Source: a virus. From it: a DNA stretch of 37,797 bases. Where the stretch lies: IMG/VR virus record IMGVR_UViG_3300030328_002680, positions 1 to 37,797 of that record; one strand, written 5' to 3'. Numbering within the stretch: the stretch's first letter is position 1; every line of letters starts with the position of its first letter. A program made the position numbers and the translations under genes. The notes under the pieces were generated by a model. It was given only the letters and a program-made list of their open reading frames with translations. It ran no database searches and was not told where the DNA came from. This document shows, piece by piece, positions 1 through 37,797 of this stretch.

Positions 1-98
1 AAACACTACCCGACCCCCTACCGAATAAGTAAGGGGTCAGATAGTACCGCTTAGTATTCGCGTATCCATCGGCTAGGTGTAAAGGTTAGCCCTAGCAT
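1..98. repeat. Terminal direct repeat, left copy
   Basis: Positions 1-98 are identical to 37698-37795. Position 99 differs (a here, c at 37796). The repeat covers one intergenic hairpin cassette and the 3' end of the reverse-strand gene at 51-437. The simplest reading is a circular or circularly permuted genome in which the assembler repeated the ends. A true short terminal repeat is possible but less likely, because the repeat stops inside a gene. Confidence 0.9.
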
Positions 99-437
99 AT
101 CGGTCAAGGTTTCAACCCAATCTAGACCGCTCACGTCACGACTAGCGCCGTCGTACCAATCTAGAAACCAATACTCAACGGTGCCGGTATCGTGCCACCG
201 TATTTCTTCACTAGGTCCGCCATAGGATATTTGATAGCGCCAATATCCCACAGTCTGGTCGTTAAAGGTTCCGGCTTTTACATATCCAAAGCATAGACCG
301 TACTCATTGAAACGGTCTAAGGCTTCATCACTGTAAAAGGTGTCCCCCTGTAATTCTAGAAACATGGCGGTGAAATCGTCCGCCCTGCTTTGTAGATGAC
401 CGTCTATGCGGTCTTGACAAGTTGCGTCTTTTGGCAT
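51..437 (-). CDS. Conserved-looking phage protein with a QISYGGPSEE motif
   Basis: This 128-residue soluble protein has no signal peptide or membrane segment. It is rich in aromatic residues, with the motifs YWRYQISYGGPSEEIRW (about residues 65-81) and EYWFLDWYDGA. I associate similar motifs with hypothetical proteins of phages and plasmids but cannot name a function. It starts at ATG behind a strong site, AAAGGGGGCAAG, and ends in TAA. The leader matches that of the next reverse gene (37473-37670). It is the first gene of the reverse operon, directly downstream of the promoter at 482-510. Its last codons reappear at 37748-37797 because of the end overlap. Confidence 0.8.
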   Translation of the reverse strand: MPKDATCQDRIDGHLQSRADDFTAMFLELQGDTFYSDEALDRFNEYGLCFGYVKAGTFNDQTVGYWRYQISYGGPSEEIRWHDTGTVEYWFLDWYDGASRDVSGLDWVETLTDMLGLTFTPSRWIREY

Positions 438-455
438 CTTGCCCCCTTTCTCAAA

Positions 456-476
456 TATCCGACCCCCTGCCGGATA
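456..476 (-). promoter_or_regulatory. Leader hairpin, degenerate copy of the intergenic cassette
   Basis: The plus-strand sequence resembles the left part of the cassette at 37706-37728 (ccgaccccct and ataagtaa are shared), but the right arm of that stem is missing. A different stem can form here: TATCCG at 456-461 pairs with CGGATA at 471-476. The hairpin falls at the expected 5' end of the reverse transcript, just upstream of the AAAGGGGG ribosome-binding site of the gene at 51-437. Confidence 0.45.
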
Positions 477-481
477 AGTAA

Positions 482-510
482 ATTATAGCAAAGTATCGAA
501 CTTATTACAA
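482..510 (-). promoter_or_regulatory. Sigma70-type promoter for the reverse operon
   Basis: On the reverse strand a perfect -10 box TATAAT (482-487) is separated by exactly 17 bases from TTGTAA (505-510), which matches TTGACA at four of six positions. It points into the gene at 51-437. In a circular genome it would also drive the genes at 37670 down to 35695. It is the best promoter match I see in the window. Confidence 0.75.
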
Positions 511-644
511 TGTTATAAATTACCAGGTCAGCTGATTTCTCTGGGAGGGGTTATGTTTCAGTATTGTTACAGTGTCGGGATTGGTCTTGCGTTGTTCGAT
601 GGTATAGGGCATACTTGAGGGGTACCAAAGAAAGGATATTTAAT

Positions 645-938
645 ATGTGGTATTTGGAAATTATGTGGGTGGTGATTCTCGTGCTAGGCGTGGGGGTTAT
701 CGTCTATGGATTAGCCATAGGGGTTGTTGATCTCATTGCTAAGGTTCGTGCTAGTCGTGCGGATGAATTGTATAACTCTTTTGAAGATGAAAGAGAATAC
801 TACTGCGATGTGTTCGAGAACATTATCGAAAACTTTGATGAGTTTAATAACTATGTTGATGTTGACGGCGTGAAAGTTATTCGCGGGGTTTTGTCTTCTT
901 ATGTTGATGGTGTCCGTAGTTCTCGGGTGGTCAAGTAA
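645..938 (+). CDS. Small single-span membrane protein
   Basis: The protein has 97 residues. Residues about 3-33 (starting MWYLEIMWVVILVLG) form one strong hydrophobic segment. A charged, acidic, helical tail follows, with EDEREYYCDVFENIIENFDEF. The chosen ATG has AAAGGA nine bases upstream; an in-frame TTG further upstream (564) lacks support. It heads a three-gene forward operon. The topology suggests a host-membrane-associated accessory protein, but I do not recognise the family. Confidence 0.7.
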   Translation: MWYLEIMWVVILVLGVGVIVYGLAIGVVDLIAKVRASRADELYNSFEDEREYYCDVFENIIENFDEFNNYVDVDGVKVIRGVLSSYVDGVRSSRVVK

Positions 939-1129
939 TGGGGCGGACTATGGACACGGACCGCGCGGAAGAAATAACACAACGCGATGAAGGGAACCTT
1001 TACGCTTTGCAGGATTTACTGGAGGGCTTAGCAGACTTAAACGCTTATAAGAATGATTCATATAAGGAAATGCTTAAGACGGTTAACAAGGTTATCCATA
1101 ACCTTAGTTATGGCGGATATCATGGCTAA
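938..1129 (+). CDS. Small hypothetical protein
   Basis: This 63-residue hydrophilic, probably helical protein has no recognised domain. Its ATG overlaps the preceding TAA (TAATG), which implies translational coupling. A second ATG at 950 (MDTDRAEE) is an alternative start. It is the middle gene of the forward accessory operon. Confidence 0.6.
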   Translation: MGRTMDTDRAEEITQRDEGNLYALQDLLEGLADLNAYKNDSYKEMLKTVNKVIHNLSYGGYHG

Positions 1130-1304
1130 TTATTGGGTGACTATTAATGCTTCCGGTTCGCATGAGTTGGAATGGAAGATACAAGACCTTTTCTATTCTG
1201 AGGAGTGGGAAACCGGCAAGGGTTTCATGATTTCAGAAGTTTGCCATTGTGACCACGAGCGCGAAGAATGGTGCAAGACTTGTGAAAGTATGCTAGACGA
1301 TTAG
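1122..1304 (+). CDS. Small Cys/His-rich protein
   Basis: This 60-residue protein begins MANYWVTINASG. Its C-terminal half carries C-x-C-x-H-x6-C-x2-C (CHCDHEREEWCKTC), a plausible metal-binding knuckle. The ATG at 1122 is preceded by GGCGGA; an ATG at 1110 is an in-frame alternative. It overlaps the end of the upstream gene by 8 bases. The CHC-D/E-HE motif recurs in the reverse-strand protein at 37141-37365. The function is unknown. Confidence 0.6.
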   Translation: MANYWVTINASGSHELEWKIQDLFYSEEWETGKGFMISEVCHCDHEREEWCKTCESMLDD

Positions 1305-1328
1305 CCCGAATCCCTACGGGAAAACTAG

Positions 1329-1364
1329 AACCCCTCCACCTATCGGGTGGGGGGGTTCTTTTCG
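1329..1364 (+). terminator. Rho-independent terminator of the 645-1304 operon
   Basis: A 12-bp stem (AACCCCTCCACC at 1329-1340, paired with bases up to 1357, one T-G wobble) closes a TATCG loop and is followed by CTTTTCG. It lies 25 bases after the stop codon of the last gene of the small forward operon. Confidence 0.85.
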
Positions 1365-1911
1365 TTGTTGGGCTATCATGCCCAACCACACACAGTAACC
1401 AAACAACCACCCACAGTGAAGCTCACCCAACGTGACCACCCGACCACCCTAAGCGTTTTAGTCTCACCGGTCACGCTCAGTAGTTAACCGACCACTCTAC
1501 GGGTGATGTGCCGGAATACCCCGATTTACCCCACTGATTATCGTTATATCTGTGACTTTGCTTTTTCTTTTTGCTGGTGAGGGGGTGTTTTGGTTGGTTT
1601 TTTATGCATTGGGTTTTGTTTTTATGCAGGGTTGTTGGGTGTGTGGGTTTGGTGGGGTGTGTTGTGTGTTGTGTTGGTTGTGTTTGGGTGGGGGCAGCCC
1701 TTGGGTCCCTCCGCCACTTGAGGTGTGGTCTACCTTGCATTCGGTTGTTCCTTTTCGATGCGCCCCTGATCCGGCTGTTTAGCCCGTCGTGTCTCGGATA
1801 GGGGTCGGAAGCCCCTCTGACGGGCGAGCCTCGCGATGGTTAGTCGGGAGAAGCTGTTGCTTCGTTGTTTAGTGTAGCACATGTTTGGTTGTTTGGTGGT
1901 ATTGTTTTTGT
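1365..1911. other. Non-coding structured region upstream of the late genes
   Basis: I see no convincing gene here. Positions 1367-1384 form a TTGGGC/GCCCAA hairpin. The plus strand is A/C-rich from about 1380 to 1470, then extremely T/G-rich from about 1560 to 1690. A compact fold lies at 1782-1825: GCCCGTC pairs with GACGGGC, and inside it AGGGG (1800-1804) pairs with CCCCT (1812-1816). Short open frames here are low-complexity and lack ribosome sites. Given its place just before the terminase gene, it could hold the packaging (cos or pac) site, a late promoter or a small RNA. Confidence 0.5.
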
Positions 1912-3822
1912 ATGACTTCTGGGCGACCTATTTCTGCTGAAACGTGGATTAAGTTTATGGAGTTGCGTGATGGGGGTGCTTCTCGTTATGCGGCGGCGAA
2001 GCGTTTGGGGGTGTCGCAGAGGGCGGCTAAGGATTTTGAGGATGGTACTGGTTCTCAGATTGGTCGTCAGGCGAAGCAGGCTTTTGATGAGTTGAAGAAA
2101 CCTGCGGTTGTTCCTTATGAGGATTTGATTCCTGAAGCTAAGGAGGCGTGGGATAGTATTGAGGTTTTCGCTCGACGCTATTTTGGTTTGATTTTGATGC
2201 CGTGGCAGATTGAGGCTACGGAGCAGATCATGGAGTTGATGAATTCTCCGCAGGAGGAGTATGTTGTTTTGAACGCTCCTCCTGGTTCGGGTAAGTCCAC
2301 GTTTTTTACGAGGATTTTGCCTGCGTGGGCTACGGTGCGTGACCGGACGTTGAGGGGGATGATTGGTTCTCATACTGCGAGGTTGGGGGAGTGGTATACG
2401 CGCAGGTTGAAGAACGAGTTTGAGCGTGAACATTTTGTTAGAGCTGAAGCTAAGGACATGAAGTTGGGGTTGGCTGTTGACGCTGAAGCAGTGTTGATGG
2501 ATGATTTCGGCAGGTTTAAGCCGGAGATTAAGGAGGTGTGGAGGGGGGATCAGTTCACGGTTGCTCAGGAGGGTGATATTCCTGTTTCGGAGAAGGAACC
2601 TACTTGGACTGCGTTTGGGGTTGATTCAGGGTTTTTGGGTGGTCGTTTTGATTTGGTGTTGTGGGATGATTTGTATGATCCTCGTAAGATGCGTACCGCT
2701 GATGCCCGTGAGGATTTGAAGCGTTGGTGGGATGAGGTTGCGGAAACTCGGTTGGAGCCAGGGGGGTTGCTGGTTTTGCAGGGGCAGCGTATGGCTCCTG
2801 ACGACATTTACCGTTACGCTTTAGATAAGGAAGCTTTGTTGGATGATGATGATGATTTCGAGGAGGAGGTTCCTGAGTCGTTGCAGTTGAATGGGAAACG
2901 GTATCATCATATTTTGTATAAAGCCCATTATGAGGATAGGTGTGAGAAGAATCATAAGGTTTCGTCTGACCCGTATCCTGATGGTTGTTTGTTGTATCCT
3001 CGTCGTTTGAATTGGCGGAAGTTGACGCATATTCAGCAGTCCACTCCTGATAGGTTCGCTATTTTGTATCAGCAGGAGGATTCTGACCCTGCGTCTGTTT
3101 TGGTTGATCCGTTGTGGGTTTCTGGCGGTAAGGGTTCTGACGGGGTGGAGTATTTGGGATGTTGGGATTCTGATAGGGATTTGTGGGAGTTGCCTCGTTC
3201 GTTACCTGGTGATGTTGTGATTGTCGCTACTGCTGATCCTTCGCCTTCTAAGTATTGGGCTTTGCAGGTTTGGGCGTATGTGCCGGAAACTAATTTCAGG
3301 TATTTGTTGGAGTCGTATAGGCAGAAGATGGATGCCCCTACGTTTTTGGATTGGAACCATTCGGAAGGTATTTTCACGGGGATAGCTGAGGAGTGGCAGC
3401 AACGGTCTGTCGATATGGGTCATCCGATTCAGTATTGGATTGTTGAAGCTAACGCTGCTCAGAAGTTCATTATGCAGTACGATCATTTTCGTCGCTGGTC
3501 TGCTACGAGGGGTGTGCATTTGATTCCGCATTACACGCATTCTCGCAATAAGGGTGATCCTGATTATGGTGTTCAGATGCTCGCAGGGCTGTATAGACAC
3601 GGTTTGGTGAGGCTTCCTGGCAAGCAAAGAACTGAAGCACGCCCACATGCGCTATTGTTGGTAAATGAAGTAACAAAATGGACACCAGATGGTTCTGGTG
3701 CTAATACAGACGATTGCGTTATGGCACAATGGTTCCTAGAACATAATCTTCCTAATATATACTTACCTAAAGGTAATGTTGAACCTTTATGGAGACCGTC
3801 ATGGATAAAAAAGGCTGGATAA
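1912..3822 (+). CDS. terL: Terminase large subunit
   Basis: The 636-residue DNA-packaging motor has an ATPase domain with Walker A APPGSGKST (122-130) and Walker B FDLVLWDD (246-253). The C-terminal RNase-H-like nuclease has acidic candidates in ATADPSPSKYW (D442), IVEANAAQ (E512) and GANTDD (D600/D601). Residues 22-45 (SRYAAAKRLGVSQRAAKDF) look like a helix-turn-helix, which is normally found in the small subunit. No separate small terminase gene is visible. I start at ATG 1912 rather than the upstream in-frame codon at 1885; the ribosome site is weak. From about 3610 codon choice changes sharply to A-ending codons. Confidence 0.93.
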   Translation: MTSGRPISAETWIKFMELRDGGASRYAAAKRLGVSQRAAKDFEDGTGSQIGRQAKQAFDELKKPAVVPYEDLIPEAKEAWDSIEVFARRYFGLILMPWQIEATEQIMELMNSPQEEYVVLNAPPGSGKSTFFTRILPAWATVRDRTLRGMIGSHTARLGEWYTRRLKNEFEREHFVRAEAKDMKLGLAVDAEAVLMDDFGRFKPEIKEVWRGDQFTVAQEGDIPVSEKEPTWTAFGVDSGFLGGRFDLVLWDDLYDPRKMRTADAREDLKRWWDEVAETRLEPGGLLVLQGQRMAPDDIYRYALDKEALLDDDDDFEEEVPESLQLNGKRYHHILYKAHYEDRCEKNHKVSSDPYPDGCLLYPRRLNWRKLTHIQQSTPDRFAILYQQEDSDPASVLVDPLWVSGGKGSDGVEYLGCWDSDRDLWELPRSLPGDVVIVATADPSPSKYWALQVWAYVPETNFRYLLESYRQKMDAPTFLDWNHSEGIFTGIAEEWQQRSVDMGHPIQYWIVEANAAQKFIMQYDHFRRWSATRGVHLIPHYTHSRNKGDPDYGVQMLAGLYRHGLVRLPGKQRTEARPHALLLVNEVTKWTPDGSGANTDDCVMAQWFLEHNLPNIYLPKGNVEPLWRPSWIKKAG

Positions 3823-5586
3823 GTGAAACCTGCTGAACGTATTATTGAGTTGTTAAGAGAGAGGGAATCTAATCAGAGTCCTGCGATAGAACGGATGCGT
3901 CGCATTAGGTCTGCTTACGATGGCGACATTATTGTGCCGTTGCCGGAGTTGGATGATTTTGAATCTGCTTCGGTGGCTAACCTTGTCGCTCAGGGGTTGG
4001 ATCAAACTGCGATGAGGATTTCTTCTACTATGCCGGACATTATTTGTCCGCCTTCTGACCCTGAGTCTAAAAATTCTGAGAAGAACTCAAGGGTTAGACG
4101 TAAAGCTCTTTACGGCATGTGGGAAAGTAACAACATGGGGTTGAAGATGATGCGTCGCGCGAGGCATTTTATCGGGTACGCTTCTTCGCCTGTTTCGTTA
4201 AGGTTTGATCCTGTTAAGGGTGGTGTTGAGTGGGTGCTTCGTGACCCGTTAACTACCTATCCTTCTCCGGTTATAGGTCCAGACGATTTGGAACCTACTG
4301 ATTGTATTTTTACTTACGATAGGACTTGGGCGTGGCTTAAATTACATTACCCTGACCAAGCGCATCGTTTACGGGGAAGCGACACTGTTGAAGAATCTGA
4401 TTTGTTTCAACTGGTCGAATATGTGGATCATGAGGAAACGGTGCTTATCGCTGTTGGTCGCACTCCGCAAAACAACACGGGCTGGTCTAGGAGTGTTAGT
4501 TACACGGTTGAGCCTTTAGCTGAATTGGAAAGGTTCCCTAATCGTATAGGGATGTGTCCTGCTGTTGTTCCTGGTCGTGTTTGTTTAGATCAAGCGCAGG
4601 GGCAGTTTGATGGGATGATTGGGATGTATCAGACGCAGGCTCGTTTGATGGCGTTGGAAGTTATCGCTGTGCAGAAAGGTATTTTTCCTGACACTTGGCT
4701 TGTCGCTAGGGCTGGGGAGCAACCGCAAATTATTAATAACGCTAACGGGTTGACTGGCGAAATTGGTCAAGTCAAAGGCGGCGATTTGCGTGACTCTACT
4801 TTGAACCCTGGATTTATGACTAATCCAACTATTGATCGTTTGGAAAGAGCGCAACGTTTAACTGCCGGTATCCCACCTGAGTTTGGTGGAGAGTCTGGTT
4901 CTAACATTCGTACTGGTCGCCGTGGCGAAGCGGTAATGTCCGCTGTTGTTGATTTCCCTATTCAGGAAGCGCAGAAAGTTATAGCTGCTTCTTTAGAGGC
5001 GGAGAATCGCAGAGCGATAGCTTTGTCTAAAGCGTATGCAGGCAATAAGGCTGTTTCGTTTTATGTAACCACTAAGGGTTCTAAGGGTCGTGTTGATTAC
5101 ACACCTAATAAGCATTTTGACACTGACCATAATCGTGTCGTGTTTTCTAACCCTGGTACTGATTTGAATGGTTTAGTTATTGGTGCCGGTCAACGTATCG
5201 GCATGGGAACGATGTCTAAGAAGTCTTTCATGGAGATTGATCCTATGGTTGATGATGTTGAGTCGGAACATGATGAAGTTGTTTCCGAGTCTTTAGAGCA
5301 GGCGTTGTTGGCTTCGTTGCAGACGCAAGCTTCGCAGGGGGCGATACCTCCTGGCGATGTTGCTCGCATTGTTGAAATGGTTCGATATAACAAAGCGGAT
5401 TTAGCCGGTGCTGTCCAGAAGGTGCATGAGGAGGCGCAGGAACGTCAAGCGACGCAAGTGCCTCCAGATTCTCCTGAAGCTCAGTCCGGTATAGCCCAAG
5501 CCGGTGCAGGTGCGGAGGCTGCGCCTACATCTGGGGCGGCTGGGCTTCCTTCTATGCGTGAACTTCTAGCACAGGTTGGTGGATGA
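3823..5586 (+). CDS. Portal protein
   Basis: This 587-residue protein begins at GTG, immediately after the terminase stop. The place, size and content fit a phage portal, the dodecameric ring through which DNA enters. Portal-like features include the N-terminal helical region (RMRRIRSAYDGD), the segment ARHFIGYASSPVSLRFDPVKGGVEW, and a Gln-rich central helical part (GQFDGMIGMYQTQARLMALEVIAVQ). The C-terminal tail is Ala/Gln/Pro-rich. Assignment rests on family feel plus position after TerL; no invariant catalytic residue exists to check. Confidence 0.88.
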   Translation: MKPAERIIELLRERESNQSPAIERMRRIRSAYDGDIIVPLPELDDFESASVANLVAQGLDQTAMRISSTMPDIICPPSDPESKNSEKNSRVRRKALYGMWESNNMGLKMMRRARHFIGYASSPVSLRFDPVKGGVEWVLRDPLTTYPSPVIGPDDLEPTDCIFTYDRTWAWLKLHYPDQAHRLRGSDTVEESDLFQLVEYVDHEETVLIAVGRTPQNNTGWSRSVSYTVEPLAELERFPNRIGMCPAVVPGRVCLDQAQGQFDGMIGMYQTQARLMALEVIAVQKGIFPDTWLVARAGEQPQIINNANGLTGEIGQVKGGDLRDSTLNPGFMTNPTIDRLERAQRLTAGIPPEFGGESGSNIRTGRRGEAVMSAVVDFPIQEAQKVIAASLEAENRRAIALSKAYAGNKAVSFYVTTKGSKGRVDYTPNKHFDTDHNRVVFSNPGTDLNGLVIGAGQRIGMGTMSKKSFMEIDPMVDDVESEHDEVVSESLEQALLASLQTQASQGAIPPGDVARIVEMVRYNKADLAGAVQKVHEEAQERQATQVPPDSPEAQSGIAQAGAGAEAAPTSGAAGLPSMRELLAQVGG

Positions 5587-5966
5587 TGCCTCGAAAGGGT
5601 AAAGGACAAAAAGTTTCTTCTGCTTCTGGTCAAACTTACGGGGATAGGGTTGCTCAGGAGGAAGCGCAAAAGGCGATGCCGTTGCCGGAAAGACCGCGGA
5701 TCACCCCTGGTGCTGCTGGTCCTTTGACGCGACCTTCTGAACAGCCTCGTCAACCGTTGACTGCTGGTTTGCCGATGGGGGCTGGTGGCGGACCGGAGAG
5801 TTTAATTAGACCTGCTCCTAAACCTTCTCCTGTTATTACGGAGAGTTTGGGTAGAGTTTTGCCTTTGCTTATCGCTAGGGCTGAGATGCCTGATGCGAGT
5901 TCTGAGTTTAGACAGTTTGTTCGTAAGGCTCGTCAACTTGCGGCTGATAGCCCTAATGTTTATTAG
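5583..5966 (+). CDS. Small Pro-rich head-region protein
   Basis: This 127-residue protein overlaps the portal stop by 4 bases (ATGA), so it is translationally coupled. The first 90 residues are basic then Pro/Gly-rich and probably disordered. A short helical C-terminus follows (SEFRQFVRKARQLAADSP). It may be a minor virion or portal-associated protein by position. I do not recognise a family. Confidence 0.7.
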   Translation: MMPRKGKGQKVSSASGQTYGDRVAQEEAQKAMPLPERPRITPGAAGPLTRPSEQPRQPLTAGLPMGAGGGPESLIRPAPKPSPVITESLGRVLPLLIARAEMPDASSEFRQFVRKARQLAADSPNVY

Positions 5967-5975
5967 GGGCAATTT

Positions 5976-8900
5976 GTGAGTTGGATTGGTGATCGTTGGG
6001 ATGATGTTGGAAGTCTTTGGCAGTCTTCAATAAAACGTGCTGACAATTTTTGGGATGCCGGTTTTGAGGTTGCTTCTACGCCAGTTAATTTGGTTTGGAA
6101 TTTTGTTGAAGCGACTAAAGATGTTATAGACGATAATGATGTTGGGGTTCTTGATGGGTTGTATCAGTTTGCTTGGGAAAAACCTTTTCATGATACTAAA
6201 AATTTAGCGGCTGCGACTATAGGTCCAGAAGGCATTGGCGGCAACCTTATCGAAATGATGCCTACTGCTGTTCGTGGCGCTGTTGGAGAGGCTTTAGAGG
6301 GTATTGAATGGGTTTATAACAAAGGAAGCAGATATGTTTCTGCGTTTGTTACCGTTGGTTCTTTAATGGAAGCCGACGGCAGAAATAACGATCTTAGTGC
6401 GTTTTTTGATTTTGGTGATTATTGGGATGAAGCTTATGAAATAGCAGAAACTCGTTCGCCAGGTCAAGCAATAGTTTTGGCTTTTCATAGCAGCGAAGAG
6501 AAAAGCATTCTTGACGAAGAAGCTGTTGCGGAGTGGCAGGATACGGCTTGGTTTAACATTACTTCGGGGACGTTAGATGCCGCATTTCGGGTTTTTCTTG
6601 GACCGGAAGAGTTATTGTTCGGGGCAGGGATGGCGGCTCGTGCTGGTCGTGCAGCCCGTCAATTCAACAATTATTTTGAAGCAGGGGGAAAGTTTACAAA
6701 ATTCTCTGACGATGTTACAGCGATTGCTGATGATATAGGGGCTAATACAGATGAGATAACAGGGCTTGTTGCTCGCCGCACCGAAACTGAACGAGAAGTA
6801 ACTCGTGCAAGAAGAGAATTAAATACTTTTAAGAAGGCTGAAGAGCAAGGGCTTAATACTAGCGCAGACCCAAATTTAGGTCAAAGACTTCAAACAAATT
6901 TAGATGAAGCGTTAGCAGCAAGAGATTTAGCGAAGTTTGATGACCCAGTTGATTTGTTGACTGGTCGGATTAAAGAAAAGTATTTCGCTGGTCATGCGGA
7001 AGGGGATTTGATTTCGCGTGAAATAGCGTTAGCGCATTTAGGGCGAGAAGGTTTCGCTGGAGGAACTGAATCGGTAAGAAACGTTATGCAGTTCTTTATG
7101 GCTGCTGATGGCGACAAAGCATTACAAATAGTTGCTCGTATAGCTAAAGAAAATCCGGTGAGAGGGTTTAATTATGCGAGAATCTGGGAAAAAAGCACTC
7201 AACCTATTCAAGTCGCTCCTTCAGGAACCGTAGGTGGAAACGCTCACGAATTTTTAGCAGCAAACAAAACTCATAAAGACATTGTTAACGCCGTAGAAGA
7301 TGGTGTAGGTTTAGAAAATTTTGGTCCTGACAACATTGTTTCAGGGTTTGCTTCTATAGATGTTGTCATCAAACCCACAATGAGAAGAAATTTTCAAGAC
7401 AAAGTTCGTCATTCAGGTTGGTATAGAACAGGGGAAACTGAAACAAATCTTTTAGGTCGGGCTATTCAACCTTTTACTCGGACTATTCAACTTGTCAGAG
7501 ATATGAAACCTCAGCATCACATGTTTGCTGGTGACGCTAACGCTGCCGATCAGGTAGCAAGGGCTATGAAAGAATCAAACTTGTATAGCGCTGAAGATAT
7601 AGCAAGATTTAGGGGAGATTGGGCTTCGAGAAGTGTTGCTTCTAGGGTTAGGCTTGCGGAAAGAGTTCAAGGGGAAATGGTTGAAAGGGTGCTTCGTAGA
7701 CGTATAACTAAGGATAAATGGTTAGAAGTTAACCCTAATTCTAATCCTTCTGATTATGAGAATCTGATTAATACTTTGGTAAGGGATTATGCTGCAAGTA
7801 ATTCTGCTGCTAAAAAAGTTTTGAACGACGCTAGAGCGTATGATTACACAGATTTAGCAAAAGGGTCTGAGTTTACTTTTGTTGATGAAGGCACAGAGGT
7901 GTTGATGAACTCTCCGTTGACTCCTTCGCAGTTGAAACAATCGTTTTTTGTTGTAGACGTAAAATCAATAGATTCTTATGTGCAGAAAATGGTTTCAAGA
8001 AGAGATTTTTCTGTTGTTGAAAGAGCGACAGGAAGTAGTGACGCGATTTTTGCTTCTCCTTCTTGGTTTCAAAGGGCAAGATATGGGGGGGCAGGCAGAC
8101 AACACGTTATGCAAATGTCTAATCAAGGGCTTAGTGGATTAATGTCGGTTTGGCGACCTGCTGTGTTGCTGCGTCCTGCTTGGGCTTTAAGAGTTGTCGG
8201 GGATGAACAGTTGCGTATGTTCGCTAAGCTGCAAACTCTTTCTGGTGAGGGAAGCGGTTTGTGGGGTTTGCTTACAAGTAACCGTAGAGCTTATGTTGAA
8301 AGTGTTTTTCATAATTATGGAAGAAGGACAAGACACAATCCTAAAGGTTTGTCTATTGAGGAGTTGCATGCAAGCGGAAAATTGGTGGAGGCTGAGAAGC
8401 AGTTAAAACTGCTTACTCGTCGTCGTGCTGGTCGTGCTGCTGGTATTGGTTTTGTTTTGGGTGGCGGTCCTGGGTCGCTTCTTTTTGGTGGCGGTTCGTT
8501 TTTAAGGAATCGTCGGGCTTATCGTTCTATGTTGGGAAGAGCAAGGGACGATGGTTTGGTTCGTTCTGGAGAAGGGCAATTACAAACTAGAGAATATGAT
8601 GCTCGGAACATTGTTAGAAGAAGAGTTTTATCTGGCAGACCGTTTGCTAGAAGGCGTGGTCCTGAAAAGCCTTTAAGCGCTGGGGGGCATCCGGTTCAGG
8701 GTCCGTTTGGAACAAAAGAAAATCCTAACCTTGTTATGAGGGGAGCTGTTAGTTCTCAACGGCAAGTAGGTCATGCTTTAGATCATTCAGCGAGAATAAA
8801 TGAAGGGAATATACAAAAAGGGGATTGGGATTTAGTTCTTGATCCGAGGAAAGCTGATACGGAACAGTATGCACAAGGATGGGAACGGGTCATTAACGAT

Positions 8901-11111
8901 CAATGGAATGGGGGGGCTACCGAAGATATTGGGCGAATTGTTTGGAGTGATAAAACTGATCTTGAAAAAGTAGATTTGTTGTATGAATGGATGGAAACCA
9001 CTCCTGCTGGGAACAGTTTTCTTCGTAGTGTAGACATCGCCGTTGATGATGCTGATGCGATAATAAAATTAGCTGAGAGGCAAGTACAGGTTACTAACAG
9101 AATGGTTGACGCTAGTCATCCGGTTGGTCAAGAGATTCGTGCGAGGTTGGCTAGAGGGGAAAGAGTTTCTGCTAGTGATCTTAAAGGTTACGCAGGTAAA
9201 GAAGTAGATGATCTTCCTCCTGCACAATTAAGCGATTTCGTTGGAGAAATACACGGGCAAGAACAAATACTAATAGGAAAAGGTCTTGAAGCAAGAAATA
9301 TGGTAAGACAAACCGTAGACGGGGCTTACCAGCGCATAGCCGGACTCACAACAGACAACCTTTCAAGAAACCCATACTTCTCAACCATGTATCGGAGATC
9401 AATAGAAAGAAGAATAAAAGCAGCAACAAGTGGGCAAAAAGGAACAAGGTTAGAAATAAGCGAAGACGCTTTACGCAAAATGGAAGACGCTGCAAGAAAA
9501 GAAGCATTACAAGAAGTCAGATGGCTAATGTACGACCTAGCTGAAAGCTCACGCTTCTCAGACATGGTAAGACTAATAATGCCGTTCTTTAACGCTTGGC
9601 AAGAAGTATTAACAAGATGGGGTGGGTTAGCTTTAGAAAACCCAGTGTTTGCTTCAAGAATGACAGACGCTTTTAGAGCCAACCCTGACGTTGATTTAGG
9701 TACTTTAGGGGCGTATGAAACTGTCGAAGATGAAGAAGGCAACAAATTTTTCCAAGTTCGTTTACCTGACTTTGCTACAGGGCTTTTAAGACAAGGATTG
9801 ATGCAAGGAGCCGCCGACGACGCTGGAATTATTCGTTTCAGAACAAGTTCGTTAAACATGATAACTCAAGGGCTACCAGGATTCGGTCCAGTTGCCCAGT
9901 TACCTGCATCATTTTTTGTTCAACAAGCACCTGAGTTTGAAGACGCTATGAGTTTCATGTTGCCTTATGGTCCTGTTGAATTAACAGACGCTTTACCTGC
10001 CTACATTAAAAGAACTATTTCAGCGACGCTTCAAGATGATCGCTCTTATCAAAATATGGCTGCTCAAATCATGATGACAAGAATAGCGGACATGGCTAAC
10101 GGGGAAACAGACATTATAGATTTTGGTGACACTGCGACACGCGCACAATTCCTTGAAGAAGTCCAATCAGCCGCTCAAGGAGCGATGTATGTTCGCGCTA
10201 TCGGTACTGCGGTTTCTCCAGCGTCGTTTAATCTCCACTCCCCGTATCAACCATATATAGATATTTATAGGGAAATGAAAGAGGAAGATTCAGCTAATGC
10301 TGATGAAAACTTTTTGACTTTCCTTTTAGAAGAAGGCAACGAAGGATTTTTTGCTTTGTCTATGAGGCAGAGTAAAAACATGGAAGGGCTACCTCCGACT
10401 GTTTGGGCTGAACAGCAGAGAGAAAATTTTGAAGACCTTATTATAAATTACCCTGAGTTGGGTGGTCTTATTATCGGGGTTGAAGGCGGCGGTGCCGCTA
10501 GGTTCTCTGCAGCTATTTACAACAGACAACTTGGTGAGGAGACTTTCCCTGGTTCTGGTGTGCAGCGTCGTGAGCGTTTAAGCCTTGACGACATGTTGAT
10601 TGATACTCGTGTTCGTGCAGGTTGGGAAGCTTACGGCAATTTGATGGATAGTATTTATATAGTTATGAGGCAGAAAGGGTTCCCTAATTTGAGGGTTTCT
10701 GAGGCTGCTGGTTTGAAATTTGTTAAAGATTCTAGGTTGGGTGTGCTTGCTGAAGAGTTTCCTCTTTGGTATGAGGAGTTCGCTAATCCTGATACTGCTA
10801 AGTGGGCTGATCGTATAAATGGTATGCGTGAAATTGTTGATCTTTATGAGTCCGGTGACAGCAGGTTTGCTGGTCGTGAGGATATTAGACAGTTAAGTAT
10901 TTATCTTGAGGTTAGAGATGGGTTTGCGAGCAAGTTGGCGGAGCGAAGAGCAGGAGGGGGTTCTGGTCAGCTTGATGCAAGAAGTAATCAGGATATAGCA
11001 GAGATATGGGATACTTGGCGTTTAGATTGGGCTGATAATCCTGCTGCTGGAGATTTGTTCTTTAGATGGTTTGAGTTCGATTCAATAAAGCAAGACACTT
11101 GGGCAGAGTAA
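5976..11111 (+). CDS. Giant virion protein, probably internal/ejected
   Basis: This 1711-residue protein takes up 14% of the genome. It starts at GTG with AGGGG six bases upstream. It is mostly helical, with a long charged region at about 250-330. A Gly-rich hydrophobic stretch near 820-850 contains GIGFVLGGGPGSLLFGGG. The segment IMPFFNAWQEVLTRWGG lies near 1203-1219. Its position after the portal, its size and a hydrophobic Gly-rich patch resemble internal virion proteins that short-tailed phages eject to carry DNA across the envelope. No enzyme motif is evident. Codons within about 9240-9660 are strikingly A/C-ending compared with the flanks. Confidence 0.65.
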   Translation: MSWIGDRWDDVGSLWQSSIKRADNFWDAGFEVASTPVNLVWNFVEATKDVIDDNDVGVLDGLYQFAWEKPFHDTKNLAAATIGPEGIGGNLIEMMPTAVRGAVGEALEGIEWVYNKGSRYVSAFVTVGSLMEADGRNNDLSAFFDFGDYWDEAYEIAETRSPGQAIVLAFHSSEEKSILDEEAVAEWQDTAWFNITSGTLDAAFRVFLGPEELLFGAGMAARAGRAARQFNNYFEAGGKFTKFSDDVTAIADDIGANTDEITGLVARRTETEREVTRARRELNTFKKAEEQGLNTSADPNLGQRLQTNLDEALAARDLAKFDDPVDLLTGRIKEKYFAGHAEGDLISREIALAHLGREGFAGGTESVRNVMQFFMAADGDKALQIVARIAKENPVRGFNYARIWEKSTQPIQVAPSGTVGGNAHEFLAANKTHKDIVNAVEDGVGLENFGPDNIVSGFASIDVVIKPTMRRNFQDKVRHSGWYRTGETETNLLGRAIQPFTRTIQLVRDMKPQHHMFAGDANAADQVARAMKESNLYSAEDIARFRGDWASRSVASRVRLAERVQGEMVERVLRRRITKDKWLEVNPNSNPSDYENLINTLVRDYAASNSAAKKVLNDARAYDYTDLAKGSEFTFVDEGTEVLMNSPLTPSQLKQSFFVVDVKSIDSYVQKMVSRRDFSVVERATGSSDAIFASPSWFQRARYGGAGRQHVMQMSNQGLSGLMSVWRPAVLLRPAWALRVVGDEQLRMFAKLQTLSGEGSGLWGLLTSNRRAYVESVFHNYGRRTRHNPKGLSIEELHASGKLVEAEKQLKLLTRRRAGRAAGIGFVLGGGPGSLLFGGGSFLRNRRAYRSMLGRARDDGLVRSGEGQLQTREYDARNIVRRRVLSGRPFARRRGPEKPLSAGGHPVQGPFGTKENPNLVMRGAVSSQRQVGHALDHSARINEGNIQKGDWDLVLDPRKADTEQYAQGWERVINDQWNGGATEDIGRIVWSDKTDLEKVDLLYEWMETTPAGNSFLRSVDIAVDDADAIIKLAERQVQVTNRMVDASHPVGQEIRARLARGERVSASDLKGYAGKEVDDLPPAQLSDFVGEIHGQEQILIGKGLEARNMVRQTVDGAYQRIAGLTTDNLSRNPYFSTMYRRSIERRIKAATSGQKGTRLEISEDALRKMEDAARKEALQEVRWLMYDLAESSRFSDMVRLIMPFFNAWQEVLTRWGGLALENPVFASRMTDAFRANPDVDLGTLGAYETVEDEEGNKFFQVRLPDFATGLLRQGLMQGAADDAGIIRFRTSSLNMITQGLPGFGPVAQLPASFFVQQAPEFEDAMSFMLPYGPVELTDALPAYIKRTISATLQDDRSYQNMAAQIMMTRIADMANGETDIIDFGDTATRAQFLEEVQSAAQGAMYVRAIGTAVSPASFNLHSPYQPYIDIYREMKEEDSANADENFLTFLLEEGNEGFFALSMRQSKNMEGLPPTVWAEQQRENFEDLIINYPELGGLIIGVEGGGAARFSAAIYNRQLGEETFPGSGVQRRERLSLDDMLIDTRVRAGWEAYGNLMDSIYIVMRQKGFPNLRVSEAAGLKFVKDSRLGVLAEEFPLWYEEFANPDTAKWADRINGMREIVDLYESGDSRFAGREDIRQLSIYLEVRDGFASKLAERRAGGGSGQLDARSNQDIAEIWDTWRLDWADNPAAGDLFFRWFEFDSIKQDTWAE

Positions 11112-11120
11112 GGTATTAGT

Positions 11121-11906
11121 ATGAGTAATGGGAACGATGACGAAAACGTAGAAGTGACTACTGTTAGCGGCGGTGATGGTGTAGACGAGATATTGGCTGC
11201 GCTTGATTCTTTGCCTACTAGTTTTGTGTCTGAGTATGATCCGTATGATTTGTATTTGCCTGGCGGTATGTCAGGTAGCGATGTGATTGTCACAGAAATG
11301 GAACTGGTGCCTGCTGGGTTTGTGCCTGCTGAAGATGTTGCTGCGATGGAACGGTCAGGGTTTTCTGGGTATGGAGGGGTAACTGCTGATGCGCCTATGG
11401 CTGTAGAAACTACTGCTAAAGACATTCTTGTTACTTATAACGAAATGTCTGACGAGGAACGCCAGTCAGTAAACGAAAGGTTGTTTAGTTCTGGTTTTTA
11501 TGGGTCTAACGATCCTGATGTGATGGAAGATGCTGATAGAGGTCTTAGTGCTTTAGGGTATGCGATAAACTATTACGCTACGCAGGGGGTTACCCCGTTT
11601 GATGGTTTACCGGATGCAGATATGTCTAAGTTTGCTAAGCAAGGTCCGATTATTCGACGCGCTACGGAAGCGCAAATAAACGCTTTGGCTGATTCAGCGG
11701 CAGGTAATTTACTTGGTCGTAACGCTACGGCTGAGGAGAGGCAGTTGGCTATGAGTGTTATTAGGAGTTTGGAAACTTCTTCTTCTTTGTCTCCTTCGCA
11801 GGCTGATGTTGAGTCTGCGTTTGCTGAGGCTGCTCCGCAGGAGGTTGCTGCGAGGGGTAGCGAGAAGGCTTTGAAAGTTTTTGAGAGCATTGTGAGGGGA
11901 GGTTGA
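11121..11906 (+). CDS. Acidic probable virion protein
   Basis: This 261-residue protein has an acidic, flexible N-terminus (MSNGNDDENVEVTTVSGGDG) and a helical C-terminal half containing LLGRNATAEERQLAMSVIRSLE. It lies between two large probable virion proteins with short gaps, so a structural or ejection-complex role is inferred. I recognise no family. Confidence 0.65.
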   Translation: MSNGNDDENVEVTTVSGGDGVDEILAALDSLPTSFVSEYDPYDLYLPGGMSGSDVIVTEMELVPAGFVPAEDVAAMERSGFSGYGGVTADAPMAVETTAKDILVTYNEMSDEERQSVNERLFSSGFYGSNDPDVMEDADRGLSALGYAINYYATQGVTPFDGLPDADMSKFAKQGPIIRRATEAQINALADSAAGNLLGRNATAEERQLAMSVIRSLETSSSLSPSQADVESAFAEAAPQEVAARGSEKALKVFESIVRGG

Positions 11907-11907
11907 T

Positions 11908-14310
11908 ATGAGCGAACTTGATAATCTTATTGAAGAGGGTTTAGAGGAAAGAGAAAAATCGTTAGAGGAAGCGTTAGAAGCCGCAGCTTTAGCTAATCTA
12001 AAGGTGGAACGGCTTCAGCAACTTTTTGCTCGGCAAACAAATCAAGTGTCGGGAAGAGGAGATCAACGTGTTGATCTTGAAAATTATGTTGCTGACCTGT
12101 TAGATAAATATGGGGCAGGAACAGATCGTAGCGCTTTAAGCGACGAAGAAGTAACTGAGTTATTGACAATTCTTGACAGTATAGGAGTTCCAACTGGATA
12201 TCCGGTGATGGCTATCGGTGAGACTTTAGGGGAACTTCTTCCAGCGCTTCTTGAAATTGAAACAAGCGAACTTCCTGATCCTTCTCAAACTCAAAAAGAC
12301 ATTGAATTAGCGATTGAAGAAAGAGATACTGCCGAAGCTAATGTCATTTTATTCCAAGATGATTTAGATGTGTATAACACTAATCCGGTTGCAGTTCTTT
12401 CAGAAGTACCTAATGGTATTACGGCAACTGATTTACCGAGAGAAGACCGTCCAAGGTTTAATGATGAGGTAGAAAGAGGTATCGACCTTCCGGTAATAAT
12501 GGATGATTCTGGCAAATTCAAATTTGCCCCTCTTTCTTCTATAGATACTGGCAAGAAACGTCAACGTGTTGTTGAGAAACGTCAAGCTGCTGCTGAAAAA
12601 GCTGCTGAAGAAAGGCGTATCGCTGCGGCAGAAGAAGTCCAAAGAATTGCTGATGCGAATGCTGCTGCTCGTGAAGGGCAGAGGGTTGAAGGTGGGACTA
12701 TGGACCCAGGTCAGCGTAGAGAAGCACGAATGGTTTACGATCCTTTTACGGGTAAGCTTATAGATAAAGACGCTCCTCCTGAAGTTGAAGCACAGCTGGT
12801 TTACGATCCTTTTACGGGTAAGCTTATAGATAAAAGAAGTACGCCTTCTGCTACTCCTCCTCCTGAAGTTATTGCTGAAGTGGTTCAAAGTATAGAAGAA
12901 AGTGGTGATGCTTCTGATATAGATTGGGAATCTATTAGTAGAAGTATGGGGTGGCAACCTGCTACTGAAGTTGTTTCTACTCCTTCTCCTGCTCCTACTA
13001 CGGAACCTGAAATAGATGCTTCTTCTACAGGTATTCCTACTCCTCCTTCAGCAAAAGCGGCGGCGGAAACAGCAAGAGCTGTTTCTTCTGATCCGGTAGA
13101 TGATGATACAAGAGACCCAAGGTATAGACAAACAGTTCAACTTACTGGATCGATTCCTGAACCACCTGAAAATAATGTGCTTGCCTTACAAGAAACACTA
13201 ATAGAAAAAGGATTCAACCCTGGAGAACCAGACGGAGTATGGGGTTCACAAACCGCTGCCGCTGTTAAAGCATTTCAAGAATCAGCAGGGCTTTCTATAG
13301 ATGGTGTGGTAGGGGCTAATACTGCTGCCGCATTAGGTGTTGACCCTGTTGCTGAAAGCTTTTCTACAGGCGGAACAGGCGGAACAGGCGGAACAGGCGG
13401 TGCTGTAGAAACAACAGAAACTTTCGGCGACGAAGACATTCGAGACATCGCCGCACAAAACGGTTACGGAGCTAGATGGTTCGCTCACCCAGAAATAGGA
13501 CCAATACTAAATAAAGCAGTAACCGAAGGCTGGTTTGATTCCGACACAGGGATACGCCGTTTAGAAGCCGAGATACGGCAAACAGACTGGTATCAAGTAC
13601 ATACTGCGGCAAGCAGAGAGTTTGAAGTTCTTGAAGGGAATGATCCTGCGACAGCCGGTGAGTTTATTAGCGACCAAGTGTTGCGTATCCAAGTTGCGGC
13701 AAACCGTATCGGGTTGACTCTTTCTGATGAGAGAATGCGTGAAATGGGTCGTGACGCTCATATAGAGAAATGGTCTGAGTATGAGTTGAATCAGTTCGTT
13801 GTTTTAGAAGCTGATTGGGAAGCTGGTTTTGCTGGTGGTGCTGTAGAGGATAACTATTCTGTTATTGACCAACTTGCAGGAAATTACATGGTCGGTCATT
13901 TGATTGATGACGAAACAAAAGATGAGTGGGCTACAGGGTTGTGGCTTGGTGACGCTACTGAAGCAGGCATAACAAACGATATTGCTGCTTTAGCTGAGTC
14001 TGCGTTTCCGTCTTTGACTGCTCGTATTCAGCAGGGTTACACGGCGAGGCAGATTCTTAATCCGTTAGCGATGGAAGTTTCTCGTTTATTGCCAAGCATA
14101 GATTACAGAAGTGTTGATTTTATGACTGATCCTCGGTTCCAACCAATTATTCATCATGTGCAAGAGGATGGTTCTGAACGTATTATGACGGTTGCTGAGG
14201 TCGGCAAGTATGTTCGTGGTTTGGAAGATTGGCAAACTACTGACGCTGCGAAATCGTCGGCACAAGAGTTCGCTGACTTTATAGGTAAGAAGTTTGGGAG
14301 TGTAGGTTAA
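11908..14310 (+). CDS. Virion protein with a peptidoglycan-binding domain
   Basis: This 800-residue protein begins with a coiled-coil-like helix (ELDNLIEEGLEEREKSLEEAL). At about 425-476 there is a clear PG_binding_1 domain, with LIEKGFNPGEPDGVWGSQTA and IDGVVGANTAAALG. A Pro/Thr-rich linker and the Gly/Thr stretch STGGTGGTGGTGG surround it. The C-terminal 300 residues are helical and rich in Trp and Glu. It probably anchors the incoming particle or its ejected proteins to the cell wall. No muralytic catalytic motif is obvious. The neighbours at 11121 and 14310 probably belong to the same complex. Confidence 0.7.
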   Translation: MSELDNLIEEGLEEREKSLEEALEAAALANLKVERLQQLFARQTNQVSGRGDQRVDLENYVADLLDKYGAGTDRSALSDEEVTELLTILDSIGVPTGYPVMAIGETLGELLPALLEIETSELPDPSQTQKDIELAIEERDTAEANVILFQDDLDVYNTNPVAVLSEVPNGITATDLPREDRPRFNDEVERGIDLPVIMDDSGKFKFAPLSSIDTGKKRQRVVEKRQAAAEKAAEERRIAAAEEVQRIADANAAAREGQRVEGGTMDPGQRREARMVYDPFTGKLIDKDAPPEVEAQLVYDPFTGKLIDKRSTPSATPPPEVIAEVVQSIEESGDASDIDWESISRSMGWQPATEVVSTPSPAPTTEPEIDASSTGIPTPPSAKAAAETARAVSSDPVDDDTRDPRYRQTVQLTGSIPEPPENNVLALQETLIEKGFNPGEPDGVWGSQTAAAVKAFQESAGLSIDGVVGANTAAALGVDPVAESFSTGGTGGTGGTGGAVETTETFGDEDIRDIAAQNGYGARWFAHPEIGPILNKAVTEGWFDSDTGIRRLEAEIRQTDWYQVHTAASREFEVLEGNDPATAGEFISDQVLRIQVAANRIGLTLSDERMREMGRDAHIEKWSEYELNQFVVLEADWEAGFAGGAVEDNYSVIDQLAGNYMVGHLIDDETKDEWATGLWLGDATEAGITNDIAALAESAFPSLTARIQQGYTARQILNPLAMEVSRLLPSIDYRSVDFMTDPRFQPIIHHVQEDGSERIMTVAEVGKYVRGLEDWQTTDAAKSSAQEFADFIGKKFGSVG
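12731..12834 (+). repeat. Internal direct repeat in a virion gene
   Basis: A 38-base unit beginning tggtttacgatccttttacg occurs at 12731-12768 and again, identical, at 12797-12834. The 66-base period keeps the frame. It encodes VYDPFTGKLIDK twice. Perfect nucleotide identity suggests a recent duplication. Confidence 0.9.
13371..13402 (+). repeat. 9-base tandem repeat encoding a Gly-Gly-Thr linker
   Basis: The unit GGCGGAACA is repeated three times plus a partial copy, encoding a GGT-type flexible linker right after the peptidoglycan-binding domain. Copy number could vary by slippage without breaking the frame. Confidence 0.8.
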
Positions 14311-15140
14311 TGGCTGAGACAGCAAATGAAATCGTTAGAGATGCGTTGACGGCGTATGGCTTAGAAGCCCTTTTAGACAATGAAGAGTTAGACCTTGTAA
14401 ACCTTTACCAAGACACAGCAGATTTGAACGCTGTTTGGGTAAGGATTAAACAGTCGCAAGAGTATGTAGATAGGTTCCCTGGTATGGCTGCTTTAGCTGC
14501 GGCAGGGAGAGCGATTGGTGAATACGAATATATTTCGTTGGAACGACAATACGCTTTCGCAATGTCCATGTACGGGCTGCCAGCAAATTTTTATGACGGA
14601 CCAGAAGACTTCGGCAACTTGATAGCCGGTAATGTAAGTTCGCAAGAACTTACTGCTCGTTTATCGTTAGCTTCAGAAGCAGCGATCTCTGTACCAGCGG
14701 AAGTCAAACAACAACTGGAAGACTATTATGGGATTACAGAACAAGATTTAACCGCTTACTATTTGGACCCGGAGAGAGCCACAAATATCTTTGAAGAACG
14801 AGAAAGATTCGGAGCAGCCCAAATTGGTGGCGCAGCCATACAAACAGGGATGGGTCCGATAACTCGTGAAAGTGCCGAACGAATATCAGCCTCCGGCATT
14901 ACTGAGACAGAAGCTCGACAAGGTTTCCAAACTGTAGCGGCTACAACTTTGCAAGAAGAAACAGCTTCAGAACAAGAAGACATAACGGAAACTGATGTGG
15001 CGTTAGGTTTGATGGGGATAGATGAAGAGTCTCGTCGTAAAACTGAGGGTCGTCGTCAACGACGGTTAGCGCAGTTTAAGCAATCTGGGGGTCCAGCGGC
15101 TACTCAGGCAGGATATATTGGGTTAGGTTCCGCCAACTAG
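14310..15140 (+). CDS. Probable virion protein
   Basis: This 276-residue, largely helical protein carries SQEYVDRFPGMAALAAAGRA and an EYEYISLERQYAFAMSMYGLP segment. It ends with a basic tail (RRKTEGRRQRRLAQFKQSGG). Its ATG overlaps the previous stop (TAATG), linking it to the PG-binding virion protein. I have an impression of similar proteins in actinophage structural modules but cannot assign a function. Confidence 0.65.
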   Translation: MAETANEIVRDALTAYGLEALLDNEELDLVNLYQDTADLNAVWVRIKQSQEYVDRFPGMAALAAAGRAIGEYEYISLERQYAFAMSMYGLPANFYDGPEDFGNLIAGNVSSQELTARLSLASEAAISVPAEVKQQLEDYYGITEQDLTAYYLDPERATNIFEERERFGAAQIGGAAIQTGMGPITRESAERISASGITETEARQGFQTVAATTLQEETASEQEDITETDVALGLMGIDEESRRKTEGRRQRRLAQFKQSGGPAATQAGYIGLGSAN

Positions 15141-15151
15141 AATAGGCGGAT

Positions 15152-15355
15152 ATGAACAGTATTGTAAAAATTATGGGTGCCATAGCAGCCCTTATAACAG
15201 CTATGGGTGGTTTAATTGTGGCTATTAACACAATGTTTGGGGATGAGTCTGCACCTCAGCCGATAACAACCATTATTATTCGGGAGCCAGGGGATTACCA
15301 AGATTTTGTCGAAAACACGGACCTTCATTATTATGACGACTATAAACAACAATGA
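15152..15355 (+). CDS. Small single-span membrane protein
   Basis: This 67-residue protein is hydrophobic at residues about 4-30 (VKIMGAIAALITAMGGLIVAI), with a short acidic, Tyr-rich tail. It starts at ATG behind GGCGGAT. It ends the first virion sub-block, before a 155-base gap. It could be a holin-like or virion membrane protein; the sequence alone does not decide. Confidence 0.6.
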   Translation: MNSIVKIMGAIAALITAMGGLIVAINTMFGDESAPQPITTIIIREPGDYQDFVENTDLHYYDDYKQQ

Positions 15356-15510
15356 TGTAGTTTAGGGTCGCTTATATCTGCTATGGTTATTGGTACAAGT
15401 CGCTTGCCGTAACGGAATTGCAATAACGTTATGTGAGCAGCCGATAATAAACCGACCACCGCCGTCCTCCACGGTTAGGTGAGACTAACGGAAATAGGAG
15501 TGGAACATAG
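15356..15510 (+). promoter_or_regulatory. Leader region of the scaffold-capsid genes
   Basis: This gap carries the perfect 10-base palindrome ATAACGTTAT at 15423-15432. A hairpin is formed by GTTAG (15474-15478) and CTAAC (15485-15489). The scaffold ribosome site AGGAG follows. GATAAT near 15444 could be a -10 box, but its spacing from TTGCAA is about 19 bases. A separate capsid promoter or a structured leader is plausible, not proven. Confidence 0.35.
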
Positions 15511-16011
15511 ATGAATGAGGAAAACGAATCCATCGTAGAAGAAGGTACCGGAGAAACACGCAACTTTCGTAGAGTGTTGGAAGATCGCGCTAAGGAAGCT
15601 GAAGCGAGAGCTGAGGCAGCCGAAAGCGAACTTACTACGTTCAAAAAGAATGAGGCGTTTCGTGAAGCAGGGATCAATCCAAATGATCCTCGTCAATCAT
15701 ATTTCGTTAAGGGATATGAAGGTGAGGTAAGTACGGAAGCGATCCGTAATGCGGCTCTTGAGGCAGGGTTTATTGACGGGAACAACGTTCAACCGTTTGA
15801 CCAGTCAACTGATCCTCGAAGTATGGAACCTGTGGAAACAGTTACATACCGTGAGGAACTTATGGCTCAACAAAGAGTAGCTAATGCTAGTGTCGAAGGT
15901 TTGCCGGTTGCCCAACCTGACCTAAGGGAAAGGTTGACATCCGCTAAGTCCGCTGAGGAACTTAAAGCTCTTTGGCAGTCTAATGGTGGTTCTGTAAACG
16001 TTCAGGATTAG
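15511..16011 (+). CDS. Capsid scaffolding protein
   Basis: This 166-residue acidic protein lies directly before the major capsid gene. Residues about 18-52 (EDRAKEAEARAEAAESELTT) form a coiled coil, and the C-terminal part is helical (LRERLTSAKSAEELKALW). The size, composition and position are typical of scaffolds that guide capsid assembly and then leave. A good AGGAG site precedes the ATG. Confidence 0.8.
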   Translation: MNEENESIVEEGTGETRNFRRVLEDRAKEAEARAEAAESELTTFKKNEAFREAGINPNDPRQSYFVKGYEGEVSTEAIRNAALEAGFIDGNNVQPFDQSTDPRSMEPVETVTYREELMAQQRVANASVEGLPVAQPDLRERLTSAKSAEELKALWQSNGGSVNVQD

Positions 16012-16047
16012 ATTTTCCTCCCGTTCCTTACAATGAGGTAAATTACA

Positions 16048-16977
16048 ATGGCTTATACACAAAAGTCCAGCCTTGATATAGATCAGGTTGCTTTTCAACA
16101 GTTAGCCTACTTTGCTTTCCGCGCTCAACCTCTTCACTCTGACTATGCGACTGTTCGTGCTACGAAACAGTCTCATCGTGGAAGTGGTGTGACGTTTACA
16201 AAGTACGGCGATCTGTCGCAAGCAACTTCTGCTCTCACTGAAACCAGTGATGTAACCCCAGTCGCAATGACTGACACTCAGGTTACAGTTAACTTGGCTG
16301 AATACGGCAATGCCGTAGAAACAACCGCTGCCCTTCGGGGACAAGCATACTTAAATGTTGACGAAGATGCCGCTAACGTCATCGGTTACAACGCTGCTGA
16401 TTCTTTGGATAAAGTAGTTGCCGATGTTGCTTACGCTGGCTCTAGCGTCGCTTACATTGGTCAAACATCTCGTGGTGCTTTAACTGCAAGCAACAAGATA
16501 ACATCTTCAGCGATTCGCGAAGGTGTTGCTAACTTGCGTGGCAGTAGCGCTCCTACTTGGGGTGCCAACTATGTTGGTTTCATCCATCCAGATGTTGCTT
16601 ATGACCTAATTGAAGGTACAGCTACCACTGATCTTCGTTCATTCCAAATCCGTTCGGATGCAGATAACGTAAGAAAAGGTGAAATTGGTACCTTCGATGG
16701 CGTAACGTTTATTCAAACCCCACGGGCACTTCTCGTTGCCGATGGTGGTAACAGTACCGTTGACGCTTACGGAACCCTAATTATGGGTCAAGAAGGACTC
16801 GCACACGCGTACAGCACCATGTATGGTCCTGAACCACAAGTTGTGTTTGGTCCTGTCACTGACAGACTCCGCCGCTTCCAATCTGTAGGTTGGTATGCGA
16901 TGTGCGGTTATGGACGTTTCCGCGAGGAAGCTCTCTATCGCATTGAGTCAGCTTCAAGTATCGGTGCAAACTCATAA
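16048..16977 (+). CDS. Major capsid protein (HK97-fold, N4-gp56-like)
   Basis: The 309-residue protein resembles N4-gp56-type major capsid proteins. It has an N-terminal arm, then SGVTFTKYGDLSQATSALTETSDVTP. A middle helix contains VDEDAANVIGYNAADSLDKVV. The late part contains NYVGFIHPDVAYDLI and GEIGTFDGVTFIQTPRALL. It follows the scaffold gene and is followed by a strong hairpin. The codons are better balanced than in neighbours, as expected for the most expressed virion gene. Confidence 0.88.
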   Translation: MAYTQKSSLDIDQVAFQQLAYFAFRAQPLHSDYATVRATKQSHRGSGVTFTKYGDLSQATSALTETSDVTPVAMTDTQVTVNLAEYGNAVETTAALRGQAYLNVDEDAANVIGYNAADSLDKVVADVAYAGSSVAYIGQTSRGALTASNKITSSAIREGVANLRGSSAPTWGANYVGFIHPDVAYDLIEGTATTDLRSFQIRSDADNVRKGEIGTFDGVTFIQTPRALLVADGGNSTVDAYGTLIMGQEGLAHAYSTMYGPEPQVVFGPVTDRLRRFQSVGWYAMCGYGRFREEALYRIESASSIGANS

Positions 16978-16994
16978 TTGAGGCTTAAAGGATA

Positions 16995-17053
16995 GTGTGA
17001 TGCCGGTCCAGGACATAAAATCAGCTGTGGTGGTTGTTCTGGACTGGTCACAC
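16995..17053 (+). terminator. Strong hairpin after the capsid gene (attenuator or mRNA-end stabiliser)
   Basis: GTGTGA (16995-17000) pairs with TCACAC (17048-17053). After a 2-base bulge, CCGGTCCAG (17003-17011) pairs with CTGGACTGG (17039-17047). The stem totals 15 bp with one G-U pair, which only pairs in plus-strand RNA. The loop is 27 bases, and TTTCG follows. The weak U-run suggests partial termination or 3'-end protection rather than full stop. Confidence 0.65.
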
Positions 17054-17064
17054 TTTCGTGTAAT

Positions 17065-17124
17065 ATGAAATACGCAAAGAAAACAAAGAAAAAGGTACGT
17101 CGTCCGAGGAGGTCGAAACGGTGA
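17065..17124 (+). CDS. 19-residue highly basic peptide
   Basis: The frame encodes MKYAKKTKKKVRRPRRSKR, with 13 of 19 residues Lys or Arg. Its TGA overlaps the GTG start of the next gene in a GTGA arrangement. The next gene's AGGAGG ribosome site lies inside this frame. No ribosome site is visible before its own ATG, since a hairpin precedes it. It could be a DNA-binding virion peptide or a coupling peptide. Confidence 0.4.
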   Translation: MKYAKKTKKKVRRPRRSKR

Positions 17125-17312
17125 GTGGTAAATACGCTTCTGTTGGTTTTATCACCAGAGGTAAGGGTTCTAAGAGGAACACGCCTATTCATCGCGATAG
17201 TGACGGTTCTGTTGGGGGTGTTCGTACTGAACATTGGGATGGTCGTGTTGACGCTAAGGTTGTCCCTGAATCTGTGGAAGTTAAAGTTTTGCAGGGAAAT
17301 GGTGAAGGCTAA
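17121..17312 (+). CDS. Small hypothetical protein after the capsid gene
   Basis: This 63-residue protein starts at GTG, eight bases after GAGGAGG, an excellent ribosome site that decides the start. The sequence (SGKYASVGFITRGKGSKRN...) is probably beta-rich and basic at the N-terminus. It lies between the capsid and decoration/fibre-type genes. No family is recognised. Confidence 0.65.
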   Translation: MSGKYASVGFITRGKGSKRNTPIHRDSDGSVGGVRTEHWDGRVDAKVVPESVEVKVLQGNGEG

Positions 17313-17755
17313 TGGCTGTTACAGCTTCGGGTTTATTTTTACCCACGTTTATAGATGTTCTTGATGGTACGCAGTTAGCAGTTAATGTCGCTAGTGACAC
17401 TTTGAAGTGTGCGATGATTACTAACAGCTCTACCCCTAATTTTGATACGCACGATCATTGGAGCGATTTGTCTTCTAATGAGGTGAGTGGTACTAATTAT
17501 ACTGCTGGTGGTGCTTCGCTTGCTTCTGTTACTTTGACTGGTAGTTCTGGCACGATCAAGTTTGACGCTAATGATGTCGCTTGGTCTTCTTCTACTATTT
17601 CTAGTGCTAGGGCTGCGGTTATTTATGATGATACTTTGACGAATGATCCGTTGATTTGTTTGGTTAATTTTGGTGCGGATTATTCTAGTGCTAATGGCAC
17701 GTTTACTATTACTTGGAATGCTTCAGGTATCTTTACTCTTGATTTAACTCCGTAG
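17312..17755 (+). CDS. Probable virion decoration or fibre-base protein
   Basis: This 147-residue protein is rich in Ser, Thr, Asp and Val. Beta-rich segments include AVTASGLFLPTFIDVLDGTQ and NGTFTITWNASGIFTLDL. Proteins of this type commonly sit in virion clusters of environmental phages, but the exact role is unknown. Its ATG overlaps the previous stop (TAATG). Confidence 0.6.
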   Translation: MAVTASGLFLPTFIDVLDGTQLAVNVASDTLKCAMITNSSTPNFDTHDHWSDLSSNEVSGTNYTAGGASLASVTLTGSSGTIKFDANDVAWSSSTISSARAAVIYDDTLTNDPLICLVNFGADYSSANGTFTITWNASGIFTLDLTP

Positions 17756-17765
17756 GAGGGAACTG

Positions 17766-19343
17766 ATGACAACTGCATATCCTGGTTCTTTAGATACTGT
17801 TAGCAGTCAACTTCGTACTGACATTACTGCTTCTACCGACATGAATGCGTCGGGTCACGAGCATCACACAATGCACGTTAATGTGAATGGTGCTGTTGTT
17901 AAGTTGGAAACGAAGCTTGGTACTGATTCTTCCAACAGTGCTCCTTCGACTGGTGCTGTTTTGATGGGTACTGGTTCTGGTGCGTCGGCGTGGGATACTT
18001 CTCCGACGATTTTGGGGGCTTTGACTGTTGGTGCTGATGGGTCGGGGCATGATGTTACGTTTTATTCTGGTACTACTGGTGATTCTTTTGTTTGGGATTC
18101 TTCTGAGGAGAAGTTGACTATTACGGGTACGAATGGTCAGGTTGCTTTAGCTGTTGCTGATGGCAATGTCACTATTGCTGATGATTTGGATGTTGATGGC
18201 ACAACTAACCTTGATGTAGTTGATATTGATGGTGCTGTTGATATGGCAACCACTTTGACTCTGGGGGGTAACGCTGATTTTAATGGCGATTTGGATGTTG
18301 ATGGAACTACGAATCTTGATGCTGTAGATATTGATGGCAATGTTCAACTTGATGGCACGTTAACTGTTGGGGTTGATGACACTGGGCATGATGTTAAATT
18401 CTTTGGTGCGACTTTAGGGGCGTACATGGAATGGGACGAATCCGCTGACAAGTTGACAGTTAACAAGGGTGATGTTCTTTTTGCTGCTACTGATTCTGGG
18501 GAGAAAGTTCATTGGAATGGTACTTCTTCTGACCCTGTTTTAATTATTCATGGAACTAGCGCAACAGACGTGTTGACTGTTACTCAAGGTAGGGTGAAAT
18601 TTGCTCAACGTTTTTATTCTCAAGCAACCGACGATATAGATTTAGATGCTGTTTCTGGGGCTGCTGTTTTTGGTAATAGCGATGGCACAGGTCAGCATAT
18701 TGCTATTGATAAAGAGGAAATACAATCTAAGTCTGATGCGACTACAGCTTCGGATTTGAAGTTAAATACTTGGGGTGGACAATGTATTTTCCCGAATGGC
18801 GCTGTTGGTACTCCAGGTATAAGGTTTACAGGCAATGACGCTGACACAGGATTTTATAGAATAGCAAATCAGCAGATAGGGTTGTCTGCTAACGGTATTG
18901 CTGCTGCGTGGTCTATAACCGCTGGTTCTGATGCTGGGTTAGCGGTTGGTGCTTGGTCTGCTGTCGTAGGTGGCACAGATAAAGACATTTACAGAAATGC
19001 AACGTATGGAACTTTGTTTTATTCTTCTTCTAAAAGAGCATTAAAAGAAAATATCCAATCAATTTCTGATATTGGTTCAGTTGTAGATGCGTTAAATCCT
19101 GTAACTTTCATTGCTGCTGCTACAGGAGAAGAAACTTCGGGGGAAAAAGCATGGCGTGAAAACGATTTAATATACGGTTTTGTTGCTGAAGAAGTTGCCG
19201 GAATCGCTGACGGGAAACTTGCCACATACGATGTAGACGGTGAGTCTTTAGTCCCTTCTAACTGGAAAACTAGAGACATGGTTGCTTTGCTTGCGGCAGA
19301 ACTAAAATCTGTCCGTCAAAGATTAACAGCATTAGAAAGCTAA
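17766..19343 (+). CDS. Tail fibre 1 with S74 self-cleaving chaperone domain
   Basis: This 525-residue fibre begins with YPGSLDTVSS and the motif LMGTGSGASAWDTSPT, shared with fibre 2 (21493-22359). The shaft has repeats, including DLDVDGTTNLD twice and GHDVTFY/GHDVKFF. The C-terminus is an intramolecular chaperone/peptidase S74 domain. In SSKRALKENI (near residue 420) a Ser is followed five residues later by Lys, as in the known Ser-Lys dyad. NDLIYGFVAEEVA and the terminal helix LAAELKSVRQRLTALES follow. It should trimerise, cleave itself and bind the host surface. Confidence 0.88.
   Translation: MTTAYPGSLDTVSSQLRTDITASTDMNASGHEHHTMHVNVNGAVVKLETKLGTDSSNSAPSTGAVLMGTGSGASAWDTSPTILGALTVGADGSGHDVTFYSGTTGDSFVWDSSEEKLTITGTNGQVALAVADGNVTIADDLDVDGTTNLDVVDIDGAVDMATTLTLGGNADFNGDLDVDGTTNLDAVDIDGNVQLDGTLTVGVDDTGHDVKFFGATLGAYMEWDESADKLTVNKGDVLFAATDSGEKVHWNGTSSDPVLIIHGTSATDVLTVTQGRVKFAQRFYSQATDDIDLDAVSGAAVFGNSDGTGQHIAIDKEEIQSKSDATTASDLKLNTWGGQCIFPNGAVGTPGIRFTGNDADTGFYRIANQQIGLSANGIAAAWSITAGSDAGLAVGAWSAVVGGTDKDIYRNATYGTLFYSSSKRALKENIQSISDIGSVVDALNPVTFIAAATGEETSGEKAWRENDLIYGFVAEEVAGIADGKLATYDVDGESLVPSNWKTRDMVALLAAELKSVRQRLTALES
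18182..18344 (+). repeat. Fibre shaft repeat
   Basis: A unit starting gatttggatgttgatgg occurs near 18182 and again near 18290 (108-base spacing). It encodes DLDVDGTTNLD(V/A)VDIDG twice. The second copy has silent changes. Repeated shaft units like this build extended beta-structures in trimeric fibres. Confidence 0.7.
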
Positions 19344-19361
19344 CCAAGATACAATCAAACT

Positions 19362-19517
19362 ATGAACATAACCATAGAAGAAGTAATAGCAGAACTACAA
19401 ACAACACAAGCCGGAACAGTACAACTAGAAATGGCAAGCCAACGAGCTTTAATTAAAAAACAGCAACAAAAAATAGAAGAACTTTCACAACAAGAAAGTG
19501 AAACCAAAAAAGACTAG
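19362..19517 (+). CDS. Short coiled-coil protein between fibre and endolysin
   Basis: This 51-residue frame runs from ATG 19362 to TAG 19517. The sequence begins MNITIEEVIAELQTTQAG and continues as a Gln/Lys/Glu-rich helix (IKKQQQKIEELSQQ). Almost all codons end in A or C, continuing the composition of the fibre 3' end. No clear ribosome site is visible. It lies between well-supported genes in an otherwise tightly packed operon, so it is probably real. Confidence 0.5.
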   Translation: MNITIEEVIAELQTTQAGTVQLEMASQRALIKKQQQKIEELSQQESETKKD

Positions 19518-19525
19518 GAAACAAC

Positions 19526-20299
19526 ATGACATACGATCTACCGACAACCTCGAAGTGGGTGCGGACAGAGGAACTGCATCCAAAATTTAAGTACAGGTTG
19601 AATGCTTTCTTTAAGGATAATCGGATTATGGGTCGTGTGAAGATTGTTTCGGGGGTACGCACTCAAGCCGCTCAGCAGGCTTTGTACGATAAATACAAGG
19701 CAGGTCGCGGGAATTTGGCAGCTAATCCAATGAGACGCATGTCTAATGGTATGCGTGGTTCTTACCACATGGCTCAGGAGGCTTTCGGGGGTTACGGGTA
19801 TGCCGTGGACCTACGCATTACAGGCAAGGGTTTAACCACTCAGGAAGTTAACCGTATCGCCGCGGAGTATGGCTGCGTTAAAACAGTACCTTCGGAGTGG
19901 TGGCATGTATGTCCTGGTCGTGTGCAGGGTTCAGAGTTTGTTTGGTTTGATGCTCCTGCTGTCGCTGGTGACGCTGATTTAGATGCCGAGAAACTGGAAC
20001 CTAAAAATGCTTTGCAGGTTTTCGCTGAGGCTGTCGCTGAGGCTCGCCAACATGTGTTGCGTAAAGGTAGCCGTGGTAAACACGTTGAGGTTCTGCAACT
20101 TTATTTAGAGAAGGAAGGGTTTTGCGCTGCTCGTAGTAACCGTCGTTCTCGCAAGGGTGCAGGCATTGACGGCATCTTTGGTTCAGGCACGAAAAGAGCG
20201 GTTATGAAATTTCAAGATTCGGAATCTATCGCTACAGGTAAACAACTTGCCGTTGACGGGGTGGTAGGTCCGTCTACTTGGGAAGCCTTAATTAACTAA
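19526..20299 (+). CDS. Endolysin: M15/VanY-type peptidase with a peptidoglycan-binding domain
   Basis: The 257-residue lysin has an N-terminal M15 zinc peptidase fold. VSGVRTQAAQQALYDKYKAG is the substrate-proximal helix. The likely zinc ligands are H81 (GSYHM), D95 (YGYAVDL) and H127 (EWWHV). Residues about 175-257 are a PG_binding_1 module (VLRKGSRGKHVEVLQLYL, GIDGIFGSGTKRAV, VDGVVGPSTWEAL). It should cut the peptide part of actinobacterial peptidoglycan. It is followed directly by a holin-like gene, as in actinophage lysis cassettes. No signal peptide is present. Confidence 0.9.
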   Translation: MTYDLPTTSKWVRTEELHPKFKYRLNAFFKDNRIMGRVKIVSGVRTQAAQQALYDKYKAGRGNLAANPMRRMSNGMRGSYHMAQEAFGGYGYAVDLRITGKGLTTQEVNRIAAEYGCVKTVPSEWWHVCPGRVQGSEFVWFDAPAVAGDADLDAEKLEPKNALQVFAEAVAEARQHVLRKGSRGKHVEVLQLYLEKEGFCAARSNRRSRKGAGIDGIFGSGTKRAVMKFQDSESIATGKQLAVDGVVGPSTWEALIN

Positions 20300-20544
20300 T
20301 GGGGGCTGAGTGGGTTGGTTCGTTTGGGGTTATCGCTGCTGCTTTAATCACAGGCGTGTTCGGTGTTGTTCTTCGCATAAGGAAAGAAACTAACGCCGGT
20401 CATCTCCAGTCCGCTTATTTGTTAGAGAAGCTTGAGGATAAGGTTAAACAGATTTCTTCTGATCTGGTTGGTTTGACTGTTTGGACGAAGGTTCATGAGG
20501 AACGCCATAGGTTGATGGAAGAGCGTGAGAAGAATGGCTCTTGA
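20299..20544 (+). CDS. DUF2746-like membrane protein, possible holin
   Basis: This 81-residue protein has a transmembrane segment at residues about 7-25 (GSFGVIAAALITGVFGVVL). A helical cytoplasmic part with NAGHLQSAYLLEKLEDKVKQI follows. This pattern matches my memory of the DUF2746 family found beside lysins in mycobacteriophages. Its ATG overlaps the endolysin stop (TAATG). A lysis role is inferred from position; a second holin candidate lies at 28464-28658. Confidence 0.7.
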   Translation: MGAEWVGSFGVIAAALITGVFGVVLRIRKETNAGHLQSAYLLEKLEDKVKQISSDLVGLTVWTKVHEERHRLMEEREKNGS

Positions 20545-21493
20545 TTATCGCAATGCTGGCATTGATTATCGAGAAGCAGACACTACTTATCAGGGTGTTC
20601 TTCGGAATGCTTCTGTTTCAGCGTCGGTTGTTGCCGGTGTTGTTGCGGTTCCGTCGCCAAGTGTCGCTAGTGTTGTTACGGTCACTCCGGCTACTATCGC
20701 TGTTGTTGCTGCTGTTCCGTCGTCTACTGTCACGGGTGATGCTGGTGTTTCAGCGTCTACTGTTGCAGGGGTCGGGGCTGTTCCTTCGGTTTCAGCGTCA
20801 AGCACTGTTTCTGTTTCGGCATCTACTGTCGCCGGTGTTGCGAGCGTTCCAAGCGTTTCGGTTTCAATTTCTGCTTCTGTTTCAGCGACAACTGTTGCTG
20901 GTACGGCAAGTGTTCCTTCGGCTACTGTCGCCGGTAACGCTTCCGTTTCAACATCTGTTGTTGAAGGATCAGTAGGGGTTGATGGTCCAAGTGTTTCTTC
21001 CTCAGCGTCCATCACGCCAGCAAGCATCGCATGTTCAGCCACGGTCCCTTCAGCTACTATTTCTAGCAACGCTTACCTTGCTGTTGCCACTGTTACTGGG
21101 GTGGCTAGTGTACCGGCAGCTACAGCAAGCATTCCAACTACTGTAACTCTTGATCCTGTGAACGTTACCGCAGGGTTTGATGACGTTCCGATAGCTCGCC
21201 ATGTTGATACTGGTGTGGTTGCTGGGTCTTCAAGGTTGGCTGAGGGGGAGAGGTGGTTTAATCCTTTCGAGGCTGAGAATAGGTTGGCGAGGTTTTATAA
21301 TCCTCGTGACCGTGGGGTGAATGTTTGGATTGTTGATAATAGTACTGTTACTACTCGTCAGCCGGTTAGTGGTGCTAACATTACTAGAGTTATTTATGGT
21401 GGTCATACTGGTCAGGATTTGACTGAGGTTGAAGCTGGGTTGCTTTCTGATGCAGGTTATAGGATTGATATTGAAGAGAAGCAGGCAGCGTAA
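20534..21493 (+). CDS. Protein of eight 22-residue repeats with a C-terminal domain
   Basis: The 319-residue protein starts MALDYRNAGIDY. Residues 29-204 are eight consecutive 22-residue units rich in Val, Ala, Ser, Thr and Pro, with a TVAGVASVPS-like core. The pattern is amphipathic and beta-like, with almost no charge. A compact mixed domain follows (AEGERWFNPFEAENRLARFY and GHTGQDLTEVEAGLLSDAGY). Its place between lysis genes and a fibre suggests a virion fibre or surface adhesin. ATG 20534 is preferred over the GTG at 20525. The N-terminus overlaps the previous gene by 11 bases. Confidence 0.65.
   Translation: MALDYRNAGIDYREADTTYQGVLRNASVSASVVAGVVAVPSPSVASVVTVTPATIAVVAAVPSSTVTGDAGVSASTVAGVGAVPSVSASSTVSVSASTVAGVASVPSVSVSISASVSATTVAGTASVPSATVAGNASVSTSVVEGSVGVDGPSVSSSASITPASIACSATVPSATISSNAYLAVATVTGVASVPAATASIPTTVTLDPVNVTAGFDDVPIARHVDTGVVAGSSRLAEGERWFNPFEAENRLARFYNPRDRGVNVWIVDNSTVTTRQPVSGANITRVIYGGHTGQDLTEVEAGLLSDAGYRIDIEEKQAA
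20618..21145 (+). repeat. Eight 66-base (22-codon) coding repeats
   Basis: Eight in-frame units of exactly 66 bases run without indels. Unit starts read SASVVAG, TPATIAV, SASTVAG, SASTVAG, SATTVAG, STSVVEG, TPASIAC and AVATVTG. DNA identity between units is moderate, so the array is not brand new, yet the spacing is strictly conserved. Confidence 0.85.
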
Positions 21494-22359
21494 TGGCAAC
21501 TAATTTTCCTGGGAGTTTGGATACTGCTACTCAGCAGCCTTCTCCGTCTTCTACGACGGATTTGGATGCTTCGGGTTATGAGCATGATGTTGTTCATACG
21601 AATCATTCTGGTGCGATTATTGCGTTAGAAACTAAGCTTGGGTCTACTGATTCTAATGCTGTTGAGGGTGCAGCGTTGATGGGTACTGGTTCGGGTACTT
21701 CTGCTTGGGATACTTCTCCTACGTTTACTGGAAATGTTACTTTAACTAATTCTTCTGCTGACAGTAATATAAGTTTGGCTGGTGGAGGCACTGGTTATAC
21801 GCAGGCTTCAATTCATTTGTCGGCTACTGGTGATAGTCGTGGAACTGGAACGTATGGGTTTAATGCGTATAACGATACGACATGGTTTTGGGGTAACCCT
21901 TACGCATACGAGGATTCGTGGCGTGTTTGTAGAAAGTCAAGCACGACAAGTCTTGCTGCTGATACCGCACATGGTGGAACCTACAAATTGCTTCAATTAA
22001 TGGACGATGGCGACATGACTATTCAAGGGACATTAACTGAAAGTTCTGACTCTCGCCTTAAAACAGAAATTGCAGATAGTTCTTTAGGTCTTGATTTTGT
22101 TAATGCGTTAAAACCAAGAGAATACCGTCGTGTAGATGGGGTAAGAAAACATTACGGATTTATTGCTCAAGAAGTAGCGGCTGTATTGCCTGACGCTTCA
22201 GATAATGCGATATGGGTTAATGACCAAGAAAATGTTGCTGCTATTGGCGAAGAGGAAAACATTGTTTCAACTCAAGGACTTCGTTACACACACCTTATTG
22301 CACCACTAGTCAAAGCCGTACAAGAACTAACAACAAGAGTCGCAGCACTAGAAGGATAA
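21493..22359 (+). CDS. Tail fibre 2 with S74 self-cleaving chaperone domain
   Basis: This 288-residue fibre has the same N-terminal signature as fibre 1 (FPGSLDTATQQ, LETKLGSTDS, LMGTGSGTSAWDTSPT). Its middle is short and different (GTGTYGFNAYNDTTWFWGN). The C-terminal S74 domain has SSDSRLKTEI near residue 184 (Ser, five residues later Lys) and KHYGFIAQEVAAVLPDA. The terminal helix is VKAVQELTTRVAALEG. The shared base suggests both fibres attach to the same site, or to each other, with different receptor tips. Confidence 0.88.
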   Translation: MATNFPGSLDTATQQPSPSSTTDLDASGYEHDVVHTNHSGAIIALETKLGSTDSNAVEGAALMGTGSGTSAWDTSPTFTGNVTLTNSSADSNISLAGGGTGYTQASIHLSATGDSRGTGTYGFNAYNDTTWFWGNPYAYEDSWRVCRKSSTTSLAADTAHGGTYKLLQLMDDGDMTIQGTLTESSDSRLKTEIADSSLGLDFVNALKPREYRRVDGVRKHYGFIAQEVAAVLPDASDNAIWVNDQENVAAIGEEENIVSTQGLRYTHLIAPLVKAVQELTTRVAALEG

Positions 22360-22360
22360 C

Positions 22361-22750
22361 ATGCCAACATACCAATACAGATGCCAAACCTGCGGCACAG
22401 AATACGAAACCCACCAATCAATAAAAGACGAACCCCTAACCGACTGCATCGAAGAATGCGAAGGAGAAGCCAAAAGAGTCTACTTCTCAGTAGGAGTAGC
22501 ATTCAAAGCAGACGGCTTCTACAGCACAGACACAGGAGGCGGAAGCCTAGCTGCAACAGAGAAACAATTAGAGAAAGACATGGGAGCTTACAAGCGTTTA
22601 AGAGGGGATGGTTTGCAGCCACCTATGGTTCAGGGTTGTTCTGAGTTAGAAAAAAAAGCGGTCAACAAATTTGAAGTAGAATCAGGTCAGGTAGTTAAAA
22701 ACGATAAATCGCGTAAAGAGTTGGCGAAACATTTGGAAGGCGCAAAATGA
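22361..22750 (+). CDS. FmdB-type zinc-ribbon protein
   Basis: The 129-residue protein begins with a zinc ribbon typical of the FmdB family: PTYQYRCQTCGTEYETHQSI, then a second pair around DCIEECEG. The tail is charged and helical. Such proteins are common in phage tail/fibre regions, and their role is not settled. The first about 75 codons end almost only in A or C. From about 22590 they switch abruptly to T/G-ending codons. Confidence 0.75.
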   Translation: MPTYQYRCQTCGTEYETHQSIKDEPLTDCIEECEGEAKRVYFSVGVAFKADGFYSTDTGGGSLAATEKQLEKDMGAYKRLRGDGLQPPMVQGCSELEKKAVNKFEVESGQVVKNDKSRKELAKHLEGAK

Positions 22751-23634
22751 CAGCGCAAACATGGATAGATAGAACAAGAGATTTACTGTTAAGCGGTACT
22801 GTTGAAACGCTGAACAGGTTAGATGTGGACATAAACGACAGTGTTGGAACGATTCAAGTTGAATTTGAAACCGGACCAATAGTACCAGGGTCCATCATTG
22901 AGATAGGCACAGAGTTGATGTATGTCACAAACGTGACAAGCAAAGACAACATCGGTGTCATGCGAGGATACGGAGGGTCAACCGCCGCCTCTCACACCGA
23001 CGGAGATGTCCTCCGAGTAAGCCCTCAATACCCTGCACACATGATCCTAGACGCATTAAACGACGACCTAGCAGACTTATCCAGCCCAAGAAACGGACTG
23101 TACCAAGTTAAAACAACAACGTTTACTGCCAACTCAACGCTCGACGGCTACAACTTAGCTGCCGACGCTGTAGGTGTGCATCAAGTTACGTTCACTGATA
23201 AAGATGATTCTTTGTCTGAGCCGGAAGTTCGCAGGCACACTATTAGACGCAACAGGGCAACAGACGATTTCGCTTCAGGGGTTGCTCTCATACTGTTTGA
23301 TACTCCCACTCCAGGACAGAACGTTCGGGTGGAATACACGGCAGGGTTCACTGCTTTGTCTGCTACAAGCACTGCTCTTTCAACTACTGGTTTGCATAGC
23401 GAAGCTTATGATTTGCCTCCGATGGGGGCGGCGTTAGCGATCATGTCGTTTAAGCCGATAGCGAGAGAGTCTATTACTCATCAGGCTCCTATGCGTAGGA
23501 GCGATGAGGTTCAGTCTGGTGCTATTTCTGCTTCTATTCGTGATCTTAGGTTTAGAAGACAGGAGAGAATCAACGCTGAAGCGGCTCGTTTGCATGTTTT
23601 GTATCCGACTAAGTGGTTACGAAGTGGGCGTTAA
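22747..23634 (+). CDS. Head-tail adaptor/neck-like protein
   Basis: The 295-residue protein starts with the ATGA overlap of the preceding gene. N-terminal helices (AQTWIDRTRDLLLSG) are followed by a beta segment (IEIGTELMYVTNV...VMRGYGGSTAASH). A helix (PAHMILDALNDDLADL) and a beta-sandwich-like part with NVRVEYTAGF come next. It directly precedes the nozzle-like protein. A role at the head-tail joint is inferred from layout and from general similarity to podovirus adaptor/tail-tube A proteins. Confidence 0.6.
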   Translation: MTAQTWIDRTRDLLLSGTVETLNRLDVDINDSVGTIQVEFETGPIVPGSIIEIGTELMYVTNVTSKDNIGVMRGYGGSTAASHTDGDVLRVSPQYPAHMILDALNDDLADLSSPRNGLYQVKTTTFTANSTLDGYNLAADAVGVHQVTFTDKDDSLSEPEVRRHTIRRNRATDDFASGVALILFDTPTPGQNVRVEYTAGFTALSATSTALSTTGLHSEAYDLPPMGAALAIMSFKPIARESITHQAPMRRSDEVQSGAISASIRDLRFRRQERINAEAARLHVLYPTKWLRSGR

Positions 23635-25488
23635 ATGGCTTATTCTCAAGCGTTTGATGTTGCGATTAATGGCAACACTTATTTAATAGATTACGACAAT
23701 TATCGTCGGCGTACTGTGGCTGCTCAACGTGAGCAGCGTGACACTTCCGCTGATGTTGGGGAACAAACTCTTTCTTCTGCTGGGCAATGGGTTCGTTCTA
23801 TTACGGACTGGTCGCGTGGTGCAGGGCAAACACATTACGATCTTGTAGATTCTGACCGAGCAAGGTTTAGTTCTTCTAAGAACGTAGACATTTTCACTAA
23901 GGGGCAAATCAGTTTATGTAAAGCTGTTGAAAGAAAGCAGGCTGTTGGTTCTAACACGAACATGTATGCCGGTTTGGTTAATGGTTCTGTTTTCTATTTT
24001 TCTGACGGTCAGTATTTGAAGTATGGGAACCCTGATGCTGCTCCAGATATTACTTTTTCTTCTTCGGATCAGGGGGCTGCTGTCACGGATTGGACTTCGG
24101 ACGGCACTGACATGTACTCAACGACAGGTGCGGCGGTTAAGAAAGTAAATGTTTCTTCGTCTAGTGCTGCTTCTACGATTGGGTCGTTCGCTGGTGATGT
24201 TATTGAGTTCGCTAATGGAAGGCTTTTGTCTGCTGATGGTGCGCGTATCGTTGAGTTGAACTCTTCTGGTGCTGTGCAGACGTTTGATAAAACCCTCTCA
24301 GGGACTTGTATAGCCATCAAGGGAGGTCCGCAGGCTATTTATGCAGCCTACAACGTCGCTGGGCAAGGAGTCTTGTACGCGATCTCTGTGTCCTCCTCAG
24401 ACGGTTCTCTTTCCTACCCTGTAGTAGCTGCTGTTTTACCTAAAGGTGAAACCTTTTCTAAACCTACAAGCATTGACACGTTCGGTGACATCATGATTGT
24501 AGGAACTTCTAAAGGGGTAAGGTTCGGAAGCATCACCCCTAACGACGGTCAATCTGTAACGTTTGGTCCTGTCATAGATGACGGCGGTGCAGCGTATGGT
24601 GTGAGAATCTCAGGCAAATACGCTTACTGGGGAACTAACAACGGAAATAGTTGGAAAGCAGATTTAACAATCTTCACCCAGTTCCTGGTTCCTGCTTATT
24701 GCAGGTTCTTAGCGCACGATAACTCAGACTACGGGAATGTGTTAAGCGTGGAAGTCGTCAACGATAAAGTATTTTTCACTGATTCTAACGGTGAGCTTTA
24801 CGGTGAGGATTACACAGGGGACTTATCCACAAACGGTGAATTAGTTGTGGGTAAAGTTTCGTATGGGACGGTGGCTTCTAAGATTCTTCGTAGCATGTCG
24901 GCACGTTTCGCTTCTGAACAATCAGGCGAAACAACAGGGACGGATTACAACACTGCTCTTGATTACACGAGTGTGACTAATTACGCCGGTAACGTTGCGA
25001 CAGTTACAGGCACAGCAACTATCGCTGTGACAAACCCTAAAAACACGACAACTTCTACTGTTATGGCAACAGGAGGAGATGAAGTAGCTTACTCTCCTAC
25101 CGATAATGATGTTGCTGGCGAAGCGTTTGATGTGACAATAACTCTCGCTCGTGACGGTACAACAACTACTAGTGGACCTATAATGGAACGATGGTCCCTG
25201 AATGCTCGTCCGCAACCTAATAGAATAGAAGAAATCATAGTTCCAGTTATTCTACAAGGAAGGATACAAACCTCAGCCGGTGCAGGAGCGCCAGCAGGTT
25301 ACAAAACTCTCGATGAATACAATGACCTTAGAACACTTGCTAAAAACGCTCAAGTTGTTACCTACGAGGAAGGCGACAGATCAGAAAGTGTTTCTGTTGA
25401 AGACCTTGAAATGTCGGCGATACGTTTCTCCGATGATGGTAGCTGGTGGGAGGGTACATGTCTGGTAAGGCTGTTGACAGTCCCATAA
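23635..25488 (+). CDS. Tail (nozzle-like) protein, probably beta-propeller
   Basis: This 617-residue protein starts at ATG two bases after the previous stop. Repeated beta blocks, such as MYAGLVNGSVFYFSDGQYLK, VKKVNVSSSSAASTIGSF and GNVLSVEVVNDKVFFTDSNG, suggest a WD/propeller-like fold. It ends with a beta domain (RWSLNARPQPNRIEEI). Podovirus tail nozzle proteins have this size, place and propeller character. The assignment is by context and repeat pattern, not by a diagnostic motif. Confidence 0.6.
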   Translation: MAYSQAFDVAINGNTYLIDYDNYRRRTVAAQREQRDTSADVGEQTLSSAGQWVRSITDWSRGAGQTHYDLVDSDRARFSSSKNVDIFTKGQISLCKAVERKQAVGSNTNMYAGLVNGSVFYFSDGQYLKYGNPDAAPDITFSSSDQGAAVTDWTSDGTDMYSTTGAAVKKVNVSSSSAASTIGSFAGDVIEFANGRLLSADGARIVELNSSGAVQTFDKTLSGTCIAIKGGPQAIYAAYNVAGQGVLYAISVSSSDGSLSYPVVAAVLPKGETFSKPTSIDTFGDIMIVGTSKGVRFGSITPNDGQSVTFGPVIDDGGAAYGVRISGKYAYWGTNNGNSWKADLTIFTQFLVPAYCRFLAHDNSDYGNVLSVEVVNDKVFFTDSNGELYGEDYTGDLSTNGELVVGKVSYGTVASKILRSMSARFASEQSGETTGTDYNTALDYTSVTNYAGNVATVTGTATIAVTNPKNTTTSTVMATGGDEVAYSPTDNDVAGEAFDVTITLARDGTTTTSGPIMERWSLNARPQPNRIEEIIVPVILQGRIQTSAGAGAPAGYKTLDEYNDLRTLAKNAQVVTYEEGDRSESVSVEDLEMSAIRFSDDGSWWEGTCLVRLLTVP

Positions 25489-26240
25489 AGGTTCTGTTTT
25501 ACGACATTGAAACTGCACCTAATTTAAGTTATGTGTGGGGTCAGTATGAGCAGAACGTTATTGACCATGAGCGTGAATGGTACATGCTTTGTATTTCTTA
25601 CAGGTGGGAGCATGAGAAGAAAACCCATGTTTGTTCTTTAGTTGATTTCCCTTCTGCGTATAAGAAAGACCCTGAGAATGATTTCCATGTGGCGAAGAAG
25701 CTTCATGAGTTGTTGAACGAGGCTGATGTTGTTGTTGCCCATAATGGCGACAAGTTTGATATGCGTAAAGCGAACGCTCGGTTTGTGTTTCATGAACTTG
25801 GTCCTGTTTCTCCTCCTGAGAGTGTTGACACGTTGAAGGTTGCTAGGAGATATTTCATGTTTAATAGCAACAAGTTGGATCATCTCGGCGACTATTTGGG
25901 TGTGGGTCGTAAGGTTTCTACTGGTGGGTTTGGGACTTGGGCTGGTTGTATGCGTGGCGATATGAAGTCTTGGCGGTTGATGATTAGGTACGCGAAGATG
26001 GATGTTGATTTGTTGATGAGCGTGTATGAGAAGTTGCGTCCTTGGATGACGAATCATCCGAATAGGAATTTGTTTTCTGATTTTGATGCTTGCCCTACTT
26101 GTGGGTCTGGTAGGTTGCAGCGTCGCGGTAAGCGGATAAGTAAGGTTGCTGTTTATCAACGGTGGCAGTGTCAGGATTGTGGGGCTTGGTCACGTTCGAG
26201 GATGGCTGATAAGGTTGAACGTCCTGAGATAGTTCCGTAG
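25458..26240 (+). CDS. DEDDy 3'-5' exonuclease with C-terminal zinc ribbon
   Basis: This 260-residue RNase-H-fold exonuclease resembles the proofreading domain of family-B polymerases without a polymerase part. Its motifs are FYDIETAP (D16, E18), VVAHNGDKFD (D98/D101) and YAKMD (Y178, D182). The C-terminus adds a zinc ribbon with C212-x2-C215 and C238-x2-C241, which may bind nucleic acid. GGGAGGG just before ATG 25458 favours this start over GTG 25446. The gene overlaps the tail gene by 31 bases. It probably works in recombination or DNA processing. Confidence 0.85.
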   Translation: MSGKAVDSPIKVLFYDIETAPNLSYVWGQYEQNVIDHEREWYMLCISYRWEHEKKTHVCSLVDFPSAYKKDPENDFHVAKKLHELLNEADVVVAHNGDKFDMRKANARFVFHELGPVSPPESVDTLKVARRYFMFNSNKLDHLGDYLGVGRKVSTGGFGTWAGCMRGDMKSWRLMIRYAKMDVDLLMSVYEKLRPWMTNHPNRNLFSDFDACPTCGSGRLQRRGKRISKVAVYQRWQCQDCGAWSRSRMADKVERPEIVP

Positions 26241-26250
26241 GAGGTTCGTG

Positions 26251-26340
26251 GTGTCCGATTTTGATTCTGGCGATTTTGAAGATGATGGTGAAGTTATGTG
26301 TGGGGTTGAGAACCCAGAATCTTGTGAGTCCTGTCAGTGA
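26251..26340 (+). CDS. 29-residue acidic Cys-containing protein
   Basis: The frame starts at GTG (26251, or GTG at 26248) with TAGGAGG seven bases upstream. It encodes a very acidic peptide beginning MSDFDSGDFEDDGEVMCG and ending in CESCQ. Three Cys could bind metal. It fills the gap between the exonuclease and ferredoxin genes. The strong ribosome site is the main support. Confidence 0.5.
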   Translation: MSDFDSGDFEDDGEVMCGVENPESCESCQ

Positions 26341-26352
26341 TATTATTTGTGA

Positions 26353-26622
26353 GTGGAACACAACGAAATAACTAACCTAAGAGTCTGGATAGATCAAGAC
26401 CTCTGCACTGGTGACGGACTCTGCGAAGAGATAGTCCCTCAGATATTCTTCGGGCATTCCGACGGACTCTTCTACGTTAAAGAAGCAGGGTCAGAAACAC
26501 CTGCCGAACCAACACACACCATGACAGACTCGGTAGCTGTGCCGAGCGAACTTGTTGAAGCAACCATTGAGGCTGCTGAAGAATGCCCAGGGGAATGCAT
26601 CTTCATAGATTTGGTGGATTGA
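26353..26622 (+). CDS. Single-cluster ferredoxin with a Cys-x2-Asp-x2-Cys motif
   Basis: This 89-residue protein has the monocluster ferredoxin pattern: DLCTGDGLC (C18, D21, C24) and a late ECPGEC (C78-P, C82). The expected central cysteine is Asp. That form in other ferredoxins holds a [3Fe-4S] cluster or a [4Fe-4S] cluster with an Asp ligand. In actinobacteria such ferredoxins typically feed electrons to cytochromes P450 or other oxidoreductases. It starts at GTG without a clear ribosome site. A metabolic accessory gene is the likely reading, since no electron-using enzyme is seen nearby. Confidence 0.8.
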   Translation: MEHNEITNLRVWIDQDLCTGDGLCEEIVPQIFFGHSDGLFYVKEAGSETPAEPTHTMTDSVAVPSELVEATIEAAEECPGECIFIDLVD

Positions 26623-26623
26623 A

Positions 26624-28042
26624 GTGAAGGGTAAAGTTTTTCGGATTGTAAGCAGGATACTTTTATTTTCTACGTTTGCTTTAGCGTGGTATGTTCCGCC
26701 TGTTCACGCATCCACTGTTACCTGCGAGGAAGACAACAACGTTTGGGATTGCTCTTTAGATGTTGATTCTGAAGACGGAATTGATATTACGTTTACGTTG
26801 CAACAAGCAAGCAACGTTTCTTTCACCACTTACACTTCGTTGACTTGTGACGATCATGGTAGCGATGAAGGTACTGGAGCTTATGCTGCTGATCCGTACA
26901 TTTATTTGTATGACGATTCAGATGTTTTGTTGTACCAGGATGATGATTCGGCTTCGCATAATGATGGCACCAATATGTGTTGGGATTCTCATATTGCGGT
27001 AACTAATTTGCCTGCTGGGGATTATCGGTTGAACGCGAATGTTTATGAGGACGTGTTTGGTGTTTACAGTATGGATATTTCTGGGGTCGTTTCGGTAGAT
27101 AACCAGCCTCCAGCTACGACCACGACTACTACTACTTCAACTACTACTAGCACTACTACTACTAGCACTACTACTACTACTTCTACTACGACGACTACTA
27201 CGGAGCCTCCTCCTGAAACTACAACCACTACTACTACGTCTACGACTACAACAACTACGTTGCCTCCAACAACGTTGCCTCCAACAACTACGTTGCCTCC
27301 CCCGACTACAACGTTTATAGATTTTGAAGAGTTCGACGACTGGTTTGAGTTTGAAGAAATTGAGATTGAAGAAGAAGAAGTTGTTGAGTTTGATTTAGAT
27401 GCTTGGCTTGAAGAGTTTGAGGAAGAAGAGGAAATAGTTTTTGAAGAGGAGGAAGAGTTTTTCTTTGAAGAAGAGGAAGAGTTTATTTTTGAGGAAGAAA
27501 TAATTTTTGAAGAAGAACCAGAAGAAGAAGTAATCGAAATTGAAGACGTGTTCACCGAAGAACAGTTAGAAGAATTAGACGAAGAAGAAATAATAATCCT
27601 TACAGAAGAACTTGAAATGCTTTCAGATACAGATTTGGAAGCGGAAGAGATTGAGGAACTTGTTGAGGACTTAGAAGAAATCTTTGACGATGAACCAGTC
27701 ACTGAAGAAGAGATACAGGATTTAACTGAGGATGTTGAAGCGTTTGAGGAGTTGTCTGTTGAGGCTAGGGAGGAAGTTGTTGAGATAATCAACGAAGCTA
27801 GTGACGAAGTTAGGGAAGAATTTGAAAGCAATGTTAATACGTTTTCTGACGTTGCTTACTCAGATTATGTCCAGACTGGTTCAAGAATCACAGTTCAAGA
27901 TAGGCAAGTAATCATCGTCGCATCAGCAACCGTCACTGTCGCTACAACGACTAGAATAAAACCAATGGCATCGCCAGGAACACCAAGCGCAGGTCCGACA
28001 TCATCAGGACCATCTAACAGAGGAAGCAGAAGAAGGTCGTAA
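26624..28042 (+). CDS. Secreted protein: beta-sandwich, Thr-rich linker, Glu-rich rod
   Basis: The 472-residue protein starts at GTG. Its signal peptide (residues 1-29) ends VHA. Residues about 30-160 look like a PPC-type beta-sandwich (DPYIYLYDDSDVLLYQDDDS, then LPAGDYRLNA). A mucin-like Thr/Pro stretch (about 165-235) follows. A very Glu-rich rod or coiled coil comes next (about 236-400), then a Ser/Gly/Arg tail. It may sit in the envelope, help lysis or superinfection exclusion, or be a virion adhesin. Nothing catalytic is seen. Confidence 0.65.
   Translation: MKGKVFRIVSRILLFSTFALAWYVPPVHASTVTCEEDNNVWDCSLDVDSEDGIDITFTLQQASNVSFTTYTSLTCDDHGSDEGTGAYAADPYIYLYDDSDVLLYQDDDSASHNDGTNMCWDSHIAVTNLPAGDYRLNANVYEDVFGVYSMDISGVVSVDNQPPATTTTTTTSTTTSTTTTSTTTTTSTTTTTTEPPPETTTTTTTSTTTTTTLPPTTLPPTTTLPPPTTTFIDFEEFDDWFEFEEIEIEEEEVVEFDLDAWLEEFEEEEEIVFEEEEEFFFEEEEEFIFEEEIIFEEEPEEEVIEIEDVFTEEQLEELDEEEIIILTEELEMLSDTDLEAEEIEELVEDLEEIFDDEPVTEEEIQDLTEDVEAFEELSVEAREEVVEIINEASDEVREEFESNVNTFSDVAYSDYVQTGSRITVQDRQVIIVASATVTVATTTRIKPMASPGTPSAGPTSSGPSNRGSRRRS
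27110..27315 (+). repeat. Low-complexity ACN/Thr-codon tract
   Basis: A run of Thr codons, mostly ACT and ACG in ACTACTACT-like microsatellite form, is broken by short Pro-rich pieces (CCTCCT). It encodes the mucin-like linker. Such tracts change length easily by slippage. Confidence 0.85.
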
Positions 28043-28227
28043 TGTTTAGCAGAGTAGCAAGAGAGTTGCTTTATTTAGCCATGACCCTTGGGGGTGTAGG
28101 TCTGGTTCTCATAACGCTCACCGATCAAATTCTTGAGACTGCGATCATTATTTCCATAGCAAGTTTGACAGCTCACCTGTTAGGGGTGTTAATAGATTAT
28201 AGGGCAGATAAAAAAAATGGTTCTTGA
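28042..28227 (+). CDS. Small two-span membrane protein
   Basis: This 61-residue protein has two hydrophobic helices (LLYLAMTLGGVGLVLITL and TAIIISIASLTAHLLGVLI) and ends in a basic tail. The size and topology resemble a class II holin or antiholin. The TAATG overlap couples it to the secreted protein. It sits two genes before the r1t-type holin candidate. Confidence 0.6.
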   Translation: MFSRVARELLYLAMTLGGVGLVLITLTDQILETAIIISIASLTAHLLGVLIDYRADKKNGS

Positions 28228-28420
28228 AGAAACCGACGACTACATTCTTTACAAAGTCGGGCAACCAGGATATGTGCCTATTGGACAACTAGTTGTTAGG
28301 AAGAGGGACATTGTTTCAGGGGAATATAAAGGTAAGGCTGGTACGTCGAATATGGCGTTCACTGAGGGTTTTCCTCCACCGGCTGTTATGGCTTTGAAAA
28401 AAAAATACAGGGGTTCGTGA
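28217..28420 (+). CDS. Small hypothetical protein
   Basis: This 67-residue basic protein (DDYILYKVGQPGYVPIGQLV...) is probably a small beta fold. It overlaps the preceding membrane-protein gene by 11 bases. It has no recognised family, and its role is unclear. Confidence 0.55.
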   Translation: MVLEETDDYILYKVGQPGYVPIGQLVVRKRDIVSGEYKGKAGTSNMAFTEGFPPPAVMALKKKYRGS

Positions 28421-28463
28421 GGTAGTAAGGTAAAAGTATCCCCTATTAAGGATGGTTTTTTAC

Positions 28464-28658
28464 ATGGGTCTGTATAAAGATATTATTGAACGCGCAGTTT
28501 GGACTGCTGTTCAAAGCTTTCTTGCAGTGTTCACGGTTGCAGATTTATCAACTGCTAAAAGTGCAAGCGTAGCCGGTATGGGTGCGCTCATTTCAGCAGT
28601 TAAAAGTATCGCAGCAACCAAGGTCGGCGATCCGAACACGGCAGCGACTATTAAATAA
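28464..28658 (+). CDS. r1t-type holin
   Basis: This 64-residue protein fits the Phage_r1t_holin pattern: LYKDIIERAVWTAVQSFLAVF, a short turn, then STAKSASVAGMGALISAVKSI and a polar end. Two membrane helices are predicted. I prefer ATG 28464 (AAGGA upstream) over ATG 28452, which would overlap that site. It should make the membrane hole that releases or activates the endolysin, even though the endolysin gene lies 8 kb away. Confidence 0.78.
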   Translation: MGLYKDIIERAVWTAVQSFLAVFTVADLSTAKSASVAGMGALISAVKSIAATKVGDPNTAATIK

Positions 28659-28660
28659 GG

Positions 28661-28745
28661 TTGACATTTATGTAATGTCACATGTATCCTTTACTATAAG
28701 AGAACCAGTGAGATACTCTGGTTGATTTAGTAAAGGAGTAGTCCT
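28661..28745 (+). promoter_or_regulatory. Promoter and palindromic operator for the DNA-metabolism genes
   Basis: TTGACA (28661-28666) is a perfect -35 box. It overlaps the inverted repeat TGACATT (28662-28668) / AATGTCA (28674-28680), a likely regulator site. -10 candidates are TGTATC (28683-28688, 16-base spacer) and the better TATAAG (28695-28700), which is too far at 28 bases. Downstream, AACCAG and CTGGTT (28702-28722) form a small hairpin before the AAAGGAG ribosome site (28732-28738). Binding by one of the phage WhiB-containing complexes is possible but untested. Confidence 0.5.
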
Positions 28746-29633
28746 TTGGAAGAAGTAAGAGTAGCTGGCGAAACTGTCGGCACTTACCTTAGAAGGCAAC
28801 GCGAGATAGAAGGGGCTAAACCCACTGCATGTGGAACGTCTCTGCGCGGGTCAGAAGCCTATGGTTGCGCTCGTAAGATAGCGTTACGGATAGGTGGAAT
28901 CCCAGAAGCACACGAACCCAATAACGATACGTTGTTGGCTTTCAAACTCGGCAACACTATGCACGAGTTACTGCAAGAGTCAATGCATTCGTTGTGGTCA
29001 GATTTTGAATCAGAAGTCGTAGTTGATTTACGACCTCTGGGTTTTGACATGTCCGGTCACGCTGATGGTTTGTATAGCATCGGCGATAAACAAATGGTGT
29101 TGGAAATTAAAACTCAAAGTTCGTTTGGGTTCAAACTCGCGCTGAAAGCAAACAAACCTAAGATCGAACACCTTTGTCAAGCAGCAATTTACGCGGCAGG
29201 GCTTGGAGCTGACGCTGTGCATCTTGTTTACATTTGTAAGGAAGGTTCGTACCGCGATAATGTCAAACCTGGGCAAATGTTGGAGTGGCGGTATGACCTT
29301 ACTGACGATTTTGATGGTCAGACTGTTGAGCAGATCGCTATGGCTGAGTTGTGGCGGCAACAGGAAATAGTTGATGGCGTTAAAGATGGTCGTATTCCTT
29401 TGCGGTCTTGTTGGGATGACAAGGTTAACGAGTTCGTTGTTGTTGATAGCCCTCCTCCGTATCAAGGCAAGGGCGCTCCATGGAACTGCAGGTACTGTGA
29501 GCACAGAGATAACTGCGCTCCTTTGCCGACGCACGAAGTAAGTGTGGCTTTAGCTACTCCGTTTATTAAACATCATTGGGGTGGTGTTGATGTCGCAGTG
29601 GAACAAGAAGAGGGAACGCAGTCGGGGGCTTAG
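28746..29633 (+). CDS. Cas4/RecB-like PD-(D/E)XK exonuclease
   Basis: The 295-residue nuclease starts at TTG, decided by AAAGGAG seven bases upstream. Motifs include GNTMHE (H73), GHADG (D107), LEIKTQ (E120, K122) and QAAIY (Q145, Y149). C-terminal NCRYCEHRDNC (C248, C251, C257), with an N-terminal Cys such as C41, suggests a 4Fe-4S cluster as in Cas4 and AddB. It probably resects DNA ends for the adjacent Rad52-like annealing protein. No CRISPR array is present. Confidence 0.85.
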   Translation: MEEVRVAGETVGTYLRRQREIEGAKPTACGTSLRGSEAYGCARKIALRIGGIPEAHEPNNDTLLAFKLGNTMHELLQESMHSLWSDFESEVVVDLRPLGFDMSGHADGLYSIGDKQMVLEIKTQSSFGFKLALKANKPKIEHLCQAAIYAAGLGADAVHLVYICKEGSYRDNVKPGQMLEWRYDLTDDFDGQTVEQIAMAELWRQQEIVDGVKDGRIPLRSCWDDKVNEFVVVDSPPPYQGKGAPWNCRYCEHRDNCAPLPTHEVSVALATPFIKHHWGGVDVAVEQEEGTQSGA

Positions 29634-29745
29634 CCCTCGGCTCGTTCAGTGCCGTGGATGCGGCATGTATGTCGGAACAAAAGTGTGGGCTAATTATGAC
29701 GATAAGTGTCCTGCCTGCGGAACAGAGAGAGAAGTAGATGAATAA
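29590..29745 (+). CDS. 51-residue zinc-ribbon microprotein
   Basis: The frame from ATG 29590 to TAA 29745 encodes a basic N-terminus (MSQWNKKRERSRGLSPRL). A clear zinc ribbon follows: VQCRGCGMYVGTKVW...DDKCPACGTE, with two C-x2-C pairs. It overlaps the nuclease end by 44 bases and the annealing-protein start by 8 bases, filling the only gap there. It may be a DNA- or protein-binding partner in recombination. Confidence 0.75.
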   Translation: MSQWNKKRERSRGLSPRLVQCRGCGMYVGTKVWANYDDKCPACGTEREVDE

Positions 29746-30415
29746 AGATTTAGAAAAACTGGGGGCTTATTTCCCTAAAGAGAGTGAAGCTATCTTGAAG
29801 AAGGGTGGTCGGAACTTAACTTACATCCCCGTTGGGGAAGTGATAATGCGTGCAAATGAGGTGTTAGGTTTCAACTGGTCGTATGAAGTAGTTGACACTT
29901 TCAAAGACGGTGATTGGATCACTGCTCATGTTCGTTTAACTATCACCACAGACGACACCATCACTAGCCGGAGTGGCTTCGGTGGACAGAAGATAAAGTA
30001 CACGAAGTCAGGGGATGCAGTAGACTTAGGTGACGAATATAAAGGCGCTGTATCAGACGCATTAAAGAAAGCTTTTCAATCTTTTGGTGTAGGCTTGTAT
30101 CTCGCAAGAGATGAAAGTTTAGATAGCACCTTTGAACAAGGGGTGGCACCAGTTGAAGCTCCAGTAGAAGTTCCCCCTACTTCTACCGTTGAGAATCCTG
30201 GTGTTACTCCTATTACTGACTTGAGGGGTTTAGCGGAACGCGCTAAGCAACTCGGAGTGTTTGGTAAGGATGGCGTGGAACTCAGGCAAATCGCCTCAGA
30301 TGTTCTAGGCAAACCAATAAAGAAAGCGACTGACATAGCCTCTCTGTTTGATATAGAAACGGTTCAGTCAGCGCTCGACGACATAGAAATTATCCAACAA
30401 GAGGAGAAGAAATGA
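29738..30415 (+). CDS. Rad52/22-family single-strand annealing protein
   Basis: This 225-residue protein has the Rad52-type core in residues about 20-125, with GRNLTYIPVGEVIMRANEVL, NWSYEVVDTF and EYKGAVSDALKKAFQSFGVG. The tail is Pro-rich, then helical. It should anneal complementary single strands in phage recombination. It is linked to the SSB by the ATGA overlap and preceded by the nuclease gene, a standard phage recombination set. Confidence 0.87.
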   Translation: MNKDLEKLGAYFPKESEAILKKGGRNLTYIPVGEVIMRANEVLGFNWSYEVVDTFKDGDWITAHVRLTITTDDTITSRSGFGGQKIKYTKSGDAVDLGDEYKGAVSDALKKAFQSFGVGLYLARDESLDSTFEQGVAPVEAPVEVPPTSTVENPGVTPITDLRGLAERAKQLGVFGKDGVELRQIASDVLGKPIKKATDIASLFDIETVQSALDDIEIIQQEEKK

Positions 30416-30822
30416 TAACTGTAAGCGGACACGGAAACATTGTTAGTGACCCTGAATTAAAATCTACAGGCTCAGGCAAAGCCGTAGCCACGTTACGAAT
30501 CGCTGCGTGGAATGGTAAAGATGAGAAACTGTTTATAGATTTGGAAGCTTGGGAAGACCTCGCTGAGAATGCTTGTAATAGTTTGAACAAGGGTGATCGT
30601 GTTGTGTTTTCAGGTACTCTTCGTGAGGATTCTTGGGAAAACAAAGATGGTGATAAGCGTAGTAAGTGCAAGATTTCTTTGAAAGAGATTGGTCCAGCGT
30701 TGACCTGGGCTGTTGCTAGTGTCACAAAGATAGATGATCGTACGGCAGATAGCGAGAGGCGTGGAGCGAGAGAAGAAGGTCGCAGAGAAAGGGCATCTGA
30801 AAGAGATGTCGAACCCTTCTAA
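30412..30822 (+). CDS. ssb: Single-stranded DNA-binding protein
   Basis: This 136-residue OB-fold protein has typical SSB segments: MITVSGHGNIVSDPELKSTG, AVATLRIAAWNG, FIDLEAWEDLAENACNSLNK and GDRVVFSGTLREDSW. A basic/acidic tail ends DVEPF, recalling the acidic hydrophobic SSB tip that recruits partners. It protects single strands and cooperates with the Rad52-like protein. Confidence 0.88.
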   Translation: MITVSGHGNIVSDPELKSTGSGKAVATLRIAAWNGKDEKLFIDLEAWEDLAENACNSLNKGDRVVFSGTLREDSWENKDGDKRSKCKISLKEIGPALTWAVASVTKIDDRTADSERRGAREEGRRERASERDVEPF

Positions 30823-31135
30823 GCAGAAAGGGACAAGGTTTGAACGTCAAGTAGCCGACTACTTAAACGAACACCTTCCCTACCCTGTTGACCGTAGCCC
30901 TCTGCATGGTGCATTAGACAAGGGAGACATCTCAGGTGTACCTGACTGGGCTTTAGAATGCAAGAACGTTAAGAACTACAGTGCCGGTTTAGCAGGCTAT
31001 GTGAGAGAAGCCGAAGTTGAAGCAGTCAACCTTGGGGTTCCTTTCGGAGCTGTTGTTGTGTCAGCGAGAGGCAAAGGTGTGGAAGATTCATACGTTGTTG
31101 TTTCGTTGCGGCAATTCGTTGAACAAGTGAGGTAA
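30806..31135 (+). CDS. Holliday-junction-resolvase-like PD-(D/E)XK nuclease
   Basis: This 109-residue protein is typical of the archaeal Hjc-like/phage resolvase fold. It has RFERQVADYL (E13), then KGDISGVPDW (D41) and LECKN (E51, K53). The last third is a beta/alpha repeat (VPFGAVVVSARGKG). ATG 30806 is preferred to the in-frame start at 30734. It overlaps the ssb end by 17 bases. It should resolve branched DNA made by the recombination set. Confidence 0.78.
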   Translation: MSNPSKQKGTRFERQVADYLNEHLPYPVDRSPLHGALDKGDISGVPDWALECKNVKNYSAGLAGYVREAEVEAVNLGVPFGAVVVSARGKGVEDSYVVVSLRQFVEQVR

Positions 31136-31138
31136 GGT

Positions 31139-31396
31139 ATGAAGATGATAACGAAGATACCTGTCCTGAGAAGAATCCATCAAGCGTTCTGGTCACGATA
31201 CCGGATACTACAAGAACTATTCCTACTCGAACGTCAAGTGATGGCGATGATGCACCAAGCTCATGCCCATAATGAGCAAGATCAGATTTTTGATGAGATG
31301 ATGAACGAGATTTCGAGCCTTCATCAACGCAACCAGGAGCAAGCGATTTTGTTGGAGGCTCTCGGCACTGTTGCCGCTGGTCAAGACGAAGAATAG
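31139..31396 (+). CDS. Small helical protein
   Basis: This 85-residue protein is rich in Met, Gln and His (MAMMHQAHAHNEQDQIFDEM) and predicted helical or coiled coil. It starts four bases after the resolvase stop, behind GAGG. I recognise no family. Confidence 0.6.
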   Translation: MKMITKIPVLRRIHQAFWSRYRILQELFLLERQVMAMMHQAHAHNEQDQIFDEMMNEISSLHQRNQEQAILLEALGTVAAGQDEE

Positions 31397-31409
31397 AAAG
31401 GAAACGTTT

Positions 31410-31778
31410 ATGGATATGGATTTATTTGATGGTGATGCACGTTGGTCCAGCCTTGATGGTCAGGCTTGCAGAATTTTTCAGGCTTGGCGTGCCACTGTTG
31501 GGTGTAAACCTATTCCTTCTGGGAAGAAGATGCAGGACACTATTGAGCAGAGAATCAAGGAGGCTCTTGCGATGGGGTATCAGCATAAGGTTGTCTTTGA
31601 TGCCCTTGAGGATGCTTGGAATTATCGTCAGGCGAAACCAGATGGGACATCTGCTTGGATGGTTGCATTAGATATAGCACAGAAGAAGAATAAAAAAGAA
31701 ACTATGCCACAGCTAACGGAGACTCAGAATCGTATTCTGAGGTTGAGCAGTGGCGAAGCGCGTAATCGGATTACCTGA
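31410..31778 (+). CDS. Hypothetical protein of the DNA-metabolism block
   Basis: This 122-residue protein begins MDMDLFDGDARWSSLDG, behind AAAGGAAA. Its helical middle (EQRIKEALAMGYQHKVVFDALEDAWNY) is followed by a basic segment (KKNKKETM). The fold may be DNA-binding, but no family is recognised. It overlaps the following whiB gene by 29 bases. Confidence 0.6.
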   Translation: MDMDLFDGDARWSSLDGQACRIFQAWRATVGCKPIPSGKKMQDTIEQRIKEALAMGYQHKVVFDALEDAWNYRQAKPDGTSAWMVALDIAQKKNKKETMPQLTETQNRILRLSSGEARNRIT

Positions 31779-31974
31779 GTGGAAGAAATCTGCTGCGTGT
31801 AATGGGCAGCCGATTGAGTTCTTCTTCGAGGAAAGGTACACGGACTTGGCGAAAGAGTTTTGCTCTAACTGTGAAGTGAAGAAGCGATGCTACGGCACTG
31901 CTTCTCAAAGAGTAGCGCGCGGAGATTTAGTTTACGGCATTTGGGGTGGTCGGGATTGGTCGCCGAAGGAATGA
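31750..31974 (+). CDS. whiB: WhiB-family iron-sulfur regulator 1
   Basis: This 74-residue protein has canonical WhiB spacing: C17, then C38-x2-C41-x5-C47 for a 4Fe-4S cluster, and the turn GIWGG at 63-67. It starts at GTG 31750. WhiB proteins bind the main sigma factor and redirect transcription. A phage copy could hijack host promoters or drive the phage's own. The hallmark family itself identifies an actinobacterial host. Confidence 0.93.
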   Translation: MAKRVIGLPEWKKSAACNGQPIEFFFEERYTDLAKEFCSNCEVKKRCYGTASQRVARGDLVYGIWGGRDWSPKE

Positions 31975-32048
31975 AAGAGTATCTGACACTGGTGCTGGTG
32001 TTTGCTTTTTTCATGTTATTGGCGATAGTATTTGGTGAAACCATTTAA
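31971..32048 (+). CDS. 25-residue single-span membrane peptide
   Basis: The frame (MKEYLTLVLVFAFFMLLAIV then a short polar end) is coupled to whiB by an ATGA overlap. It is nearly entirely one membrane helix. No separate ribosome site with normal spacing is visible. Small phage membrane peptides of this type are common, but the evidence here is only the frame and coupling. Confidence 0.45.
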   Translation: MKEYLTLVLVFAFFMLLAIVFGETI

Positions 32049-32061
32049 TGAAAGGAAAACA

Positions 32062-32187
32062 ATGGGGAAAACATTTGAAGAGTTTTTAGACGAAGAAGCT
32101 GAAAAGAATAAAAACATTCTCAGCTACTACAAAGAAGCATTCAGTCTCATAGAAGACGCTATGCGACCACCTAAAGATGACGCTTAA
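32062..32187 (+). CDS. 41-residue acidic helical protein
   Basis: This frame starts MGKTFEEFLDEEAEKNKNIL, with a good AAAGGAAAA site seven bases before the ATG. It ends in TAA inside the start of the methyltransferase gene (11-base overlap). The protein is helical and charged. The role is unknown. Confidence 0.65.
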   Translation: MGKTFEEFLDEEAEKNKNILSYYKEAFSLIEDAMRPPKDDA

Positions 32188-33127
32188 ACTAGCCAGCCTA
32201 TGTTCAGGATACGGAGGGTTAGACCTAGCAGTCGAAAGCCACTTCAGGAACAAAGGCGAAGAAGTAGAAACAGTTTGGTTCGCTGAGAACGACAAGAAAT
32301 GCAGTGAAGTATTAGCGCACCATTGGGGTGATGTCCCTAACTATGGGGATGTCACAGCTATTGATTGGAACAGTGTTCCTTTATGTGACATATTAGTGGC
32401 AGGGTATCCTTGTCAACCGTTCTCCCATGCAGGGGAACGAAGAGGAGAAGAAGATGAAAGAGCAATTTTTGAATACATCGCCGATGGCATTTCTACACTC
32501 AGACCAGAATGGGTTGTGTTGGAGAATGTCGCAGGACACCTTACTCTCGGAGGAACCAGCGTTACTGGATCGCTTGCCAGCATGGGGTACGATATGCGCT
32601 GGGGGATTGTACGAGCATCAGATACCGGAGCTCCTCATAAACGTGCGAGATGGTTCTGTCTTGCTACCTACAGTCGTGGTCAACGACATGGGGAGAGGGA
32701 AAACGATAGAGGAATGGGAGACTCTTCTAGCCAAGTGGAAAGCGAAGCACAACAACAACGGTCACGGCAAGAGCCTGAGCATAGAGTTGGAGAAACTCAA
32801 ACTCCTACCGACTCCGCAAGCATGGGACTCAAAGACGTTCGGGAAGTCAGTGGATTGGAAGAAGAGATTAGAGAAGCACGCACCTTCAACAGCTTCGGTC
32901 CTTATGAACCTGCCATCAGAAGATGGGAACAAGTCCTCGGAAGAGTAGCACCAGACCCGACAGATGAGTTAGGTGTGTCGCCTCGTTTCTTAGAATGGAT
33001 GATGGGGTTGCCTGACGGATGGGTGTGCGACGCAGGGTTAGAGTCACGAACAGCAGAGTTGAAGATGCTCGGCAACGGAGTTGTACCTATCCAGGGTGAA
33101 CTCGCATTGAGGTTGTTAGATGTCTAG
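32177..33127 (+). CDS. DNA (cytosine-5-) methyltransferase
   Basis: This 316-residue enzyme transfers a methyl group from S-adenosylmethionine to cytosine C5. It has motif I ASLCSGYGGLDLA, motif IV AGYPCQPFS (C79 nucleophile) and motif VI VLENV (116-118). Motif VIII is PHKRARWF (153-160), and motif X is LGNGVVPIQGELAL near the end. The variable region between VIII and IX is highly charged (GQRHGERENDRG...). It probably protects phage DNA from restriction. Residues about 93-257 share their DNA with a second frame (32454-32948). Confidence 0.9.
   Translation: MTLKLASLCSGYGGLDLAVESHFRNKGEEVETVWFAENDKKCSEVLAHHWGDVPNYGDVTAIDWNSVPLCDILVAGYPCQPFSHAGERRGEEDERAIFEYIADGISTLRPEWVVLENVAGHLTLGGTSVTGSLASMGYDMRWGIVRASDTGAPHKRARWFCLATYSRGQRHGERENDRGMGDSSSQVESEAQQQRSRQEPEHRVGETQTPTDSASMGLKDVREVSGLEEEIREARTFNSFGPYEPAIRRWEQVLGRVAPDPTDELGVSPRFLEWMMGLPDGWVCDAGLESRTAELKMLGNGVVPIQGELALRLLDV
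32454..32948 (+). CDS. Nested gene inside the methyltransferase (LPTP-type phage protein)
   Basis: A 164-residue frame lies wholly within the methyltransferase gene in another forward frame. It starts ATG 32454 with GAGGAG six bases upstream, a near-perfect ribosome site. The protein is not low-complexity. It contains ALLDRLPAWGTICAGGLYEH, SVLLPTVVVNDMGRGKTIEE and KLLPTPQAWDSKTFG. LLPTP blocks of this type recall proteins linked to phage cytosine methyltransferases, but I cannot name a function. This looks like true dual coding. A chance frame of this length in DNA constrained by a conserved enzyme is the alternative. Confidence 0.6.
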   Translation: MKEQFLNTSPMAFLHSDQNGLCWRMSQDTLLSEEPALLDRLPAWGTICAGGLYEHQIPELLINVRDGSVLLPTVVVNDMGRGKTIEEWETLLAKWKAKHNNNGHGKSLSIELEKLKLLPTPQAWDSKTFGKSVDWKKRLEKHAPSTASVLMNLPSEDGNKSSEE

Positions 33128-33536
33128 AAGAATGCTTGATGGTTTAGAAGACGTACCAGAAACCCCTTCCTTTTTTAAGGATGCCTTGTGCAAGGGTATG
33201 GATACAGAATTTTTCTTCCCACTTAAAGGTGCGATAGCTGAACCTAAGAAAATTTGTGCAAAATGCCCTGTCCAAATGGAGTGTTTAGTTTACGCAACAG
33301 AGAACCGTATCGAGTTTGGGTTGTGGGGTGGCGTTTCACAACGGCAACGAGTTCGGCTATGGAAAACTAGAGACTATGATGAATGGGTCCCTAAAGAATG
33401 CGTCACCCAAGCGTGTAGGAAACTTTTTATTGGGGCGAAGAAACAAATCTGTTGTTCTAAGAAATGCAATCAGGTTTTAAGAGATGAAGTTGAAAGACAG
33501 AAAAGGTTGGAAAAGAAGAATGGGATTAAGTCCTAA
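33120..33536 (+). CDS. whiB: WhiB-family regulator 2 with a Cys-rich extension
   Basis: This 138-residue protein has a WhiB core: C24, C46-x2-C49-x5-C55 and GLWGG (67-71). It then carries an unusual tail with C94, C99, C111, C112 and C116, ending in a Lys-rich helix. The tail may hold zinc or a second cluster and contact DNA. It overlaps the methyltransferase end by 8 bases. It is longer than the usual 80-100 residue WhiB. Confidence 0.85.
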   Translation: MSRRMLDGLEDVPETPSFFKDALCKGMDTEFFFPLKGAIAEPKKICAKCPVQMECLVYATENRIEFGLWGGVSQRQRVRLWKTRDYDEWVPKECVTQACRKLFIGAKKQICCSKKCNQVLRDEVERQKRLEKKNGIKS

Positions 33537-33732
33537 TAATACAGAGTCGGATACGTTCACTCTGGGCGAGTTAAGAAAATTCAGAGAACAAGAAGCTCAA
33601 CGGATCAGGCATTCTTGTAAGTGTGTTGATTGTAAATGCGACCCTTGCGAATGTGATGACGATTTTGAAGCGAGCATGGTTGAGCGTCAATGGAAAACAT
33701 ACAGAGATCAGGGGCTTGTGGTTGACGAGTAA
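33520..33732 (+). CDS. Small Cys-rich protein
   Basis: This 70-residue protein contains SCKCVDCKCDPCECDDDF. It has six Cys in C-x-C-x2-C-x-C-x2-C-x-C order, suggesting metal binding similar to metallothionein-like knots. ATG 33520 (GGAAAAG upstream) is chosen; ATG 33484 is in frame but has poor spacing. It overlaps the whiB 2 stop. Confidence 0.55.
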   Translation: MGLSPNNTESDTFTLGELRKFREQEAQRIRHSCKCVDCKCDPCECDDDFEASMVERQWKTYRDQGLVVDE

Positions 33733-33958
33733 GGGAGATTTTATTGTTGTCTTGGTTGTTGAGGGTAAACGGAAAGCCTTCTATGCTGTTGATGACGGTG
33801 ATTTGTTTGATTTCAGTGCGGCTTGGGACAAGGTTTGTAGTGAAAACAATTTAGTTAGAGAGCAAACAAAATTGGTGATGGCTAGGACGTACTTGAGTTG
33901 CGTGGATGGCTTCGGAACCAATGTAAAGGAGAACAATGAAAGTATTAGTAGCTTGTGA
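33722..33958 (+). CDS. Small hypothetical protein
   Basis: This 78-residue frame starts MTSKGDFIVVLVVEGKRKAF (TTG start, AGGGG upstream). It is a compact beta-then-helix protein, without known motifs. The in-frame start at 33623 would overlap the Cys-rich gene fully and gives an atypical N-terminus. The start is uncertain. Confidence 0.5.
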   Translation: MTSKGDFIVVLVVEGKRKAFYAVDDGDLFDFSAAWDKVCSENNLVREQTKLVMARTYLSCVDGFGTNVKENNESISSL

Positions 33959-34529
33959 ATACTCTGGAACAGTCAGAGAAGCGTTCAGAAAAAGAGGACA
34001 CAACGCAATATCTTGCGACATAATCCCAACAGAAATAGATGGACCCCATTATCAAGGAAACATCTTTGACATTCTGTACGAAGACTGGGACATGATGATT
34101 GCTCACCCTCCATGCACCTATCTCTCGAACGCTGGCGCTCGTCATTTATACCCACAAAAAGGTGTATTAAATGTAGAACGCTACGCAAAAGGAATGGAAG
34201 CAAAAGAGTTTTTTATGAAACTGTGGACAGTGGAACACATACCTAAAGTTTGTGTTGAGAATCCCATTAGTTCCAAAGTGTTTGAAATGCCGGAACATTC
34301 TCAAGAAATTCAACCATACGAATACGGTCACGCACTGTCAAAAAAAACCAGGTTGTGGTTACGAAACCTTCCTTTGCTGGTTCCAACAAACATTGTTGAG
34401 AAAAAAGAAAATTGTCATGGGGCAGAGGGCAGTTGGTATAACAAGGGGGGGTTGGACCGTCAGAAAAGAAGAGCAAAGTTTTTTCAAGGTTGGGCTGATG
34501 CTATGGCAGAACAATGGGGGAAACAATGA
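33936..34529 (+). CDS. Putative DNA-methyltransferase-like protein
   Basis: This 197-residue protein has a Rossmann-like N-terminus (MKVLVACEYSGTVREAFRKRGHNAISCDI) and the block MMIAHPPCTYLSNAGARHLY. The PPC motif recalls the PC nucleophile of cytosine-5 methyltransferases. VCVENPISSK further down resembles the ENV motif. This class of phage protein is often annotated as a DNA methylase, but no proof of activity is visible. AAAGGAGAAC precedes the ATG. Confidence 0.65.
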   Translation: MKVLVACEYSGTVREAFRKRGHNAISCDIIPTEIDGPHYQGNIFDILYEDWDMMIAHPPCTYLSNAGARHLYPQKGVLNVERYAKGMEAKEFFMKLWTVEHIPKVCVENPISSKVFEMPEHSQEIQPYEYGHALSKKTRLWLRNLPLLVPTNIVEKKENCHGAEGSWYNKGGLDRQKRRAKFFQGWADAMAEQWGKQ

Positions 34530-34753
34530 AGAAGCCAGTAAGAAATGAAATCATTATCGGGTCTACCTGCTACGGATGCGAAACCCACCACAGATTAAAA
34601 GTAAACGAACTCTCATTCGAGAAGTTCATGCTACATAAAGGTAAGCCACCAGCAGAAAACGCTGACGACATAGAGTTGCTTATCGGATTCAAACGAAAAG
34701 CTTACTTGTGTCCGCCATGCAAACACGAACTCCTGGCAGACATACCGTTATGA
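34526..34753 (+). CDS. Small zinc-binding-like protein
   Basis: This 75-residue protein has STCYGCETHH early and LCPPCKHEL late, forming two C-x2-C pairs that could bind zinc. The ATG overlaps the previous TGA (ATGA). The role is unknown; it lies beside a methyltransferase-like gene. Confidence 0.65.
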   Translation: MKKPVRNEIIIGSTCYGCETHHRLKVNELSFEKFMLHKGKPPAENADDIELLIGFKRKAYLCPPCKHELLADIPL

Positions 34754-35301
34754 GAATCTCAGACAGAATAAGGATCGCATTCGCATTAGCTGTTACGACT
34801 AGTTGTGCGAGTGTGCATGTCGCTCAAGGTTTGTCGGGGGAACCGTATCCTGAGTCAAGCATCTTGTATGCTGACAGTGTGCAGGACAGAACGTTTATCA
34901 CGTTTATCGAGTCGGAACCGGAGGCATTACTAACAGTAATGGGCGAACAGGTGTCTCTGGTTCCGGCACCTACTACTACCACTGTTTCTGCTCCTACTTT
35001 GTTGTCTCTTGTGCATAAATACTTTGAAGAAGACGATCATGAGTGGGCGCTAACTGTCGCGTTTTGTGAATCTTCTGCACAACCTGACCATGAAACAAGC
35101 GATGCAGTGAACCCAAGCAGTGGAGCTTCAGGCTGGTTCCAACATCTTCCGAAGTTCTGGGAAGAACGATCACGCAAAGCAGGAATCCCTGACGGCGACA
35201 TCATGGACCCAGAGAACAACGTCTTAGTCGCGGCATGGTTACTGTATGAGACACCACAACAGACAAGCCACTGGTACCCAAGCGAATGGTGTTGGGGTTA
35301 A
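34750..35301 (+). CDS. Secreted lytic-transglycosylase-like protein
   Basis: This 183-residue protein has a signal-peptide-like N-terminus (RIRIAFALAVTTSCASVHVAQG), a Pro/Thr linker (PAPTTTTVSAPT) and a lysozyme/SLT-like domain. The likely catalytic Glu is E107 in ALTVAFCESSAQ. Other family segments are NPSSGASGWFQHLPKFW and VAAWLLYE. C106 and C181 may pair. It may cut glycan strands from outside, in addition to the M15 endolysin. It is ATGA-coupled upstream and TAATG-coupled downstream. Confidence 0.75.
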   Translation: MRISDRIRIAFALAVTTSCASVHVAQGLSGEPYPESSILYADSVQDRTFITFIESEPEALLTVMGEQVSLVPAPTTTTVSAPTLLSLVHKYFEEDDHEWALTVAFCESSAQPDHETSDAVNPSSGASGWFQHLPKFWEERSRKAGIPDGDIMDPENNVLVAAWLLYETPQQTSHWYPSEWCWG

Positions 35302-35609
35302 TGAAAGAAGAAGAAGCCAACCAGATACTCTTTCTAATGTCTGCCATCTGGACTCAACCAATATCAGACGCCACCCTTCTCGTTTGGAAGCAACGAATAG
35401 AAAGAGAGAAAGACTACGAACTCGCACAAGAAGCTGTCTCCCTTCTTTCTGACAGATGCAAATTTTTTCCAAGCATCGCAGAATTTCATGAGACAATCCG
35501 TTCCCTTAAACGTGAACCAGTGTTTGAGTTAGACGATCCAGGCGGACCTGTCTTATCTCTCGAAGAAACCCTGTCTCATATCAACAAGGCTAGGAAAGAA
35601 TTGAGTTGA
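35301..35609 (+). CDS. Helicase-loader-like or replication-associated protein
   Basis: This 102-residue protein is helical, with AIWTQPISDATLLVWKQRIE followed by AQEAVSLLSDRCKFFPSIAE. The latter is a segment common in phage replication initiator/helicase-loader N-terminal domains. No ATPase is fused. It ends the long forward transcription unit before a terminator. The assignment is tentative. Confidence 0.55.
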   Translation: MKEEEANQILFLMSAIWTQPISDATLLVWKQRIEREKDYELAQEAVSLLSDRCKFFPSIAEFHETIRSLKREPVFELDDPGGPVLSLEETLSHINKARKELS

Positions 35610-35648
35610 TTAGTTCCCTGTCTGGTGTATGATGTTTAGAGCACGTTT

Positions 35649-35696
35649 ACCCACCCTGTAGATTTACTCCTTTCGATTTGCAGGGTGGGTTTTTTT
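35649..35696 (+). terminator. Rho-independent terminator of the long forward block
   Basis: ACCCACCCTG (35649-35658) pairs with CAGGGTGGGT (35681-35690) over 10 perfect pairs around a 22-base loop, followed by six T. It lies where the forward block converges with the reverse operon. The reverse strand lacks a T-run after the stem, so it is effective in the forward direction. Confidence 0.88.
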
Positions 35697-35925
35697 ATAT
35701 TGCCTCTCCGAGTTTGTAAACGGTGTATTCAATTCCACCGTATTCCTCCAACTGTTGAACGTGATGCTCAACCATTTCTTTGTCTTCCAATATGTGGCTA
35801 GACAAGTATTCTCCGTCGTATTCTTCTATCACATAACGAAATGCTTGTCCTTCCTTCTTCGCTGCTTCATGTCTTTCAAGACGATCTGCCCACCACTCAT
35901 CGGACCTTCCATAGATACCTTTCAT
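35695..35925 (-). CDS. Small acidic protein, last gene of the reverse operon
   Basis: The 76-residue protein is MKGIYGRSDEWWADRLERHE and a charged helical rest ending TVYKLGEAI. The start at 35925 has AAGGA seven bases upstream; in-frame ATG 35931 and TTG 35964 are alternatives. The stop overlaps the tail of the convergent terminator. Its function is unknown. Confidence 0.6.
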   Translation of the reverse strand: MKGIYGRSDEWWADRLERHEAAKKEGQAFRYVIEEYDGEYLSSHILEDKEMVEHHVQQLEEYGGIEYTVYKLGEAI

Positions 35926-35935
35926 TTTCATTTCC

Positions 35936-36457
35936 TTAATCTTGGTAGTGGTTGATTGCTTCAAAAATATCTTGATGAATAGGGTTATCTGACTGAGACA
36001 AATCTCTAGTATCAGCGGAGCAGATTAACTCTGCTTGTTGGACTACTTCTTCTATCGTGTCAAACTCTCCGATATGCAAACCGTAGCCGTCGTATTTCTG
36101 ATTCTCTCTCCAACTAAATTTCTTACCGTCAAGAAAGTCGTCATAGAACTCGTCAAGGCTCATAACATATTGCACTGCAAAGCTTTTATCTAGCACAGAT
36201 AGGTCATGCTGTTTCACGTCACTTGGCACCCCATAATCGTAACCAGAGAACACATCTTTATAGATGACCTCAAGGCATGAATACCCCTCACCGGCTATGT
36301 GAATGTTGTGACAATTCCCACCAGTATGATTAAAAGTAACGTCGCACCAAGTCAACTGTTCTTTAATCATGCTGTAAATATCCCTGTCAGAAACAAGACC
36401 GTTCTCATCTCGTTCTTCTGGGGGTTTGTAATTTGTTCCCTTTATTTCTTTCTTCAT
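35936..36457 (-). CDS. Hypothetical protein of the reverse operon
   Basis: This 173-residue protein starts at ATG behind AAAGGAAAA. It is acidic and aromatic (FSGYDYGVPSD, SLDEFYDDFLDGKKF), with a His-rich segment (TGGNCHNIHIAGEGYSC). It is the largest gene of the reverse block. No recognised family. Its leader is one of the double-hairpin cassettes. Confidence 0.65.
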   Translation of the reverse strand: MKKEIKGTNYKPPEERDENGLVSDRDIYSMIKEQLTWCDVTFNHTGGNCHNIHIAGEGYSCLEVIYKDVFSGYDYGVPSDVKQHDLSVLDKSFAVQYVMSLDEFYDDFLDGKKFSWRENQKYDGYGLHIGEFDTIEEVVQQAELICSADTRDLSQSDNPIHQDIFEAINHYQD

Positions 36458-36534
36458 TTTATTTTCCTTTCTTTCTGGTGATAAGAATCACCACCCCATA
36501 CCCTGAGTTAACTCAGGGTGTGAGATGCTAACGC
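36458..36534 (-). ncRNA. Double-hairpin intergenic cassette A
   Basis: In reverse-strand order after TAA: GCGTTAGCATCTC, then stem 1 (perfect 20-base palindrome ACCCTGAGTTAACTCAGGGT at 36500-36519), then stem 2 (GGTGAT/ATCACC at 36477-36492, TCTT loop in RNA), then AAAGGA and the ATG of the next gene. An outer pair (36499/36520) pairs only in plus-strand RNA. See the finding on the whole family. Confidence 0.75.
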
Positions 36535-36783
36535 TTAATCCTTCCAAACATCTAGTTCCATAAAGCTATCTTCACCCTGCTCAACTAATTGAGAGATGAA
36601 ATAGTCACGCTCGAAATCTTCCTCACGAGCGTGACGGAAGTGATCCGTGTTATAGAACTTCAGAAACTCAACAAGAGTTCCAAACAATTCAGGTGTCAAT
36701 ACGATATGGAACTCGTGACAGTGTCCTCTCGGTTCCAAGATAGAGAAGTCTTCTGCTTCTTCTTCTGTGTGAATATATTTCAA
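36535..36783 (-). CDS. Small acidic protein with TTG start
   Basis: This 82-residue protein (KYIHTEEEAEDFSILEPRG, then GHCHEFHIVLTPELFGTLVE) starts at TTG. AAAGGAAAA at normal spacing decides it. The RGHCHEFHI segment may bind metal. Unknown family. It is bounded on both sides by cassettes A and B. Confidence 0.65.
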   Translation of the reverse strand: MKYIHTEEEAEDFSILEPRGHCHEFHIVLTPELFGTLVEFLKFYNTDHFRHAREEDFERDYFISQLVEQGEDSFMELDVWKD

Positions 36784-36859
36784 TTTATTTTCCTTTCTTT
36801 CTGGTGATAAGAATCACCACCCCACACCCTGAACTAGTCAAGGTGTGAGATGCTAACGC
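36784..36859 (-). ncRNA. Double-hairpin intergenic cassette B
   Basis: Stem 1 lies at 36823-36847: nine pairs plus position 36829/36841, which is c/a on the plus strand and so G-U in reverse RNA. The loop is ACTAG (plus strand). Stem 2 (36803-36818) is identical to that of cassette A. The stop-proximal block and the AAAGGAAAAT ribosome leader are also the same as in A. Confidence 0.75.
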
Positions 36860-37042
36860 TTAATCTTCTAACTCCTCTGGGGCACTTATGTATTCTGGGT
36901 AAATCGTGTGAGCCATAACGTGGGAAACATGTTCCACCGCTTCGGTCACTATCATCTCGTTCCAGTCCCACCCTGAGGGGTGGTCTGCATGAGTTTCAAT
37001 AATCATTGAGACCATGTATTTCTTTAATGGTTTTTTATTCAT
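36860..37042 (-). CDS. Small hypothetical protein
   Basis: This 60-residue protein begins MNKKPLKKYMVSMIIETHAD; the rest is acidic (GWDWNEMIVTEAVEHVSHVM). The ATG has AAGGAG upstream. It lies between cassettes B and C. No family is recognised. Confidence 0.6.
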   Translation of the reverse strand: MNKKPLKKYMVSMIIETHADHPSGWDWNEMIVTEAVEHVSHVMAHTIYPEYISAPEELED

Positions 37043-37140
37043 TATCTATTTCTTCTCCTTCTACAGGTGTCTAGTGTCTCCTGTCTTGTAAGAAACACTA
37101 TTCCACACCCCGAACTAGTCGGGGTGTGAGATAGTACCGC
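37043..37140 (-). ncRNA. Double-hairpin intergenic cassette C
   Basis: Stem 1 at 37104-37128 is ten perfect pairs (CACACCCCGA with TCGGGGTGTG) around ACTAG. Stem 2 at 37072-37100 has eleven pairs (TAGTGTCTCCT with AAGAAACACTA) around GTCTTGT. Two of its positions are c/a on the plus strand, hence G-U in reverse RNA. Next comes GTGTCTAG spacer DNA and the ribosome site AAGGAG. An AGGAG also lies inside stem 2. Confidence 0.78.
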
Positions 37141-37365
37141 TTAGTCTTGACCGTCTTGGTCTTCTTCTTCATCTTCGGTTAGCATTTGTTTCATAGTTTC
37201 AACACAGCACGAACATCCGATGTCGGGTTCAATGTCCCAACACGTATCGTGCTCTTCGTGTTCACAGTGGCAAATCTCAAATGCAACTTCGTCACATAAG
37301 ATAGCGCTGATTCTCCGACCATACTCTTCATCGGTTTCATGGTAGTAGTTTATTTTCTCACTCAT
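37141..37365 (-). CDS. Small Cys/His-rich acidic protein
   Basis: This 74-residue protein has ICHCEHEEHDTC and IGCSCCVETM, seven Cys including a CHCEHE motif like that of the forward protein at 1122-1304. It likely binds metal. The ATG at 37365 (GGAG upstream) is the real start. The in-frame TTG further up (37437) would translate through the cassette hairpin. The C-terminus is very acidic. Confidence 0.65.
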   Translation of the reverse strand: MSEKINYYHETDEEYGRRISAILCDEVAFEICHCEHEEHDTCWDIEPDIGCSCCVETMKQMLTEDEEEDQDGQD

Positions 37366-37472
37366 TATTTTCTCCAATCTCCCTGTCGGGTGTCTAGTGT
37401 CTCCTGTCTTGTAAGAAACACTACCCCGAACTCTCAAAAGCTTTTTGAAAGTTCGAGATAGTACCGCTTAAA
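37366..37472 (-). ncRNA. Double-hairpin intergenic cassette D
   Basis: Stem 2 at 37395-37423 matches that of cassette C exactly. Stem 1 at 37427-37455 has a new sequence (CGAACT...AGTTCG plus TCAAAA...TTTTGA) yet pairs over 12 positions. Position 37433/37449 is G-U in reverse RNA. The stop-proximal block GAGATAGTACCGCTTA is kept. Confidence 0.78.
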
Positions 37473-37670
37473 TTAATAACACATACCGCAAAGTATCCGA
37501 CCATTGACGATAGAACTACCGTCACCGCAGAACCTACACGGTCTAAACTCTTCTTTTAACGGTTGCGGGTTGCATGTATCGCCACCGCACCCATCACATT
37601 TAACATAATGTGATGCCATTAAAGGCCTAAACGCTACCGCTTTAGGCTCGTAATAGTTAGCGTGTCTCAT
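37473..37670 (-). CDS. Small zinc-finger-like protein
   Basis: This 65-residue protein has CDGCGGDTC and CRFCGDGSSIVNGRILCGMC, seven Cys giving three C-x2-C pairs. Zinc binding is very likely. The ATG at 37670 has AAAGGGGG upstream; an in-frame start at 37703 would run through the cassette hairpin. It follows the gene at 51-437 if the genome is circular. It may be a nucleic-acid or protein-binding adaptor. Confidence 0.68.
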   Translation of the reverse strand: MRHANYYEPKAVAFRPLMASHYVKCDGCGGDTCNPQPLKEEFRPCRFCGDGSSIVNGRILCGMCY

Positions 37671-37747
37671 GTCTGCCCCCTTTCTAGTGTCTCTAAGAAA
37701 CACTACCCGACCCCCTACCGAATAAGTAAGGGGTCAGATAGTACCGC
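37671..37747 (-). ncRNA. Double-hairpin intergenic cassette E (spans the contig overlap)
   Basis: Stem 2 at 37685-37705 (TAGTGTCTC with GAAACACTA) has one G-U pair in reverse RNA (37691/37699). Stem 1 at 37709-37735 pairs GACCCC...GGGGTC and TAC...GTA around CGAATAA, with 37715/37729 as G-U. The same sequence appears at 1-50. The AAAGGGGG ribosome site follows. Confidence 0.78.
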
Positions 37748-37795
37748 TTAGTATTCGCGTATCCATCGGCTAGGTGTAAAGGTTAGCCCTAGCAT
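37698..37795. repeat. Terminal direct repeat, right copy
   Basis: These bases repeat 1-98 exactly. The final two bases of the window are ct, against at at 99-100. The last 50 bases (37748-37797) are therefore a second, partial copy of the end of the reverse gene at 51-437. Confidence 0.9.
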
Positions 37796-37797
37796 CT

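Follow-up and report, generated by a model that had tools for sequence, protein, structure and literature searches.

Alternative hairpins built on the stop codon: a candidate ribosome-operated RNA spacer between small phage genes

Five gaps of a leftward small-gene operon in the phage DNA analysed here (the window, the whole stretch of 37,797 nucleotides) hold an RNA element that is built around the upstream gene's stop codon and has two competing folds. Comparison of sequences establishes both helices, their mutual exclusivity and covariation, the strand on which they are read, the position of the stop codon and the recurrence of the plan in other phages. We lean towards the reading that each gap is a ribosome-operated bistable RNA spacer. 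A flip of the fold when the first 12 nt are blocked is predicted by a folding model, and we infer an effect on translation or RNA stability.

The leftward operon and its five cassettes

The operon occupies the last 2.1 kb and the first 0.5 kb of the window and is encoded on the minus strand. The ends of the contig repeat each other, positions 1-100 matching 37698-37797 with about 98 identical bases before a mismatch near the very end. This repeat closes the genome into a circle, in which the operon extends from 437 to 1 and on from 37797 to 35695; although the exact end repeat is broken, the sequence is probably that of a complete, circularly closed genome. The joint of the circle falls within copy E of the cassette, whose DNA appears a second time at 1-53 because the contig ends overlap. 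The main features are the following.

482-510, minus strand: promoter-like TTGTAA-17-TATAAT with TG before the second hexamer, at the operon head (consensus match only)
456-476, minus strand: leader hairpin UAUCCGGC..GUCGGAUA before the first gene, similar to the 3' half of copy E and folding differently
51-437, minus strand: first operon ORF, 128 aa, PHROG 36747
35695-37670, minus strand: the six remaining small ORFs (37473-37670, 37141-37365, 36860-37042, 36535-36783, 35936-36457 and 35695-35964)
36482-36537, minus strand: copy A, full P1, stop codon within
36808-36862, minus strand: copy B, full P1, stop codon within
37089-37143, minus strand: copy C, full P1, stop codon within
37412-37470, minus strand: copy D, full P1 with 28 pair positions, stop codon 5 nt upstream of UAAG
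37694-37750, minus strand: copy E, full P1 (UAAG...CUUA), its first three bases being the stop of ORF 51-437
36476-36493, minus strand: copy A, P2, UGGUGAU-UCUU-AUCACCA
36802-36819, minus strand: copy B, P2, UGGUGAU-UCUU-AUCACCA
37072-37100, minus strand: copy C, P2, here predicted to be the more stable state
37395-37423, minus strand: copy D, P2, UAGUGUUUCUU..GGAGACACUA
37685-37705, minus strand: copy E, P2, UAGUGUUUC-UUA-GAGACACUA, overlapping the 3' outer arm of P1
36458-36475, minus strand: copy A, Shine-Dalgarno region AGAAAGAAAGGA, between P2 and the next start codon
36784-36801 (B), 37043-37071 (C), 37366-37394 (D) and 37671-37684 (E), minus strand: equivalent Shine-Dalgarno regions

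The five cassettes that a sequence-only reading had placed in the gaps of the reverse operon were all located on the minus strand, copies E to A occupying the gaps that precede the first five of the six ORFs in 35695-37670. The same reading took 456-476 for a partial cassette copy; this stretch is instead the leader of the first gene, just downstream of the promoter-like site at 510-482, and folds alone as a short hairpin. Five of the small operon ORFs were searched against Pfam, none giving a match, and no relatives were found for the 173-aa protein encoded after copy A.

Two competing folds on one strand

In each of the five gaps P1 is one symmetrical, bulge-free hairpin of the minus strand, with arms of 25 (B, C and E), 26 (A) or 28 (D) positions and loops of 3-7 nt. 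Its outermost pairing joins UAAG with CUUA, and the stop codon lies inside UAAG in A, B, C and E. Position 5 is a constant C.U mismatch, and position 10 is G.G in A and B. The conserved block with the TAA stop that had been described earlier does exist, but it is no separate element: it is the 5' outer arm of P1, with the stop set 5 nt upstream in copy D. P2 is built from the 3' outer arm of P1 (GGUGAU-UCUU-AUCACC in A and B, UAGUGUUUC..GAGACACUA in C to E). Since P2 and outer P1 need the same 3' strand they are mutually exclusive, and the two stems previously considered independent turn out to be alternatives, the second overlapping the 3' outer arm of the first.

Folded as single strands, A, B, D and E do better than 200 out of 200 dinucleotide shuffles, and C does better than all but one; z scores range from -3.9 to -5.7 on the minus strand versus -1.8 to -5.0 on the plus strand. 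The Shine-Dalgarno region is mostly unpaired in both predicted states (0.74-0.89). Hence the idea that P2 hides this site as a general rule was dropped, and with it the suggestion of a translation switch acting as a simple on/off cover of the ribosome site. That the hairpins are not ordinary terminators, as had been proposed, was borne out: they lack a consistent T-run, and intrinsic terminators were rejected on finding loose matches alone, with short broken T stretches (such as GTGTTTCTTA) in B to D.

Covariation in the window family (type I) is extensive. Standard pairs fill 96.7% of the 120 P1 cells of the five copies, as against 45-51% when the arms are slid (six registers). Ten of the 24 P1 pairs are changed on both sides, a number matched by 0 of 500 shuffles, which upholds the earlier claim of a covarying RNA family; the copies within one phage are related and homogenised, so that these counts do not represent independent events. 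Where pairs are imperfect, G-U exceeds A-C by 25 to 2 on the minus strand, a stronger bias towards the reverse transcript than the six cases against one first counted. The corresponding coding-strand ratios are 56 to 1 and 79 to 24 in the type III and type II families described below, the A-C cells of type II being confined to four pair positions. Such an excess of G-U on the coding strand indicates that the pairing is read in the RNA of one strand.

The strand shared by both helices is itself informative. Copies A and B differ from C, D and E at two of its positions, and both the 5' arm and the P2 3' arm compensate; in the 5' arm the changes are U-A versus G-U at position 7 and C-G versus U-A at position 11. 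The two mutually exclusive helices are both under pair-preserving constraint, as expected of a termination-responsive bistable RNA. However, A/B versus C/D/E is one evolutionary contrast and not five, so more families were needed; C and D have 35 identical bases in common.

Such families were not reached through the window sequence. The exact pattern of C, D and E occurred in 33 stretches among 2.9 million viral contigs, none of which carried the element or the operon on later checks. The comparison with related phages by a covariance model, recommended in the earlier reading, gave a divided answer: the model of the five copies retrieved from 80 records of terminase relatives one weak match inside a coding gene, taken as chance, so the sequence family was not found in relatives, but the architecture was. 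As judged from sequence, then, it is the architecture and not the window family that is common to related phages.

The same plan in uncultured relatives

A search with the terminase identified a large group of mostly marine contigs (the habitat being taken from record names), and a hairpin survey of these relatives revealed similar hairpins beginning at stop codons. Two families stood out: type II (UAGCUUAUCAGCUCGGAGCACAU...AUGUGUUCUAGGGUGCUAAGCGCAUC-AGAAAGAAGG), with 20 copies in four contigs, and type III (UAGGUUGUGCUUUGGACAUUCGUGAGAGUGUCCUUAGUAGUGCCUAGUGGCAC-GGAAAGAAGG), with 17 copies in four contigs. Both keep an arm at the stop (arm a), an inner P1 and a P2 loop with the partner of arm a, and the gaps are evenly sized, most of them 60-80 nt in types I to III. 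In neither is a GC-rich stem with a direct T-run present as a rule.

In type II, 90.8% of P1 cells are paired and 20 are double-changed (0 of 500 shuffles); the outer arm alone accounts for 15 double-changed cells (again 0 of 500), and P2 reaches at least 5 bp in all 20 copies, with compensated pairs. In type III, whose P1 carries several conserved mismatches, 99.3% of cells are paired, 36 are double-changed (0 of 500), and all copies form P2, also with compensated pairs. P2 was counted by our own script, the MAFFT alignments splitting its 3' arm. The stop codon itself takes part: type III combines TAG with CUA in seven copies and TAA with UUA in eight, with one copy of each cross combination (one G-U, one mismatch), and the third base of the stop covaries with its partner (Fisher p=0.0034). 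Covariation, on whose absence in homologues the sequence-only reading had staked its family, is thus found in the homologous plans of other phages.

Gene order in these phages varies around the cassettes. Family F02 is followed by F00, F03 or F10, and F00 by F03, F05 or an orphan, depending on the phage; cassette type goes mainly with the phage, although one contig (L141) carries both type II and type III. Because the same gene families are joined in different orders, the cassettes are, on the evidence of gene order, the joints of a shuffling small-gene block. The F10 protein, found beside a type III cassette in L141 and L146, is small, and its HTH_23-like match is weak and lies below the Pfam cut-off (E 0.0036); it is possibly DNA-binding. 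In some type II and III cassettes, for instance those before L141 2750 and L144 2544-2868, an internal AUG or GUG begins an open frame that continues into the downstream gene; the possible N-terminal extensions (MCSRMLS..., VRVSLVV...) are probably incidental but could mislead gene callers. Upstream of the type II block of L080, a long stretch (8200-8980, minus strand) departs from the small-gene pattern and contains repeated ACGAACGTACGTTCG-like palindromes; it looks like a regulatory or replication region.

In the closest terminase relatives, L038 to L040 (89% identity), the reverse block is of another kind: its genes are led by promoters, its hairpins are of the terminator type, and stop-linked elements were not found in it. 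In L038 this region (5300-8300, minus strand) contains several genes that have TTGACA-like promoters and a short leader hairpin (GTAAGC-TATCC-GGCTTAC), together with an ORF of 242 aa (7058-7786) and strong hairpins of the terminator type. When genomes were scanned for the host, a single terminase relative came up; its contig belongs to a MAG labelled Gammaproteobacteria and is possibly misbinned; the distant relationship to Streptomyces phages suggests that the host may be actinobacterial.

Sequence-agnostic tests and cultured Streptomyces phages

The plan was also sought by structure alone. A scan of 170 mechanically found gaps for an inner P1, a P2 and a stop codon pairing into P2 at least as stably gave 32 matches (18.8%), versus 2.2% of dinucleotide shuffles. 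The matches include families unlike types I to III in L048, L099 (two), L100, L106 and L139; the few on the forward strand look like chance. In a swap test, the pairing of each element's own stop flank with its own P2 arm and loop was compared with that obtained using the parts of other elements. Matched pairs were more stable than swapped ones in the marine set (-7.26 versus -4.65 kcal/mol, n=55, p=0.0005), in the marine set without types I to III (-7.58 versus -5.16 kcal/mol, n=20, p=0.0005) and in six cultured Beephvirinae Streptomyces phages (-8.27 versus -6.12 kcal/mol, n=20, p=0.0004-0.0005). The controls were not significant: phiC31, a small one with 7 gaps holding P1 and P2; 79 random stop-triplet segments; and cluster K phages (p=0.22), also small, with 5 such gaps.

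Immanuel3 and the five other Beephvirinae-type Streptomyces phages have a leftward small-gene block with many gaps of 64-105 nt, in which one gene is annotated as ArdA-like. The gap that follows the block's first small gene combines UGA with the loop AUCA in five phages, and UAG with the loop AACUA in Immanuel3. After the ArdA-like gene the pairings are UAGUG~CACUA (Immanuel3 and Manuel), UGAGU~AACUC (Dennebes) and UGAGUG~CCACU (Stella). Stop and P2 loop can thus change together at matching gaps, these being assigned by gene order and length and not by a protein tree. A loop that is the exact complement of its own stop was present in 10 of 23 cases, versus 8.0 expected (p=0.2), and such complementarity is unsupported as a universal rule in these phages, where the arm may start several nucleotides past the stop (e.g. 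CCUGAGC~GUUCAGG in Abafar).

Immanuel3 (L150) also carries, at 38397-38501 before one small gene, a different long hairpin that is very strong and conserved (GGGCCUU..AGCUGGC..GGAGGUG..CCCCCUCC..GCGAGCC..CUGGGCC) and recurs in WRightOn, Abafar, Manuel, Dennebes and Stella. It does not follow the stop-linked plan and is another candidate structured RNA.

Proposed mechanism and alternatives

In the model that we favour, the element would consist, from 5' to 3', of arm a (the stop plus roughly 8-20 nt), inner P1, a strand a' that serves as the 5' arm and loop of P2, the P2 3' arm, the Shine-Dalgarno sequence and the start codon. With no ribosome present, a would pair with a', and P1 would be one long hairpin holding the stop codon. 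A ribosome terminating at the stop would cover arm a and leave inner P1 intact, and the freed a' would fold into P2, directly before the next ribosome site. Upon departure of the ribosome the stop codon, acting as a toehold, would re-pair with the P2 loop and P1 would be restored. The gap would be folded with or without a ribosome at the stop, and its fold would report termination.

A terminating ribosome is known to cover a stretch downstream of the stop codon. The span of arm a, about 8-20 nt from the stop to inner P1, is near this footprint, and we infer that the element makes use of it. When the first 12 nt were blocked in the folding model, the mean probability of P2 rose from 0.41, 0.24 and 0.62 to 0.93, 0.88 and 0.93 in types I, II and III, respectively, and that of outer P1 fell to 0-0.09; termination is thus predicted to flip the element. 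The folding prediction makes P2 the dominant state of window copy C, and of several copies of types II and III, with no ribosome needed. The model ignores pseudoknots, and a P2 that stays closed could still have its loop paired with arm a.

Because the Shine-Dalgarno sequence stays largely accessible in either fold, the sequence does not reveal the regulatory output, and insulation and shielding are a better guess than an on/off switch. A likely use would be to keep post-termination ribosomes from running on or re-initiating at neighbouring small genes, as a lone stem-loop behind the stop codon does in E. coli (PMC7518266), leaving the Shine-Dalgarno sequence free; a second likely use would be to shield the untranslated gap.

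The best of the alternatives, though in our opinion an unlikely one, is an RNA processing or stability element, in which RNase III cuts the long P1, or P1 caps the 3' ends and P2 the 5' ends of processed messages; the dose of each small gene would thereby be set, as in selective RNA processing and stabilisation. The near-continuous duplex of 25-28 positions in the window, the presence of one hairpin at nearly every gene boundary and the placing of two hairpins suitably for 3' and 5' protection are as this account would have them, and intergenic stem-loops acting in this way are documented in Clostridium, in the portions of the reports considered here (PMC4423207, PMC8219983). It gives no reason, however, for the outer arm to start at the stop codon, for the identity of the stop to covary or for two helices to compete for one strand in unrelated families, and the conserved mismatches of type III P1 do not suit it.

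Quite improbable as a full account is that the cassettes serve recombination first and RNA second, the repeated spacers allowing small genes to shuffle by homologous recombination and the hairpins making the joints expression-neutral. The changing neighbours of one gene family across type II and III phages speak for it, as do the homogenised copies within a phage and a cassette type that tracks mainly the phage and not the gene. Yet recombination alone predicts conservation of sequence, and neither alternative pairing nor compensatory change with G-U asymmetry follows from it; recombination could hold in addition to a bistable spacer.

Slightly less probable still is termination-coupled initiation, with P2 as the coupling state: folding away about 60 nt would put the next Shine-Dalgarno sequence beside the terminating ribosome and lead to re-initiation. 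Short unpaired stretches alone separate stop, P1, P2 and Shine-Dalgarno sequence in the P2 state, and the even gap sizes would fit. Against this, stable post-stop structure lowers re-initiation, which is favoured at gaps under about 25 nt (PMC7518266), and the strong, free Shine-Dalgarno sequences suggest independent initiation. Finally, double-stranded DNA sites, be they operators or palindromic mobile repeats (REP/ERIC-like), would account for inverted repeats in multiple copies per genome but are most improbable in view of the coding-strand G-U excess in types I, II and III, and operators were ruled out by this excess together with the lack of a fixed half-site common to the families.

Beyond the bistable spacer, we tentatively suggest that these elements form a new class of RNA device in phages, in which the stop codon serves as the toehold of a natural toehold switch. 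The P2 loop would be the complement of the upstream stop region, each termination would free this loop, and the departing ribosome would let the stop strand-displace P2. Selection would hold the architecture from marine uncultured phages to Streptomyces phages under complete sequence turnover, as a standard interchangeable joint between accessory genes. How neighbouring small genes in one message stay independent or become coupled is a general question for phages and bacteria, studied for the most part in synthetic operons or with genes that overlap. The element described here is a natural one: it recurs at one gene after another, comparison supports two competing folds for it, the stop codon is part of its build, and it occurs in phages that grow on laboratory Streptomyces. 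If the model is true, it would offer a direct handle on the fate of the post-termination ribosome and a compact insulator or sensor part. The plan also provides a structural signature by which modular blocks of accessory genes can be sought in actinophage genomes when sequence similarity is of no help.

Comparison with known systems

The earlier statement that no such family had been described agrees with our searches. Rfam gave no match at the gathering score for the window or four relatives, and at relaxed threshold yielded sub-threshold chance matches alone, at E>0.2. A literature search, whose coverage excluded most subscription papers, returned ribosome termination structures (RTS), extended start-associated sequences (ESAS), promoter early stem-loops (PeSL) and the stem-loops of selective RNA processing and stabilisation (SRPS), and nothing with the stop-linked P1/P2 plan.

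RTS are stable mRNA structures right after the stop, at the edge of the terminating-ribosome shield; they are found at gaps of 25 nt or longer, and in E. coli a synthetic operon showed that they lower re-initiation (Chemla et al. 2020, PMC7518266). The five window gaps and types II and III share with them a stable structure immediately downstream of the stop. RTS, however, are a statistical folding signal depleted inside operons, whereas the stop-linked elements are covarying families that fill most gaps of one co-directional block; moreover, RTS lack the second, mutually exclusive hairpin and do not require pairing of the stop.

The ESAS of cluster K mycobacteriophages are defined by the 13-bp motif GGGATAGGAGCCC at the start codon, together with repeats of 17 bp (PMC3203893). 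As in our elements, imperfect inverted repeats with a lineage-specific consensus precede the ribosome sites of many small non-structural actinophage genes. Membership was ruled out: the 13-bp motif at the start codon is absent from the window gaps read, and the ESAS repeats of Anaya and TM4, unlike the stop-linked elements, are not built on the upstream stop and have no competing P2.

The PeSL cassettes of T4-type phages (Arbiol 2010, Comeau 2014) are described, in the part of the source considered (PMC4503421), as composite promoter-terminator motifs. They resemble the window cassettes in one respect only: both are stem-loop cassettes that recur between the small genes of a region that shuffles. 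By that description they differ from the window cassettes, which lack both a consistent T-run and a promoter above chance; promoter-like matches in the region are at shuffle level (5 versus 4.3), the one good site being the operon head. SRPS are likewise intergenic stem-loops in operons (PMC4423207, PMC8219983, both in part). They act through processing and 3' protection, and in those parts neither pairing of the stop codon nor an alternative hairpin is described for them.

In leader-peptide attenuation the position of a ribosome picks one of two mutually exclusive hairpins, with either a terminator or a hidden ribosome site in the leader as the result. The stop-linked elements would work alike insofar as a ribosome at a set position is predicted to decide between mutually exclusive hairpins. 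They would differ in that the sensor would be the normal termination of a full gene, gap after gap, and neither a hidden site nor a terminator is seen in them. The elements appear to be new within the known ribosome-dependent alternative hairpins and post-stop structures, and there is a fair chance that they constitute a class of their own.
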